NCBI RefSeq assembly: GCF_026239655.1
Contig: NZ_JAPIVO010000001.1
Coordinates: 620,001 to 684,000, forward strand
Origin: Pedobacter sp. MR2016-24
GTDB lineage: Bacteria > Bacteroidota > Bacteroidia > Sphingobacteriales > Sphingobacteriaceae
DNA length: 64,000 bases
Direction: 5' to 3'
In this document: piece after piece, positions 1-64,000 of the stretch
How positions within the stretch are numbered: position 1 is the first letter of the stretch
Layout of the letters: every line of letters starts with the position of its first letter
Made by a program: the position numbers and the translations under genes
Notes under the pieces: model-generated
The model's database searches: none
The model's input: the letters and a program-made list of their open reading frames with translations, nothing else
Told to the model about the DNA's origin: nothing

Positions 1-1
1 A

Positions 2-2575
2 AGTGCTAAAGATTTTCAAACGGGTAACATCACTTCACCAGAGCAATTGATTGCAGGTAAAGTTGCTGGGGTATCTATCACTTCCAATGGTGGTCAGCCA
101 GGCGGTGGGAGTGTCATACGTGTAAGGGGTGGAGCTTCACTGAATTCCAGTAATGATCCATTGATTGTAATTGACGGTATACCTTTCAGTGGTAACACCA
201 TTTCAGGTGCAGCAAATCCTTTGAGTTTAATCAATCCAAATGATATTGAAACCTTTACTGTTTTAAAGGATGCGAATGCAACAGCTATTTACGGTTCAAG
301 AGCTTCTAACGGAGTTATCCTGATTACTACCAAAAAAGGCAAATCAGGCGCACCGGTTATCGATTTTAGTACGGTTAATTCTTACGCTACAATTGCTAAA
401 AAATTAGATGTATTAACAGCCGACCAGGTTCGCGCTTATGTAAATGCCAATGGCGATGCCGCACAAAAGGCTTTGTTAGGAACTGCCAATACAGACTGGC
501 AGGATGTAATCTATAACAATGCTTTCACTACAGATAATAACTTAAGTATCGCAGGAAGTTTCAAAAACGTTCCTTATCGTGTATCTGGCGGTTATTTAGA
601 TCAAAGAGGGTTATTAATTACTGACCGTTTAAAAAGAGCTTCAGGCGGAATTACGCTGAACCCTACTTTCTTTGATAATCACCTGAAAGTGGATTTGAAC
701 TTAAAAGGAACGCTAAGTGAATCTCATTTTGCTAACCAGGATGCAGTAAGCGCGGCGGTTCAATTTGACCCGACACAGCCAGTATATGCCAATAATCAGT
801 ATGGTGGATATTTCGAATGGATAGGTTCAACTGGTCAGCTGAATCCGAATGCACCAAGAAATCCTCTGGGATTGATTGAGCAAAATGATAACAATGCAAA
901 AGCAGACAGAAGTTTTGGTAACCTGAGATTAGATTACTCTTTCCACTTCTTACCAGAGCTGCATGCCAATGCAAACGTAGGTTATGATGTTTCTAAAGGT
1001 TACGGTATGACCAATGTGCCAGCTTATGCAGCACAGAGTTTTGCTCAGAATGGTAAGGCTGATATGTACGAAGGTGTGCAAAATAACAAACTGGTTGAAT
1101 TTTACCTGAACTATAACAAAGACCTGAAAGGTATTAAGAGTAATATCAACGCTACAGCAGGTTATGGTTTCTATGATAACTCAGCGAAGACTTATAACAA
1201 GGGTACTTACAGCGCATTGGGCACACCAATTGTTACACCAGTTTTCCCTTTTGATATACAGCAGAACCGACTGCTTTCTTATTACGGTCGTTTAGTATAT
1301 ACATTTAATGACAAATATATTTTATCAGGAACCATGCGTGCTGATGGTTCATCTAAATTCAGTGAAGATGACAGATGGGGTTATTTTCCTTCCGCTGGTT
1401 TTACCTGGAGAGCAATCGATGAGTCATTTCTTAAAGACAGTAAAGTATTGTCTGATTTAAAACTTCGTTTGAGCTACGGTATTACTGGTCAGCAGGATGG
1501 TATTGCTAACTACAGTTATTTACAGAATTATTACAGCAGTAGCAACGAATCTCAATATCAGATCGGTAACCAGTTTTACCATTTTTATACACCAATTGCT
1601 TATGATAAGGATCTGAAATGGGAAACGTCAACCACTTATAACGCAGGTATTGATTACGGTTTCTTTAAAGGGCGTGTTTATGGTAGTATAGATGTATACA
1701 GCAAAAAAACCAAAGACTTACTTAGTAAAGTGCCAATTTCAGTAGGTACGAACTTTACCAACATTTTGTTAACAAATGTGGGTAATATGCAGAATAAAGG
1801 GATTGAGGCAAGTATCAATGTAGGCATCATTAAAAGTGAAGACCTGAACTGGGATGCAGGTTTTAACGTAACGTATAACAAAAACGAAGTCACTAATCTT
1901 TCCCTTAACCCGGATCCAAACTTCAAAGTTGGAAAAGATGGTGGTGTAGGAATAACAGGTGCTACAGGAACTACATTGCAATGGAATTCACCAGGTTATA
2001 ATCCTGACTCTTATCTGGTTTACAAACAGGTTTATGACGCCAACGGCGCACCACTTCAGGGGGTATATGTAGATACCAACAATGATGGTGTGGTAAACGA
2101 ACAGGACAGATATTTTTATAAATCTCCGGCACCAAAAGTATTGATGGGCTTTACTACTTCATTAAGTTATAAAAAATGGACGCTGAGTACCGTATTACGT
2201 GCTAACCTGGGTAATTACATCTATGATAACATATCTTCAAATTTTGGTGTAAGCAGAAACTTATTGAGTCCAAGTGGATTGATTAACAATGCAACCAACT
2301 CATTCTTCGAGACGAATTTTAACAATAATGAATTCCTGAGTGATTTCTATATACGGAATGCTTCATTCCTGAAAATGGATAATGCTGGTCTTGCTTATAA
2401 CTTCGGCCGTCTTTCGCCTAACAGAACGACCACCCTGCGTATTACAGCAAATGTTCAGAACGTATTTGTAGTTTCAGATTATAAAGGTCTGGATCCGGAG
2501 ATCAGTTCAGGTATTGATTTCAAAGTATATCCAAGACCACGGACCTACAGTCTGGGTGTTAATGTTGGATTTTAA
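2..2575 (+). CDS. susC: SusC-family TonB-dependent outer-membrane transporter, 5'-truncated by the window edge
   Basis: Outer-membrane beta-barrel that imports oligosaccharides delivered by its SusD lid, driven by TonB. The frame is open to the left edge, so the N-terminus (signal peptide, carboxypeptidase-like domain, TonB box) lies outside; 857 residues of a protein usually near 1000 are visible. The first visible residues (SAKDFQTGNITSPEQLIAGK) belong to the plug domain, followed by the plug motif NGVILITTKKGKSG. The rest shows alternating barrel strands and ends in the aromatic-terminated strand YSLGVNVGF. The SusD gene begins 21 bp downstream and the next genes are SusE and amylases, so maltodextrin or starch fragments are the likely substrate. 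That substrate is inferred from context. Family assignment is very safe. Confidence 0.96.
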   Translation, partial: SAKDFQTGNITSPEQLIAGKVAGVSITSNGGQPGGGSVIRVRGGASLNSSNDPLIVIDGIPFSGNTISGAANPLSLINPNDIETFTVLKDANATAIYGSRASNGVILITTKKGKSGAPVIDFSTVNSYATIAKKLDVLTADQVRAYVNANGDAAQKALLGTANTDWQDVIYNNAFTTDNNLSIAGSFKNVPYRVSGGYLDQRGLLITDRLKRASGGITLNPTFFDNHLKVDLNLKGTLSESHFANQDAVSAAVQFDPTQPVYANNQYGGYFEWIGSTGQLNPNAPRNPLGLIEQNDNNAKADRSFGNLRLDYSFHFLPELHANANVGYDVSKGYGMTNVPAYAAQSFAQNGKADMYEGVQNNKLVEFYLNYNKDLKGIKSNINATAGYGFYDNSAKTYNKGTYSALGTPIVTPVFPFDIQQNRLLSYYGRLVYTFNDKYILSGTMRADGSSKFSEDDRWGYFPSAGFTWRAIDESFLKDSKVLSDLKLRLSYGITGQQDGIANYSYLQNYYSSSNESQYQIGNQFYHFYTPIAYDKDLKWETSTTYNAGIDYGFFKGRVYGSIDVYSKKTKDLLSKVPISVGTNFTNILLTNVGNMQNKGIEASINVGIIKSEDLNWDAGFNVTYNKNEVTNLSLNPDPNFKVGKDGGVGITGATGTTLQWNSPGYNPDSYLVYKQVYDANGAPLQGVYVDTNNDGVVNEQDRYFYKSPAPKVLMGFTTSLSYKKWTLSTVLRANLGNYIYDNISSNFGVSRNLLSPSGLINNATNSFFETNFNNNEFLSDFYIRNASFLKMDNAGLAYNFGRLSPNRTTTLRITANVQNVFVVSDYKGLDPEISSGIDFKVYPRPRTYSLGVNVGF

Positions 2576-2596
2576 TAAATTATAAAATAAAGAGAG

Positions 2597-4165
2597 ATGA
2601 AAAATCTATTTAAAATATTCATATCATCAGCTGTTGTATTGGCTTCGTTCTCGTCTTGTAAAAAAGACCTGAACCTAACACCAACAAATGATATCATTAA
2701 TGAGCAGGTATATGCCAGCGCAGCTGGATACAAGCAGGTATTTACTAAGGTTTACGCAAGTTTTGCGACAGTAGGCGGAAGTGGTGCAGGAGATAATGGC
2801 GACGTAAAAGGTATTGATGCGGGAGCGTCCGATTTTATTCGCTTATACTGGAACGTGCAGGAGCTGACTTCAGATGAAGGTCTGTGTGTATGGAGTGATC
2901 CCGGAGTTTACGATTTAAACAATATGACTTTTACTTCTGATAATATCCTGCTTCAGGGATTATACAGCAGAAGTATTTACCAGATCACTATTGCAAATGA
3001 ATTCCTTCGTGAAAGTACTCCGGAGAAACTGGCGTCGAGAAATATCACTGGTGCTGAAGCGGAAGAAATTGCTAAAAACAGAGCTGAAATAAGATTTTTA
3101 CGCGCTTACCAATACTGGGTATTAATGGACCTTTTTGGTAATCCTCCTTTTCTTACGGAAGACAACCTGATTGGTAAAGTATCTCCACAGCAAATCAAAC
3201 GTCCTGAATTATTCAAATATGTTGAATCTGAGTTATTAGCAATTGAAACTTTATTGCCTGCAACAAATGAATATGGTCGCGTAACTCAGGGAGCGGATTG
3301 GATGTTATTGTCTCGTCTGTATCTTAATGCGAATGTATACACTGGTACGGCTAAAAACACTGAAGCAATTACATATGCAAGTAAAGTGATAAATGGTGGT
3401 TATGCATTGCAAAATACTTACAAAAACCTGTTTCTTGCTGACAATAATGTAAACAACCGTGAAACCATTCTGGCAATCAACTACGACGGAAACTTCACGC
3501 AGAATTTTGGTGGTACAACCTTCCTTGTGAATGCCTCTATTAATGGTGATATGGATCCGAAGTCATTTGGTGTACCTAACGGTGGATGGGGCGGTATCCG
3601 TTCAAGATCTACGCTACCAGCTGTGTTTACAGATGCAGCCGATAAAAGAGCAATGTTTTTCGGTGATAAAGCGGCTAATGATAATGTAGCAGTATTTACT
3701 GATGGCTTACGTGTAACCAAATTCAGAAATGTAACCCAGGGCGGATTAACGCCATCAAGTTCAAATGGTACTTTCAGTTCAATTGACTTCCCGCTTTTCC
3801 GTTTACCAGAAGCTTATCTGAATTATGCAGAAGCAGTACTTCGCGGTGGATCGGGTGGCAGCACAGCTGATGCAATTGCTTATGTAAACAAACTACGCGA
3901 AAGGGCTTATGGCAGCGCTGCTGGCAATGTGACTACCTTAACATTGGATAATATTTTGACAGAGAGGGCGAAAGAATTCTACTGGGAAGGTTACAGACGT
4001 ACAGATTTGGTACGTTTCAGCAAGTTCACGGATGGTTCTTATTTATGGCCATTCAAAGGTGGTATTAAAGCAGGACGTGCTGTGGCATCATCCCGTAATA
4101 TCTTCCCTTTGCCTTCATCTGATGTGATCGCGAATACTAATTTGACTCAAAACCCAGGTTACTAA
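2597..4165 (+). CDS. susD: SusD/RagB-family surface glycan-binding lipoprotein
   Basis: Surface lipoprotein of 522 residues that caps the SusC barrel and captures the oligosaccharide. A lipoprotein signal peptide ends in the lipobox SFSSC, with the acylated Cys at residue 21 followed by KKD. The mature protein has the all-helical TPR-like SusD fold, with typical stretches such as AEIRFLRAYQYWVLMDLFGN and, near the C-terminus, LRERAYG and ERAKEFYWEGYRRTDLVRF. The distal part matches the RagB/SusD C-terminal domain. It sits 21 bp after susC and 18 bp before susE, consistent with one transcript. Ligand specificity is inferred from the adjacent amylases. Confidence 0.96.
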   Translation: MKNLFKIFISSAVVLASFSSCKKDLNLTPTNDIINEQVYASAAGYKQVFTKVYASFATVGGSGAGDNGDVKGIDAGASDFIRLYWNVQELTSDEGLCVWSDPGVYDLNNMTFTSDNILLQGLYSRSIYQITIANEFLRESTPEKLASRNITGAEAEEIAKNRAEIRFLRAYQYWVLMDLFGNPPFLTEDNLIGKVSPQQIKRPELFKYVESELLAIETLLPATNEYGRVTQGADWMLLSRLYLNANVYTGTAKNTEAITYASKVINGGYALQNTYKNLFLADNNVNNRETILAINYDGNFTQNFGGTTFLVNASINGDMDPKSFGVPNGGWGGIRSRSTLPAVFTDAADKRAMFFGDKAANDNVAVFTDGLRVTKFRNVTQGGLTPSSSNGTFSSIDFPLFRLPEAYLNYAEAVLRGGSGGSTADAIAYVNKLRERAYGSAAGNVTTLTLDNILTERAKEFYWEGYRRTDLVRFSKFTDGSYLWPFKGGIKAGRAVASSRNIFPLPSSDVIANTNLTQNPGY

Positions 4166-4183
4166 CAAGAAATTATAATTGAT

Positions 4184-5221
4184 ATGAAATCATTATATAT
4201 AAAGACCCTGAGCTATAGTATGTTGATACTATTGTTCATGTCCTGCAAAAAGGATGAAACAAAAACTGTGGCAGGAACAGGCACAGCACCGGCAATTACT
4301 GCAACGACTAATACACTTGTGCTAAAAATGGCAGATTCCGCAGCTACGGCTACAGTTTTCAACTGGACTGCATCCTCATTTAGTTATAACGCTGGTGTTT
4401 CTTATACCTTGCAGATGGATCTGGCTGGTAATAACTTTAGTAAGGCAACAGAGATTGCGTTGTCAAATGGCCTGACCAGATCTTTCTCTGTGTATGAACT
4501 CAATAGCATGATGGCTATTATAGGTGCAAAAGTTGATGTGCCTAATCGAATCGAGGTAAGAACAATGGCTACGATTAGTAGTAATTATGCGCCTGCATAT
4601 TCGAATGTACTGCCCCTTACTGTCACTCCTTTTTATGTGGAGGTTGTTTATCCGGCTTTATGGATACCTGGCAGCTACCAGGCCTGGGCGCCAGATCGTG
4701 CGCCCAAAATAGTCTCTGTGGCGAATGACAAGTCTTATGAAGGATATCTCTATTTTCCTGATGCAAATACAGAATTCAAAATAAACATCGCACCGGATTG
4801 GAACCATACCAATTATGGTACCTCATCTCCCGGAACACTGAATCCTACGGGAGGAGATAATTTAAAAGCTGCGACTGCCGGTTATTATTTATTGAAAGCA
4901 AATACCGCAGCACTTACTTATTCAATTACTAAAACAACATTTGGAGTTTTAGGCAGTGCTACAGGATCTGCCACTACAGATACGCCGATGTCTTACGATC
5001 CGGTAACTAAAGTATGGAAAGTAACCAGGGCTTTGGTTCCGGGCGATCTTAAATTCAGAGCTAATGGAACTGATGTAATCAGTTATGGTTCAAACACACC
5101 TGCCGATGGTAAACTGAAGCTTAGTGGTACTAACATTCCAGTCGCTGAAGCCGGTACTTATGAAATTATTTTCAACGTAAGTATCCCGGGCAATTACAGA
5201 TACACACTAACAAAACAATAA
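4184..5221 (+). CDS. susE: SusE-like starch-binding surface lipoprotein
   Basis: Outer-membrane lipoprotein of 345 residues that helps hold starch or maltodextrin at the cell surface. The signal peptide ends LLFMSC with the lipid-bearing Cys at residue 21, followed by KKDETK. Residues about 35-150 resemble the SusE N-terminal immunoglobulin-like domain. The C-terminal half carries two tandem modules that look like SusE/SusF carbohydrate-binding domains: one around WIPGSYQAWAPD and WNHTNYG, the second from about residue 255. Each ends with a Gly-rich turn and an AG-Y-x motif. It is shorter than Bacteroides SusF and closer to SusE. A strong terminator follows 15 bp after the stop, making it the last gene of the susCDE transcript. 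Confidence 0.88.
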   Translation: MKSLYIKTLSYSMLILLFMSCKKDETKTVAGTGTAPAITATTNTLVLKMADSAATATVFNWTASSFSYNAGVSYTLQMDLAGNNFSKATEIALSNGLTRSFSVYELNSMMAIIGAKVDVPNRIEVRTMATISSNYAPAYSNVLPLTVTPFYVEVVYPALWIPGSYQAWAPDRAPKIVSVANDKSYEGYLYFPDANTEFKINIAPDWNHTNYGTSSPGTLNPTGGDNLKAATAGYYLLKANTAALTYSITKTTFGVLGSATGSATTDTPMSYDPVTKVWKVTRALVPGDLKFRANGTDVISYGSNTPADGKLKLSGTNIPVAEAGTYEIIFNVSIPGNYRYTLTKQ

Positions 5222-5234
5222 CAAACACACCCGG

Positions 5235-5262
5235 TGCCCTGACTAATGTCAGGGCATTTTTT
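5235..5262 (+). terminator. Rho-independent terminator of the susCDE transcript
   Basis: Perfect stem GCCCTGAC (5236-5243) / GTCAGGGC (5248-5255), extendable by one T-A pair, with loop TAAT and then TTTTTT at 5257-5262. An in-frame ATG at 5246 lies inside the loop and arm of this hairpin, which argues against it as the start of the following amylase gene. Confidence 0.9.
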
Positions 5263-5287
5263 GCTGAAATCTCTTTTTAAATTTCCG

Positions 5288-7168
5288 ATGAAAAACCTGA
5301 ATCTAAGCTTCAAGCTCCTATTACTTTTACTCCTGCCCTTGCTGGTACAAGCACAGCGCATTGTGAAGAGCAATGCTAAATTTGACCATGTAGACCCTAT
5401 GTTCTGGTGGGTAGGTATGAAAAACCCTAAGCTCCAGGTCATGGTCCATGGCAAAGCTATTGCAGGTTATACGGTGAAGGTAGATTATCCGGGAGTTAAA
5501 CTTGTAGAAGTTCACAAAGTAGAAAATCCTAATTACTTATTTATTGACCTGGAGATTGCTGCAGATGCAAAAGCAGGAAAGTTCCCTATCCGGTTTCTGG
5601 AGAATGGTAAGAATAAGGGATCATACAGTTATGAATTAAAAAACAGAGACAAATCGGCATCACGTATTCAGGGTGTTACAAACAAAGACCTGATCTATTT
5701 CCTGATGCCGGACCGTTTCTCTAACGGTGATCAATCCAATGATGTGGTTAAAAGCATGGCGGAAAAAACCATGAACCGTGCAGAAATGTATGCCCGTCAT
5801 GGTGGTGATATCCAGGGTGTCATCAATCACTTTGATTATCTTAAAGCTTTGGGGGCTACGACGATCTGGATGACTCCGGAAATTGAGAACGATATGACCA
5901 ATGCTTCTTACCATGGTTACGCTGTAACGGATCATTATAAAATAGATCCCCGTTATGGTACGAATGAATTCTATAAATCCTATGTGGATCAGGCACATGC
6001 ACAGGGTTTAAAGATCATTAAAGATATTGTCCACAACCATATTGGTACCGGACACTGGATGTTTAAAGACATGCCAATGAAAGACTGGCTGAACCAATGG
6101 CCGGTTTTTACGCAGACAAGCTACCGCGACGAACCCGTAATGGATCCGCATGCAGCTGAGTCCGATAAGAAAAAAACGGTAGACGGATGGTTTGTCAACA
6201 GCATGCCGGATCTGAATGAAAGAAATCCTTTCGTACAGAACTACCTTACACAAAACCACATCTGGTGGATAGAATATGCCGGAATTGATGGTTTGAGATT
6301 AGATACTTATGCGTATAACGACGCTCCATATATGGCCGACTGGGCCACAAAACTAAAATCTGAATTCCCATCGTTAACCATTTTCGGTGAAACACTGGTA
6401 AATTCAGTACCTTCTCAGGCTTTCTTTACTCAGGGTAATACAGTAAACAGGGGATTGGATACGCAGTTACCGGGAATTACCGATAATGTGCTTAAAAATA
6501 CGATCTACGAAGCGCTGAATGGTAAGATTGGCTGGACAGATGGCGTATTCAGGTTATACAATGTGCTTTCACAGGACTTCCTGTACCAGGATCCTTCAAG
6601 GAATGTGATCTTCTGGGATAACCATGATATGAGCCGTTTCTATTCTGTTATCAATGAAGATTTCGATAAATACAAATCAGGGATGGCACTATTGCTCACC
6701 ATGAGAGGTATTCCTCAGTTATATTATGGAACTGAAATCTTAATGAAAAACTTCTCTGATCCTGATGGTCTGGTACGTTCAGATTTTCCCGGGGGATGGG
6801 CAAGTGATCAATCCAATAAGTTCACTGCAGCAGGAAGAAACAAACAAGAAAACGAAGCCTGGAACTTTGTCAGCAAACTGGCTAATTACAGAAAGAACAG
6901 TCCTGCACTACAGACAGGAAAAATGATCCAGTATGTGCCGGAAGATGGTGTATATGTTTACTTTAGATGCGCAGTAGAAAACGGAGGTAAAAGTGTGATG
7001 GTTATCCTCAATGCAGAGGATAAAGCTAAGATACTAAAAACTGGTAGGTTCGCTGAGCAAATGACGAATACTACTTCGCTGAAAAATATACTGACCGACG
7101 AAAAACTAAACGATTTTAAAACGATAGCTGTTCCGGCAAAAACAACGCTGGTACTAGAACTAAATTAA
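5288..7168 (+). CDS. susA: SusA-like exported GH13 cyclomaltodextrinase/neopullulanase
   Basis: Periplasmic GH13 hydrolase (626 residues) that cleaves imported maltodextrins. ATG at 5288 is chosen because it gives a clean signal peptide (MKNLNLSF, poly-Leu, VQAQ); the frame is open from 5246 but that codon sits in the upstream terminator. Residues about 20-110 look like the cyclomaltodextrinase N-terminal domain. The TIM barrel has region I DIVHNH (246-251), nucleophile D339 in GLRLDTYAY, acid/base E368 in FGETLVN and D447 in FWDNHD. Length and layout match Bacteroides SusA. pgmB starts 1 bp after its stop, so it heads the enzyme operon. The exact linkage cleaved (cyclodextrin, alpha-1,4, pullulan) cannot be read from sequence. 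Confidence 0.92.
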   Translation: MKNLNLSFKLLLLLLLPLLVQAQRIVKSNAKFDHVDPMFWWVGMKNPKLQVMVHGKAIAGYTVKVDYPGVKLVEVHKVENPNYLFIDLEIAADAKAGKFPIRFLENGKNKGSYSYELKNRDKSASRIQGVTNKDLIYFLMPDRFSNGDQSNDVVKSMAEKTMNRAEMYARHGGDIQGVINHFDYLKALGATTIWMTPEIENDMTNASYHGYAVTDHYKIDPRYGTNEFYKSYVDQAHAQGLKIIKDIVHNHIGTGHWMFKDMPMKDWLNQWPVFTQTSYRDEPVMDPHAAESDKKKTVDGWFVNSMPDLNERNPFVQNYLTQNHIWWIEYAGIDGLRLDTYAYNDAPYMADWATKLKSEFPSLTIFGETLVNSVPSQAFFTQGNTVNRGLDTQLPGITDNVLKNTIYEALNGKIGWTDGVFRLYNVLSQDFLYQDPSRNVIFWDNHDMSRFYSVINEDFDKYKSGMALLLTMRGIPQLYYGTEILMKNFSDPDGLVRSDFPGGWASDQSNKFTAAGRNKQENEAWNFVSKLANYRKNSPALQTGKMIQYVPEDGVYVYFRCAVENGGKSVMVILNAEDKAKILKTGRFAEQMTNTTSLKNILTDEKLNDFKTIAVPAKTTLVLELN

Positions 7169-7169
7169 T

Positions 7170-7847
7170 ATGAACAATTCAACTATAGCTTGCATTTTTG
7201 ATCTTGACGGTGTCCTGGTAGATACCGCAGTTTATCATTACCAGGCCTGGAAAAAACTGGCAAATTCATTGGGGTTTGATTTTAGTCACGCTCAAAATGA
7301 ACAGTTAAAAGGAGTAAACCGCATGCGTTCACTGGATATGATACTAGACTGGGGCGGGATCACCAAAACAGCTGCTGAAAAGGAAGAGCTGGCTACCCTG
7401 AAAAACACATGGTATGTAGATATGATCAATAAAATGTCGGCCTCCGAAGTATTACCCGGCTCGCAGGAACTACTGGAGCAACTGAAAAGCAGAGGTGTAA
7501 AAATTGCCCTGGGCTCAGCAAGCAAAAATTCAGGCCTGATCCTGGAAAGAACAAATCTGACACATTTTTTTGATGCTATTGTAGATGGTAATTCTGTAAC
7601 TACTTCCAAGCCCGATCCGGAGGTTTTCCTTAAAGGAGCCGAACTGCTCAAGGCAGCACCTGAAGATTGTATCGTATTTGAAGACGCATCAGCTGGTGTA
7701 CAGGCAGCGATAGCGGCCAACATGGCGGTGATAGCGGTGGGAGAAGCTGAAAACCTGCCCGGTGCAGACCTTTTTATTAAAGATCTTTCTGGTGTAACAG
7801 TGGATGAACTGATCACTCTAATTGCACATAAAACAGAAAATAAATAA
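7170..7847 (+). CDS. pgmB: Beta-phosphoglucomutase (HAD superfamily)
   Basis: Cytoplasmic 225-residue HAD enzyme that interconverts beta-glucose 1-phosphate and glucose 6-phosphate. Motif I is FDLDGVLVDTA near residue 11, with nucleophile and acid/base Asp; the cap follows with the substrate loop LKGVNRMRSLDM. Motif II is ALGSASKN, and the C-terminal motifs are TSKPDPEVF and VFEDASAGVQAA. This is the family pattern for beta-PGM. The gene starts 1 bp after the upstream amylase and precedes a GH65 phosphorylase, the enzyme that makes beta-glucose 1-phosphate, so function is supported by both sequence and context. Confidence 0.95.
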   Translation: MNNSTIACIFDLDGVLVDTAVYHYQAWKKLANSLGFDFSHAQNEQLKGVNRMRSLDMILDWGGITKTAAEKEELATLKNTWYVDMINKMSASEVLPGSQELLEQLKSRGVKIALGSASKNSGLILERTNLTHFFDAIVDGNSVTTSKPDPEVFLKGAELLKAAPEDCIVFEDASAGVQAAIAANMAVIAVGEAENLPGADLFIKDLSGVTVDELITLIAHKTENK

Positions 7848-7911
7848 GGATAAAAGGGAAAATAAGAGGCTGAATAAGCTCTTCATAACCATTAAAAAAG
7901 ATAAGAAGCTA

Positions 7912-10233
7912 ATGAAATCATATATACAAGCGGAAGAGTGGAACATTATTGAGGAAGGTTTTGATCCTCACCTGAATAAAATATCTGAAAGTATCTTCAG
8001 TATTGGTAATGGCCGTATGGGGCAGCGTGCAAATTTTGAAGAGAGCTATAGTGGTGAGACCTTACAGGGCAATTATGTTGCGGGTGTATATTATCCTGAT
8101 AAAACCCGTGTGGGATGGTGGAAAAATGGTTATCCGGAATATTTTGCTAAAGTATTAAATGCGGCCGACTGGATGTGTCTGGAGCTGAAAGTTGATGACG
8201 AGATTGTAGATTTAAGCTTATGCAAAGTTACCGCTTTCAAACGGGTGCTGAACATGAAAGCAGGTTACCTGGAACGTTCCTTCACGGCTGAACTTGCTTC
8301 GGGGAAGCAAATTAAAGTGATCTCAAAACGTTTCTTCAGTATTGCTAACGACGAGGTAGCCGCATTGCATTATCAGCTGGTAGCGCTTAATTTCTCTGCT
8401 AAACTAACGATCAGCTCTTTCATTGATGGCGATGTTAAAAATCAGGACTCCAATTATGATGAGAAATTTTGGGACGAGGTCAGTAAAACCCAGAATGAAA
8501 GCGGGTCATTCCTGACCATGCGTACTAAGAAAACGGCATTTGAAGTAACGACTGGTGTTAAAACGGTAGTCCTGCATAACGGCACAGCTCTAGCACTTGC
8601 CCAAAATGAAGCTAATAAAGAAAAATACCTGGGGGAATCAGCCTCTATTGCTATCGCGGAAAATTCAACTGTAGATATCTATAAATATGCCACCAATCTT
8701 TCCTCACAGATTTATGATACAGCAGAACTATTAACTACTGCGGTTAATGTGATCAATGCTGCTGTAGAAAAAGGATTTGAAGTATTGCTGGAAGAGCAGG
8801 CTGCTGCATGGGCAGCGAAATGGGAAGAGGGTGATATCATCATTGAAGGTGATGTATCTGCCCAGCAAGCTATCCGCTTCAATATTTTTCAGCTGAACCA
8901 GACTTATACGGGTAAGGATGCCCGTTTAAATATCGGCCCCAAAGGTTTTACAGGCGAAAAATACGGAGGTTCTACGTATTGGGATACTGAAGCATATTGC
9001 ATCCCCTTTTATCTCTCTACTGCACCGCAGGAAGTTTCGAGAAATCTGCTGATTTACCGTTATAAACATTTGCAAAAAGCAATTGAAAATGCGGAGAAAT
9101 TAGGCTTTAACAAGGGAGCCGCTTTATACCCGATGGTGACCATGAATGGTGAAGAATGCCATAATGAATGGGAAATCACTTTCGAAGAAATCCACCGGAA
9201 CGGAGCTATCGCGTTTGCGATATTTAACTATATCAGGTATACGGGCGATCAAAGTTACCTGAAAGAATTTGGCCTCGAAGTACTGATTGGTATTGCGAGG
9301 TTCTGGAAGCAGCGTGTAAACTGGAGTGCTGATAAAAAGCAGTTTGTGATGCTGGGTGTAACAGGACCTAACGAATATGAAAACAATGTAAACAATAACT
9401 GGTATACCAATACTTTGGCTGCCTGGTGTTTAAGTTATGCTGTTGAAGCGGCAGGGATAGTGAAGGCAGAGGATGCCGTGCAATATCAGGTGATTATCGA
9501 AAAAACAGCGTTAGACGAGCTTACAGAGTTTGCGGACTGGACAGCCGTAGCAGAAAATATTTACCTGCCTTATGATGAAGAACAAGGTGTTTTTCTACAG
9601 CAGGATGGATTTTTAGATAAAGAGCAGATTTTGGTGAAAGACCTGCCGGCTACTGAACGTCCTTTAAATCAAAAATGGAGTTGGGACAGGATCCTGCGTT
9701 CCGGATTTATCAAACAGGCTGATGTACTGCAGGGAATGTATTTCTTCGAAGATAATTATGATCTGGAATCACTGCGCCGGAACTTTGACTTTTATGAGTC
9801 GCGCACCGTACATGAAAGCTCACTGTCGCCTTGTGTACATAGTATTTTAGCGGCTAAGTTAAATGACGGAGAACGTGCATATGAGTTCTATCTCCGTACT
9901 GCACGTTTGGATCTTGATGATTATAATAATGATACAGAAGACGGTCTGCATATCACTTCCATGGCAGGTACCTGGATGAGTATTGTGGAAGGCTTTGCCG
10001 GGATGCGGGTACGTGACGGACATTTGTCTTTCAATCCTTTTCTTCCTGAACAATGGAATTCTTTCTCCTTCATCATCGGTTTCCGCGGCGTTCAGCTCAG
10101 GATAAAAATCAGGAAAGAAGAGATGGCTATCATTAATCCTGCAAAAGAATTGCTGGACATTAATATCTTTAACAAGTCTTACAGTATTCCGGAGGGTGAA
10201 ACTGTAATTGCCTATAAGGGATTATTGGTATGA
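7912..10233 (+). CDS. mapA: GH65 disaccharide phosphorylase, probably maltose phosphorylase
   Basis: Inverting phosphorylase (773 residues) that splits an alpha-glucosidic disaccharide with phosphate into beta-glucose 1-phosphate and glucose. The chosen ATG at 7912 opens MKSYIQAEEW, a usual GH65 N-terminus; the frame is open 30 codons further up but only from an ATG inside pgmB, with a basic, unrelated stretch. Visible are the substrate motif GGSTYWDTE, general acid E488 in GVTGPNEYENN (Lactobacillus maltose phosphorylase uses E487) and the phosphate-site motif TVHESSLSPCVHS. No signal peptide, so cytoplasmic. Trehalose or kojibiose phosphorylases share these motifs; the neighbouring susCDE and amylases favour maltose. 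Confidence 0.92.
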   Translation: MKSYIQAEEWNIIEEGFDPHLNKISESIFSIGNGRMGQRANFEESYSGETLQGNYVAGVYYPDKTRVGWWKNGYPEYFAKVLNAADWMCLELKVDDEIVDLSLCKVTAFKRVLNMKAGYLERSFTAELASGKQIKVISKRFFSIANDEVAALHYQLVALNFSAKLTISSFIDGDVKNQDSNYDEKFWDEVSKTQNESGSFLTMRTKKTAFEVTTGVKTVVLHNGTALALAQNEANKEKYLGESASIAIAENSTVDIYKYATNLSSQIYDTAELLTTAVNVINAAVEKGFEVLLEEQAAAWAAKWEEGDIIIEGDVSAQQAIRFNIFQLNQTYTGKDARLNIGPKGFTGEKYGGSTYWDTEAYCIPFYLSTAPQEVSRNLLIYRYKHLQKAIENAEKLGFNKGAALYPMVTMNGEECHNEWEITFEEIHRNGAIAFAIFNYIRYTGDQSYLKEFGLEVLIGIARFWKQRVNWSADKKQFVMLGVTGPNEYENNVNNNWYTNTLAAWCLSYAVEAAGIVKAEDAVQYQVIIEKTALDELTEFADWTAVAENIYLPYDEEQGVFLQQDGFLDKEQILVKDLPATERPLNQKWSWDRILRSGFIKQADVLQGMYFFEDNYDLESLRRNFDFYESRTVHESSLSPCVHSILAAKLNDGERAYEFYLRTARLDLDDYNNDTEDGLHITSMAGTWMSIVEGFAGMRVRDGHLSFNPFLPEQWNSFSFIIGFRGVQLRIKIRKEEMAIINPAKELLDINIFNKSYSIPEGETVIAYKGLLV

Positions 10234-11987
10234 TCGCCCTGCGCCGGAATTTAGCTGTTGTTATATTAATATTTTCAGGATTTATGAATGATGCTTTAGC
10301 GCAGGAGAATAAAAAGATAATGGTTTACCAGCTTTTACCAAGGTTATTTGGTAATCAGCACCAACAGAATATTCCCTGGGGAACTATAGAACAGAATGGC
10401 AGCGGTAAGTTTGCAGATATTAACGGACCTGCATTGGATGGAATTAAAGAGTTAGGGACTACACATGTGTGGTTTACGGGAGTAATTGCTCATGCAACAC
10501 TCACTTCCTATAATGATACTGACCTGGCGGCAAATAATGCAAATGTTGTGAAAGGCAGGGCTGGCTCTCCTTACGCGGTGAGAGATTATTATGATGTGGA
10601 TCCGGATCTGGCTGTTGAGGTGAAGAACAGGATGGGGGAGTTTGAAGAACTGATCCGTAGAACACATGCAAAGGGCCTGAAAGTGATTATCGACTTTGTG
10701 CCTAATCATGTGGCACGTCAGTATCGTTCTTATGCTAAACCTGCCGGGGTTAAAGATTTTGGTGAAGGGGATGATGTGCATGTAGCCTTTAGTGCAGCGA
10801 ACGATTTCTATTACGTTCCGGGAAAAGATCTAGTTGTACCATCGCTGAAAGCGGAACAGCATAGTCCATTAGGAGAGCTGCAGCAACAAAAATACGTGGA
10901 ATCGCCTGCAAAAGCTACTGGTAACAATGTGTTTTCTGAAAAGCCGGGAATAGACGATTGGTATGAAACGGTAAAGCTGAATTATGGTGTAGATTATGAA
11001 AATCATATTGCACAGCATTTCAATCCCACTCCGGAAGTATGGACCAAAATGAGGGATATCCTGGTATATTGGACAGATAAAGGGGTGGATGGGTTTCGCT
11101 GTGATATGGCAGAAATGGTGCCTCTTGCATTTTGGGGATGGGTAATTCCTGAAGTAAAAAAAGTGAAACCGGGCCTGATTTTCATTGGTGAGGCTTACGA
11201 TCCCTCTACTTATAAATCTTACCTGACTACCGGTCAGTTTGATTACCTCTACGATAAAGTAGGACTCTATGATGGCCTTAAAAAGCTGATCAGAAGTGAA
11301 GAACATGCAGATGTAAATGATATCAGGAAAGTCTGGCAAGTAGAAAGCGCTGGCTTCGGCGATCAGATGCTACGTTTTCTGGAGAACCACGATGAAGAGC
11401 GTATCGCTTCAAATGGTTTTGCTGGCAGGGCAGAACTGGCACTTCCTGCAATGGTGGTCTCAGCAACACTATCAGGCGGACCCGTAATGACTTATTTTGG
11501 TCAGGAAGTAGGCGAGCCTGCAAGGGGAGCAGAAGGCTTTGGCGGAGAAGACAACCGGACAACAATTTTTGATTACTGGGGGGTACCTGAGCATCAGAAA
11601 TGGATGAATGGCGGTGCCTTTGATGGCGGACAGCTTGGAACCGCACAGAAGGCGCTGCGGGATTATTACGTTAGGTTACTTCAGTTCACAGCATCTTCTG
11701 CAGCGCTGGCTAAGGGAGAATTCTGGGAGATTCCGGTAAACGGGAATATGAACAAACGCATGTATGGTTATGTGCGTTATACGGCTACTCAACGATTGCT
11801 GATCCTGGTTAATTTTGACCGTCATTACCGTATGGAAGGCCAGGTGCAGATTCCTGAGCGCATTTTACAGCATAAGCCATTCACCCACGCAGAAGATAAG
11901 CTGTCTGATCTGAAAATTAACGATATTAAAGAAAATAAAATACCTGTATGGGTATTACCAATGAGCGCGCAGATTTTAGAATTTTAA
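10230..11987 (+). CDS. Exported GH13 alpha-amylase family hydrolase
   Basis: Secreted or periplasmic GH13 enzyme of 585 residues with a signal peptide ending DALAQE near residue 25. Conserved regions are complete: VIIDFVPNH (D155 to H160), GVDGFRCDMAEM with nucleophile D292, FIGEAYDP with acid/base E321, and FLENHDEERIAS with D388. The start ATG overlaps the GH65 stop as ATGA, so the two are translationally coupled. It lacks the cyclomaltodextrinase N-domain of the SusA-like neighbour, so the two amylases probably cut different products. There is no lipobox, so it is not a surface SusG-type lipoprotein. Exact specificity is unknown. Confidence 0.9.
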   Translation: MIALRRNLAVVILIFSGFMNDALAQENKKIMVYQLLPRLFGNQHQQNIPWGTIEQNGSGKFADINGPALDGIKELGTTHVWFTGVIAHATLTSYNDTDLAANNANVVKGRAGSPYAVRDYYDVDPDLAVEVKNRMGEFEELIRRTHAKGLKVIIDFVPNHVARQYRSYAKPAGVKDFGEGDDVHVAFSAANDFYYVPGKDLVVPSLKAEQHSPLGELQQQKYVESPAKATGNNVFSEKPGIDDWYETVKLNYGVDYENHIAQHFNPTPEVWTKMRDILVYWTDKGVDGFRCDMAEMVPLAFWGWVIPEVKKVKPGLIFIGEAYDPSTYKSYLTTGQFDYLYDKVGLYDGLKKLIRSEEHADVNDIRKVWQVESAGFGDQMLRFLENHDEERIASNGFAGRAELALPAMVVSATLSGGPVMTYFGQEVGEPARGAEGFGGEDNRTTIFDYWGVPEHQKWMNGGAFDGGQLGTAQKALRDYYVRLLQFTASSAALAKGEFWEIPVNGNMNKRMYGYVRYTATQRLLILVNFDRHYRMEGQVQIPERILQHKPFTHAEDKLSDLKINDIKENKIPVWVLPMSAQILEF

Positions 11988-12019
11988 GTGCTCATCACTA
12001 ACCAAAAAAGCTATCCATT

Positions 12020-13369
12020 ATGGAACAAAATAGAGTTGCTGCTTCAAAACCAAGATTGTCTAAAGCCCAGATCTTTAATCTGAGTGCCGGATTTTTCGGA
12101 ATACAGTTTGGTTTCGCCCTTCAAAATGGAAATGCATCAAGAATTCTGCAGACATTCGGTGCAGATGTGGAGCATCTTTCTCTTTTTTGGCTTGCAGCAC
12201 CTTTAACAGGAATGATTGTTCAACCTCTGATCGGATATTATAGCGACAAGACCTGGAACCGTTTTGGCAGAAGAAGACCTTATTTCCTGGTTGGTGCAGT
12301 TCTAACTGCAATTGCATTAATTCTGATGCCTAATTCGGCCACGATGGCCAGCCTGATGCCACCTATCGTTATCGGTGCGGGGATGCTGATGATTATGGAT
12401 GCTTCCATTAATGTGGCGATGGAGCCATTCCGTGCTTTAGTGGCTGATAAATTACCAGAAAGTCAGCGGAGCTTTGGATTTTCTATGCAGACCTTTCTGA
12501 TTGGTGCAGGTGCTATTTCAGGCTCCTGGTTACCTTATATATTTTCTGAATACCTTGGTGCTTCAAAAGTTGCTGCTGCGGGACAAATTCCGAATAATGT
12601 TATCTATTCATTTTACGGAGGCGCGGCAATATTGTTGCTCACCATTTTATGGACGGTCATCAGTACCAAAGAATATCCGCCGGAAGAAATGGCCTTATAC
12701 CATGCCGGAGAACCTGAAGCAGAAGAGAGTAAAGGCATCATGTCTATTTTCACTGATTTCTCAAATATGCCGCTGACTATGAAACAGCTGGGTCTGGTGC
12801 AGTTTTTCTCCTGGTTCGCTTTATTTTCCATGTGGGTATTTACCACGCCTGCTATTGCACAGCATATCTATAAAGTGCTGCCGGGTGATACCTCTTCCGT
12901 TAAATTTGCTGATGCCGGGAACTGGGTGGGTATTTTATTCGGTGTATATAATGGCGTTTCTGCTATTTATGCATTGATTTTACCTGCAATCGCCAGGGCA
13001 ACCAGTCGTAAAGTTGCCCATGCATTTTCATTAATTGCGGGTGGAGCAGGATTATTGTCCATTTATTTCATCAGCAATCCTGATCACCTGATTTATTCTA
13101 TGATCGGTATCGGCCTGGCCTGGGGAAGTATTCTTTCCATGCCTTATGCGATCTTATCCAGTGCCATACCTGCCCGTAAAATGGGTGTTTACATGGGTAT
13201 TTTCAATTTCTTTATCACCATGCCACAGATTGTGAATGGCTTTTTCGGCGGACTGATTGTAAAAAAATTCTACCATGGTGAGGCGATCTATGCGATTGTG
13301 CTAGCGGGAATCTTCATGATTCTGGGCGCAGTATCCGTACTGTATATTCAGGGCAATAAAGAGAAGTAA
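12020..13369 (+). CDS. MFS sugar permease, SLC45/GPH-like, probable maltose importer
   Basis: Inner-membrane transporter of 449 residues with about 12 hydrophobic segments. The cytoplasmic loop 2-3 signature DKTWNRFGRRRPYFLVG is typical of the sucrose/maltose-type MFS (SLC45 and GPH relatives), as are AMEPFRALVADKLP and the short Gly-rich C-terminal helices. It begins 32 bp after the second amylase and ends the enzyme operon. Placed with GH65 and pgmB it probably carries maltose from periplasm to cytoplasm, supplying the phosphorylase. The substrate is inferred from context only. Confidence 0.88.
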   Translation: MEQNRVAASKPRLSKAQIFNLSAGFFGIQFGFALQNGNASRILQTFGADVEHLSLFWLAAPLTGMIVQPLIGYYSDKTWNRFGRRRPYFLVGAVLTAIALILMPNSATMASLMPPIVIGAGMLMIMDASINVAMEPFRALVADKLPESQRSFGFSMQTFLIGAGAISGSWLPYIFSEYLGASKVAAAGQIPNNVIYSFYGGAAILLLTILWTVISTKEYPPEEMALYHAGEPEAEESKGIMSIFTDFSNMPLTMKQLGLVQFFSWFALFSMWVFTTPAIAQHIYKVLPGDTSSVKFADAGNWVGILFGVYNGVSAIYALILPAIARATSRKVAHAFSLIAGGAGLLSIYFISNPDHLIYSMIGIGLAWGSILSMPYAILSSAIPARKMGVYMGIFNFFITMPQIVNGFFGGLIVKKFYHGEAIYAIVLAGIFMILGAVSVLYIQGNKEK

Positions 13370-13443
13370 CATTTTTAAGGCATTGTTCATAATGCTGATC
13401 CTTATCTTGATATTTAAAGATTATCAAACAAAAGATCAGCAGG

Positions 13444-14991
13444 ATGAATAAAATCTCTACTCTAATTATTGCCGGATTGTGCAGCGTTCAGCTAGCGAAT
13501 GCACAGGAAGTAAAACCGGATCCCAAACAACTTAAACCGAAATCGGCAGCAATGCCCGTTAATGAAGAAGTTAACTCTCGTAAAATTGTTACCGAAAGCG
13601 CTGTTGTTACCCAACATCAGGTAAACATCAAAGGTCAGCGTGTACCTTATAAGGCAACAACCGGAACCTTACCGGTATGGGATGAAGAAGGCAAAGCAAT
13701 AGCCGGGTTATTTTATACTTACTATGAACGTTCAGATGTAAAAGACCGGGCCAGTCGTCCTCTGGTCATCTCCTTTAACGGCGGGCCGGGTTCTGCGTCT
13801 GTATGGATGCATATCGCTTATACGGGACCTGTGGTATTAAACATCGATGATGAAGGTTATCCCGTGCAACCTTATGGTTACAAAGAAAATGGTGCTTCCA
13901 TTCTGGATATGGCAGATATTGTTTATATAGACCCGGTAAATACGGGTTACTCGAGGGCAATCAACAAAGATATTCCGGGGACCAAATTTTTTGGTGTAAA
14001 TGCAGATATCAAATACCTGGCAGAGTGGATCAATACATTTGTTACCCGGAACGACCGCTGGGCATCTCCTAAATTCCTCATTGGTGAGAGTTATGGCACC
14101 ACACGTGTTTCAGGCCTGGCACTTGAATTACAAAACTCACAATGGATGTATTTGAATGGCGTCATCCTGGTATCACCAACAGACCTGGGGATTGACAGGG
14201 GAGGCGCAATGACTGCTGCCCTGCGTTTGCCTTATTTTGCTGCTACTGCATGGTACCACAAAACATTGAACGCTGTTTTTCAAGCTAAAACGGTTCAGGA
14301 TTTTCTGCCGGAAGTAGAAGCCTATACTATGAACACACTTGTTCCCGCGATGGCTAAAGGGAGTCAGCTAAGTGATGCAGAGCGAAAAGAGATCGCTGCG
14401 AAAATGTCATTGTATGCAGGTATCAGCGAAAAGGTTATTCTTGAGCACAACCTGGATGTACCGGAGAACTTTTTCTGGAAAGAACTGCTACGGGATAAGG
14501 GTTATACAGTAGGTCGCCTGGATTCCCGTTATAAAGGAATGGACAGGCAGGATGCAGGAGAAGAACCTGATTATAATGCGGAACTGACTTCATGGCTGCA
14601 TTCCTTTACACCTGCAATCAATATGTATATCCGTAAGGAGCTGAATTATAAGACTGACCTGAAATACAATATGTTTGGTTCCGTGTATCCATGGGACAAT
14701 ACGAAGAACCGTACGGCGGAAAATCTGCGTCAGGCAATGGCACAAAATCCATATCTACACCTGATGGTTCAATCTGGTTATTTTGATGGTGCATGTGATT
14801 ATTTTAATGCTAAATATAATATGTGGCAAATGGATCCGGGAGGGCGGCTTAAAGAGAGGATGAGCTGGAAAGGCTATGAAAGCGGACATATGATGTATCT
14901 GAGGAAGAATGACCTGCAGACCGGCAACGATGATATCAGGGATTTTATTATAAAATCTTTACCTAAATCAGGAGTAGCTGCGAAGTTTTAA
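13444..14991 (+). CDS. Exported S10-family serine carboxypeptidase
   Basis: Secreted or periplasmic serine peptidase of 515 residues, cleaved signal peptide ending VQLANAQE. The alpha/beta-hydrolase core shows the S10 oxyanion motif SFNGGPGSASVWMH, nucleophile S216 in FLIGESYGTTR, a probable catalytic Asp at 448 in SGYFDGACDYF and His at 482 in YESGHMMYL. S10 enzymes remove C-terminal residues from peptides at acid pH; that activity is family knowledge. The gene stands alone 74 bp after the permease and 28 bp before accA, with no sign that it belongs to the maltodextrin pathway. Confidence 0.9.
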   Translation: MNKISTLIIAGLCSVQLANAQEVKPDPKQLKPKSAAMPVNEEVNSRKIVTESAVVTQHQVNIKGQRVPYKATTGTLPVWDEEGKAIAGLFYTYYERSDVKDRASRPLVISFNGGPGSASVWMHIAYTGPVVLNIDDEGYPVQPYGYKENGASILDMADIVYIDPVNTGYSRAINKDIPGTKFFGVNADIKYLAEWINTFVTRNDRWASPKFLIGESYGTTRVSGLALELQNSQWMYLNGVILVSPTDLGIDRGGAMTAALRLPYFAATAWYHKTLNAVFQAKTVQDFLPEVEAYTMNTLVPAMAKGSQLSDAERKEIAAKMSLYAGISEKVILEHNLDVPENFFWKELLRDKGYTVGRLDSRYKGMDRQDAGEEPDYNAELTSWLHSFTPAINMYIRKELNYKTDLKYNMFGSVYPWDNTKNRTAENLRQAMAQNPYLHLMVQSGYFDGACDYFNAKYNMWQMDPGGRLKERMSWKGYESGHMMYLRKNDLQTGNDDIRDFIIKSLPKSGVAAKF

Positions 14992-15019
14992 ATAAAATGC
15001 CTATTTTTACCGCCCACTT

Positions 15020-15982
15020 ATGGAACAGATAAAAACGACGTTTGATTTTGAAAAACCTATTGCTGAATTGATGCAGCAGATTGAAAAGGTTAAACAGGTT
15101 GCTGATAAGACAAAGGTAGATATGTCTGCAACACTTATCGAACTTGAAGAGAAATTAGTTAAAACTCAGAATGCCCTGTACACCAATTTAACCGGATGGC
15201 AGGAAGTTCAGTTGTCGCGTCATCCTGAAAGACCACAAACGCTGGATTATATCAGCATGATTTGTGATGATTTTATTGAAATGCATGGCGACCGTACTGT
15301 TGGTGATGATAAAGCTATTATCGGTGGTTTTGCAACTATTGCCGGACAGACCGTAATGATCATCGGGCACCAGAAAGGTAAGAACACTAAAGAGCGTCAG
15401 TACCGTAATTTTGGTATGGCCAATCCTGAAGGTTACCGCAAGGCATTACGCCTGATGCGTCTTGCAGAGAAATTCAATAAGCCTGTTATCTCTTTTATCG
15501 ATACAATGGGTGCTTACCCGGGTATTGAAGCTGAAGAGCGTGGTCAGGGTGAAGCTATCGCAAGAAACTTATTGGAAATGTCCGTATTAAAAGTGCCTAT
15601 CGTTTGCCTTATTATTGGTGAAGGTGCTTCTGGCGGTGCTTTAGGTATCGGAATTGGTGATAAAGTATATATGCTGGAGCATACCTGGTATTCTGTGATT
15701 TCTCCTGAGTCCTGTTCTTCTATCTTATGGAGAAGCTGGGATTTCAAAGAAAAGGCAGCAGAGTGCTTAAAACTTACCTCTACTGATATGTTTAAGAACA
15801 AATTAATTGATGGTGTAGTTAAGGAGCCACTTGGCGGTGCACATCAGAATCCTGCAGCTATGGCTGAAACCCTGAAAGCACAAATATTGAAAGATCTGAA
15901 AGAACTGGGCAAAGAGAAGACAGAAAAGATGATCAGTAACAGGATTGACAAATTCTGTGCAATGGGTGTTGTTAACGAGTAA
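15020..15982 (+). CDS. accA: Acetyl-CoA carboxylase carboxyltransferase subunit alpha
   Basis: Cytoplasmic subunit (320 residues) that, with AccD, transfers the carboxyl group from biotin to acetyl-CoA, the first step of fatty acid synthesis. The N-terminal coiled region ([20 protein letters not shown]) is followed by [14 protein letters not shown] and the crotonase-like core with [50 protein letters not shown] and the [10 protein letters not shown] motif. Length equals the family norm. A promoter-like TATTTTTA lies 11 bp before the ATG, and a strong terminator follows 18 bp after the stop, so it is probably monocistronic. Confidence 0.97.
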
Positions 15983-15994
15983 CAAGCTTAAAAT

Positions 15995-16243
15995 CTATAT
16001 AAAAGACCGGATGTTTGTCCGGTCTTTTTTTTTTGCATTTTTTAAGTGGTTATTGTTCCCAATATAGATGCTGTCTGACTGATTGCTGCGGTCATACGCA
16101 TTGAAGGCAATATATAGTTGATATGTTCTTCCTCTTTTCTTATCTATTTTTAAAGAATCTTTGCCTATATACCTGAATTGTCCTACTATGGAATGGTATT
16201 GCTTGTTTGGCTCCTTTGTCAATATCCGCCTACCAACTGACAA
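15995..16243 (-). pseudogene. Possible remnant of a small gene (no ATG)
   Basis: An 82-codon open frame on the minus strand with plausible protein-like composition, for example GQFRYIGKDSLKIDKK and YQLYIAFNAYDRSN. It has no ATG: the only near start is TTG at 16243, directly after an in-frame stop (16244-16246). Its last codons run through the accA terminator. I do not recognise the family. A degraded gene is more likely than a live one, and chance is also possible. Confidence 0.25.
16001..16032 (+). terminator. Terminator after accA
   Basis: Stem AGACCGGA (16004-16011) / TCCGGTCT (16018-16025), extendable by three A-T pairs, 6-nt loop, followed by a run of more than ten T from 16025. Confidence 0.92.
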
Positions 16244-16361
16244 TTAGCCTAAATGGTGTTTAAACTGACCCTAATAAGAATCTTATTCTACGTGAGATTT
16301 ATATTAATGATTACTTATGTCTCTGAAATTAAATAAATTTAATCTGTTATTTTTTTATTTG

Positions 16362-16369
16362 TATATTTG
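16362..16369 (+). promoter_or_regulatory. Putative -7 element for the SymE-like gene
   Basis: TATATTTG fits the Bacteroidota -7 consensus TAnnTTTG. I see no good TTTG 19 bp upstream, so support is partial. It would give a leader of about 55 nt. Confidence 0.35.
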
Positions 16370-16429
16370 TTTTGAGGAAGATCGTATCTGGCCGGAAAAT
16401 CAGGGGTTTAACATCATTAAATACTAAAA

Positions 16430-16723
16430 ATGAAAAATAATGGAAATTTAAGTACCAGAAAAATCACGGTACAGGCAAAGTATCTGGATAGTGGAAGTCG
16501 CAGGATGACCTCACAATTTTTGCTTTCGGGTATGTGGCTGGAAGATGCAGGGTTCAAACCCGGGGCAATTGTAGAAGTTGTTGTGCGTAATGGAGAATTG
16601 ATTCTTAAACCTTTAACCGAGGGCAGGGATATGAATCCGCCAGATAAAATGAGCAGGAGAAAGCAGCTGGGTATTGAAAAGATGACGCGTATGGCTGAAG
16701 CCATTGCAGCTGGTCAGGTATAA
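16430..16723 (+). CDS. SymE-family (AbrB-fold) toxin-like protein
   Basis: Small protein of 97 residues. Residues about 8-62 fit the SymE toxin pattern: KITVQAKY, then LSGMWLEDAGFKPGAIVEV, then NGELILKPL, the order of strands seen in the AbrB-like SymE fold. In E. coli SymE is an SOS-induced RNA- or nucleic-acid-associated toxin repressed by the antisense RNA SymR; whether this homologue is toxic is unknown. The basic C-terminal tail (MSRRKQLGIEKMTRM) is extra. No partner antitoxin protein is encoded beside it. It is flanked upstream by a possible gene remnant and downstream by the DUF2723 terminator. The alternative is a DNA-binding AbrB-like regulator. Confidence 0.72.
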   Translation: MKNNGNLSTRKITVQAKYLDSGSRRMTSQFLLSGMWLEDAGFKPGAIVEVVVRNGELILKPLTEGRDMNPPDKMSRRKQLGIEKMTRMAEAIAAGQV

Positions 16724-16744
16724 CCCTGGATGTTGAGCGCGCAT

Positions 16745-16793
16745 AAAAAATGGCTGAATAAACCACATTGCCTTGCAATTGTTTATTCAGCCA
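16745..16793 (-). terminator. Terminator of the DUF2723 gene
   Basis: Perfect 13-bp inverted repeat (16751-16763 / 16781-16793, TGGCTGAATAAAC and its complement) with an inner 5-bp stem ATTGC/GCAAT. Read on the minus strand it is followed by TTTTTT (16750-16745). On the plus strand no T-run follows, so it mainly serves the minus-strand gene. Confidence 0.85.
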
Positions 16794-16841
16794 TGCAGAA
16801 AAGTAATCTAATTACATTTCTTTATAATGTATGTACCGGTG

Positions 16842-19800
16842 CTATTGTCCGCCGAAGTACATAGAGAACCTTGATTCAAGACCTGTAAATTGCTGGCCCA
16901 GTTTCTCCGATAATTTTGTCTGTTTTTGTTCTGCGGTAGTTTTCACCATCTGATTCAAGAACTGCAGACCAAGCTGTACGTTCTGGCCACCAACAAATCT
17001 GTTTTTACTTGCTGACACATCAGCAAGGTAAGTCAGCTCTTTCTGGATATATACTCCGGCTCTTTCCAGCAGGTCATTCGCTCTTTTTGTTTCCCCTAAT
17101 GTATACAGGTTCTCCGCAAGGAAGTAAGCACCCATTATAGAGCGCATGCCATAAAATTTCTCTGGCATCACTTCATAGTAACGGTTAACTACTTTTTTAG
17201 CATCTGCTATCTTACCTTCTTTAATCAGACTGGAGATAGTGGTATTGAATACATTATTAAAGATGGAGATATCATCTGAAGATTGCGTATCCAGGTAACG
17301 TGCATCTTTTACATTTCCCCATTTGAATTTGTTATACATGTTATTGTATAAGATATCTGTATTCACCAATTCGCTTTTTCCGGCGTCAGGAGCAATTTTG
17401 TAAGGTAAAAGACGTAAAGCCAGACCTTCGTTGTATAAGTAATTGTCAAGGCCATTAAACTGATCTGACGGCACTGTACTTGCGAAATAGATAGGACGTT
17501 TCCAGTTGTTGTTCACCAGAATGTCAATCATGGCCAATGTACCTTTGGTTACATAACTTTTATTGAATCTCCATTTCATCTCAGGAGTAATCATCGCTTC
17601 ATTTGCCGCGCTTACCGTACCTGATTTTACTACTTCTGCAGGATCTATCGTTATTTTGAAGTTCTGAGTAGGAATAAAGTTCTCTTTGGTCCCGTTTTGC
17701 AATGGCAGTTTATCTGCATCATTATCTGACAAAAGCACATCAAGAATGTTTTTAAGTTCTACATAAGTTGAATCTCCTAATTGCTCGTATTTCTGATAGT
17801 ACATTACATCCCTTACACCCTGTACATACTGTGAAGGCTTCATGCTGATCGGAAGTGGTGCAGACTCATTCTGTTTACGCTTCATACCGTCAATATACCA
17901 GTCAGTGTCAAACAAACTCAGGTTGACCAGACGGATATCCGGTCTGATGTTTTCAACTTCCTGTGCATACCATAGTGGGTAAGTATCATTATCACCATAA
18001 GTGAACAGGATCGCATTCGGTGCGCAGGACTGCAGGTAATCTACAGCAATGTCATGTGCCACCATTTTAGTAGAACGGTCATGATCATCCCATCCTTGTT
18101 CAGCCATAATAGCCGGTGCTGCTAATAATCCAACAACAGTGGCAGCAATAGCACCATTTCTTGGGGTCAGTTTTTTAAATACCCAGTCTTTCAGCGCAAA
18201 TACACTAAACCCGATCCATATGGCAAAGGCATAAAAGGATCCTACATAGGCATAATCCCGCTCTCTGGGTTCCAGCGGTTTCTGGTTCAGATAAAGCACA
18301 ATGGCAATCCCGGTAAAGAAAAACAGGAGACCTACAATACCAGCATCTTTCTGATTACGTTTGAAGTGCCAGATTGCACCTATCATTCCCATAATCAATG
18401 GCAGGAAGAAGAAGCGGTTATAAGCATTGTTCTCAACGATAGAAGGAGGGAGGTGCGACTGATCGCCCAGCATTAGGGCATCAATAGGTTTAATTCCGCT
18501 AAGGAACTGGCCCTGGTATACGCCGGCACCTTGTTCATCATTCTGACGACCAGCAAAGTTCCACATGAAATAACGCATGTACATATTGCCTATCTGATAT
18601 TTAAACAGGTAATTGATATTGTCGAAAAGATTAGGGAAATATTCGTCATTGAAGCCCATCAGGCTTTTATACTCTTCTACATGTCGCCCATCATCACTGT
18701 ACATCCTTGGGAATACAGTTGTTCTGTCATACTCATAATCGGTTTTTTTACCGGCAACCTCGTATTTGTCTGCCCCTTTACGGTAAATGTTTTTACCTTC
18801 TTTAAGACTTACTTTTTGTGAATTATAGTTGGGACCGAAGAGCAGTGGTCTGTCGCCATATTGCTCCCTGTTTAAATAGCTTAAAAATGAAAATGCGTTA
18901 TCAGGATTACTGTTATTCAGGTTTGGACCAGCTTTGGCTCTGATAATAATCATTGCAAAAGATCCGTATCCGAAAATGATCAGGACAGTAGATAACAAAG
19001 CAAGGTTTAAGATTTTCTTCTGGTGTTTGATAGAGTAACGGATAGCCCAGGTAAAGGCTGCGATCAGCACAATAGCGAAGAAAATCACACCAGATCCGAA
19101 GCCAAGCCCTAAGGTGTTGACAAAGAAAAGATCGAAATAAGCACCAAATGAAACTACGTATTGGATAATGCCATATTGTACAACAGCAAGAATCAGAATT
19201 CCTACCACCAATGCTTTAAAGACGCCTGCATTAGTTGGCTTAGCTGTCTTGCGGAAATAATATACAAAGGCAATTGCCGGAATAGTCAGTAAGTTCAATA
19301 AGTGGATACCTATGGAAAGTCCCATGATATAAGCAATAAAGAGCAGCCATTTGTCCGCACGCGGCTCATCAGCATGTGCTTCCCATTTCAGAATTCCCCA
19401 GAATACGATAGCCGTAAACAGAGAGGAAAGTGCATATACTTCCGATTCAACAGCAGAGAACCAGAAACTGTCAGAGAACGTATAGGCAAGGGATCCGACA
19501 ATTCCTGCACCCATAATGGTGATGATATCTGTCACAGACAATTCTCTACCACTTTTGATCACCATCTTTTTAGCCAGTGCGGTGATGGTCCAGAATAAAA
19601 AAAGGATCGTTGCACCACTCGCTACAGCTGAGCCGACATTCATGAAATATGCAACTTTATTCACATCACCCAGTGCCAGTAAAGAGAAAAAGCGCTGAAT
19701 CATTAAAAATAAAGGTGCTCCCGGTTGGTGGACTACCTGCATTTTCAATGCTGAAGCTATAAACTCACCGCAGTCCCAAAAACTAACTGAGGGCTCTAAG

Positions 19801-19874
19801 GTTAAGATATAAGTTACTGTGGCAATCAAAAAGCACAGCCATCCGGTAATGTTATTAATTTTTGAATAGTTCAT
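16842..19874 (-). CDS. DUF2723 family large membrane protein
   Basis: Inner-membrane protein of 1010 residues found almost universally in Bacteroidota. The N-terminal signature TLEPSVSFWDCGEFIAS plus HQPGAPLFLM defines DUF2723, which has the look of a polytopic GT-C glycosyltransferase (acidic loop after the first membrane helix, as in protein O-mannosyltransferases). About 12 hydrophobic segments lie in the first 570 residues. The C-terminal 440 residues are soluble, with TPR-like helices near the end (ADAKKVVNRYYEVMPEKFYG). The catalytic role is inferred from fold similarity. It is a single-gene transcript with its own terminator, divergent from the tRNA-Gln/prs side. Confidence 0.88.
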   Translation of the reverse strand: MNYSKINNITGWLCFLIATVTYILTLEPSVSFWDCGEFIASALKMQVVHQPGAPLFLMIQRFFSLLALGDVNKVAYFMNVGSAVASGATILFLFWTITALAKKMVIKSGRELSVTDIITIMGAGIVGSLAYTFSDSFWFSAVESEVYALSSLFTAIVFWGILKWEAHADEPRADKWLLFIAYIMGLSIGIHLLNLLTIPAIAFVYYFRKTAKPTNAGVFKALVVGILILAVVQYGIIQYVVSFGAYFDLFFVNTLGLGFGSGVIFFAIVLIAAFTWAIRYSIKHQKKILNLALLSTVLIIFGYGSFAMIIIRAKAGPNLNNSNPDNAFSFLSYLNREQYGDRPLLFGPNYNSQKVSLKEGKNIYRKGADKYEVAGKKTDYEYDRTTVFPRMYSDDGRHVEEYKSLMGFNDEYFPNLFDNINYLFKYQIGNMYMRYFMWNFAGRQNDEQGAGVYQGQFLSGIKPIDALMLGDQSHLPPSIVENNAYNRFFFLPLIMGMIGAIWHFKRNQKDAGIVGLLFFFTGIAIVLYLNQKPLEPRERDYAYVGSFYAFAIWIGFSVFALKDWVFKKLTPRNGAIAATVVGLLAAPAIMAEQGWDDHDRSTKMVAHDIAVDYLQSCAPNAILFTYGDNDTYPLWYAQEVENIRPDIRLVNLSLFDTDWYIDGMKRKQNESAPLPISMKPSQYVQGVRDVMYYQKYEQLGDSTYVELKNILDVLLSDNDADKLPLQNGTKENFIPTQNFKITIDPAEVVKSGTVSAANEAMITPEMKWRFNKSYVTKGTLAMIDILVNNNWKRPIYFASTVPSDQFNGLDNYLYNEGLALRLLPYKIAPDAGKSELVNTDILYNNMYNKFKWGNVKDARYLDTQSSDDISIFNNVFNTTISSLIKEGKIADAKKVVNRYYEVMPEKFYGMRSIMGAYFLAENLYTLGETKRANDLLERAGVYIQKELTYLADVSASKNRFVGGQNVQLGLQFLNQMVKTTAEQKQTKLSEKLGQQFTGLESRFSMYFGGQ

Positions 19875-20033
19875 TTTATTTTAAAATATAATGTCGGCAC
19901 ATAAAAGTGCTGCCGAAAATAAAGAAATAGATTGGTAATAGCACATAGATACTTATAGTTTAATGGAATTTTAATGCTTTAAAGGGTCAAACGAGGTGGT
20001 TTTAAAATTATTTTATTTTTTTTTGCATTTGGA

Positions 20034-20064
20034 TTTGCATAATTCAAAAATCTGCGTAGATTTG
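20034..20064 (+). promoter_or_regulatory. Promoter of tRNA-Gln
   Basis: TTTG at 20034-20037, a 19-bp spacer, and TAGATTTG at 20057-20064: a full match to the Bacteroidota primary sigma pattern, ending 43 bp before the tRNA. Confidence 0.75.
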
Positions 20065-20107
20065 CATTCCCAATTCAAAGCAACCACTTGTTGATTTGAA
20101 GGAAGAT

Positions 20108-20181
20108 TGCCCGATAGTATAAAGGTAGTACAACGGTTTTTGGTACCGTTTGTCTAGGTTCGAATCCTGGTCGGGCAACCA
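20108..20181 (+). tRNA. tRNA-Gln (anticodon UUG)
   Basis: Acceptor arms TGCCCGA (20108-20114) and TCGGGCA (20171-20177) pair fully. The anticodon stem ACGGT/ACCGT encloses the loop TTTTGGT, giving anticodon TTG for glutamine (CAA). The T-arm CTAGG-TTCGAAT-CCTGG is standard. The discriminator A at 20178 is followed by an encoded CCA (20179-20181). It has its own promoter and terminator. Confidence 0.97.
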
Positions 20182-20189
20182 AACAATAT

Positions 20190-20225
20190 TCGGATTGTGA
20201 TTCAGATTGCAATCCGATTTTTTTT
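20190..20225 (+). terminator. Terminator after tRNA-Gln
   Basis: Stem TCGGATTG (20190-20197) / CAATCCGA (20210-20217), 12-nt loop, followed by eight T (20218-20225). It separates the tRNA from prs, which begins 27 bp later. Confidence 0.85.
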
Positions 20226-20251
20226 AACCCAGCATTGATACCCGTCTAATC

Positions 20252-21196
20252 ATGCCATTGCAATTTAACCCAGTTAAACTTTTTGCCGGATCCGGTACAA
20301 AAGCATTAGCACATAAAATTGCCGAAAACTACGGCAAGCCTCTTGGTAATGTGACTCTAAGTAAATTTAGCGATGGTGAATTTCAGCCTTCATACGATGA
20401 ATCAATAAGAGGATGTGACGTATTCCTGATCCAGTCCACCTACCAGCCTTCTGATAATTTAATGGAATTGTTGTTAATGGTTGATGCTGCAAAAAGAGCA
20501 TCTGCACATTATATTACGGCAGTGGTTCCTTATTATGGTTTGGCCAGACAAGACAGAAAAGATAAACCAAGGGTAGCCATAGGCGCTAAACTGGTAGCTA
20601 ATCTGTTGAAATCTGCAGGTATACACAGGATCATGACGATGGACCTGCATGCTGCTCAGATCCAGGGCTTTTTTGATATCCCTGTAGATCACCTTGATGG
20701 TTCGGTGATATTCGTACCTTATATTAAAAGCCTGGGCTTAAAAAACCTGACTATAGCATCACCTGATATGGGTGGTTCTTACAGAGCAAGGACATTTGCC
20801 AAGTTCTTTAATGCAGAGGTAGTGATTTGTGATAAGAGACGTAAACGTGCAAACGAAATTGAATCGATGTCAATCATCGGGGATGTTACGGGAATGGATA
20901 TCGTACTGATGGACGATATTTGTGATACAGCCGGAACACTGGCTAAAGCTGCTGCTTTAATTATGGAGAATGGGGCAAGAAGTGTAAGAGCTGTTTGTAC
21001 ACATCCTGTATTATCAGGTAAAGCTTATGAGACAGTGGAAAACTCGATGCTGACAGAACTGATTGTGACGGACACAATTCCCCTGAAACAGGAAAGTCCT
21101 AAAATCAGGGTTTTAAGTACAGCAGCTTTGTTTGCAAAGGCGATAGCAAATGTAAACGAACATGGCTCAATCAGTGAGCTTTTTCAAGTTGATTAA
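20252..21196 (+). CDS. prs: Ribose-phosphate pyrophosphokinase (PRPP synthetase)
   Basis: Cytoplasmic enzyme of 314 residues making PRPP from ribose 5-phosphate and ATP, feeding purine, pyrimidine, histidine, tryptophan and NAD synthesis. Class I features are clear: N-terminal KLFAGSGTKALAHKIA, the flexible-loop region YYGLARQDRKDKPR, MDLHAAQIQGFFDIPVDHL, and the PRPP-binding loop IVLMDDICDTAGTL. It ends 85 bp before rplY. The order prs-rplY-pth is common in bacteria. The tRNA terminator immediately upstream means some transcripts must start between 20226 and 20251 or read through. Confidence 0.97.
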   Translation: MPLQFNPVKLFAGSGTKALAHKIAENYGKPLGNVTLSKFSDGEFQPSYDESIRGCDVFLIQSTYQPSDNLMELLLMVDAAKRASAHYITAVVPYYGLARQDRKDKPRVAIGAKLVANLLKSAGIHRIMTMDLHAAQIQGFFDIPVDHLDGSVIFVPYIKSLGLKNLTIASPDMGGSYRARTFAKFFNAEVVICDKRRKRANEIESMSIIGDVTGMDIVLMDDICDTAGTLAKAAALIMENGARSVRAVCTHPVLSGKAYETVENSMLTELIVTDTIPLKQESPKIRVLSTAALFAKAIANVNEHGSISELFQVD

Positions 21197-21281
21197 TTAA
21201 TAACACAATAATAAATTATGAACCGGAAGGATCAATTCAGATCCGAAAGCTTCATAACCATTAAAATTAAATATATAGATT

Positions 21282-21860
21282 ATGAAAATTATCGCAATTA
21301 GCGGTTCTCCAAGAGAGAACGTAGGGAAACGCGATGCTAAAGAGCTTCGCTACGAAGGTAAAGTTCCTGCAGTATTGTATGGTGGTACAGAACAAGCACA
21401 TTTAGCTGTTGTTACAACAGACTTAAAAGATGCTATCTACACACCAGAAGCTAACTTTTTAGAAATTGATGTGAATGGTACAAAAACCAAAGCAATCATA
21501 AAAGATTTACAATTTCACCCTTTAACTGACCTTTTACTTCACGTAGATTTCCTTCAGTTATTTGATGATAAAGAAATCGTTATGGAGATTCCTATTAAAT
21601 TAGTAGGTACTTCTCCAGGTGTTAAAATGGGTGGTAAATTAGTGCAGAAGTTACGTAAACTTCGTGTTAAAGCACTACCTAAAGATATGCCACAAGTTGT
21701 TGAAGTGAGCATTGCTAAATTAGAAGTTGGTAACTTATTCCGTGTACGTGACATTGAAAAAGCTGCTTACACTATTACTAACACTGCTGAAGATACTATC
21801 GTATCTGTAGGAATGTCCAGAGCATTGAAACAAGCAGAACAACAAGCAGGTAAAAAATAA
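21282..21860 (+). CDS. rplY: 50S ribosomal protein L25, Ctc type
   Basis: 5S rRNA-binding protein of the large subunit central protuberance, 192 residues: the long two-domain Ctc/TL5 form. The N-terminal L25 domain begins MKIIAISGSPRENVGKRDAK and contains GKVPAVLYGG; the C-terminal beta domain includes EIPIKLVGTSPGVKMGGKL. An 85-bp leader separates it from prs and holds a short overlapping upstream ORF and a small GGATC/GATCC stem. A terminator follows 25 bp after the stop. Confidence 0.96.
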   Translation: MKIIAISGSPRENVGKRDAKELRYEGKVPAVLYGGTEQAHLAVVTTDLKDAIYTPEANFLEIDVNGTKTKAIIKDLQFHPLTDLLLHVDFLQLFDDKEIVMEIPIKLVGTSPGVKMGGKLVQKLRKLRVKALPKDMPQVVEVSIAKLEVGNLFRVRDIEKAAYTITNTAEDTIVSVGMSRALKQAEQQAGKK

Positions 21861-21885
21861 ACTGTTCTTAACAGATCAATTTATA

Positions 21886-21921
21886 ACAGCACTGATGATT
21901 TCATCAGTGCTGTTTTTTTTT
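21886..21921 (+). terminator. Terminator after rplY
   Basis: Twelve-bp perfect stem (21886-21897 / 21902-21913, ACAGCACTGATG and complement) with a 4-nt loop, then a T-run to 21921. Confidence 0.93.
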
Positions 21922-21960
21922 GCCTTGTGGCGATGTAATTTACGATCTCAGATAAACTGC

Positions 21961-21968
21961 TATCTTTG
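21961..21968 (+). promoter_or_regulatory. Putative -7 element for pth
   Basis: TATCTTTG fits TAnnTTTG. The upstream element would be TTTA at 21939-21942, a weak -33. It lies just after the rplY terminator and would give a leader of about 50 nt. Confidence 0.45.
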
Positions 21969-22023
21969 CGAACAGGAAAAAATGTCCGGTACCTTTTTCC
22001 TGCTATAAAAACGTAATTCAAAA

Positions 22024-22584
22024 ATGAAGTATCTAATTGTTGGTCTCGGAAATATCGGACCTGAATATGCACATACGCGACACAATATAGGTTTTGATAT
22101 TGCTGATCAACTCGTTAAAGAGCTCGGTGGTTCGTTTACAAATATGCGGCTGGCTTATTATGCAGAAGTATCCTGGAAAGGCCGTAAACTGCATGTCATT
22201 AAGCCGACTACTTTTATGAACCTGAGTGGTAAAGCTGTAAATTACTGGATGCAGGAATTACACATCCCTATAGAAAATGTATTGGTGCTGGTAGATGACC
22301 TGGCGATTCCATTGGGAAAGTTGAGACTTAAACTGCAGGGCAGTAGTGCGGGGCATAATGGATTGAAAAGTATTGAGGCCAGTTGTGGTGGTCAGGGTTA
22401 CCCGCGACTCAGATTTGGCGTGAGTGACAACTTCCCGAAAGGCAGGCAGGTTGACTACGTGCTTGCACGTTTTGACAAGGATGAACAGCTGGAATTACCT
22501 GCGCTGATCGATAAAAGTGTTGCGCTGATCCAGAGTTTTGTAACTATCGGACCAGCGCAGACTATGACTGCCTTTAATAAATAA
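22024..22584 (+). CDS. pth: Peptidyl-tRNA hydrolase
   Basis: Cytoplasmic esterase of 186 residues that recycles peptidyl-tRNA released from stalled ribosomes. Key residues are present: N10 in VGLGNIGPEY, catalytic H20 in HTRHNIGF, the Asp pair in VLVDDLAIPLGKLRL and Asn in SAGHNGLKSI. Length is normal. Its stop lies only 4 bp from the stop of the convergent hybrid kinase gene, with no room for a terminator between the two. Confidence 0.96.
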   Translation: MKYLIVGLGNIGPEYAHTRHNIGFDIADQLVKELGGSFTNMRLAYYAEVSWKGRKLHVIKPTTFMNLSGKAVNYWMQELHIPIENVLVLVDDLAIPLGKLRLKLQGSSAGHNGLKSIEASCGGQGYPRLRFGVSDNFPKGRQVDYVLARFDKDEQLELPALIDKSVALIQSFVTIGPAQTMTAFNK

Positions 22585-22588
22585 GCTC

Positions 22589-24196
22589 CTAATCGGCTTT
22601 GTGACTCAGTTCTGGGCTAGTGAAAGCAACGATTTTTTTGTAAAGCAGGCCCAACTCGTAGGGCTTGCCTAAAACATCATTAGCACCTGCATCAAGTGCA
22701 GCCTTTTTATCGTTCTCCATTACAGCAGCAGAGAAAGTAATGATGGGAATATCTTTTTTACCTGGTACATAGTTCTCCCTGATCAGCTTTGTGGCTTCAA
22801 GGCCGTTCATAACAGGCATATAGGTATCCATCAGTATGATATCGTAATCATTACTCTTCAACTTGTCCAGCGCCTCCCTGCCATTTTCTACCACATCGGC
22901 ATTGATGTTCCAGTCCTTAAGGATCTTTACAATCAGAAATTTATTGATAGGATTGTCTTCCGCAACTAAAATACTTACATTCTCGAATGGCAGCAGTTTG
23001 TGGTTATTCTTTTCCGGGCTTTCCTGTTTATCTTCCATCACCTGATACCAGTTGCTGAAACAGAAAGTACTGCCCTTATTTTCTTCGCTGGTTACTGTTA
23101 GCTCTCCTCCTTTTAGATAGGCCAGATTTTTCACAATAGAGAGTCCCAGTCCCGTACCGCCGAAATTCAGTGTAGTACTATCATCGGCTTGTTCAAAGGT
23201 TTCAAAAATCTTATCGATTTTATCAGCCGCAATACCAATCCCCGTATCTGTGACAGAAAATTTGAGGCGCGCATTGTTTCCTTTTCTGTCCAAAACTTCC
23301 ACCTTCAGTGTTATAGTGCCTTCATTTGTAAATTTAATGGCATTGCCGATGAGGTTCATCAGGATCTGATTGAGCCTTAAAGAATCAGCAAATATATATG
23401 GAGGCAGGTGCGGATCGAAATCTGTAATGAGTTCCAGATTTTTCTCTTTAGCACGTATTTTAAGTAAATTAATTACGGCATAACAAATTTGTATCAGATC
23501 TGTTGAAGCACGGTTGATTTTAAATTTGCCTGCATCAATTTTTGACAAATCAAGAATATCGTTAATCACCCCCAGCAGGGAATTGGAAGAGATTTCCAGA
23601 AGACTGATCATTTCCCGCTGCTCTTCGGACAATTCGGTTTTTTCGAGCAGATTGGCCAGACCAATAATGCCATTGATGGGGGTCCGGATTTCGTGACTCA
23701 TGTTGGCCAGGAAATTCTCTTTTATTTTTTTACCCTGTTCAGCCAGCTCTTTTGCTTTGATCAGTTCTTTCTGATAAGCTTCCAGTTCACTGTTTTTCCT
23801 GATAATATCTCTTTGTGTTTTTACAAACTGTATAAAGGAATCTACTTTTGCTGAGGTAACGTAGGGGTTCAGAGGTTTATATAAATAGTCTACAGCTCCG
23901 GCATTTAATCCCTTCACTGCATATTTTGTTTCTGTGGAAATGGCCGTCACAAAAATAACCAGGATATCTTTAGTTCTGGGATTGCTTTTTAATATCTCTA
24001 CCAGCTCAAACCCATCCATCTCAGGCATCTGAACATCTACAAGCGCGATTGCGATATCTACTTCCCAGGCAAGTCTGAGTGCTTCGTTGGGCAGGGTGGT
24101 AGATATTAAATTTACGTCATCTCTTTGCAACAGTGCTTCCAGCGCCACGATGTTCTCGGGTCTGTCATCAACAATGAGGATGTTAATCTTTTCCAT
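22589..24196 (-). CDS. Hybrid protein: receiver - histidine kinase - receiver
   Basis: Cytoplasmic 535-residue signalling protein with no membrane segment. Domains in order: receiver (about 3-120; ILIVDDRPENIV, phospho-Asp in LVDVQMPEMDG, Lys in YLYKP), a short coiled linker, HisKA (about 165-230; FLANMSHEIRTPINGIIG with phospho-His), HATPase (about 270-390; NAIKFTNEG, DTGIGIA, GGTGLGLSIV) and a second receiver (about 410-525; ILVAEDNPINK, ILMDTYMPVMNG, GKPYE). It ends a minus-strand block after a hybrid kinase and CheR, 26 bp after the CheR gene. The N-terminal receiver suggests it is itself controlled by phosphotransfer from its partner. Confidence 0.93.
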   Translation of the reverse strand: MEKINILIVDDRPENIVALEALLQRDDVNLISTTLPNEALRLAWEVDIAIALVDVQMPEMDGFELVEILKSNPRTKDILVIFVTAISTETKYAVKGLNAGAVDYLYKPLNPYVTSAKVDSFIQFVKTQRDIIRKNSELEAYQKELIKAKELAEQGKKIKENFLANMSHEIRTPINGIIGLANLLEKTELSEEQREMISLLEISSNSLLGVINDILDLSKIDAGKFKINRASTDLIQICYAVINLLKIRAKEKNLELITDFDPHLPPYIFADSLRLNQILMNLIGNAIKFTNEGTITLKVEVLDRKGNNARLKFSVTDTGIGIAADKIDKIFETFEQADDSTTLNFGGTGLGLSIVKNLAYLKGGELTVTSEENKGSTFCFSNWYQVMEDKQESPEKNNHKLLPFENVSILVAEDNPINKFLIVKILKDWNINADVVENGREALDKLKSNDYDIILMDTYMPVMNGLEATKLIRENYVPGKKDIPIITFSAAVMENDKKAALDAGANDVLGKPYELGLLYKKIVAFTSPELSHKAD

Positions 24197-24222
24197 ATAA
24201 TTGTGAGTATAAGATTTGCTTC

Positions 24223-25053
24223 TTATGCTGTCTTTTGATATATATTGTTCTTTGAATCTATGATTTTAAAGCGGCCTAATTCTGAGCTGCGCAGTGTTTC
24301 TTTGGAACCCAAGCAGAGAAATCCGAAATTAGCGAGACTGTTGTAAAACAGGTCGATCACTTTTTTCTGCAGATCTGTGTTAAAATAAATCAGCACGTTA
24401 CGGCAGGAGATGAGCTGAAACTCATTGAAAACTCCATCTGATGCCAGGTTATGTGCAGAAAATAATACGTTTTTCTTTAATGAATGATTAATTGATGCAG
24501 CACCATAGTTTGCATAATAATAGTCAGCAAGTGTATGCATTGCGCCCGATTTCTGATAATTTTCTGAATACTGTTTCATCTTCTGTAAATCGTATATCCC
24601 GTTTTTTGCAAATTCCAATACATTTGCATTGATATCTGTACCATAAAAAAAACTCCTGTCATACAGGTTAGCCTCTGCAAACAAGATGGTATAGGAATAT
24701 AACTCTTCTCCTGTTGAGCAGCCTGCATTCCATACTTTTATGCGCTGATATGATCTCAAATAGGGAATTACATGTGTTGAAACTGCCTTGTAAAATAAAG
24801 GGTCACGGAACATTTCCGTAACATTTACCGTTATCTCCATCAGAAAGTACTCAAAATAATCATGATCATTTGTAAGCAACGTACGTAAATCGAAAAGATT
24901 TAGTTTTTGTAATTGCATAATTCTGGTCACTCTTCTTTTAAGGGAGGCTGCCGAATAATCACCGAAATCAAATCCGTGAATATTTTTAATGAAGACAACC
25001 AGCTCTGATAACTGCTGAAAAGTGATAACTTCTTCCGGATTTTCCTTCATCAT
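24223..25053 (-). CDS. CheR-family protein-glutamate methyltransferase
   Basis: SAM-dependent methyltransferase of 276 residues. The N-terminal CheR helical domain has HGFDFGDYSAASLKRRVTRIM. The catalytic domain has NVTEMFRDPLFYKAV, the SAM motif VWNAGCSTGEELYSYTI and ISCRNVLIYFN. The chosen ATG at 25053 overlaps the upstream kinase stop as TAATG; the frame is open to a TTG at 25065, which is less likely. In chemotaxis CheR methylates receptors, but no receptor, CheB, CheW or CheA is encoded nearby, so its target here is unknown and may be the neighbouring kinase. Confidence 0.92.
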   Translation of the reverse strand: MMKENPEEVITFQQLSELVVFIKNIHGFDFGDYSAASLKRRVTRIMQLQKLNLFDLRTLLTNDHDYFEYFLMEITVNVTEMFRDPLFYKAVSTHVIPYLRSYQRIKVWNAGCSTGEELYSYTILFAEANLYDRSFFYGTDINANVLEFAKNGIYDLQKMKQYSENYQKSGAMHTLADYYYANYGAASINHSLKKNVLFSAHNLASDGVFNEFQLISCRNVLIYFNTDLQKKVIDLFYNSLANFGFLCLGSKETLRSSELGRFKIIDSKNNIYQKTA

Positions 25054-28000
25054 TAACTTAACCAAACTCTCAGCATGGACAATAACTGATCGATATCTAC
25101 AGGCTTCGCGATGTAGTCGTTAGCACCTGCTTCAATACATTTCTCCCTGTCGCTTTTCATAGCCTTGGCTGTTAATGCGATAATGGGTAGTTTTTTATAT
25201 TGTTTCATTTGTCTGATGGCATCCATAGCTTCGTAACCGTTCATTTCAGGCATCATAATGTCCATCAGTACCAGATCAATCTGGTTTGGCTCCTCTAACT
25301 TTACAAGTGCTTCTTTACCATTGGTAGCAATGACAATATTGATATCGTAAACCTGCAGGGCACTTGAGAGGGCGAAAATATTTCTCATATCATCATCTGT
25401 AACTAAGATAGTTTTACCTTTAAGTGCCTTTTCTATGGTAGAGATTGTTTTGCCTTTGGCTGTTGTACTGGCGATGGACTGAAAATCATCTTCTTTTTTC
25501 AGCTTATTCATAAATAAACTCACCTCATCAATCAGCCTGTCATTCGACTTGTTGGATTTCAATACCATGGCCTCAGAATATTTCATGATATGGGCAATCT
25601 TATCCTGGTCGAGTTCCATTGCTGTGTTGATGATTACTGGCACATGGGTAAACTTATCCTGTATTTTGATTTGATCCAGCAGGTCAAATCCGGAGATATC
25701 GGGTAAGTTCAAATCAAGAATGATACAGTCGAATGTTTGTCCCTCCAGTCTTTCCAGTGCCTCTTTCCCTGTAAAAGCCTGTGCTACTTCAATACCTTTT
25801 GCTACTAACTGTTCTTTTACGACTAAACTTTGCAGCTCCTGATCTTCAATGAGCAATACGGTTTTAAAGTTATAAGTGATATGGCCGGAGTTGAGGACGG
25901 CGAATGCCTGGTCCAGCTGATCTTTTTCAATGGGCTTTTTCAGGAATCCGATAGCACCTTCCTGTAATGCTCTTTCTCCTTTTACTTCACCGGCCGACAT
26001 CATGTGTACCGGGATATGTTTGGTTTGCGGATTAGCTTTTAGTTTTTTCAATACTGCCCATCCATCCATTACCGGCAGCATGATATCTAGGATAATCGCA
26101 TCAGGAAGTTTTTCCGTAGCCATTTCAAGTCCGCTGTCACCGCTATGTGCCAGGATAGGCTCAAATCCCTTTTCAATTGCATAATCCTTTAACACGTCAG
26201 CAAATACAAGATCATCTTCCACAATCAGTAAAGTCTGTACCTGGTTTCTGGCAACAGGTACTACAACTGGTTCCGGGATGAGCGGAACAATTAGTGGCTG
26301 TGTAGCCGGGCTGGTAGATGCTGCATCACTCACCGTATCGCCTATCGTTACAGGAAGATACAAAGTAAAACAGCTTCCGGTACCGGGTTCACTTTCTACC
26401 TGAATTTCCCCGCCTAAAATATTGGCCAGTTCCTTACTGATAGATAAGCCCAAGCCTGTACCTCCATATTTGCGGCTTGTTGTCCCATCAGCCTGTTTGA
26501 AAGCCTCGAATATTAACTTTTGCTTATCTGAAGGAATGCCTATTCCGGAATCTTTCACATGGAATGCAACGACGCTCGTAGTGCTTGTCTGCAGCTGCTC
26601 TGAATAGAATTTCGTGTTTTTATCGGCAGGAGTTATTTCGAGTTTTATATTTCCCTGTTCAGGAGTAAACTTAAAGGCATTTGATAACAGGTTTTTGATA
26701 ATCTGCTCTGCCCTCGATAAATCAGTCCGCATTTTTTCGGGAAGCTCTGGTGAGAGTATGGCCTGGAAGCTTATTTTCTTACTTTTTGCAATCTCACTGA
26801 ACAGCGATTCCATATTCTGTTTGATCTCCTGTGGTCTTACGTTCTCCACATCTAGATCCACCTTGCCGGATTCAATTTTAGAAAGGTCGAGTATATCATT
26901 AATGAGTGTCAGCAAATCACTTCCTGCATTATGTATTACACCTGCATATTTAAGCTGCTCTTCATTCAAGTTCTCCGGCCTGTTTTCCTTTAAGATTCTG
27001 GCGAGGATCAGGATACTATTCAGCGGAGTGCGCAGTTCATGACTCATGTTGGCCAGGAATTCTGATTTGTATTTGCTTGATATTTCGAGCTCTTCTGCTT
27101 TCAGGCTCATTGCCTCTTTTGCCTCATTGATCGAGATATTGCGCTCTTCCAGCTGACTGGCCTTTTCTTCCAGTTCTGCATTGGTTTGACGCAGTTCTTC
27201 CTGTTGTACACGTAACTCTTCTTCTGAAGCCTGCAGCTCTTCGGATTTGTGTAACAGCTCCTCATTAGTGGTACGCAATTCTTCCTGCTGACTTTCCAGC
27301 TCTTCGGCCTGCTGCTGCGTTTGCATAAAGAGATCATGCAGCTGAGCCCTCGTGATCGCACTGTTCAGTGCAATACCAATCATTTCATTGATGGCATTTA
27401 AGAATACGTTTCCAATTTCGTCTGGTGCAGCATAAAGCCCCATTTCTATTACTGCGATAGTTTCATTTTTAAACAGTATCGGCAATATAGATAGTGTATT
27501 TGGTTTGGTAGAACCTAGTCCTGAACTGATAGTGATGTAATCTGCCGGCAGATCGGTAAGATGTTTAATCGTTTTCTCTACTGCCGCCTGACCTAAAAGA
27601 CCTTGTCCCAGCGCAATATCAATAGCGTTACCAGGCTTTTTATCAAAAGCATAAGTACCGGTGAGCTGCAGCTTCTGCTTTTTTGGGTTCATCAGATATA
27701 AAGCACCAATCGGGGCATTCAGATAATTACAGAGTTCTTTGATGATGTTTGCTGCCAATTCATCTATGTCCTGCTCACCACGCATCGCTTCACTAACCTG
27801 TGAGGCACCTGACAGGAACCAGTTCTTCTGTTCATTTTCCGCAGAAAGTTTTTCCAGTTTATCATTATTCTCGCGGATTTTTTCTTCTGTTAATTTCTGC
27901 TCATCGAAAGTCATTTTGATGAAACTGAAAAGATATAAGACCAGTCCGAAAATAATGACGGCGCTGCCGATCACTACAATTGTAGAACGGGTGGCACTTT

Positions 28001-28532
28001 CTTCCCGTTTTTCTGTTCTTATTTTTAGTAATTTCTGCTCTTCCTGAATCACTTTATTGTTTACCCTCAGCATATTGTCTTTAAACAACTTACCTTTATC
28101 AGTCTGTACTTTATGAATGGCAGCCAGCTGACCAGAAGCTGCATTTGTACGCAGTATTTCCGCCATGTCACGTACTTTCTGCAATGCATAAATCTCCAGT
28201 GAGTCGAGTCTCGCCTGTTGTGCGGGATTATCAATTGTTAGTTTTTGGAGTTGTTTGACCTTTGGCAGTATTTTGTTGGCATTTGCATTGTAAGGTTCCA
28301 TGTAATTAGAACGTTGCGTCAGAATGAAACCCCGGAGGCCAGTCTCTGCGTTCAGGAGCACAACCTCCAGTTCCTGTGCAACATCAATAACCTCATAAGT
28401 GTGATTTTCCCAGGCAGAATCTTCATTCATTGAATCGACACTCATGTAGGAAGTGATGGCAGATACAAGTACAAATATCAGGGAAATTGTAAATCCTGCG
28501 AGAACTTGTTGCTTGAAAGTAAGTTTGAACAT
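25053..28532 (-). CDS. Membrane hybrid histidine kinase: CHASE3 - GAF - kinase - three receivers
   Basis: Large sensor kinase of 1159 residues. TM1 is near residues 8-28, then a CHASE3-like extracytoplasmic domain (EVVLLNAETGLRGFILTQ), TM2 near 180-200, a GAF-like domain (about 240-395), a Glu-rich coiled coil (about 400-480), HisKA (FLANMSHELRTPLNSILI), HATPase (DSGIGIPSD, GGTGLGLSISKEL), and three receivers with phospho-Asp in LDIMLPVMDG, LDLNLPDISG and MDIMMPEMNG. The middle receiver has IEDQ and lacks the usual KP motif, so it may be degenerate. It is the first gene of the block and is coupled to CheR by a 1-bp overlap. The signal sensed is unknown. Confidence 0.93.
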   Translation of the reverse strand: MFKLTFKQQVLAGFTISLIFVLVSAITSYMSVDSMNEDSAWENHTYEVIDVAQELEVVLLNAETGLRGFILTQRSNYMEPYNANANKILPKVKQLQKLTIDNPAQQARLDSLEIYALQKVRDMAEILRTNAASGQLAAIHKVQTDKGKLFKDNMLRVNNKVIQEEQKLLKIRTEKREESATRSTIVVIGSAVIIFGLVLYLFSFIKMTFDEQKLTEEKIRENNDKLEKLSAENEQKNWFLSGASQVSEAMRGEQDIDELAANIIKELCNYLNAPIGALYLMNPKKQKLQLTGTYAFDKKPGNAIDIALGQGLLGQAAVEKTIKHLTDLPADYITISSGLGSTKPNTLSILPILFKNETIAVIEMGLYAAPDEIGNVFLNAINEMIGIALNSAITRAQLHDLFMQTQQQAEELESQQEELRTTNEELLHKSEELQASEEELRVQQEELRQTNAELEEKASQLEERNISINEAKEAMSLKAEELEISSKYKSEFLANMSHELRTPLNSILILARILKENRPENLNEEQLKYAGVIHNAGSDLLTLINDILDLSKIESGKVDLDVENVRPQEIKQNMESLFSEIAKSKKISFQAILSPELPEKMRTDLSRAEQIIKNLLSNAFKFTPEQGNIKLEITPADKNTKFYSEQLQTSTTSVVAFHVKDSGIGIPSDKQKLIFEAFKQADGTTSRKYGGTGLGLSISKELANILGGEIQVESEPGTGSCFTLYLPVTIGDTVSDAASTSPATQPLIVPLIPEPVVVPVARNQVQTLLIVEDDLVFADVLKDYAIEKGFEPILAHSGDSGLEMATEKLPDAIILDIMLPVMDGWAVLKKLKANPQTKHIPVHMMSAGEVKGERALQEGAIGFLKKPIEKDQLDQAFAVLNSGHITYNFKTVLLIEDQELQSLVVKEQLVAKGIEVAQAFTGKEALERLEGQTFDCIILDLNLPDISGFDLLDQIKIQDKFTHVPVIINTAMELDQDKIAHIMKYSEAMVLKSNKSNDRLIDEVSLFMNKLKKEDDFQSIASTTAKGKTISTIEKALKGKTILVTDDDMRNIFALSSALQVYDINIVIATNGKEALVKLEEPNQIDLVLMDIMMPEMNGYEAMDAIRQMKQYKKLPIIALTAKAMKSDREKCIEAGANDYIAKPVDIDQLLSMLRVWLS

Positions 28533-28650
28533 ATTTTAATACAATTATTTTTATGCTGGTTTTTTCTGAGTAATAATTCAGAGAAGATCCAGGCAATAAT
28601 ACTGATAAATATGCGTTCCTGTGCGACTAGCTAAATATTTGATGAATTAT

Positions 28651-29334
28651 TTATAAATCCTGTATGCATTGCGCATAGGTCGGACCAATTGGAATCAGCT
28701 GTGTTCCGATCCAGATTTGTACCCTGTCAAACCTGGTAATACGATTTTTTGCCACGATAAATGCACGATGAGTTCTGATGAATTTTTTTGCAGGAAGAAG
28801 ATTTAACATTTCCCCGATGGGCATCCTGGTACTCAGTGATGAATTGTCCTGTAAGTTGATTTGGGTATAATTTCCGGCAGCCTCAATATAGGTGATGTGA
28901 TCGATGGCAACTTTGATCTGTTCATAACCATCTTTGATAAATATGTGCAATGGTTCCGGACTTATTGTACTTTGTTTGCGCAGGCTGTATAACTCTTCAG
29001 CTTTGTTACAGGCCTTCAGGAATCTGGATAGAGAGAATGGTTTCAGCAGGTAATCCAATGCATTTAACTCAAAACCCTTTACGGCATGTTCTGCGTAGGC
29101 GGTAGTGAAAATCACCAGTGGGGGATGGCGTAAGCTGTTCAGGAAATCAATCCCACTGATGTCAGGCATTTTAATGTCAAGAAAAATGAGATCTACCTGG
29201 TTTTGCTGCAAATAGGCGATGGCTTCAAACGCATTGGTAAATACAGCCTGAAGGCTAATAAAAGGAACTTTGGAGGCGAGTGATTTTACCACATCCAAAG
29301 CTATCGGTTCATCGTCTATAGCAATTGCAATCAT
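28651..29334 (-). CDS. LytTR-family response regulator
   Basis: Response regulator of 227 residues: a receiver (about 1-115; AIDDEPIALD, phospho-Asp in FLDIKMPDISG, FTTAYAEHAVKGF, Lys in YLLKPF) followed by a LytTR DNA-binding domain (about 130-225; IFIKDGYEQIKV, ITYIEAAGNYTQI, FIRTHRAFIVAK). It overlaps the kinase gene upstream by 4 bp (ATGA), a classic cognate pair. Its target promoters cannot be told from the sequence. Confidence 0.95.
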   Translation of the reverse strand: MIAIAIDDEPIALDVVKSLASKVPFISLQAVFTNAFEAIAYLQQNQVDLIFLDIKMPDISGIDFLNSLRHPPLVIFTTAYAEHAVKGFELNALDYLLKPFSLSRFLKACNKAEELYSLRKQSTISPEPLHIFIKDGYEQIKVAIDHITYIEAAGNYTQINLQDNSSLSTRMPIGEMLNLLPAKKFIRTHRAFIVAKNRITRFDRVQIWIGTQLIPIGPTYAQCIQDL

Positions 29335-30866
29335 TTGTTCTTTTGAAGATTTAGGGTTAAATGTACAAAAAACTCTTTTGCACTTTCCCGTATAATGAGT
29401 TCATGTTTGTTTGGATAGAATAATTTAAGTCGTTGTCTTACATTTTCCAGGCCTATTCCGCTTTTTAATTTCTCCGGGTCATTATCTGCTTTAAGATGTA
29501 TGCTGTTGTGGACGTCGAAATACAATATATCATTTTTGGTTTGCAGGGTAACTTTGATGTGCGAGGGCGACTGCAAACTAATGCCATGTTTAAACGCATT
29601 TTCTACAAATGGAATCAGCAACATAGGAGCAATTTCCAGCTCTGTAAACTGTTCTTCAATTTCCGTATTGATCAGGATATCCACCGTAGTAGAGGTCCTT
29701 AATTTCTGTAAGCCGATATAGTTGTTCAGGTAATCTATATCCCTGCTCAGGGATATTTTGTCCTGCATATTTTCCTGCAGCATAAAACGCATCATGTCGC
29801 CCAGCTTCTGTATTCCTTCACCGGTACGGTCTGCTTTTTCCTGTAAGGCAGTACCATATAATGTATTTAAGGCATTGAAAAGGAAATGCGGATTAATCTG
29901 GGATTTAAGGAAACCGAGGTTGGCATCTGATTTCCCGAGTTCTTTTTTTAATGAAGTAATCTGTTCTTCTGTATGGTGACGTGTTTTATAGACATACATA
30001 GCTAGTTGGGTACTGATTAACAACTGCGCAGGGATATGGAATAGATTGACAATGAAGAATAACTCACCTCTTCCACTAGCCAGAGCAGCTATAATTCCTA
30101 TGGGTACGGCAAGGATCAGAGTGATCATGGTTGCCTTGCCATAATAAGTGCGGAAGTTTTTCTGCTGATTCAATACCGCTGGTATCAGATAATAGACAGA
30201 ATAAATGGTTAGAAAGATACAGGCCGTGACCACGAGCGACCAGCACAGGAATACATCTAATGGAGCTCCTGTTGCCACAAAAATCAGTACACCTGTAAAC
30301 CAGAATGCAGCGCCAAATACGATTTCCATTTTCATCTGTTTATTACTGCCTTCTTCTTGATCCTCGGTTAGTGCTAAAGAAAGTTTCTTCAGTCCGAAGT
30401 AAATGGCCATCAATAAAATCAGCCAGGCTGAATAGGCGAAACTGTTAAAAAAGATCTGGTTATAGGCCTCCTCAATATTGTCATACTGTACCAGCTGATA
30501 AGCCTTGCTGTAGGTCTGTACGATGCTGAGCACCAGTCCGGAGAAAAAGTAGACGACAGCGATAATAAATAAATTCAGTCCCGTATTTCTTTTTTTATAT
30601 AAGGCAGGCAGACAGCAGAAGTTAAGCAGCAGGAAACTGAAATAGAGCAAGGAGTAACGGAACAGCTCTGGTAAAAAGTAGTTAGACAGGTAACTGAATT
30701 CGACATGTTCCTTTTCGAATTCATAGGGAATCTCATGATAGGTTTCCGATCCGTTTGAAATGAGTATAAGGACAGAGAATCCATAAATGATACTAACTAC
30801 CCAGAATTCAATTTTATTTAAGTATTTAAGGTTCATTTTATCTTGAAGGGAGAACATATTCATCAT
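29331..30866 (-). CDS. LytS-type sensor histidine kinase (His_kinase family)
   Basis: Membrane sensor kinase of 511 residues. Eight or so hydrophobic segments fill residues about 20-290, with no obvious periplasmic sensor domain. The cytoplasmic kinase core has the phospho-His in FLKSQINPHFLFNALNTLYG, then a HATPase with PMLLIPFVENAFKHG and GIGLENVRQRL. This is the PF06580 architecture that pairs with LytTR regulators. It heads a two-gene operon with the regulator. The start could also be the internal Met of MNLKYLNK, 10 codons later. Confidence 0.92.
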   Translation of the reverse strand: MMNMFSLQDKMNLKYLNKIEFWVVSIIYGFSVLILISNGSETYHEIPYEFEKEHVEFSYLSNYFLPELFRYSLLYFSFLLLNFCCLPALYKKRNTGLNLFIIAVVYFFSGLVLSIVQTYSKAYQLVQYDNIEEAYNQIFFNSFAYSAWLILLMAIYFGLKKLSLALTEDQEEGSNKQMKMEIVFGAAFWFTGVLIFVATGAPLDVFLCWSLVVTACIFLTIYSVYYLIPAVLNQQKNFRTYYGKATMITLILAVPIGIIAALASGRGELFFIVNLFHIPAQLLISTQLAMYVYKTRHHTEEQITSLKKELGKSDANLGFLKSQINPHFLFNALNTLYGTALQEKADRTGEGIQKLGDMMRFMLQENMQDKISLSRDIDYLNNYIGLQKLRTSTTVDILINTEIEEQFTELEIAPMLLIPFVENAFKHGISLQSPSHIKVTLQTKNDILYFDVHNSIHLKADNDPEKLKSGIGLENVRQRLKLFYPNKHELIIRESAKEFFVHLTLNLQKNK

Positions 30867-30994
30867 AGTCTTGTGTTAAATCTCCTGCAATTTACGGCCT
30901 GGTTTTGTTTGCGTGTTTAAAATGTGATGAATGTCCAAAAAAATGTGATGAATAAGGAAATATGGCTAGCTTTAGCCTTTTATTTTTACACGAT

Positions 30995-31342
30995 ATGATA
31001 GTTTACGGGATTCCGAATTGCAACACGGTGAAAAAAGCCAGGACCTGGCTGACAGATAATGGCATCGTTTATGAATTTCATGATTTTAAAAAGCAAGGGA
31101 TAACTGCGAAAAAATTGCATGAATGGTGTACTGTATTTGGCTGGGAAACTGTTTTAAACAAAAAGGGCACTACCTGGAAGAAGTTATCTCTGGCGCAGCA
31201 GCTTGCTGTTCAGGATGAAGACAGTGCTGTTGCAGTGTTATTGGAAAACACGAGTGCGATTAAACGCCCGGTGATAGAGAAAGATGGAAAAGCCATTTTA
31301 ATCAGTTTTGATGAAACACAATACAGTCAGATCTTAAAATAA
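30995..31342 (+). CDS. ArsC/Spx-family protein (YffB-like)
   Basis: Small thioredoxin-fold protein, 115 residues from ATG at 30995. The frame is open 11 codons further up but that stretch (MASFSLLFLHD) is not conserved-looking, while MIVYGIPNCNTVKKA is the usual family N-terminus. A single Cys at residue 9 replaces the CxxC of Spx. The pattern NTVKKARTWL, then TTWKKLS and IKRPVIEKDG, matches YffB-type arsenate-reductase-like proteins, whose function is poorly known. A promoter-like TATTTTTA lies 6 bp before the ATG, so the mRNA may be almost leaderless. Confidence 0.85.
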   Translation: MIVYGIPNCNTVKKARTWLTDNGIVYEFHDFKKQGITAKKLHEWCTVFGWETVLNKKGTTWKKLSLAQQLAVQDEDSAVAVLLENTSAIKRPVIEKDGKAILISFDETQYSQILK

Positions 31343-31409
31343 ATCAATCGTTTTTTGTTAATTTTTGTTAAAAGAATACATCAGTTAACAAACTAAATTA
31401 TATTTGAAT

Positions 31410-32144
31410 ATGCTTAAGAGGTTAATTATAGTATTGCTGTTCGCTATACCACTACATACATTAGCGCAGACCGGAATAAGCGGCGCGGTTTTCGATTATG
31501 AGAACAAGAATTTTCCATTACAGAAGGTAACAATAAGAAACCTGAATAATCAAAAGGTGGTACAGACGGGCGCTGCAGGACAATTTACCATTACTGCAAA
31601 TAAAGGTGATCTGCTGGAGCTTACCTTACCAGGATACCATATTGATACATTATATCTGACAGATCTTCAATCTAAAACGATCTATCTGCCCTCCCAGGAG
31701 ACCAATCTGAAGGAGGTAAGGATCAGAAGTGCAAGGATTTCGAAAGACTTGAACCTGAATAATCCTACTAATGCGAAGAAATCTACGCGTGTGGGTGGAA
31801 TCCCGCCTAAACAGAATGTTGGTCGTGCAGGTGGAGTCGGACTCTCTTTTGGTGGTGGTAAGGAAAGACGTGAACGTGCAAAGGTGAAAGCGCTTGAAGA
31901 AACGGCCGACTATGAACAGGAGATCAATCAATACTTTAGTGAGGAGCATGTAAGTGCCCTGATTAAATTAAAAGGGCAGGACCTGAAAAACTTTATCGAA
32001 ATGTACCGCCCAACCGTGGCACGGGTTCGTGGAGATACTACGTTTAATTACGACTTCTATATTGCGCAGGCATACCAGACCTGGTTAAAATTACCTGCAG
32101 AACAGCGTAAATTACCTCCTGTGCCCACATTGAAGAAGAACTAG
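31410..32144 (+). CDS. Exported protein with carboxypeptidase-regulatory-like domain
   Basis: Envelope protein of 244 residues from ATG at 31410 (a TTG two codons earlier is also in frame). The signal peptide ends IPLHTLAQ. Residues about 20-105 form a carboxypeptidase-D regulatory-like beta domain ([34 protein letters not shown]), as often found in Bacteroidota surface and SusC proteins. The C-terminal half is basic and Gly-rich, then helical ([20 protein letters not shown]), and is not recognised. It lies 25 bp before an M1 peptidase and is probably co-transcribed. Function unknown. Confidence 0.8.
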
Positions 32145-32169
32145 CCTGAAAAAGAGAAACCTAAACAAA

Positions 32170-34140
32170 ATGAACAATAATTTTATTCAGAAAACACTAC
32201 TTTTTGCAGTGTTTTTTGCTTTTAGCCTCAGCACCAAAGCACAGCAGTCTGCTGCCGAAAGCAAGTATGATCCGCATGTTGCTTTCAGTCCGCTTTTTTA
32301 CACCCAAAATGGAAGTGAATACCGTTCTGCGAGCGGTTATCCTGGTCCCAAATATTGGCAGAATCGCGCAGATTATGCTATTTCGGCCAACCTGGATGCT
32401 GGTAATAACACAATTACGGGTTCGGTAACCATTACCTATAAGAACAATAGCCCTGATAAATTACCCTATTTATGGTTACAATTGGACCAGAATCTATTTG
32501 AAAAGGATTCAAGAGGTAACGGACTCATCAAGCTGGGAAGCCGTTATGGTGCAAGGGGAGAAAAGGTAAATGGTGGATATACCATCACTGGTCTTTCTGT
32601 TTCTCAGAAAAATCTGCCTGTTAAATTCACTTCTGTTACTGAAGATACGCGGATGCAGATCCGTCTTGACCAGCCAATGGCTGCTAACGGAGATTTGATT
32701 ATGGTAAAAATGAATTTCTCTTTTGTGGTGCCGATTAATGGCTCTGACAGAATGGGGCACCTGACGACTAAAAACGGGGAGATCTTTACGATTGCCCAGT
32801 GGTTTCCAAGAATGAGTGTTTACGATGATGTGATTGGATGGAATACTTTGCCATATTGGGGTGCAGGTGAATTTTACTGTGAATATGGTAATGTAACTTA
32901 TGCAGTAACTGCACCGGCGAATCATATTGTAATGGGCTCCGGAGAATTACTGAATCCGGAAGAAGTATTTACTGCCGAACAGTTGAAAAGATGGAATGCA
33001 GCTAAATTAAGTGACAAGACCGTAAGTATACGTTCTGCTGAAGAAGTTACGGATCCTAAATCACGTCCTGCAAAAGCGCAGCTGACCTGGAAATTCAAAA
33101 TGACCAACACCCGTGATGTAGCCTGGTCTTCTTCCAAAGCCTTTGTGCTGGATGCGGCAAGGATTAACCTGCCTAGTGGTAAAAAAGCATTAGCGGTATC
33201 TGCGCAACCGGTAGAAAGCAATGGCGCTGATGCTTATGCAAGGGGAGTGGAATATGTAAAAGCGAGTATTGAACATTATTCTAATAAATGGTTTGAATAT
33301 CCTTATCCAATGGCAGTGAATATCGCTTCGAATGTAAGTGGTATGGAGTATCCGGGAATTGTTTTCTGCGGATGGACGGCTAAAAATGCAGAGGTATGGG
33401 GAGTGGTAGATCATGAATTTGGTCATACCTGGTTTCCTATGATTGTAGGTAGCAACGAGCGTAAGTTCGGCTGGATGGATGAGGGTTTCAATACTTTTAT
33501 CAACGGCTTATCTACAGCAGCATTCAATAAAGGAGAATATGCAGGGGAGAAAGATGATCTGCACATGGCAGCAAAATATATGGCACGTCCGGAAACAGAG
33601 TTTGTGATGCTTGCACCGGATGCGATGGTGGAACAGAATATAGGAATTAACTTATATAGTAAACCGGGATGGGGATTAAATATCCTGAGAGATCAGGTAC
33701 TGGGCGCCGACCGTTTTGATTATGCTTTCAGAAACTATATCAAGCAGTGGGCCTTTAAACATCCTACACCGTATGACTTTTTCCGTTCTATGGAAAATGG
33801 AGCAGGTGAAGATCTTTCCTGGTTCTGGAAAGGCTGGTTTATCAATAACTGGAAAACGGATCAGGCTGTGACAGCGGTAACGCCACAGTATAAAGGAAAA
33901 GAGATAGAGAGTTACCATATCACGGTAGCTAATCTGGAGCAAATGCCAATGCCTGTTATCTTGGAGGTGAAATCCAAAAGTGGTAAAACTGAAACCATAA
34001 AAATTCCGGTAGACGTATGGATGAGAAACAAAAAATGGACGATTGTTTATCCTACTACCGAGGAGTTGCTTTCAGTTGAACTTGATCCGCAGAAAGTATT
34101 ACCGGATGCAGATGTAACTAATAATACCTGGTTTAAGTAA
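32170..34140 (+). CDS. Exported M1-family metallopeptidase
   Basis: Zinc aminopeptidase-like protein of 656 residues with signal peptide ending STKAQQ. The N-terminal beta domain (about 60-260) is followed by the thermolysin-like catalytic domain. The zinc site is HEFGHTWF (415-419) with the third ligand E438 in WMDEGFN, exactly HEXXH-18-E. The aminopeptidase motif appears as SGMEYPG rather than the canonical GAMEN. Family members remove N-terminal residues from peptides; the substrate here is unknown. Ends at a bidirectional terminator shared with the convergent channel gene. Confidence 0.93.
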
Positions 34141-34158
34141 ATTATCAGGTTACATATA

Positions 34159-34198
34159 AAAGGCTCCGTTGCAAATCTCTGCAGCGAAGCCTTTTTTT
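34159..34198. terminator. Shared terminator between M1 peptidase and MscS-type gene
   Basis: AAAGGCT (34159-34165) pairs with AGCCTTT (34188-34194); after one C/A mismatch another six pairs form (CGTTGC/GCAGCG, one wobble), with an 8-nt loop. A T-run follows on plus (34192-34198) and TTTTATAT on minus. The minus-strand gene's stop codon lies inside the T-run. Confidence 0.85.
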
Positions 34199-35507
34199 AT
34201 TGTGATCGGTTAATGGTCAGCGGATCTGTAAAGCTGAGGGTGGTCATATCGCCGGAGGCTTCACTTTCATAGATCTGAAGATCAAAAAATGGTGCGGCCG
34301 CGATCAGGTGATCAAATATATCAGCCATGATATGTTCATAATCTGCCCATTTAGTAGTACTGGTAAATACATACAGTTCGAGCGGTAAGCCATTTGCTGT
34401 AGGCGCAAGATGCCTCACCATCATGGTCATCTTTTTATGTGTACCTGAGTGATTGGCGATATAAGTATCTATGTATTTTCTGTACAAACCGGCATTGGTC
34501 AGGTTTCTGCCATTGAGTAAAAGTGATTTGTCTATCCCCAGGCGTTCGTTGTTTTTGTCTATATCTTTTTGCCTGTGCTCAATGTAACTGGTGAGCGACT
34601 GAATCTTTTTAAATTTCTCTAATTCTGCTGGTGTAATAAACCTGATGGTGGACTGTTTAATGAAGATTGCCCTTTTTATTCTCCTGCCGCCGGCCTGACT
34701 CATTCCCCGCCAGTTCTGGAAAGAATCTGAAATCAAAGAATAGGTAGGAATAGTGGTAATCGTTTTATCGAAATTCTGAACTTTTACCGTGGTGAGGTTG
34801 ATCTCTATAACATCTCCGTCAGCTCCGTATTTGGGCATCGTGATCCAGTCGCCGATTCTTACCGTATCATTTGCGGTTACCTGTATACTCGCTACAAATC
34901 CCATAATAGTGTCTTTGAACATAAGCAACAGGACTGCGGAAATGGCACCCATAGCAGTAAAGAAGGCAAGAGGTGATTTCCCTGTGAGATTGGAGAAGAT
35001 TACTACAGCCCCAATCAGAAAGAGTATCATCCTGATCACCTGCATATAACTATCTATAGGTTTCTCACGGAAGGCAGGTTTAGTCCGCAGGTCATCCCCG
35101 CCAGCTCGGATAATGGCCATGACCATCCAGATGATAATCAGCACAAGGTATACATCTGCAATCACATTCATCGGTTTGATCAGATCGGGGAAATCAATGA
35201 ATATGACCGGGATGGCAGCGTTGATCAGTACCAGTGTTGCAATCAGGGCGAGATAATGCGGAAGCCTGTTATTCAGCAGGTGATGGAAGAACTTGATATC
35301 TGTGCGTTTGCTGATCCGTATCAGCACAATGCGCAGCATTCTTCTGACCACATGCTGCGTCAGGTAAACTAGAATAATCAATGCAAAAAGCAATGCAAAC
35401 AGGTTCACATAGGCAGCAAGGTCCTCATTAAGTCCCCATTTCACCAGTAAATTATAGGTCCATCTGCTGATCGCTGTAATCGAATAGCTGATCTTCATTT
35501 CTTTCAT
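34197..35507 (-). CDS. Mechanosensitive ion channel, MscS superfamily (YbdG-like)
   Basis: Inner-membrane protein of 436 residues with five or so membrane helices in the first 220 residues. The last is the Gly/Ala-rich pore helix (FFTAMGAISAVLLLMFKDTI), followed by the MscS beta domain VRIGDWITMPKYGADGDV and the C-terminal domain. The sequence resembles the YbdG/MscM subgroup, including the insertion between beta domain and C-terminus. Such channels open under hypo-osmotic tension. Its ATG overlaps the upstream DUF2027 stop as TAATG, so the two are made together. Confidence 0.9.
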   Translation of the reverse strand: MKEMKISYSITAISRWTYNLLVKWGLNEDLAAYVNLFALLFALIILVYLTQHVVRRMLRIVLIRISKRTDIKFFHHLLNNRLPHYLALIATLVLINAAIPVIFIDFPDLIKPMNVIADVYLVLIIIWMVMAIIRAGGDDLRTKPAFREKPIDSYMQVIRMILFLIGAVVIFSNLTGKSPLAFFTAMGAISAVLLLMFKDTIMGFVASIQVTANDTVRIGDWITMPKYGADGDVIEINLTTVKVQNFDKTITTIPTYSLISDSFQNWRGMSQAGGRRIKRAIFIKQSTIRFITPAELEKFKKIQSLTSYIEHRQKDIDKNNERLGIDKSLLLNGRNLTNAGLYRKYIDTYIANHSGTHKKMTMMVRHLAPTANGLPLELYVFTSTTKWADYEHIMADIFDHLIAAAPFFDLQIYESEASGDMTTLSFTDPLTINRSQ

Positions 35508-36142
35508 TAAGAAAAGCTGGCTTTAAGTTTCTGCAGGTCAATTAATGGTTCAGGTTCATCCAGTCTGATCAGCCAGCCTTTTTGTTTAAGCAAGGCAATT
35601 TCTACTTTAGCTACTGATAGATCTTTTCCCTTGATATGTTCACTATAAACCAGGGGCGGGAGCGGAGCTACATTTGCCGAAGTGGAGAACAGCACCTCAA
35701 TGGTAAATTTTGGCCAGAGCTGTATATCGCCCAGGTTGGCAGAAAATATCTTTTTAGTGCTGCCAGCGGGAACAAGGGCAGCAAACTCCCCTTTATAAGT
35801 GCCCGACTTCTCAGTGGTAAGACTGGACAGCAACTGGTAGGAAGTCTCATTGACCAGGTGGAAATGTGCAACCGCTGTACTGTGCTGGTCAGTAATCAGC
35901 GCCAGGTATACGCCTTCTTTTTTAAATTCAGTAACAGGTACCGCTGCGGTCTGCCTGTTAGGCACAACTGTATTGTCGTCTGGAATATCGCCATGCACCA
36001 GTGTCACTTTAGAGGCCAGCACCGGAATTTCAAAATCATTGGCATCTGTTACCCCAATGGTATCCTTATCAATAATACGTGTAATATAACCTTCTATATT
36101 TTCGTCTACAAAACGAACAAAATCACCTAAATTCAAATTCAT
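35507..36142 (-). CDS. DUF2027 domain protein without an Smr domain
   Basis: Protein of 211 residues. The N-terminal 60 residues match DUF2027 (NLGDFVRFVDENIEGYITRI, then FEIPVLASKV). The middle part is a beta-rich domain (about 80-175). Many Bacteroidota DUF2027 proteins continue into a C-terminal Smr nuclease-like domain; this one stops after LIDLQKLKASFS and has no Smr motif. Whether this is a natural short form or a truncation is unclear; the following gene overlaps its stop, so no decayed Smr remnant is present. Function unknown. A promoter-like TAGGTTTG lies 38 bp upstream, and a small GNRA-type hairpin is in the leader. Confidence 0.75.
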   Translation of the reverse strand: MNLNLGDFVRFVDENIEGYITRIIDKDTIGVTDANDFEIPVLASKVTLVHGDIPDDNTVVPNRQTAAVPVTEFKKEGVYLALITDQHSTAVAHFHLVNETSYQLLSSLTTEKSGTYKGEFAALVPAGSTKKIFSANLGDIQLWPKFTIEVLFSTSANVAPLPPLVYSEHIKGKDLSVAKVEIALLKQKGWLIRLDEPEPLIDLQKLKASFS

Positions 36143-36179
36143 AATTTATTTTTTTTAGCGCTTCCGCGCTTGTACTATA

Positions 36180-36207
36180 CAAACCTAAGGAATAATATAT
36201 TAATCAA
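36180..36207 (-). promoter_or_regulatory. Putative promoter of the DUF2027-mscS operon
   Basis: On the minus strand TTG (36207-36205), 17-bp spacer, TAGGTTTG (36187-36180). The spacer is slightly short of the usual 19. The leader it would make contains AGCGC-GGAA-GCGCT (36170-36157), a 5-bp stem with a GNRA loop. Confidence 0.4.
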
Positions 36208-36213
36208 GTTCTT

Positions 36214-36221
36214 TATCTTTG
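36214..36221 (+). promoter_or_regulatory. Putative -7 element for the VF530 family gene
   Basis: TATCTTTG fits TAnnTTTG and ends 18 bp before the ATG. No clear TTTG is seen at the right distance. Confidence 0.35.
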
Positions 36222-36239
36222 CTGTATTACAATCATCTC

Positions 36240-36461
36240 ATGACTGACGGAAAGCAAGCGAATAACCCTTTACACGGAAAAACACTGGAGTTTATTCTTA
36301 AACAACTGGTATGGCATTACGGGTGGCCGGAAATGGGTAAGCTGGTAAAGATTGCCTGTTTTAATAATGACCCCAGTCTGAAGTCCAGCCTTACCTTTTT
36401 GAGGAAAACAGAATGGGCAAGGAAGAAAGTGGAAAAGCTTTATCTGAATACATTTCATTAG
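36240..36461 (+). CDS. VF530/DUF2132 family small DNA-binding-like protein
   Basis: Helical protein of 73 residues from ATG at 36240; the frame opens at a TTG seven codons earlier, inside the promoter box, and is rejected. The body ([57 protein letters not shown]) is the VF530 family signature, a compact helical domain proposed to bind nucleic acid. Monocistronic by appearance and 60 bp before the str operon promoter. Physiological role not known. Confidence 0.88.
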
Positions 36462-36521
36462 AAAACAAGGGGAACACCGGCGAAAGGTTTCAATTTTCCG
36501 AATTAATTTTATGTTAACCCC

Positions 36522-36552
36522 TTGATTTATAAAATGTATTGTCTTACCTTTG
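36522..36552 (+). promoter_or_regulatory. Promoter of the rpsL-rpsG-fusA-rpsJ operon
   Basis: TTG at 36522-36524, 20-bp spacer, TACCTTTG at 36545-36552. A small CCCT/AGGG hairpin follows at once in the 50-nt leader. Strong fit to the Bacteroidota consensus. Confidence 0.75.
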
Positions 36553-36608
36553 CAGTCCCTTATTGAGGGGTAAAGTTTTTAAATAATAAATAGAAAAACA
36601 AAAAAACA

Positions 36609-37022
36609 ATGCCAACCATTCAACAATTAGTTAGAAAAGGTAGAGTAGCACTGGAGTTCAAGAGTAAGTCTCCGGCGTTGGACAGTTGTCCACAGCGAAG
36701 AGGTGTATGTACACGTGTATATACCACTACCCCTAAAAAACCAAACTCAGCAATGCGTAAAGTAGCGCGTGTACGTTTGACCAATGGAAAAGAAGTTAAC
36801 GCTTATATTCCTGGAGAAGGTCACAACTTACAGGAACACTCAATCGTATTGATCCGTGGTGGCCGTGTTAAGGATTTACCAGGTGTACGTTATCACATCA
36901 TCCGTGGAGCATTAGATACTTCAGGAGTTGCTGGTCGTAACCAACGTCGTTCAAAATATGGTACTAAACGTCCTAAACCAGGACAAGTAGCTGCTGCACC
37001 AACAAAAGGTAAAAAGAAATAA
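36609..37022 (+). CDS. rpsL: 30S ribosomal protein S12
   Basis: Decoding-site protein of the small subunit, 137 residues, first gene of the str operon. The conserved loops [18 protein letters not shown] and [12 protein letters not shown] are intact, with Lys at 43 and 88, the positions whose mutation commonly gives streptomycin resistance, so the wild-type form is present. The C-terminus ([17 protein letters not shown]) is a few residues longer than in E. coli. Confidence 0.98.
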
Positions 37023-37037
37023 TTAGGAGGAACAAAA

Positions 37038-37505
37038 ATGAGAAAGTCAAAACCAAAAAAGAGAATTATCCTTCCTGATCCAAAATTTAACGATGTTCAG
37101 GTGACCAGATTTGTAAACAATATGATGTATGATGGAAAAAAATCCATCGCTTACTCTATTTTTTATGATGCAGTTGAATTAGCAGAAAAAAAAGCTGGTG
37201 AAAATGGTTTAGAAGTATGGAAACGTGCTTTAACAAATGTAATGCCTGCAGTAGAGGTGAAGTCACGCCGTGTTGGTGGTGCTAACTTCCAGGTTCCTAC
37301 AGAAGTTCGTCCTGACCGTAAAATCGCTTTAGGTATGAAATGGTTAATTTCTTACGCTAGAAGACGTGGTGAAAAAACCATGAAAGAAAAATTAGCGGGA
37401 GAAATCGTTTCAGCAGCTAAAGGTGAAGGTGCGGCAGTTAAAAAGAAAGAAGATACGCATAAAATGGCTGAGGCCAACAAAGCATTCTCACATTTCCGTT
37501 TTTAA
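37038..37505 (+). CDS. rpsG: 30S ribosomal protein S7
   Basis: Primary 16S rRNA 3'-domain binder, 155 residues ([39 protein letters not shown]). An unusually good Shine-Dalgarno AGGAGG (37025-37030) lies 7 bp before the ATG, rare in this phylum. It is the second gene of the str operon, 15 bp after rpsL. In other bacteria S7 is the autoregulator of this operon. Confidence 0.98.
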
Positions 37506-37520
37506 TATTGAAACCATAAG

Positions 37521-39635
37521 ATGTCAAGAGATTTAAAATTTACAAGAAACATTGGTATTGCTGCGCACATTGATGCTGGTAAGACCACTACTACAGAGCG
37601 TATTCTTTATTATGCTGGTGTTAGTCATAAAATTGGTGAAGTGCACGAAGGTGCAGCAACAATGGACTGGATGGCACAAGAGCAGGAACGTGGTATTACC
37701 ATTACTTCTGCTGCTACAACTGTTGGTTGGAAATACAGAGGACAGGATTACCATATCAACATCATCGATACACCGGGTCACGTGGATTTTACCGTAGAGG
37801 TAAACCGTTCACTGCGTGTATTGGATGGATTGGTTTTCTTATTTTCTGCGGTTGATGGTGTTGAGCCTCAATCTGAAACTAACTGGCGTCTGGCTAACAA
37901 CTACAACGTTGCCCGTATTGGCTTCGTAAACAAAATGGACCGTTCTGGTGCAGATTTCTTGAAAGTTGTTGGACAGGTTAAAAGCATGTTAGGTAGCAAT
38001 GCAGTTCCATTGCAGTTACCAATTGGTGCTGAAGATAACTTTACTGGTGTTGTTGATTTAATTAACAACCGTGGTATTGTTTGGAATGAGCATGATAAAG
38101 GTATGACCTTTACTGAAGTACCTATTCCTGCAGATATGCTGGATGAAGTTGCTGAATGGAGAGAGAAATTGCTGGAATCTGTGGCTGATTATGATGAGTC
38201 TCTGATGGAGAAATTCTTCGAAGATCCAAATTCAATTACAGAGCGTGAAATCTTGGATGCATTACGTGCAGCTGTACTAGATGCTAAAATTGTACCGATG
38301 GTTTGTGGTTCATCTTTCAAAAACAAAGGTGTACAGACTATGCTTGACTATGTGATGGAATTATTGCCGTCACCAATGGACTCAGAAGGTGTAATTGGAA
38401 CTAATCCTGATACAGGTGAAGAGATATTACGTAAACCAAGTGAACAAGAACCTTTTGCAGCTTTAGCATTTAAAATTGCAACAGATCCTTTCGTAGGCCG
38501 TCTTTGCTTTATCCGTGTATACTCGGGTAACCTGGAAGCTGGTTCATACATTTACAACGCACGTTCTGAAAATAAAGAACGTATTTCACGTATCTTCCAG
38601 ATGCATGCAAACAAGCAAAACCCAATTCCGAATGTAGGTGCTGGTGATATTGCTGCGGTTGTAGGTTTTAAGGATATTAAAACAGGTGATACACTGTGTG
38701 AAGAGAAAAACCCGATCATTTTAGAATCGATGAATTTCCCTGAGCCGGTTATCGGATTAGCTATTGAGCCAAAAACTCAGGCTGATATTGATAAATTGGG
38801 TATGGGATTATCGAAACTGGCTGAAGAGGATCCTACATTCAGAGTTCAAACTGACGAGGAAACTGGTCAGACTGTAATTTCTGGTATGGGTGAACTTCAC
38901 CTGGATATCCTGATTGACCGCTTAAAACGTGAGTTTAAAGTTGAGGTTAACCAGGGAGCGCCACAAGTGGCTTACAAAGAAGCGATCAACGGAACAATTC
39001 AGCACCGTGAGACTTATAAAAAACAATCAGGTGGTCGTGGTAAATTCGCGGACATCCAGGTTGTGATCTCTCCAATTGATGCTGACTTTGAAAAAGGTGG
39101 TTTGCAGTTTGTAAACGAAATTACTGGTGGTTCAATTCCACGTGAATTTATTCCTTCGGTAGAAAAAGGATTTGCAGCATCTATGTCAAATGGTGTATTA
39201 GCTGGATATCCTCTTCCTGACATGAAAGTTCGCTTAATTGATGGTTCATTCCACGCAGTCGATTCAGATGCTTTGTCATTCGAATTAGCAGCTAAAATGG
39301 CTTATCGTGAGGCGTTACCTAAATGTAATCCGGTATTGATGGAGCCAATCATGAAAATCGAAATCCTTACTCCTGAAGAAAATATGGGTGATGTAATCGG
39401 TGACATGAACCGTCGTCGTGGTCAGCTTTTAGGTATGGATACACGTAATGGTTCTCAGGTAATTAAAGCAACTGTGCCTCTTTCTGAGATGTTTGGTTAT
39501 GTAACTCAGTTACGTACCATCACTTCTGGTCGTGCAACTTCTACAATGGAGTTTGATCACTACGAACCAGCACCAAGAAACGTACAGGATGAAGTAATTG
39601 CTAAATCAAAAGGCAGAATTAAATCTGCTGAGTAA
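37521..39635 (+). CDS. fusA: Elongation factor G
   Basis: Translocation GTPase of 704 residues. G1 is [17 protein letters not shown], the switch region contains [14 protein letters not shown]3 is [10 protein letters not shown]4 is NKMDRSG; domains II-V follow, including [10 protein letters not shown] and [15 protein letters not shown]. It lies 15 bp after rpsG. tuf, which often follows fusA in other phyla, is absent here and rpsJ comes next. Confidence 0.98.
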
Positions 39636-39652
39636 TTTTCTAAAAATAAACC

Positions 39653-39686
39653 GGTTGCCTGTTATTAATAGCTCTAACAGGCAGCC
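39653..39686 (+). promoter_or_regulatory. Intergenic hairpin between fusA and rpsJ
   Basis: Twelve-bp stem GGTTGCCTGTTA (39653-39664) / TAACAGGCAGCC (39675-39686), one wobble pair, 10-nt loop. No T-run follows, so it is not a usual terminator. It ends 15 bp before the rpsJ ATG and could affect rpsJ translation or mRNA processing. Confidence 0.55.
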
Positions 39687-39701
39687 TTAAATAAACATAC
39701 A

Positions 39702-40007
39702 ATGAGCCAAAGAATCAGAATTAAATTAAAATCTTACGATTACAACTTAGTAGATAAATCTGCTGAGAAAATCGTTAAAACTGTAAAACCTACTGGTGCA
39801 GTGGTTAGCGGACCAATTCCGTTGCCAACAGAAAAGAAAATCTTCACTGTTTTGCGTTCACCACACGTAAACAAAAAAGCACGTGAGCAGTTTCAATTAT
39901 GTGCATACAAACGTTTGTTAGATATTTATAGCTCTAACTCTAAAACAGTTGATGCTTTGATGAAACTTGAATTACCTAGCGGTGTTGAAGTAGAAATTAA
40001 AGTTTAA
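39702..40007 (+). CDS. rpsJ: 30S ribosomal protein S10
   Basis: Small-subunit head protein, also the NusG/NusB partner in antitermination; 101 residues ([40 protein letters not shown]). It lies 66 bp after fusA with a hairpin in the gap. In most bacteria it heads the S10 operon with rplC, but here it ends the str operon: a strong terminator follows 13 bp after its stop, and rplC lies 2.26 kb away. Confidence 0.98.
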
Positions 40008-40020
40008 TGATTTAGCGATA

Positions 40021-40060
40021 AACAAAAAGGCCTTCGGATTTCCGAAGGCCTTTTTGTTTT
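40021..40060. terminator. Strong bidirectional terminator after rpsJ
   Basis: Perfect 17-bp stem (40021-40037 / 40042-40058, core AAGGCCTTCGG) with loop ATTT; T-rich on both strands. It closes the str operon and the convergent coiled-coil membrane protein gene. Confidence 0.94.
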
Positions 40061-40076
40061 AAGAGGTTTTTCGTAT

Positions 40077-40772
40077 TTAGATTCCGCGGGTTTTGAGTTC
40101 GTCCAGTTTGTTGCGCTCATCTTGTAATTCACGGGCCAGTTTCTTTTCTTTCTCGTTGGCTTTCACTTTGAAGGTCTGATATTCTTTAGACACTTCTTCA
40201 TACAATTCTGTTCTGTATTTTGCTTCGTGGATGTTTTTGGCAGAACGGATTACCACAAAGGCAAGTGCTAATGCCAGCACAATAATGATCGCCCATACCA
40301 TGGTGTTATAGGTTGCTTTACTGAATGGAATTCCCAGGAAGGAGATCTCATTCACTTTTGCATTGGTAGATTCCAGTGAACTCTCATTGCCTTTAATCTG
40401 GCTGTTCAGTGTATCGATCGTGCGGGCTTGTGCTGTGATTTTTGCCTGTGCTGATTTGCTGCTTACGCGCTCTTTGCGGATAGAATCAGCTACGCTCCGG
40501 TAAAAGGCAGTTAAACGGGCGGGATTGATCAGCTTATAGGTATAGTAGGTTTTGGATTTGGAAAGCAGAGCTTCATACTGACCTTTCAGGCTGGGATCGA
40601 CGACTTGCGAAACTACTGGTGCCGGAGCTGCCTGAGTTGGCACAATTTTTTTCGGTGCAACCTTAGGCGCCGTTACCTTTGTTGGTACTGCTGGTGCCTG
40701 CGTTTGTGCTGCTGCTTGTCTGATAGATCCGCTGATCAGTAAAATAAAAAGTAATGGTAATAATCTGTTCAT
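40077..40772 (-). CDS. Exported coiled-coil membrane protein of unknown function
   Basis: Protein of 231 residues with a signal peptide (ending RQAAAQT), a Pro/Ala/Lys-rich segment (about 25-55), a soluble helical part with coiled coil (about 60-140), one membrane helix (about 158-180, VWAIIIVLALALAFVVI) and a charged C-terminal coiled coil. I recall related Bacteroidota proteins carrying the label tRNA (guanine-N1)-methyltransferase, but nothing here resembles TrmD or a SAM site, so that label should not be copied. It sits between rpsJ and rplC, transcribed against both. Function unknown. Confidence 0.82.
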   Translation of the reverse strand: MNRLLPLLFILLISGSIRQAAAQTQAPAVPTKVTAPKVAPKKIVPTQAAPAPVVSQVVDPSLKGQYEALLSKSKTYYTYKLINPARLTAFYRSVADSIRKERVSSKSAQAKITAQARTIDTLNSQIKGNESSLESTNAKVNEISFLGIPFSKATYNTMVWAIIIVLALALAFVVIRSAKNIHEAKYRTELYEEVSKEYQTFKVKANEKEKKLARELQDERNKLDELKTRGI

Positions 40773-40817
40773 AAATATTTGTTTGGTATAAATTTAAACA
40801 ATGATCTTTTAATTTTA

Positions 40818-40846
40818 TTGTGTGTTGATTGTAGATAGTATATTTG
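40818..40846 (+). promoter_or_regulatory. Promoter of the TauE/SafE-DUF1634 operon
   Basis: TTG at 40818-40820, 18-bp spacer, TATATTTG at 40839-40846. The ATG follows only 6 bp later, so the transcript would be leaderless or nearly so. Confidence 0.6.
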
Positions 40847-40852
40847 TGCCCA

Positions 40853-41689
40853 ATGTCGGTATTACTATTCACAATTATTGTTCTGGCCGGAGCTTTTTTA
40901 GCCGGACTGGTTGGTTCCCTTACCGGACTGGGTGGTGGAGTAATCATTATCCCTCTGCTGACACTTGCACTTGGGGTGGATATTCATTATGCCATAGGTG
41001 CCTCTATCGTATCTGTGATTGCAACTTCCTCCGGATCTGCGGCCGCATATGTGAAAGAGGGGATTACCAATATCAGGATTGGGATGTTCCTTGAAATTGC
41101 TACTACTATCAGTGCGGTACTTGGCGCTATCGTAACAGTCTACATTAATCCGGGTTATATAGCCGTCATATTTGGCTGCATCCTGCTTTTTTCTGCGGTA
41201 ATGATGGTGCGGAAGAAAGTAGATCATTCTGACAGCGATTCCTCTGGTGTGCTGGCTAATTTCTTCAAGCTGAACGGTTCTTATCCTACGGCTTCGGGCA
41301 CAGTAAAGTACGGTGTGCATAATGTTGCCGGCGGCTTTGTCATGATGTTGTTTGCTGGTATTATCTCTGGCTTACTGGGAATCGGCTCAGGGGCCTTAAA
41401 AGTACTGGCAATGGATAATATCATGAGGTTACCCTTTAAGGTTTCCACTACAACGAGTAATTTTATGATGGGAGTAACTGCAGCGGCAAGTGCAATTGTA
41501 TACCTGCATCGGGGACAAATTGATCCGGGTATTGCGATGCCTGTTACGTTGGGTGTGCTGATGGGCGCAACTGTGGGGTCGAAGATCCTGGTGAAGACAA
41601 ATACGGATAAACTCAAGATTGTTTTTGCAGTGGTGGTTACCTTTCTTGCGCTGCAGATGATTTATAATGGATTAACGGGGAAATTATAA
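40853..41689 (+). CDS. TauE/SafE family membrane permease
   Basis: Inner-membrane protein of 278 residues from ATG at 40853 (a TTG three codons upstream lies in the promoter box). About eight hydrophobic helices form the two-repeat TauE/SafE fold: repeat one has GSLTGLGGGVIIIPLLTLAL, repeat two has GIISGLLGIGSGALKVLAM. Family members export sulfite, sulfoacetate or related anions, but the substrate here is unknown. The stop overlaps the next ATG (TAATG). Confidence 0.88.
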   Translation: MSVLLFTIIVLAGAFLAGLVGSLTGLGGGVIIIPLLTLALGVDIHYAIGASIVSVIATSSGSAAAYVKEGITNIRIGMFLEIATTISAVLGAIVTVYINPGYIAVIFGCILLFSAVMMVRKKVDHSDSDSSGVLANFFKLNGSYPTASGTVKYGVHNVAGGFVMMLFAGIISGLLGIGSGALKVLAMDNIMRLPFKVSTTTSNFMMGVTAAASAIVYLHRGQIDPGIAMPVTLGVLMGATVGSKILVKTNTDKLKIVFAVVVTFLALQMIYNGLTGKL

Positions 41690-42084
41690 TGGAAAAGCCT
41701 GGTAAACATTATTTTGCAGATAAGGATATACAGGTGATCCTAGGCACCTTGCTTCGGGTAGGAGTGATCGCTTCAATGACTGTTGTCTTTATCGGCGGAT
41801 TGCTGTATCTGAGTGTTTATGGCAATACTGGTGCGGACTACCATACTTTCAACGCTGCAAAAACCCAGTATTCTTCTATTTTAGCTATCTTTCAGGGCAT
41901 GAGCAGGTTAGATGGCAGGGCGATTATTCAGTTTGGTACGCTGCTGCTGATCTTTACGCCCGTTACCCGTGTTGTGTTTTCAATTTTCAGCTTTTTGATA
42001 GAGCGTGATTATCTGTATGTACTGATCGGTATCTTCGTGTTAGGTGTTATCCTGATCAGTTTGAGTAACAAGCTGGTAGGGTAA
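41689..42084 (+). CDS. DUF1634 family small membrane protein
   Basis: Membrane protein of 131 residues with three hydrophobic helices (about 22-45, 80-102, 107-128). DUF1634 genes commonly sit directly after TauE/SafE genes, and here the two overlap by 1 bp, so a shared complex or accessory role in anion transport is likely. That role is inferred from linkage. Confidence 0.85.
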   Translation: MEKPGKHYFADKDIQVILGTLLRVGVIASMTVVFIGGLLYLSVYGNTGADYHTFNAAKTQYSSILAIFQGMSRLDGRAIIQFGTLLLIFTPVTRVVFSIFSFLIERDYLYVLIGIFVLGVILISLSNKLVG

Positions 42085-42159
42085 AATCGGATTTGACTCC
42101 CATTTATCTGATCAATCCAAAAATAATAGTACTTATTTGAAAAAATAATAGGCTAACTA

Positions 42160-42190
42160 TTTGAAACTTAAGATTTATTTCCTATTTTTG
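42160..42190 (+). promoter_or_regulatory. Promoter of the rplC-led S10/spc/alpha transcript
   Basis: TTTG (42160-42163), 19-bp spacer, TATTTTTG (42183-42190): an exact match to the phylum consensus. The leader of about 70 nt contains a hairpin CGAAGC/GCTTCG at 42224-42241 with a 6-nt loop, a possible site for ribosomal-protein feedback. Confidence 0.78.
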
Positions 42191-42266
42191 CCCTCCCTTA
42201 ACGGGAATTGTATCCACCTTGAACGAAGCCCTACTGCTTCGATGGGTGTTAAATTTAAAAAAGAAA

Positions 42267-42884
42267 ATGTCAGGTATTATTGGAAAAAAAGTAGGAATGA
42301 CCAGCATTTTCGACGCCGATGGAAAAAACATTCCATGCACGGTGATCGAAGCTGGGCCTTGTGTAGTTACACAGGTAAAGACCGCAGAGAAAGACGGTTA
42401 CGTTTCAGTTCAGTTAGGCTTCAGTGAAGCTAAAGAAAAGAACACAACCAAACCTCTTATGGGCCATTTTGCGAAAGCAAACACCACCCCAAAACGTAAA
42501 TTAGTAGAATTCGAACCGTTTGAAGAATCGTTAAGTTTAGGCGATACTGTAACTGTTAGCATTTTTGCTGAAGGCGATTTTGTGGATGTTGTCGGTACAT
42601 CAAAAGGTAAAGGTTTTCAAGGTGTTGTGAAACGCCACGGATTCGGTGGTGTTGGTGGTCAAACTCACGGTCAGCATAACAGAATGCGTGCGCCGGGTTC
42701 ATTGGGTGCTGCTTCATACCCTGCACGTGTATTTAAAGGTATGCGTATGGCAGGTAGAATGGGTGGAGACAGAGTAAAGGTTCAGAACCTACAGGTTTTG
42801 AAAGTTTATGCTGATCAAAATCTTGTTGTAGTTAGTGGTTCCATTCCAGGAGCTAAAGGTTCTTACGTAATCTTAGACAAGTAA
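42267..42884 (+). CDS. rplC: 50S ribosomal protein L3
   Basis: Early-assembly 23S rRNA binder of 205 residues, from ATG at 42267 ([15 protein letters not shown], the conserved N-terminus); the frame is open 16 codons further up through the leader hairpin and is rejected. Contains [12 protein letters not shown] and the loop [20 protein letters not shown]. First gene of the second ribosomal block, 4 bp before rplD. Confidence 0.98.
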
Positions 42885-42888
42885 GCAG

Positions 42889-43518
42889 ATGGAAGTTAAT
42901 GTAGTAAACATTTCAGGAAAAGAGACAGGTGCCAAGGTGCAACTTCCTGAGTCGGTATTTGGTGTAACACCTAGCGATCATGCGATTTATTTAGATGTGA
43001 AACAGTATTTGGCTAACCAACGTCAGGGAACTCACAAATCTAAACAACGTAATGAAATTGCTGGTTCAACCCGCAAATTATACAAGCAAAAAGGTACTGG
43101 TGGTGCTCGTGCTGGTAGTATAAAATCACCTTTGTTTAATGGTGGTGGTCGTGTATTCGGTCCTCAACCACGTGATTACAGTTTTAAACTGAACAAAAAA
43201 TTAAAATCACTGGCACGTAAATCTGCGTTGTCATATAAAGCTCAGGATAACAACATCCTTGTTTTAGAAGATTTTACTTTTGATTCGATCAAAACTAAAA
43301 ATTACATCAACCTTATTAATGCTTTAAGCTTAACTGGTGAAAAAACTTTGTTGGTTTTACCTGCACAGGATAACAATATCTATTTATCAAGCAGAAACGT
43401 TCAGAAAGTAAAAGTGATCACTGCAGATCAGGTAAATACATATGATGTATTGAACTGTGGTAAACTTTTGTTAACTGCGAATACTGTTAAAACACTGGAG
43501 GAGGCATTCGCCAAATAA
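42889..43518 (+). CDS. rplD: 50S ribosomal protein L4
   Basis: Exit-tunnel protein of 209 residues; the tunnel loop is [17 protein letters not shown] with [14 protein letters not shown]. In E. coli L4 represses the S10 operon by attenuation and translation block; here the only leader is that of rplC. Ends 1 bp before rplW. Confidence 0.98.
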
Positions 43519-43519
43519 T

Positions 43520-43810
43520 ATGGAATTTTTAAAGAAACCGATATTAACTGAAAAAGCTTCGGCTTTGACAGAAAAATCTAGCCGCTTTACTTTCAAGGTT
43601 GAACACAAAGCAAACAAATTGCAGATTAAATCAGCTATTGAAAAAATGTATGGTGTGAACATTTTGGCTATCAACACAATGATTGTGAATGGCAAAATGA
43701 AAAGCAGAAATACTAAAGGTGGTTTAGTAACGGGTCGTAGCCCTAAATACAAAAAAGCGATTGTAACTCTGGCAGCAGGTGAAACAATTGATTATTACGC
43801 GAATATTTAA
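43520..43810 (+). CDS. rplW: 50S ribosomal protein L23
   Basis: Tunnel-exit protein of 96 residues, docking site for trigger factor and [23 protein letters not shown] and [20 protein letters not shown] fit the family. It lies between rplD and rplB in standard order. A GGAGGAGG run ends 16 bp before the ATG, probably too far to act as a ribosome-binding site. Confidence 0.97.
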
Positions 43811-43833
43811 TAAGAATTGAATTATTTATAACT

Positions 43834-44658
43834 ATGGGCTTAAGAAAATTTAAACCAGTCACTCCGGGTACCCGCTTTAGAGTTGGGGCTGATTTCTCGG
43901 AGATTACAGCAACCAAGCCCGAAAAATCATTGGTTGTTTCTTCTAAAAAATCGGGAGGACGTAACAATACAGGAAAGATGACTATGCGCTACATGGGTGG
44001 TGGTCACAAAAAATCTTATCGTTTAATTGACTTTAAACGTGATAAGTTTGATATTCCTGCAACAGTAGCTACTGTAGAATACGATCCTAACCGTACAGCA
44101 CGTATTGCATTATTACATTATGCAGATGGTGAGAAGCGTTATATTATTGCACCGGAAGGATTGCAAGTAGGGCAAAAAGTAGTATCGGGAGATACAGCAA
44201 CTCCGGAAGTTGGAAATACTTTAAAATTAGCTAACATTCCGTTAGGTTCAATTGTACACAATCTTGAAATTCAACCAGGACGTGGAGCACAATTAGCACG
44301 TAGTGCTGGTGCTTATGCTCAGTTAGCAGCACGTGATGGTAAATATGCAACTATTAAAATGCCATCAGGCGAGGTAAGATCTATCTTAACTACCTGTTTA
44401 GCAACAATAGGCGCTGTTTCCAATTCAGATCATGCAAATGAAGTATTAGGTAAGGCAGGTCGTAAACGTTGGTTAGGACGTCGTCCTAGGACTCGTCCGG
44501 TAGCCATGAACCCTGTCGATCACCCAATGGGTGGTGGTGAAGGTCGTTCATCAGGTGGTCAGCCACGCTCAAGGAATGGTGTTTATTCTAAAGGCTTTAA
44601 GACTCGCTCACTTAAAAAATACTCAAATCGTTTCATCATAGAGAAAAGGAAGAAATAA
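43834..44658 (+). CDS. rplB: 50S ribosomal protein L2
   Basis: Peptidyl-transferase-centre protein of 274 residues. The N-terminus [15 protein letters not shown] and the catalytic-region motif [15 protein letters not shown] (with the conserved His) are present, with a basic C-terminus ending EKRKK. Stop and the rpsS ATG overlap as TAATG. Confidence 0.98.
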
Positions 44659-44924
44659 TGGCACGTTCGATTAAAAAAGGACCTTATATTGACCATAACG
44701 TAGAGAAGAAAGTAGTCTCTATGAATGAATCAGGCAAAAAGTCTGTCATTAAAACTTGGTCTCGCAGATCAATGATTTCACCAGATTTCGTGAATCATAC
44801 ATTTGCAGTGCATAACGGTAATAAATTCATACCGGTATACGTAACAGAAAACATGGTTGGTCACAAGCTGGGAGAGTTTGCTCCAACCAGAACATTTAGG
44901 GGTCACTCTGAAAAGAAAAAATAA
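44658..44924 (+). CDS. rpsS: 30S ribosomal protein S19
   Basis: Small-subunit head protein of 88 residues ([39 protein letters not shown] pattern, here with IPVYV). Overlaps rplB by 1 bp; rplV follows 7 bp later. Confidence 0.97.
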
Positions 44925-44931
44925 TTAAGAG

Positions 44932-45294
44932 ATGGAAGCAGTAGCGAAATTAAACAATTGTCCAACCTCACCGCGTAAGATGCGTTTGGTTGTAGATCTT
45001 ATCAGAGGTGAGCGTGTTGAGAAAGCATTACATATTTTAAAATTCACCAATAAAGAAGCAGCATTGAAAGTTGAAAAACTTTTATTGTCAGCGATCAAGA
45101 ACTGGGAAAATAAAAATGAAGGTTCTCGCCCTGAAGAAAACCAATTATATGTTAAAACTATAATGGTTGGTGGCGGCCGTCAGTTGAAAAGACTGAGACC
45201 TGCACCACAAGGTCGTGGTTACAGAATACGTAAGCGTTCAAACCATGTAACTTTGGTAGTAGATAGTAAAAACGTTGAAACTCAAACTAATTAG
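44932..45294 (+). CDS. rplV: 50S ribosomal protein L22
   Basis: Exit-tunnel constriction protein of 120 residues. [16 protein letters not shown] and the tunnel hairpin [19 protein letters not shown] are intact, with no insertion or deletion at the macrolide-resistance loop. It ends 5 bp before rpsC. Confidence 0.97.
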
Positions 45295-45299
45295 TAGAA

Positions 45300-46166
45300 A
45301 TGGGACAAAAAGCACATCCAATAGGAAACAGGTTAGGAATCATCAGAGGTTGGGATTCTAACTGGTTCGGTGGCAACAACTATGCTGACAAATTAGTTGA
45401 GGACGAAAAAATAAGAAAATACCTTTCTGTGCGTATCGCAAAAGGAGGAGTAGCTAAAGTAGTTATCGAACGTACGTTAAAACGTATCACTGTAACTATC
45501 CACACTGCACGTCCGGGTATTGTGATCGGTAAAGCAGGAGCTGAGGTTGACAAGATCAAAGAAGAGTTAAAGAAACTTACAAAAAAAGAGATTCAGATTA
45601 ACATTTTTGAGATCAAACGTCCTGAGCTTGATGCACAACTGGTAGCAGAAAGTGTTGCAAAACAATTAGAAGCAAGGATCTCATTCCGTAGAGCAATGAA
45701 ATCTACTATCGCATCAACAATGCGTATGGGTGCTGAAGGTATCAAAATAATGACATCAGGTCGTTTAGGTGGTGCTGAGATGGCGCGTAGCGAGCAGTAT
45801 AAAGAAGGAAGAATTCCTTTGCATACTTTCCGTGCAGACATCGATTATGCATTAGCTGAAGCATTAACTACTTATGGTAAAATAGGTGTTAAAGTTTGGA
45901 TCTGTAAAGGTGAGGTTTACGGTAAGCGTGATCTTTCTCCTAACATTGGTGCAGTAAGCAATGCTCCTGGTAAAGGCGGCAGACCTGAAGGTGCTTTTGC
46001 AGGTGGCGGCAGAGACAGAGATAACCGTGGCGGTGGCGACAGACGTAACGACAACAAAGGTCGTGGCGGAAGAGGTCCAGGTCAGGGTGGTCCGGGTCAG
46101 GGCGCACCAGGTGCAGGTAGAGATAATAGAGGCGGAAATACTCCTAACAGAGGTCCTCGTAAATAA
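45300..46166 (+). CDS. rpsC: 30S ribosomal protein S3 with long Gly/Arg-rich tail
   Basis: mRNA-entry-site protein of 288 residues, about 55 longer than E. coli S3. The KH domain ([20 protein letters not shown]) and the conserved C-domain ([37 protein letters not shown]) end near residue 215. The rest is a low-complexity tail rich in Gly, Arg, Asp and Asn (for example [20 protein letters not shown]). Such tails are known in Bacteroidota S3; their function is not known to me. Confidence 0.97.
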
Positions 46167-46204
46167 TTAGTTAACAGATCGTTTAACGATAATATTAAGA
46201 TAAA

Positions 46205-46627
46205 ATGTTACAGCCAAAAAGAACGAAGTTCAGAAAGATGCAAAAGGGCAGAATGAAAGGTTTAGCAACACGTGGTGCTGAATTGTCATTCGGGTCTTTC
46301 GGGATTAAATCTTTAGAGGCGACATGGATTACCAGTCGTCAGATAGAGGCAGCCCGTATTGCGGTAACTCGTTTCATGAAACGTGAAGGCCAGGTTTGGA
46401 TTAGAATATTCCCGGACAAACCGGTAACTAAGAAACCAGCTGAAGTACGTATGGGTAAAGGTAAAGGTGCGCCGGAATACTGGGTAGCTGTTGTTAGACC
46501 AGGACGTATAATTTTTGAAGCGGAAGGCGTTTCTTTAGAAATCGCTAAAGAAGCAATGCGTTTAGCAGCTCAGAAATTACCTATCCAAACCAAATTTGTA
46601 GTACGTAGAGATTACGTAGAAGCATAA
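46205..46627 (+). CDS. rplP: 50S ribosomal protein L16
   Basis: A-site tRNA-contacting protein of 140 residues ([40 protein letters not shown]). It lies 38 bp after rpsC and 72 bp before rpmC; the latter gap is unusually long and folds. Confidence 0.98.
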
Positions 46628-46630
46628 AAA

Positions 46631-46684
46631 GTTTTGGGGTCAATGTTGTAAGTAACTTGTTATTATAACCGCTAGACCCAGAAC
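46631..46684 (+). promoter_or_regulatory. Structured gap between rplP and rpmC
   Basis: Outer stem 46631-46641 / 46675-46684 (GTTTTGGG, one bulged G, TC pairing with GACCCAGAAC, one wobble). Inside it an inner hairpin 46645-46651 / 46663-46669 (GTTGTAA / TTATAAC, one wobble), extendable past a bulged G. No T-run follows. Candidate leader or processing site for rpmC onward. Confidence 0.5.
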
Positions 46685-46699
46685 ATAAAAATTAATAAA

Positions 46700-46909
46700 A
46701 TGAAGAACTCAGAAATCACAGGGCTTTCACAAGAAGAACTAGTAGTCAGGATTGCAGAAGAAAAAGAAAACTTGGTTAAGTTAAAATTTGCACATACAAT
46801 TTCGGCTATAGAGAATCCTACCCGCATCAATAAGGTAAGAAAAGACATCGCCCGATTAAATACTGAAATGACTAAGCGTAAAGCTGCGTCAGCTAGTGAA
46901 ACTAAATAA
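46700..46909 (+). CDS. rpmC: 50S ribosomal protein L29
   Basis: Tunnel-exit protein of 69 residues, helical hairpin ([39 protein letters not shown]). Standard position between rplP and rpsQ, but preceded by a 72-bp structured gap. Confidence 0.96.
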
Positions 46910-46922
46910 CTTTAGAGTCGAA

Positions 46923-47177
46923 ATGGAAAGACAATTAAGAAAAACAAGAACCGGGTTGGTAGTAAGTAACAAGATGGATAAATCTGTTGTTGTTGCGGTA
47001 GAGCGTAAAGTGAAACACCCGATCTATGGTAAGTTTGTTAAGAAAACTACCAAATTTATGGCTCATGACGAGAAAAACGATTGTGGTATTGGTGATACAG
47101 TACTTATCATGGAGACTCGTCCGCTGAGTAAAAACAAGAACTGGAGATTAGTGGAAATTTTAGAGAGGGCTAAATAA
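46923..47177 (+). CDS. rpsQ: 30S ribosomal protein S17
   Basis: 16S rRNA 5'-domain binder of 84 residues. ATG at 46923 ([20 protein letters not shown]) is the family start; the frame is also open nine codons further up inside rpmC and that is rejected. [19 protein letters not shown] and [14 protein letters not shown] follow the family. It lies 13 bp after rpmC and 1 bp before rplN. Confidence 0.97.
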
Positions 47178-47178
47178 C

Positions 47179-47547
47179 ATGGTACAACAGGAATCGAGAT
47201 TAAATGTAGCCGACAATAGCGGCGCAAAACAAGTATTGGTTATCCGTGTACTTGGTGGTACTGGCAAGAGATATGCTTCTATAGGTGACAAGATCGTTGT
47301 TACTGTTAAAAGCGCAATCCCTTCTGGTAACATTAAAAAAGGTACCGTATCTAAAGCAGTTGTAGTAAGAACGAAAAAAGAGATCAGACGTAAAGATGGT
47401 TCTTACATCCGTTTCGACGATAATGCAGCGGTATTGTTAAATGCACAAGATGAGCCACGTGGAACACGTATTTTTGGCCCGGTAGCGAGAGAACTGCGTG
47501 AAAAACAATTCATGAAAATTGTATCATTAGCACCGGAGGTATTATAA
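47179..47547 (+). CDS. rplN: 50S ribosomal protein L14
   Basis: Intersubunit-bridge protein of 122 residues, also the docking site of the silencing factor RsfS ([46 protein letters not shown]). Its 3' end contains GGAGGT at 47535-47540, well spaced to serve the next gene. Confidence 0.98.
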
Positions 47548-47548
47548 T

Positions 47549-47890
47549 ATGAAAAATAAAGTAACTGTTCAACCAAAAATTAAAATCCGTAAAGGAGATT
47601 TAGTAAAGGTTATAGCTGGTGATTCAAGAGGCCAGGAAGGTAAAGTACTTTCAGTATTGATTACTAAAAGTAGGATACTGGTAGAAGGTGTAAACCTTGT
47701 ATCAAAACATACAAAACCAAATGCTGCTAATCCTAACGGAGGTATCATTAAAAAAGAGGCTGCTCTTCATATTTCTAACGTTGCGTTAATTGATCCTAAA
47801 ACAGGAGCGACTACGCGTGTTGGCAGAAAGCTTAATGCTGATGGGAAATTAGTTAGGGTATCTAAAAAATCAGGAGAGGAGATCAAATAA
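47549..47890 (+). CDS. rplX: 50S ribosomal protein L24
   Basis: Assembly-initiating protein of 113 residues with the KOW motif ([20 protein letters not shown]). A Shine-Dalgarno-like GGAGGT lies 8 bp before the ATG within rplN, unusual for this phylum. The stop overlaps the rplE ATG as TAATG. Confidence 0.97.
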
Positions 47891-48462
47891 TGACTTACAT
47901 ACCAAGATTAAAGACTAAATACAAAGAGGAAATTGTAACAGCTCTGAAAGAGAAGTTTGCTTACAAAACTGTGATGCAGGTTCCTAAATTAGAGAAAATA
48001 GCTATCAACCAGGGTGTTGGTCGTTTCTCTGTGACTGACAAAAAGATTATTGACACTTCTATTGTAGAAATGAGCACAATCGCAGGTCAGCAGGCAGTTG
48101 GATCAAAATCTAAAAAAGATATCTCAAACTTCAAATTACGTAAGGGTATGCCGGTAGGTGTACGTGTAACTTTACGTGATAACAACATGTTTGAGTTTTT
48201 AGATCGTTTAATTTCCGTAGCTTTGCCACGTATCCGTGATTTTAAAGGTATCAACGATAAAGGTTTTGATGGAAAAGGTAATTACACGTTAGGTATTACT
48301 GAGCAAATCATCTTCCCTGAGATCAACATCGACAAAATCTCTAAGATTTTAGGTATGGATATTACCTTTGTAACAACAGCTACCACTGATGTTGAAGCAT
48401 TGGAACTTTTAAAACAATTTGGATTACCGTTTAAAAATCAAACCCCTAATACAAATCAATAA
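47890..48462 (+). CDS. rplE: 50S ribosomal protein L5
   Basis: 5S rRNA-binding protein of 190 residues ([48 protein letters not shown]). Overlaps both neighbours by 1 bp (TAATG). In E. coli the S8 repressor site covers the start of this gene; here the fold is instead found before rpsH. Confidence 0.98.
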
Positions 48463-48731
48463 TGGCAAAAGAAGGAGTAAAAGCTCGCGAAGTTAAGCGC
48501 CAAAAATTAGTAGCTAAGTATGCAGACAAACGTGCTGAACTTAAAGCTGCTGGTGATTATGAAGGATTAGATAAATTACCAAAAAATTCATCTGCTGTAA
48601 GATTACACAACAGATGTAAATTGACTGGTCGTCCTCGTGGTTACATGCGTACTTTCGGTATATCAAGGGTTACTTTCCGTGATATGGCTTTGGCAGGAAA
48701 AATTCCTGGAGTTACAAAAGCAAGTTGGTAA
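48462..48731 (+). CDS. rpsN: 30S ribosomal protein S14, zinc-independent long form
   Basis: Small-subunit head protein of 89 residues, the long C-minus type: it has one Cys ([13 protein letters not shown]) and no CxxC zinc ligands, unlike the 61-residue zinc form. Overlaps rplE by 1 bp. A 140-bp folded gap separates it from rpsH. Confidence 0.97.
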
Positions 48732-48745
48732 AAAAGAATTCGTCT

Positions 48746-48843
48746 ACGTTAGTTGTTACGCCTTAGGGCGTAATATTGCTAACGTTTAGGCGTTTACAAA
48801 AACAAATATTAACCGATGGCAGGTCGTTCCGAAGGGTTCGGAA
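48746..48843 (+). promoter_or_regulatory. Two-hairpin element between rpsN and rpsH
   Basis: Hairpin A: ACGTTAG (48746-48752) / CTAACGT (48779-48785) outer stem and TTACGCC (48756-48762) / GGCGTAA (48767-48773) inner stem, loop TTAG, with an asymmetric internal loop (TTG / TATTG). Hairpin B: TTCCGAA (48827-48833) / TTCGGAA (48837-48843), loop GGG, 28 bp before the rpsH ATG. No T-run follows either, so they look like an RNA regulatory element, not a terminator. Confidence 0.6.
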
Positions 48844-48871
48844 AGGAAACCACTATCACAACTCAATAATA

Positions 48872-49270
48872 ATGAATACAGATCCAATAGCAGATTATCT
48901 TACAAGAGTAAGAAATGCCATCAAGGCAAATCACAGAATTGTAGAAATTCCTGCATCAAACCTGAAAAAGGAAATCACGAAAGTTCTTTTTGACAAAGGT
49001 TACATTGCTAATTACAAGTTTGAGGACACTACTGTTCAGGGAACGATTAAAATCGCTTTGAAGTACAATCCTATAACTAAAATACCTGCTATCCGCACGT
49101 TAATGCGTATCAGCAAACCAGGTTTAAGGCAATATGCTGGCGTTGAGAAAATGCCAAGAGTATTAAATGGTTTAGGTATCGCTATTTTATCTACATCTAA
49201 AGGTGTAATGACTGATAAAGAAGCAGCCAGACTAAACATTGGTGGCGAGGTTTTGTGTCACGTTTATTAA
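48872..49270 (+). CDS. rpsH: 30S ribosomal protein S8
   Basis: 16S rRNA central-domain binder of 132 residues from ATG at 48872 (MNTDPIADYLTRVRNAIKAN). The frame is open 32 codons up through the hairpin region, but that stretch has no family similarity. The C-terminus has STSKGVMTDKEAARLNIGGE and LCHVY. S8 represses the spc operon in E. coli by binding mRNA, making the folded gap just upstream of interest. Confidence 0.97.
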   Translation: MNTDPIADYLTRVRNAIKANHRIVEIPASNLKKEITKVLFDKGYIANYKFEDTTVQGTIKIALKYNPITKIPAIRTLMRISKPGLRQYAGVEKMPRVLNGLGIAILSTSKGVMTDKEAARLNIGGEVLCHVY

Positions 49271-49288
49271 TTAAAGGAGGATAACAAA

Positions 49289-49846
49289 ATGTCAAGAATA
49301 GGAAAAGCCCCAATAAGTATCCCTGCAGGAGTAACAATTACCATCTCTAAAGAGAACGTAGTAACAGTTAAAGGTCCTAAAGGTGAATTATCGCAAGCTG
49401 TAGATACAGATATCACAGTTAGTCAGGAAGATGGTGTACTAACAGTAACCCGTCCGACTGAGCAAAAAAGACACAAAGCATTGCACGGTTTATACCGTTC
49501 ATTGGTTAACAATATGGTTATCGGTGTAACAGAAGGTTATAAAATTCAACAGGAATTAGTTGGTGTGGGTTACCGTGCTACTAATACAGGAAATACCCTG
49601 GATCTTGTTTTAGGTTATTCTCACCATTATGTGTTCCAGTTACCAGAAGAGATTAAAGTAACTACTACCTCAGAAAAAGGTCAGACACCTAAAATTATTT
49701 TAGAGAGTATCGACAAACAACTGATCGGTCAAGTAGCAGCGAAAATACGCTCATTACGTGCACCAGAGCCATATAAAGGTAAAGGTATCAAGTTTGTAGG
49801 CGAAGTGTTAAGAAGAAAAGCAGGTAAATCAGCTTCTAAAAAATAA
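49289..49846 (+). CDS. rplF: 50S ribosomal protein L6
   Basis: Sarcin-ricin-loop neighbour of 185 residues ([45 protein letters not shown]). A strong Shine-Dalgarno AAGGAGG (49274-49280) is 8 bp before the ATG, one of few in the window. Confidence 0.98.
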
Positions 49847-49851
49847 TCATC

Positions 49852-50205
49852 ATGGCAGGGAAAAAATTATCTCGTAGAGATCGTATAAAAAAAGGAATCA
49901 GAAAAAGACTTACCGGTTCTGAAGGTCGTCCAAGGTTATCAGTTTTTAGAAGCAATAAAGGTATTTATGCTCAAATCATTAACGACGTAACCGGAAGTAC
50001 AATCGTATCAGCGTCATCACTTTCAAAAGATTTTGCAAGTAATGGCAATAAATCAGAGCAATCTGTAGCTGTAGGTAAATTAGTAGCTGAAAAAGCAATC
50101 GCAGCTGGCATTAAAGAAGTTGTTTTCGATAGAAATGGCTATTTATACCATGGTCGCGTGAAGTCGTTGGCAGAAGGTGCCCGTGAAGCTGGTTTAGTAT
50201 TTTAA
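49852..50205 (+). CDS. rplR: 50S ribosomal protein L18
   Basis: 5S rRNA-binding protein of 117 residues ([58 protein letters not shown]). Standard spc order; 5 bp after rplF. Confidence 0.97.
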
Positions 50206-50222
50206 TCTGAAAATAGGTAAGA

Positions 50223-50741
50223 ATGTCAACTATCAATATAAAAAGAGTTAAGACTAGCGAGGTCGAGTTAAAAGACCGTTTAGTTAGCATACAACGTGTT
50301 GCCAAAGTAACCAAAGGTGGACGTACTTTCAGTTTCTCAGCTATCGTAGTTGTTGGAGATGAAAACGGAATCGTAGGTTACGGATTAGGTAAAGCGAAAG
50401 AGGTTACAGAAGCTATTGCAAAAGGTATCGATGATGCTAAAAAGAACTTGGTAAAAGTTCCATTGCTTAACGGTACTGTTCCTCATGAACAAATCGGTAA
50501 ATTCTCTGGTGGTTTTGTATTAATTAAACCAGCTGCAGTAGGTACAGGAGTAATTGCAGGTGGTGCAATGCGTGCTGTATTAGAGAGTGCTGGTGTACAT
50601 AACGTATTAGCAAAATCAAAAGGTTCATCAAATCCTCACAACGTGGTAAAAGCAACTGTTGATGCTTTAACAAAAATGCGTGATGCTTATACCATCGCAC
50701 AGCAACGTGGTGTTGATTTAAACAAAGTTTTTAACGGATAA
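50223..50741 (+). CDS. rpsE: 30S ribosomal protein S5
   Basis: Accuracy-related small-subunit protein of 172 residues with the double-stranded RNA-binding-like N-domain ([32 protein letters not shown]) and the C-domain ([20 protein letters not shown]). Ends 4 bp before rpmD. Confidence 0.98.
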
Positions 50742-50745
50742 GAAC

Positions 50746-50925
50746 ATGGCTAAGATCAAAATAACCCAGGTAAAAAGTATCATTGACAGAAGTGAGCGTC
50801 AAAAAAGAACTATGCAGGCATTAGGTTTAACCAAAATGAACAAGTCTGTAATCGTTGAAGCTAACCCAGCTATCATTGGTATGGTAAGAAAAGTTAACCA
50901 TTTGGTTGCTATCGAAACTATATAA
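50746..50925 (+). CDS. rpmD: 50S ribosomal protein L30
   Basis: Small protein of 59 residues that starts MAKIKITQVKSIIDRSERQK and continues TMQALGLTKMNKSVIVEANP, the L30 pattern. It is easily missed because of its length. It lies 4 bp after rpsE and is followed by a 107-bp gap with a long hairpin before rplO. Confidence 0.95.
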   Translation: MAKIKITQVKSIIDRSERQKRTMQALGLTKMNKSVIVEANPAIIGMVRKVNHLVAIETI

Positions 50926-50932
50926 TTCTTAG

Positions 50933-50970
50933 AGGTTGTAAATTAGTTTAAAATTACTAATTTGCAACCT
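50933..50970 (+). promoter_or_regulatory. 15-bp hairpin between rpmD and rplO
   Basis: Stem 50933-50947 / 50956-50970 (AGGTTGTAAATTAGT and ACTAATTTGCAACCT, one G-U pair), 8-nt AT-only loop. It is followed by TTGTATATG, not a T-run. Candidate mRNA processing, attenuation or protein-binding site within the spc operon. Confidence 0.55.
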
Positions 50971-51032
50971 TTGTATATGTTTAACCGTTGTCCCTGATTA
51001 GTGAAAGCGAAGGGCAGCACAATAAGTTTAAA

Positions 51033-51479
51033 ATGAACTTAAGTAATTTAAAACCTGCATCAGGTTCCATTAAAAATAGTAAGAGAATTGGTCGTGGTAC
51101 CGGATCTGGTCGTGGTGGTACATCAACACGTGGTCATAAAGGTGCTGGATCTCGTTCTGGTCACAAAACGAAGATCGGTTTCGAAGGTGGACAGATGCCA
51201 TTACAGCGTCGTGTACCTAAGGTTGGTTTCAAACCAATTAACCGTGTTGAATATGTAGGCGTTAACTTAGACGTTTTACAAGGTTTAGCAGAGAGATTCA
51301 GCTTGACAACTATAGATTTCACTACCTTGCAAGAGCATGGTTTAGCACATAAAAATGATTTAATCAAAGTATTGGGTCGTGGTGAAGTTAAATCTAAATT
51401 AGAAGTTAAAGCACATGCTTTTTCTGCTACTGCACAAAAAGCCATTGAAGCTGTTGGAGGCTCAATCGAAAAATTGTAA
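51033..51479 (+). CDS. rplO: 50S ribosomal protein L15
   Basis: Late-assembly protein of 148 residues from ATG at 51033 ([20 protein letters not shown]). The frame is open 15 codons up, which I reject as non-conserved. Family features: [36 protein letters not shown]. It is 3 bp before secY. Confidence 0.97.
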
Positions 51480-51482
51480 TTA

Positions 51483-52826
51483 ATGAAGAAGCTGTTTACT
51501 ACTTTAAGTAATATTTGGAAAATCCAGGAATTAAAAGAGCGTATAGTTTTTACGCTCGTAATTCTTTTGGTCTATAGGTTTGTCTCTCATGTGGTTTTAC
51601 CAGGTGTTGATGCAACGGCCTTAGGTGATAATCAGAAATCTGGAATCCTGGGTTTGCTGGACATGTTTGCGGGAGGATCTTTTTCCCGTGTATCTATCCT
51701 GGCGCTGGGTGTTATGCCATATATTTCTGCTTCAATTGTAGTTCAGTTATTGGGAATCGCTGTTCCTTCTTTCCAGAAAATGCAAAAAGAGGGAGAAAGT
51801 GGCAGAAACAAACTTAATCAGATTACAAGGTACTTAACAGTAGCTATTACAGCTGTTCAGGCTGTGGGTTATGTGAAAACACAAGTACCTGTTGAAGCTA
51901 TCCTGATTGATCATACTTTATTCTTTGTATTGTCAACCTTCGTGTTGTCTGCAGGAACATTGTTTGTGATGTGGCTTGGTGAAAAGATCACTGATAAAGG
52001 TATTGGTAATGGTATATCCCTGATCATTATGGTTGGAATTATAGCACGTTTACCAATCGCTTTACAACAGGAGATCAGTTCGAGGCTGGTGGGTGATAGT
52101 GGCGGCCTAATTGCTTTGTTACTTGAAATCGTAGCGCTTTTCGGAGTGGTAATGTTTACAATCCTGATTGTTCAGGGTGTACGTAAAGTTCCTGTTCAGT
52201 ATGCAAAACGTATTGTTGGTAACAGACAGTTTGGTGGTGTTAGACAGTATATCCCATTAAAAGTAAATGCAGCTGGCGTAATGCCAATTATCTTTGCTCA
52301 GGCATTGATGTTCATTCCCACTACACTTACACAGTTTTTCCCTTCTTTACAAAACACCTGGTTAATCCAGTTTAGTGATCCTACCTCTTTGGCTTACAGT
52401 TTAACTTTTGCTTTCTTAATTATAGCTTTTACTTTCTTCTATACCGCGATTACAGTTAATCCGGTGCAGATGTCAGATGATATGAAAAAGAATGGTGGTT
52501 TTATTCCGGGTATCAAACCTGGTCTGGCTACCTCATCTTTCATTGATGATGTTATTTCTAAGATTACTTTCCCGGGATCAGTATTCCTGGCAATCATTGC
52601 TATTCTTCCATCTTTAGCAGTGAAGTTTGGTATTAAGTCTGAGTTTGCTCATTTCTATGGAGGTACATCCCTGCTGATTTTAGTAGGTGTGGTATTGGAT
52701 ACTTTACAACAAATTGAAAGCTACCTGTTAATGCGTCATTATGACGGATTGATGAAAACAGGACGGGTTACTGGTCGTACAGGCGTGCCTGCTGCGAGCA
52801 CTAGCGGTAGCAGTGCAGTAATTTAA
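51483..52826 (+). CDS. secY: Protein translocase subunit SecY
   Basis: Channel subunit of the Sec translocon in the inner membrane, 447 residues and ten membrane helices. Plug and helix-2 region: GLLDMFAGGSFSRVSILALG and VMPYISASIVVQLL. Others: the FVMWLGEKITDKGIGNGISL loop and cytoplasmic contacts such as GFIPGIKPG. Usual place between rplO and map, where transcription couples secretion with ribosome synthesis. Confidence 0.98.
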   Translation: MKKLFTTLSNIWKIQELKERIVFTLVILLVYRFVSHVVLPGVDATALGDNQKSGILGLLDMFAGGSFSRVSILALGVMPYISASIVVQLLGIAVPSFQKMQKEGESGRNKLNQITRYLTVAITAVQAVGYVKTQVPVEAILIDHTLFFVLSTFVLSAGTLFVMWLGEKITDKGIGNGISLIIMVGIIARLPIALQQEISSRLVGDSGGLIALLLEIVALFGVVMFTILIVQGVRKVPVQYAKRIVGNRQFGGVRQYIPLKVNAAGVMPIIFAQALMFIPTTLTQFFPSLQNTWLIQFSDPTSLAYSLTFAFLIIAFTFFYTAITVNPVQMSDDMKKNGGFIPGIKPGLATSSFIDDVISKITFPGSVFLAIIAILPSLAVKFGIKSEFAHFYGGTSLLILVGVVLDTLQQIESYLLMRHYDGLMKTGRVTGRTGVPAASTSGSSAVI

Positions 52827-52832
52827 TATTGA

Positions 52833-53618
52833 ATGTCTAAGATCTATTATAAGTCTCCCAAAGAGATTGAACTGATCCGTGAGAGCTCCATACTGGTGGC
52901 TAAAACGCTGGCTGAAGTAGCCAAAGTTATAGGACCTGGAGTAACCACTAAAAAGTTGAATGATGTCGCGGAGACTTATATCAAAGATAATGGCGCAATA
53001 CCTGCATTCTTAAACTACAATGGATTTCCATACTCTCTTTGTATATCGCCTAATGAGCAGGTTGTTCATGGCTTTCCGGGAGACTATGTGATCAAAGAGG
53101 GAGATTTGATCTCTGTCGATTGTGGTGTAATCAAAAATAAGTTCTTTGGCGACTCGGCTTATACTTTCTCTATAGGGGAGATCAGCGTGGAGCAGCAGAA
53201 GCTTATAGACGTTACGCAGGAATGTTTGAAGCGCGCAATTGATAAGGCTGTAGTAGGATCCAGAATCGGTGATATTGGTTACGCAGTCCAGTCCTTAGCA
53301 GAAGACAACGGCTTCGGTGTAGTGAGAGAGCTGGTTGGCCATGGAGTAGGTGTTCAGTTACACGAGAAACCTGAAGTTCCTAATTACGGACGGAAGGGCG
53401 TGGGAATGAAATTAGAGGAAGGAATGGTAATTGCCATTGAACCAATGATTAACGCCGGAACAGCTAACGTGAAATTTTGGTCTGATGGTTGGACTGTCAC
53501 TAGTAGAGATAACAGACCTTCAGCACATTTTGAGCACACTGTAGCAATAAAAAGGGGCAAAGCAGACGTTTTATCGACCTTTTCATATATTGAAGAAGTT
53601 TTAAAAGAAAAAAGGTAA
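52833..53618 (+). CDS. map: Type I methionine aminopeptidase
   Basis: Removes the initiator Met from nascent proteins; 261 residues. Metal ligands are visible in order: Asp in ISVDCGV, Asp in FFGDSAYTF, His in LVGHGVGVQLHEKP, Glu in AIEPMIN and Glu in SAHFEHTVAI. It is 6 bp after secY and is followed by a 71-bp AT-rich gap that may hold a promoter for infA. Confidence 0.97.
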   Translation: MSKIYYKSPKEIELIRESSILVAKTLAEVAKVIGPGVTTKKLNDVAETYIKDNGAIPAFLNYNGFPYSLCISPNEQVVHGFPGDYVIKEGDLISVDCGVIKNKFFGDSAYTFSIGEISVEQQKLIDVTQECLKRAIDKAVVGSRIGDIGYAVQSLAEDNGFGVVRELVGHGVGVQLHEKPEVPNYGRKGVGMKLEEGMVIAIEPMINAGTANVKFWSDGWTVTSRDNRPSAHFEHTVAIKRGKADVLSTFSYIEEVLKEKR

Positions 53619-53645
53619 ATAATTAAATTATTTTAATTATTTTTG
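53617..53645 (+). promoter_or_regulatory. AT-rich hairpin and putative -7 box before infA
   Basis: A perfect 11-bp stem made only of A-T pairs (53617-53627 / 53632-53642, loop TTAT) overlaps a TATTTTTG box at 53638-53645. There is no clear -33 TTTG. The box could start an infA-rpmJ-rpsM transcript with a leader of about 40 nt; the stem could also act as a weak terminator. Confidence 0.35.
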
Positions 53646-53689
53646 CAGCCCTGTTTAACAGCAGCTAATCAAGTAAAAATCAATATTAT

Positions 53690-53908
53690 ATGGCTAAACA
53701 AGCCTCGATTGAACAAGACGGTGTAATAAGAGAAGCATTATCAAATGCCATGTTCCGCGTAGAGCTGGAGAATGGTCATGAGATTATTGCTCATATTTCG
53801 GGTAAGATGAGGATGCACTACATCAAAATTTTACCTGGAGACAAAGTAAAATTAGAGATGTCGCCTTACGACTTATCAAAAGGCAGGATTACTTATAGAT
53901 ATAAATAA
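53690..53908 (+). CDS. infA: Translation initiation factor IF-1
   Basis: A-site-binding OB-fold factor of 72 residues ([59 protein letters not shown]). Full length. It is 1 bp before rpmJ. Confidence 0.98.
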
Positions 53909-53909
53909 A

Positions 53910-54026
53910 ATGAAAGTTAGGTCATCAATTAAAAAACGCAGTGCTGATTGCAAGATTATTCGTCGTAAAGGTAAACTTTACGTTATTAACAAGAAAAATC
54001 CTAAGTACAAACAGCGTCAAGGTTAA
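53910..54026 (+). CDS. rpmJ: 50S ribosomal protein L36, zinc-independent form
   Basis: Thirty-eight residues starting [20 protein letters not shown] and ending NPKYKQRQG. Of the CxxC...C...H zinc ligands only one Cys remains: the first is Ser, the third is Asn and the His is Tyr. It is therefore the C-minus form. Standard position between infA and rpsM. Confidence 0.95.
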
Positions 54027-54050
54027 AAAGAAATTATTGAGTTATGATTA

Positions 54051-54075
54051 GATTGAATGTACTGGTTACACAATC
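54051..54075 (+). promoter_or_regulatory. Small hairpin before rpsM
   Basis: GATTG (54051-54055) / CAATC (54071-54075) and TGTA (54058-54061) / TACA (54067-54070), with bulged AA and a 5-nt loop, in the 85-bp gap between rpmJ and rpsM. In other bacteria S4 controls the alpha operon by binding upstream of rpsM; whether this stem does so is unknown. Confidence 0.35.
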
Positions 54076-54111
54076 GGTCATTTAATCAAATAATCAAACA
54101 TTAGTTCAAAT

Positions 54112-54489
54112 ATGGCAAGGATATCAGGTATAGATTTACCAAGAAACAAAAGAGGCGAAATTGGGTTAACTTACATCTTCGGTGTAGGCAGATCAACTGC
54201 TCAGCGTATATTAACTGAAGCAGGTATCGATTTTAGCAAAAAAGTACAAGACTGGTCTGATGATGAGTTATCAGCAATCCGTACGATCATCAACGATAGC
54301 ATTAAAGTAGAAGGTGCTTTACGTTCTGAGGTTCAGTTAAACATTAAACGTTTAATGGACATCGGATGTTACCGTGGATTACGTCACAGAAAAGGTTTAC
54401 CGGTTCGTGGACAACGTACTAAGAACAATTCTCGTACACGTAAAGGCAAGAGAAAAACAGTTGCTAACAAGAAAAAAGCTACTAAATAA
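54112..54489 (+). CDS. rpsM: 30S ribosomal protein S13
   Basis: Head protein contacting P-site tRNA and the L5 bridge, 125 residues ([54 protein letters not shown]). Basic tail typical. First gene of the alpha-type segment rpsM-rpsK-rpsD-rpoA-rplQ. Confidence 0.98.
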
Positions 54490-54511
54490 AATTTAGTACC
54501 GAATAATAATT

Positions 54512-54901
54512 ATGGCTAAGAGTAAAAAAGTAACCAAAAAGCGTATTGTTGTTATCGAGTCTGTTGGTCAGGCCCACATCAATGCTACTTTTAACAATAT
54601 CATTGTTACCCTAACAAACAACAACGGTCAAACTATTTCATGGTCTTCGGCAGGTAAAATGGGATTCAAGGGTTCTAAAAAGAACACTCCATACGCTGCT
54701 GGCCAGGCTGCATCTGATTGCGGTAAAGTAGCATTTGATTTAGGTCTGCGTAAAGTAGAAGTTTTTGTTAAAGGTCCGGGTTCTGGTCGTGAGTCTGCAA
54801 TTAGAACATTGCAAATCTCAGGTATCGAAGTAACCTCTATCAAAGATATCACACCGCTTCCGCACAACGGATGTCGTCCTCCTAAGAAGAGAAGAGTTTA
54901 A
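54512..54901 (+). CDS. rpsK: 30S ribosomal protein S11
   Basis: Platform protein of 129 residues ([55 protein letters not shown]). It is 22 bp after rpsM. Confidence 0.98.
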
Positions 54902-54966
54902 TTTATTAATTTTTAAAGCTAAGAGTCTGCAGCTTCAGGTTGCACGATACTTTAAAACAAAAAGCA

Positions 54967-55575
54967 ATGGCAAGATATACAGGACCAAAGTCCAAAATCG
55001 CGCGTAAATTCAGAGAGCCAATTTTCGGCCCTGATAAGGTATTAGATAGAAAAAACTATCCTCCTGGACAACATGGAGCTTCCAAAAGAAGAGGTAAACA
55101 ATCTGAGTACGCAGTACAGTTAATGGAGAAACAAAAAGTTAAATACACTTATGGTGTATTAGAACGTCAATTCCGTAACTTGTTCACTAAAGCTTCAGCA
55201 CGTCAGGGTATCACTGGTGATAACTTGTTACAATTGTTAGAAGCGCGTTTAGATAATACAGTTTATAGATTAGGTATTGCGACTACACGTTCAGCTGCAC
55301 GCCAGTTAGTTAGCCATAAACACGTAACAGTGAACGGTGAAGTAGTAAATATCCCTTCTTATCAATTAAAAGCAGGAGACGTTATTGCAGTTCGTGAAAA
55401 ATCTAAATCTTTAGAAAGTATCGCAAATTCAGTAGCAGGAAGAGTAATCAATAAATTCAATTGGTTAGATTGGAATGCAAGTGAATTAACTGGTAAATTC
55501 CTGGCTTATCCTAATCGTGATGAGATTCCGGAAAATATTAAAGAAAACTTGATTATCGAGTTATACTCTAAGTAA
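54967..55575 (+). CDS. rpsD: 30S ribosomal protein S4
   Basis: 16S rRNA assembly initiator of 202 residues from ATG at 54967 ([20 protein letters not shown]); an upstream in-frame TTG-type start is rejected. The N-domain has no zinc Cys cluster, and the S4 domain ([40 protein letters not shown]) is intact. Probable autoregulator of the alpha genes by analogy with E. coli. Confidence 0.98.
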
Positions 55576-55584
55576 TATATTCAA

Positions 55585-55616
55585 TTAGCTGTCTCTTTGA
55601 GGCAGCTAACTTTTTG
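55585..55616 (+). terminator. Terminator-like hairpin between rpsD and rpoA
   Basis: Eleven-bp stem TTAGCTGTCTC (55585-55595) / GAGGCAGCTAA (55599-55609), one G-U pair, 3-nt loop, then CTTTTT (55610-55615). It has the form of an intrinsic terminator inside the operon; the short T-run suggests partial termination or attenuation ahead of rpoA. Confidence 0.6.
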
Positions 55617-55654
55617 CGTTACAAAATTTTAATAACGATCTAAAAACATTATAA

Positions 55655-56647
55655 ATGGCAATTTTAGCATTTCAGAAACCCGATAAGGTCATCATGCAGA
55701 AATCAACTGATTTCGATGGTATATTTGAATTTCGTCCCTTAGAACCCGGTTTCGGTGTAACAATTGGTAATGCCCTAAGAAGAATTCTTCTTTCTTCGTT
55801 AGAAGGTTATGCCATTACAAGTATTCGTTTTTCTGGCGTATCACATGAGTTTTCTACCATGAAAGGTGTTGTAGAGGATTTAACTGAAATTATCTTGAAT
55901 TTAAAACAAGTTCGTTTTAAAAAAGTTGGTGATTCAGGTGACTCTGAAAAAGTCTTTATTGTAGTTAATGGCCAGGATCAGTTTCTTGCTGGAGACATCA
56001 CAAAATTCTCCAATAACTTCGAAGTCCTTAATCCGGATTTCGTTATCTGTAACATGGAGAAATCTGTTACTTTAGAGGTAGAATTAACTATCAATAAAGG
56101 ACGTGGTTATGTTCCTGCAGAAGAAAATAAAATCAATGATGCTGTTGTTGGTGTAATCGCGATCGATTCGATCTTTACCCCAATGAAAAATGTAAAATAT
56201 ACGATTGAAAACTATCGTGTTGAGCAGAAAACAGATTATGAAAAATTAATTTTAGATATCTCTACAGATGGATCAATCCATCCTGAAGAAGCTTTGAAAG
56301 AAGCAGCTAAAATTTTGATTCAACACTTCATGTTGTTCTCTGATGAGAATTTAGTATTAGAATCTCAGGCAAAAGAAGAAACTAAAGAAGTAGACGAGGA
56401 AATCTTACATATGCGTAAAATCCTTAAAACTGAATTAGTTGATCTTGACCTTTCAGTACGTGCATTAAACTGCCTTAAAGCAGCTGATATCCGTACATTG
56501 GCAGACCTGGTTTCTTATGATGTGGCTGACATGTTAAAATTCAGAAACTTCGGTAAAAAATCATTAACTGAAATTCAGGAATTAGTTAAGTCTAAACAAC
56601 TGTCTTTCGGAATGAATTTAGCTAAATTCAAACTGGACGAAGAATAA
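55655..56647 (+). CDS. rpoA: RNA polymerase subunit alpha
   Basis: Subunit of 330 residues that nucleates RNA polymerase assembly. The N-domain has [39 protein letters not shown] and the second dimer part. The C-domain (about 255-325; [36 protein letters not shown]) is the DNA- and activator-binding module. A terminator-like hairpin lies 39 bp upstream. Confidence 0.98.
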
Positions 56648-56670
56648 AATAAATAACAATATTGTTAATA

Positions 56671-56707
56671 GTGTATAATTCCCTCTGTTAACAGAGACGG
56701 TATACGC
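56671..56707 (+). promoter_or_regulatory. Hairpin between rpoA and rplQ
   Basis: Outer stem GTGTATA (56671-56677) / TATACGC (56701-56707), one wobble, and inner stem CTCTG (56683-56687) / CAGAG (56692-56696), loop TTAA, separated by an internal loop. No T-run. It ends 14 bp before the rplQ ATG, so it may modulate rplQ translation. Confidence 0.45.
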
Positions 56708-56721
56708 TGAATAAATTCAAA

Positions 56722-57252
56722 ATGAGACACGGTAAAAAACACAACCACTTAGGTAGAACAACTTCCCATCGTAAAGCAATGCTTGCGAATATGGCATCTT
56801 CATTGATTAAAGCTAAAAGGATTACTACCACTTTAGCAAAAGCAAAAGCATTACGTATGTATGTTGAGCCTTTAATCACTAAATCTAAAAACGATACTAC
56901 ACATTCACGTCGTACTGTATTTAGCTATTTACAAGATAAAGATTCTGTAACTGAATTGTTCCGCGATATCGCAGCGAAGGTTGCAAATCGTCCGGGTGGT
57001 TACACAAGGATCATCAAATTAAACAATCGTTTAGGTGATAACGCTGAGATGGCGTTAATCGAATTGGTTGATTACAATGAGATCTATGGTGTAGATACTG
57101 AAGCTGCAGAAAAGAAAACTACTCGTCGTGGAAGAAGTAAAGCCAAAAAAGGTGATGCTGCTGAAGTGAAAGAAGAGAAAGCAGTTGAAGCTAAAGAAGA
57201 AGTTGCTGAAGCACCTGCTGCTGAAGAAGCTACTGAAGATAAAGGAGAATAG
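56722..57252 (+). CDS. rplQ: 50S ribosomal protein L17 with acidic tail
   Basis: Tunnel-exit protein of 176 residues. The core ([30 protein letters not shown]-type region, here [13 protein letters not shown]) spans about 1-125. The last 50 residues are a Lys/Glu/Ala-rich tail ([20 protein letters not shown]), common in Bacteroidota L17 and absent in E. coli. Last gene of the cluster, closed by a terminator. Confidence 0.97.
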
Positions 57253-57274
57253 TATTCCTTTTCATCAAAATACA

Positions 57275-57308
57275 GAAAGCCCTGTTCTTAGTTGGACAGG
57301 GCTTTTCT
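57275..57308 (+). terminator. Terminator of the ribosomal protein cluster
   Basis: Stem AAAGCCCTGT (57276-57285) / ACAGGGCTTT (57296-57305), extendable by two inner pairs, about 6-nt loop, then TTTTCTT. Confidence 0.85.
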
Positions 57309-57332
57309 TATATTAAAATTTTAATTTAGTTT

Positions 57333-58517
57333 ATGTCGAATCAAAATTCACTTCAGGATTTTCACCAGCAGCTGGCTGATAGTATCAGCGCTAATCTGTT
57401 TATTAAGGCTTCCCTGGGAAATTATCAGGGGAATGACAAGGAATTGAAGAATGTATACGTTCGTCGCCTCAAAATCAAAAAGGCAGACATGTTATCTTTT
57501 ACTTATCGTGCTAAAACCAGAGATACCATCAAAAATCTGCCCGTTGCTGATGGACTGAAATTGATTAGTCATTTTATGAGTAATGATTTCAGGATTTGCA
57601 CTTTGTTTACTTCGGATAAAGAGGTGATTGCCGAGTATGATAAAAAAGGAGTGGTAACCCTGAGGGAAAAATTAAATAAAACAGTACTGGTGCCTGACTT
57701 GTCGCACGACAAGGAAAAAAAACGACTGATACAGCCGGGTGATAAATCTTATCTGCAACAGCTGAAGATTACTGATCAGCACGGTGTGGTGTATAAAAAT
57801 GCACAAGATAAATATAAACAGATCAACCAATACATCGCTTTGCTGGATCCGATGATCAGGTCTTTAAAAAAGGGCGGTGCGAAGAAAGTGGTGGATATGG
57901 GATCCGGTAAAGGATACCTGACTTTCGCCTTGTATGATTACCTGCTCAATACCTTAAAAATAGAAGCGGAAGTTGTAGGCGTAGAATACAGGCAGGACAT
58001 GGTTGCCTTATGTAATCAAATTGCGACTGATTCAGGTTTCTCTGGTTTAAGTTTTGTGCAAGGCACTATCGAAGATTATGATGCAGGAACACTTGATTTA
58101 CTGATTGCTTTACATGCTTGTGATACGGCTACTGATGATGCTATCTTTAAAGGAATCCAGGCACGGGCGGAACTGATTGTTGTGGCCCCCTGCTGCCATA
58201 AGCAGATACGCAGAGAGATAGAGAAGGGAAAAGCGAAGAACGATCTTGACTTTTTAACAAAGTACGGAATTTTTCTGGAGCGGCAGGCAGAGATGGTGAC
58301 CGATGGAATTCGCGCGTTGCTGCTGGAGTATGCCGGATATAAAACTAGGGTGTTTGAATTCATTTCTGATGCACATACACCAAAAAATGTTTTAGTTGTT
58401 GGCGTACGTACTAAAGACAATTTATCCGATAAGGCTGGTATCCTGGAAAAGATCAGCAACACAAAGAAATATTTTGGCATAAGATATCATCACCTCGAGA
58501 AATTGATGGGGCTGTAA
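57333..58517 (+). CDS. Class I SAM-dependent methyltransferase
   Basis: Cytoplasmic protein of 394 residues. Residues 1-150 are an unrecognised N-terminal domain. Residues about 165-340 form a Rossmann-type methyltransferase (PF13679-like) with motif I VVDMGSGKGYLTFALYDYL, acidic VVGVEYRQDM, LIALHACDTATDDAI and the Cys pair VAPCCHKQI, a feature also seen in METTL25-type proteins. The substrate (RNA or protein) is unknown. Monocistronic, with a terminator on either side. Confidence 0.83.
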   Translation: MSNQNSLQDFHQQLADSISANLFIKASLGNYQGNDKELKNVYVRRLKIKKADMLSFTYRAKTRDTIKNLPVADGLKLISHFMSNDFRICTLFTSDKEVIAEYDKKGVVTLREKLNKTVLVPDLSHDKEKKRLIQPGDKSYLQQLKITDQHGVVYKNAQDKYKQINQYIALLDPMIRSLKKGGAKKVVDMGSGKGYLTFALYDYLLNTLKIEAEVVGVEYRQDMVALCNQIATDSGFSGLSFVQGTIEDYDAGTLDLLIALHACDTATDDAIFKGIQARAELIVVAPCCHKQIRREIEKGKAKNDLDFLTKYGIFLERQAEMVTDGIRALLLEYAGYKTRVFEFISDAHTPKNVLVVGVRTKDNLSDKAGILEKISNTKKYFGIRYHHLEKLMGL

Positions 58518-58532
58518 TATGCCTTTTGCCGT

Positions 58533-58580
58533 AATGGAAAGGCATTTATGACAACCTGTCATAAATGCCTTTCCATTTTA
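58533..58580 (+). terminator. 21-bp perfect inverted repeat, terminator before dnaK
   Basis: Arms 58533-58553 and 58557-58577 are exactly complementary (core GGAAAGGCATTTATGACA), with only a 3-nt spacer ACC, followed by TTTTATTT on the plus strand. An unusually long, perfect stem for a single-gene terminator. Confidence 0.8.
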
Positions 58581-58613
58581 TTTACATTTTAACCGATTTT
58601 AATAAATAGGTGT

Positions 58614-58658
58614 CTGTTTGCCTGCCAAATACCAATTGGCACATGGCTTGTTAAACAG
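58614..58658 (+). promoter_or_regulatory. Nested inverted repeats upstream of dnaK
   Basis: Inner TGCCAA (58623-58628) / TTGGCA (58636-58641), loop of 7, inside outer CTGTTT (58614-58619) / AAACAG (58653-58658). It lies 43-87 bp before the dnaK ATG. It does not match the CIRCE operator (TTAGCACTC). A TCTGTTTG at 58613-58620 is one base off the -7 consensus. Confidence 0.35.
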
Positions 58659-58700
58659 AATTAGAAAATAAGAATTCATAACAACAAAAGATAAAATAGC

Positions 58701-60617
58701 ATGTCAAAAATTATTGGTATAGACTTAGGAACAACAAACTCTTGCGTAGCCGTAATGGAAGGTAACGAACCTGTAGTTATAGCCAACAGTGAGGGTAAAC
58801 GTACAACGCCATCCATTGTTGCTTTTGCAGAAAATGGGGAACGTAAAGTAGGTGATGCTGCAAAACGCCAGGCAATCACAAACCCAACAAAAACAATTTA
58901 TTCAATTAAGCGATTTATGGGCAGCAGCTTTGCTGAGGTGTCTAAAGAAGCTGGCCGCGTACCTTACAAGGTAATCAAAGGAGATAACAATACTCCACGC
59001 GTTGAAATTGATGATCGTAAATATACTCCACAGGAGATTTCTGCAATGATCCTGCAGAAAATGAAAAAAACAGCTGAAGACTTTTTAGGTCATGAAGTGA
59101 CAGAAGCAGTTATTACTGTTCCTGCATATTTCAATGATGCACAACGTCAGGCGACTAAAGAAGCTGGTGAAATTGCTGGTTTAACAGTTAAACGTATTAT
59201 CAACGAGCCTACTGCTGCAGCTTTAGCATATGGTTTGGATAAAGCGCACAAAGACATGAAAATTGTTGTTTTTGACTGCGGTGGTGGTACCCATGACGTT
59301 TCAGTATTAGAATTAGGTGATGGTGTTTTTGAAGTTAAATCTACTGACGGTGATACACACTTAGGTGGTGATGATTTTGACCACATTATTATTGACTGGT
59401 TAGCTGCTGAATTTAAAACTGAAAATGGTATGGACCTTGCTCAGGATCCAATGGCATTACAACGTTTGAAAGAAGCTGCTGAAAAAGCTAAAATTGAGTT
59501 GTCAAGCACTACTTCAACTGAAATTAACTTACCATATATCACTGCAGACGCAAGCGGACCTAAACACTTGGTTAGAAACTTAAGCCGTGCTAAATTTGAG
59601 CAATTGGCTGCTGATTTAATCAAACGTACTATTGAGCCTTGTAAATCTGCATTGAAAAATGCTGGTTTAAAAACTAGTGATATTGATGAAATTATCTTAG
59701 TAGGTGGTTCTACACGTATTCCTGCTATTCAGGATGCTGTTAAAGCTTTCTTCGGTAAAGATCCTTCTAAAGGTGTAAACCCTGATGAGGTAGTAGCTAT
59801 CGGTGCTGCAATTCAAGGTGGTGTATTAACAGGTGAAGTTAAAGACGTATTGTTATTAGACGTTACTCCTCTTTCTTTAGGAATTGAGACTATGGGCGGT
59901 GTAATGACTAAACTGATCGAAGCCAACACTACTATTCCATCTAAAAAAGCGGAGACTTTCTCTACTGCTGCTGATAACCAGCCTTCAGTTGAAATCCATA
60001 TTTTACAAGGTGAGCGTCCAATGGCTGCTCAGAACCGTACAATTGGTCGTTTCATTTTAGATGGTATTCCACCAGCTCCACGTGGTGTTCCTCAGGTTGA
60101 AGTTGCATTTGATATTGATGCTAACGGTATCCTTCATGTATCTGCTAAAGATAAAGCTACTGGTAAAGAACAAAAAATTCGTATTGAGGCTTCATCTGGT
60201 TTAACTGATGAAGAAATCAAAAGAATGAAAGAAGAAGCTGAGCAAAATGCTGATGCTGACAAAATTGCTAAAGAAGAAGCTGATAAAATCAACAGCGCTG
60301 ATGCATTGATCTTCTCTACAGAAAAACAATTGAAAGAATTTGGTGATAAAATCTCTGCTGATAAAAAAGCACCGATTGAAGCTGGATTAGCGAAATTAGT
60401 TGCTGCTCACGCTGCAAGAAGTTTTGCTGATATTGATTCTGCTCAGGAAGAATTGCAAGCTGCCTGGAATGAAGCTTCTGAAGAGATGTACAAAGCTGGT
60501 CAAGATGGTGCTCCTGCTGCAGGTGGTGCTGAACAAGCTTCAAACGACTCTTCTGCACAAGGTGGCGATAACGTTACTGATGTAGACTTCGAAGAAGTAA
60601 AAGACGATAAGAAATAA
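58701..60617 (+). CDS. dnaK: Chaperone protein DnaK (Hsp70)
   Basis: ATP-dependent chaperone of 638 residues. The ATPase domain has [36 protein letters not shown] and [12 protein letters not shown]; the substrate domain has [17 protein letters not shown]; the C-terminus ends [12 protein letters not shown], the usual co-chaperone-type tail. dnaJ and grpE are not adjacent. Closed by a bidirectional terminator. Confidence 0.99.
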
Positions 60618-60635
60618 TCTTATTGTTCATTCATA

Positions 60636-60670
60636 AAAAAGGGGGCTTCAATTAATTGAGCCCCCTTTTT
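60636..60670. terminator. Bidirectional terminator after dnaK
   Basis: AAAAAGGGGGCT (60636-60647) pairs with AGCCCCCTTTTT (60659-60670), with an AT-rich loop that can pair further past one bulged T. T-runs form on both strands, serving dnaK and the convergent nucleotidyltransferase. Confidence 0.92.
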
Positions 60671-60686
60671 GTATACAATAGGTTTT

Positions 60687-61586
60687 TTAGTTCCAAAGAT
60701 TTTCCGGATAAACACCATCCTGAATCAGTTGATCTATGCTGGCCTGCACTACTGGTTTATCTTCTTTGTAGGTAACACCAAACCATTTGCTGCTGGTAGG
60801 TACTACTTTGAAATCTGCCTTTTCTGAATTCAGCAGGGTCTCCACGATAATTGGAATAAAGAATTCGGACTTAGGATCTTCTGTATGCGTCTTTGCAAAT
60901 TCACGGAACAGCTCTTCCGAAATCTTGAATACTTCAGGAGTAAAGCCCCAGAAATTCATTGAAACACGGGTATCTAATGCTAAAGGATATTGCTTCTCGT
61001 CTTCTTCATAAAGAATAGTCTCCTCGCCGTGAAATACCTTGGTACGTTCAACGATCTCTTCAAGATAACCGTCATGACTTACTTTACATACACCTCGCGA
61101 CACAGAGCCGAAATCGGATAAGGTTTTGGCAATTTCATAGCCAATCATGGAATAGTTACTGCCAGTAACTTCTTCAGTAAGAAATTCCACCATTTTTTCG
61201 AATGCGTCAAGACCATAAAAGTCATCTGCATTGATGACACAGAAGGGTTCTTTTATGGCATGCCTTGCAGCCAGGATAGCGTGGCCTGTACCCCATGGTT
61301 TGGCTCTTTCTATTTCCAGGTCTATGCCGTATTGTTTAAGATCAAAGTTCTGAAAAACATAGTCCGTCGCGATCTTGCCTTTAAGCTTAGGTTCGAAAAT
61401 CGCTTTGAAATTGTCCTCAAATTCTTCTTTGATAATAAATACAACTTTTCCAAAGCCAGCTTTGATTGCATCATGTATAGAATAATCAATTATCGTTTCG
61501 CCATTTGGCCCGAAGCCGTCAATCTGCTTCATGCTGCCGTAACGGCTTGCCATACCAGCGGCGAGTATTAAAAGGGTAGGTTTCAT
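60687..61586 (-). CDS. Sugar-phosphate nucleotidyltransferase family protein
   Basis: Protein of 299 residues with the NTP-transferase fold: the nucleotide-binding loop LAAGMASRYGSMKQ at the N-terminus, KPWGTGHAILAAR, and the metal-site motif VINADDFYGLDAF. It resembles glucose-1-phosphate uridylyl- or thymidylyl-transferases, but the product cannot be fixed. It lies 21 bp after the M42 peptidase gene on the same strand, so probably in one transcript. Confidence 0.85.
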   Translation of the reverse strand: MKPTLLILAAGMASRYGSMKQIDGFGPNGETIIDYSIHDAIKAGFGKVVFIIKEEFEDNFKAIFEPKLKGKIATDYVFQNFDLKQYGIDLEIERAKPWGTGHAILAARHAIKEPFCVINADDFYGLDAFEKMVEFLTEEVTGSNYSMIGYEIAKTLSDFGSVSRGVCKVSHDGYLEEIVERTKVFHGEETILYEEDEKQYPLALDTRVSMNFWGFTPEVFKISEELFREFAKTHTEDPKSEFFIPIIVETLLNSEKADFKVVPTSSKWFGVTYKEDKPVVQASIDQLIQDGVYPENLWN

Positions 61587-61607
61587 TTGATATGTGTAGA
61601 TGAAATA

Positions 61608-62723
61608 TTATTTATTGTATTTGAAATCGTGATCTTTTTGAATGTTAAGCAGAGAGTGGTAGATGAGACTGATCACATTATCTACATCTTCTTTGTGAAT
61701 CATCTCTACGGTGGTATGCATATAGCGTAAAGGTAAAGAAATCAATGCAGAGGGAACGCCGCCATTAGAATAGGCAAAAGCATCAGTATCCGTTCCTGTT
61801 GAGCGTGAAGAAGCTTGGCGCTGGAATGGGATATCATTTTTCTCTGCTGTTTCAATCAGTAATTTATTGAGGTTAGTCTGTACCGCGGGTGCATAGGAAA
61901 CTACCGGACCACGACCGCAGGCCAGATCTCCCTGGGTGATCTTATTGATCATCGGCGTTGAAGTATCATGTGTTACATCAGTAATGATAGCCACATCTGG
62001 TTTAATGCGGTGTGCGATCATCTCTGCACCTCTCAAACCGATTTCTTCCTGCACAGAGTTAACGATGTACAATCCGAATGGCAGTTTTTGTTTGTTCTCT
62101 TTTAACAAACGTGCGACTTCAGCAATCATAAATCCACCCGCGCGGTTGTCCAGCGCACGACCAACGTAGTACCTGTCATTTAATACCATGAACTCATCTT
62201 CGTAAGTAATTACGCAGCCTACATGGACACCCAGATTTTCTACTTCTTCTTTTGTGGTACATCCGCAATCCAGGAAGATATTTTTAAGGGCAGGTGCTTC
62301 TTCTTTTTCACCTGCACCGCGTGTGTGAATAGCAGGCCATCCGAATACGGCTTTTACCAGGCCTTTATCAGTGTGAATGTTAACGCGTTTAGAGGGTGCA
62401 ATCTGATGATCTGAGCCACCGTTTCTGATGACGTATATTAAACCATCATTCGTAATATAATTCACGAACCATGAAATCTCATCGGCATGTGCTTCTATAA
62501 CAACTTTGTACGTTGCTTCCGGATTAATTACACCAACAGCAGTTCCATAATTATCTATGAAACTTTCATCTATATAGGGTTTCAGGTAATCTAGCCAAAG
62601 TTTCTGACCAGGGTATTCAAATCCCGTAGGGGATGGATTATTAATATATTCTTCAAAAAACTGGAGTGATTTCTTATTAACGACAGATACATGTTTCTGT
62701 TTTTCGTCTTTCTTTTTAGCCAT
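61608..62723 (-). CDS. M42-family metallo-aminopeptidase
   Basis: Cytoplasmic dinuclear metal aminopeptidase of 371 residues. Ligands and catalytic residues are visible: His in VVIEAHADEISWF, Asp in VGRALDNRAGG, the Glu pair in VNSVQEEIGLRGAE, Asp in AIITDVTHDTS and His in LRYMHTTVEM. The Lys-rich start (MAKKKDEKQKH) lies in a 14-bp inverted repeat with the upstream DNA. Family members degrade peptides as large dodecamers. The gene follows the carboxylase gene by 67 bp. Confidence 0.93.
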   Translation of the reverse strand: MAKKKDEKQKHVSVVNKKSLQFFEEYINNPSPTGFEYPGQKLWLDYLKPYIDESFIDNYGTAVGVINPEATYKVVIEAHADEISWFVNYITNDGLIYVIRNGGSDHQIAPSKRVNIHTDKGLVKAVFGWPAIHTRGAGEKEEAPALKNIFLDCGCTTKEEVENLGVHVGCVITYEDEFMVLNDRYYVGRALDNRAGGFMIAEVARLLKENKQKLPFGLYIVNSVQEEIGLRGAEMIAHRIKPDVAIITDVTHDTSTPMINKITQGDLACGRGPVVSYAPAVQTNLNKLLIETAEKNDIPFQRQASSRSTGTDTDAFAYSNGGVPSALISLPLRYMHTTVEMIHKEDVDNVISLIYHSLLNIQKDHDFKYNK

Positions 62724-62762
62724 CTTTATATGTTTATGATAAACAAATATATAAAGATGGCT
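62718..62762 (-). promoter_or_regulatory. Start-codon hairpin and promoter box of the M42 gene
   Basis: Inverted repeat AGCCATCTTTATAT (62718-62731) / ATATAAAGATGGCT (62749-62762) with an inner GTTT/AAAC stem. The ATG (62723-62721) and preceding bases form one arm. On the minus strand TATATTTG (62751-62744) fits the -7 consensus and overlaps the other arm. Confidence 0.5.
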
Positions 62763-62790
62763 CTAAGCATCATACTATAGGTAAGTTTAT

Positions 62791-64000
62791 TTACAATGGA
62801 ATGTTTCCATGTTTCTTGCGCGGTGTGTTTACTACTTTGTTTTCGAGCATTTTAAAAGCCCTGATCAATTTTAAACGTGTAATGGATGGTGTGATCACTT
62901 CATCTACGAAACCCCTTTCAGCAGCACGATAAGGATTGGCAAATGTATCAGCATACAGCTTCTCTTTTTCCACCAGTTTTGCTGCAGGATCTGCGGCAGT
63001 GCTGATCTCTTTTTTGAAGATAATTTCTGCTGCTCCTTTTGCACCCATCACGGCTATTTCGGCGGTAGGCCATGCATAGTTCAAATCAGCACCAATGTGC
63101 TTGGAATTCATCACATCATAAGCTCCGCCATATGCTTTTCTGGTAATGACCGTAATTCGCGGTACGGTGGCTTCACTAAAGGCATAGAGTAACTTTGCAC
63201 CATTGGTGATAATGCCATTCCATTCCTGATCAGTCCCTGGCAAGAATCCGGGAACATCCTCTAAGACCAGTAAAGGAATATTAAAGCAATCGCAGAACCT
63301 CACAAAACGGGCAGCTTTAACAGAGGCATGGTTGTCCAGTACTCCTGCAAGATAGGCAGGCTGATTAGCCACAATCCCTATACTTCTTCCTGCCAGTCTG
63401 GCAAATCCGACTACGATATTCTCCGCATAATTTTTATGTACTTCAAGAAAACTTTCTTCATCAGCAAGCTGATCGATTATTCCACGCACATCATAAGGCT
63501 GATTTGCATTTTCTGGAATGATTTCATTGAGTACCGGACGTGATTCTTCCTGGTCCTGATCATAGACTAATAAAGCCGGCATTTCTTCACAATTCTGAGG
63601 CATGTAACTGAGTAATTTTTTGACATGACTGATCGCATCAAGCTCATTTGCACAGGCAAAATGGGTAACTCCGGATTTGGTAGCGTGCGTACCTGCACCA
63701 CCCAATTCTTCTGAACTTACCTGTTCATGGGTAACTGTTTTGACTACATTCGGACCGGTCACGAACATATAGGAAGTATGCTCTACCATCAGGATAAAGT
63801 CAGTAATTGCCGGTGAGTAAACGGCACCTCCCGCGCAAGGGCCCATGATGGCAGAAAGCTGGGGGATCACACCTGAAGCCTGTACATTGCGGTAAAAAAT
63901 ATCAGCATAGCCGCCCAATGAAACCACGCCTTCCTGGATACGGGCACCGCCGCTATCATTTAATCCGATTAAAGGCGCACCATTTTTCAATGCCATTTCC
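62791..64000 (-). CDS. Acyl-CoA carboxylase beta (carboxyltransferase) subunit, 5'-truncated by the window edge
   Basis: The frame is open to the right edge; about 402 residues of a protein usually near 515 are visible. It holds the N-terminal half's end ([60 protein letters not shown]) and the C-terminal half ([56 protein letters not shown]). This is the decarboxylase/carboxyltransferase family; the [10 protein letters not shown] loop resembles propionyl-CoA carboxylase beta chains. It probably works in propionyl-CoA to methylmalonyl-CoA conversion, but acetyl- or other acyl-CoA use is not excluded. Biotin-carrier subunits are not in the window. Confidence 0.92.

Follow-up and report, generated by a model that had tools for sequence, protein, structure and literature searches.

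Ribosomal protein uS8 is known to control the spc operon in E. coli and presumably does so in V. cholerae; a 2024 review describes the uS8 mechanism in other species as unknown, and phylogenetic studies of it as not advanced (PMC10931766). For RNA recognition, uS8 needs a 595-(596-644) base triple, a (G597-C643)-641 triple and an invariant A642, and natural variation at positions 595, 596 and 644 exists, the 596-644 pair being C-G in T. thermophilus (PMC4176348). Leaders for ribosomal proteins, proposed to be autogenous like the one described here, have been reported from the same bacterial class, Bacteroidia, as the L13 and S4 motifs of Eckert and Weinberg (2020), and none of the 20 motifs in the main table of that paper has S8 as its ligand or rpsH as its lead gene (PMC7247131). 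An earlier mention of such an S8 leader may exist beyond the mostly open-access literature that our search covered.

The element analysed here is located in a 64,000-nt stretch of Pedobacter sp. MR2016-24 (the window) and occupies positions 48809-48858 of the plus strand, directly upstream of rpsH. It very probably serves as a uS8 operator in the mRNA, mimicking the S8 site of 16S rRNA helix 21, and mediates feedback repression of rpsH translation. With the E. coli spc operator it has in common the presumed ligand, the operon, the S8 core (GAAAC with AGGUC in the window, GAAAC with AAGUC in E. coli) and the imitation of helix 21. It differs from that operator both in its location and in its strand order. 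The E. coli operator (GAAACU...AAGUC) begins with what is the 3' strand in the rRNA and is situated at the start of rplE, inside the coding start, whereas the window element (AGGUC...GAAACC) retains the rRNA order and is placed before rpsH, two genes downstream and wholly upstream of the start codon. Around the rplE gene of the window, which overlaps rplX, no S8 core was found in either strand order; conversely, the rpsN-rpsH spacing of E. coli is 33 nt and holds no S8 core of this kind. The combination of the same ligand and core with a different gene and topology suggests an independent origin, and the two operators probably arose independently.

The rpsN-rpsH gap

The gap between rpsN (48462-48731) and rpsH (48872-49270, plus strand, ATG at 48872) comprises exactly positions 48732-48871, or 140 nt. 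The rpsH product, ribosomal protein uS8, is both the presumed ligand and the product of the presumed regulated gene; in phmmer searches it matches solved uS8 chains (best E 2.3e-63) and the E. coli uS8 sequence of entry 1s03 (E 1.6e-30). The neighbouring genes are packed more tightly, with one-base overlaps at rplX/rplE and at rplE/rpsN and 18 nt between rpsH and rplF, in agreement with the remark of the earlier note that this gap is unusually wide. The gap is kept in all 34 same-genus genomes examined (107-167 nt), in line with the expectation that it would persist in close relatives. The 5' part of these gaps is wholly changed, while the last ~65 nt retain the arrangement TTAACCGATRGNAGGTC-(hairpin)-GGAAACCACTATC-(13-15 nt)-ATG.

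The entire gap is more stable than chance (z -4.15, 0 of 200 shuffles), because of a strong hairpin in its 5' part (hairpin 1); the 3' element by itself is not unusually stable (z -1.06). Folding energy, not being significant on its own, was dropped as evidence for the S8 element, the reality of which rests on conservation and covariation. In Rfam 15, the gap has no match at the gathering threshold and only chance-level matches at E values up to 10, and 20 related loci likewise gave none; a known Rfam RNA was thus rejected as the identity of the gap.

Architecture of the 3' element and comparison with helix 21

The whole conserved element (TTAACC...CTATCA, 50 nt) is supported by conservation and covariation, with one model match per genome. 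Its lower stem P1 is formed by GATGG (48815-48819) and CTATC (48853-48857), and compensatory changes are seen among relatives in all five pairs. Above P1, in E. coli 16S numbering and by alignment to helix 21, the 5' strand of the core, C-A-G-G-U-C (48820-48825), supplies 594, A595, 596, G597, U598 and C599, and the 3' strand, G-A-A-A-C-C-A (48846-48852), supplies 639, A640, 641, A642, C643, 644 and 645. Positions 594 and 645 face each other above the stem, followed by A595, the pairs G596-C644 and G597-C643, the bulged A/U641 and A642, and the pairs U598-A640 and C599-G639. A variable cap closes the structure. An A-rich spacer of 14 nt (48858-48871; 13-18 nt in relatives) leads to the rpsH ATG.

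The cap (48826-48845) includes the GC-rich 7-bp hairpin to which the earlier note had drawn attention (48827-48843), which stands 28 nt upstream of the ATG. That hairpin is real, but it is just the top of the larger element, which the earlier note had not recognised. Its segment varies in sequence and in length (4-25 nt in relatives), and 111 of the 118 apical segments of at least 14 nt fold at -1 kcal/mol or better. The key part of the predicted S8 site is the internal loop below this apical hairpin.

The 16S gene was not found in the draft assembly of the window strain, and helix 21 was taken from same-genus genomes (UUAAGUC...GAUACUG). The comparison with this helix, which the earlier note had suggested, shows that the element core matches the uS8 site: A595, a 596-644 pair, G597-C643, the 641/642 bulge, U598-A640, C599-G639 and the strand order are common to both. 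The 596-644 pair is G-C in the element but A-U in the local rRNA, position 641 is mostly A rather than the U of helix 21, the lower stem is only ~5 bp, and the short cap is unrelated. As positive controls, the descriptor of the core recovers helix 21 in the 16S rRNA of congeners, and when strand-swapped it also recovers the operator known from E. coli (rplE +6/+80), in agreement with the published A+80-(A+81-U+11) triple (PMC4176348).

The window and 140 distinct relatives share all structural features of a helix-21-type uS8 site. Among these 140 elements, A595, the GG/CC pairs, U598-A640 and A642 are invariant; position 641 is A in 115 and U in 25; the 599-639 pair is A-U in a single element and otherwise C-G (139); and each P1 pair occurs in at least two standard types.

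Covariation and distribution in Sphingobacteriaceae

The core is nearly constant, and covariation therefore tests the stem rather than the core. The earlier note had proposed to look for covarying pairs in related genomes, and the stem does covary. In 60 diverse sequences, 99.3% of the cells are paired, six of the nine pairs show double changes, and the stem contains 39 compensatory cells against a shuffle mean of 10.2 (0 of 500 shuffles reach 39). The signal is lost when the partner strand is slid by 1-3 columns. From the alignment alone, RNAalifold finds the same stem; it joins U598 to 642 instead of 640, as expected of an energy model in a non-canonical loop. As in autogenous r-protein leaders, a conserved and covarying RNA structure lies upstream of the gene for its likely ligand.

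A pattern search of one genome per species (84,980 species) matched at least 119 stretches, and all 80 of these that were examined lie directly before rpsH, their titles naming Pedobacter, Mucilaginibacter, Sphingobacterium, Olivibacter, Arcticibacter, Parapedobacter, Daejeonella and other Sphingobacteriaceae. At one of these loci, L170, an out-of-frame ATG comes first, and rpsH starts 13 nt further on. In 93 of 151 family genomes, from 17 of 25 genera, a covariance model has one match and no more. The gaps of non-matching genomes add one genus (g26), bringing the element to 18 of the 25 sampled genera; it is absent from the gaps read in g28, g31, g32, g34 and g47, and no rpsH was found in two of the 25. 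With a class-wide model of diverse members and strict filters, all 15 sampled family genomes matched and none of 380 others did. These genome counts are samples, in which related sequences are not independent events.

The descriptor (A595, G597-C643, A or U at 641, A642, pairs at 596, 598 and 599, and at least 4 of 5 pairs in P1) matches 187 of 202 distinct upstream regions of the family, with 2.75 expected from mononucleotide shuffles. By itself it is loose, with 22 chance-level places on the plus strand of the 64 kb, about 1 per 3 kb. That rate, together with the several r-protein genes adjoining the element, leaves some room for a leader that serves a different r-protein encoded in the cluster, such as uS14 or uL6, or an unrelated ligand, its likeness to helix 21 being accidental. 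We regard this as improbable: the link with rpsH is exclusive among the matches examined, the positions that hardly vary are the ones cited for uS8 recognition, and two more families have the same core before rpsH in other sequences.

Sites before rpsH in other families of Bacteroidia

In the rest of the class, the descriptor matches 8 of 84 distinct upstream regions (1.42 expected), seven of the eight in families f11 and f54, where the same core precedes rpsH in a different sequence. The f11 form, AGCNNRUAAGAG-loop-CUWACURYYGGC, fits 27 of 32 loci, and L423 fits by eye. It contains 27 compensatory cells from 18 distinct sequences (0 of 500 shuffles). Positions 598-599 are A-G paired with U-C, and 596-644 is A-U as in rRNA; position 641 alternates between A and U in both f1 and f11. 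In f54, GAUUAAAGGUU...AAAACCRUAAUC is present at both loci examined. Four f11 loci (L429, L432, L433 and L437) carry GAAAGUGC...GUAACUC before rpsH in place of the full core, which we read as a putative S8 site that has degenerated or been altered.

A widespread conserved hairpin, UAUAAUUAUCC...GGAUAACAUAUAA, is found just before rpsH, within the last 60 nt, at 17 class-level loci of other Bacteroidia families (among them L036, L038, L042, L050, L348, L354, L358, L361, L363, L371, L374, L381, L384, L386 and L394). Its topology is like that of an S8 site, with an A595 bulge, U596-A644 and AA at 641-642. It departs from the core at 597/643, where U is combined with C, G or A, and its lower stem never varies. 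Another covarying hairpin before rpsH, UUAAAUAUUGUC...GAUUAAUUUAA (L390, L398, L404 and L410), lacks A642 and was rejected as an S8 site. Strand-swapped sites, in the E. coli order, are absent around rpsH in the 84 distinct class-level regions (1.1 in shuffles).

Tentatively, and with somewhat less than even confidence, we suggest that the rpsN-rpsH junction of Bacteroidia may be a recurrent birthplace of uS8 operators, with at least three sequence-distinct full-core forms (Sphingobacteriaceae, f11 and f54) and UAUAAUUAUCC...GGAUAACAUAUAA as a fourth. If true, rRNA mimicry would have originated repeatedly, or diverged deeply, at one place, and the natural uS8 recognition code would be wider than known.

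Hairpin 1 and promoter-like motifs

Hairpin 1 (48741-48792, plus strand) begins 9 nt past the rpsN stop and forms 22 bp in three stacked blocks with two small bulges (-26.9 kcal/mol, z -6.0), ranking fourth in stability among distinct 60-nt stretches of the window. The earlier note had described a two-part hairpin of 14 bp at 48746-48785, which exists but is larger by folding. The structure is kept across relatives (133 distinct 5' parts, mean z -5.05, 91% below -2), while its sequence turns over completely; the nearest relatives retain the ACGUUAG...CUAACGU stem with an altered interior. Hairpin 1 is present in a single copy, and a dispersed repeat was rejected, only a 15-bp chance match occurring elsewhere in the genome. 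A second very stable hairpin of the spc operon lies at 50933-50970, between rpsE and rplO (z -7.6), and has no T-run.

A strong hairpin just past rpsN could point to a transcriptional attenuator or terminator, formed by both hairpins and governing read-through from rpsN to rpsH, and a T-tail follows the 5' hairpin at some Sphingobacterium loci (L123, L152). There is very little chance that this is correct. As already remarked in the earlier note, neither hairpin of the gap is followed by a T-run, for which reason a terminator reading was rejected, and a T-run is absent from most relatives as well. The sole terminator-like match of the region is on the opposite strand, inside rpsN, and an attenuator would leave the conserved core unexplained.

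Hairpin 1 is without S8 features and must serve another role. Our best guess is that it is separate from the S8 element and insulates rpsH from ribosomes leaving rpsN, or alternatively that the mRNA end of the upstream genes is protected or processed through it. A cooperative arrangement, in which binding of S8 would uncover or mask a site of mRNA processing at hairpin 1 and so cause S8-dependent decay of the upstream cistrons (retroregulation) in addition to the block of rpsH, is a possibility that we consider rather unlikely. Nearly all family members have hairpin 1 alongside the S8 element, although the hairpin sequence turns over, and in E. coli S8 retroregulates upstream genes (PMC10931766). 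However, the two parts fold independently in the predicted structure, and the hairpin at 50933-50970, also without a T-run, makes a general insulating role for hairpin 1 as likely.

TTG-N17-23-TAnnTTTG is the promoter type of Bacteroidota. No promoter of TAnnTTTG type was found in the gap of the window, and its element is therefore probably contained within the long spc transcript. In the 5' part of other lineages, TTG-N17-23-TAnnTTTG occurs in 15 of 133 (0.45 expected); there, as in the Sphingobacterium loci described next, a separate transcript of rpsH would have the S8 element in its 5' UTR. In the Sphingobacterium loci L152 and L123, the TACTTTTG promoter-like motif is directly followed by the T-tailed, terminator-like hairpin and then by the S8 element, possibly an arrangement of attenuation plus S8 control. 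Family loci without the S8 element (L294-L299 and L306-L314) have a TAnnTTTG promoter-like motif 40-54 nt before rpsH in 8 of 11 tested, which points to a separate transcript start for rpsH at these loci.

Proposed control of rpsH by uS8

The idea of an S8-binding leader before its own gene, raised in the earlier note for the gap as a whole, is supported for the 3' element, whose core matches that of the helix 21 site; hairpin 1 does not appear to be an S8 site. Binding of uS8 to the element is inferred from core identity and conservation, and repression of rpsH and translational coupling by analogy with E. coli. Free uS8, arising when synthesis outpaces uptake by 16S rRNA, would bind the element. 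Since only 14 nt separate the end of the element from the AUG, the bound protein would keep the 30S subunit from loading on rpsH, and the complex would overlap the docking 30S. Genes past rpsH (rplF, rplR, rpsE and on) would fall too, via translational coupling. The upstream genes rplN to rpsN are outside the direct reach of the proposed control, and hairpin 1 may insulate or protect them.

The lineage starts translation largely without Shine-Dalgarno pairing. The element is a clear candidate for a uS8 operator in another phylum and at another gene, with its core strands opposite to the E. coli order. It would offer a natural test of evolutionary convergence in rRNA mimicry, and of the way in which a repressor prevents initiation in bacteria where Shine-Dalgarno sequences are seldom used.
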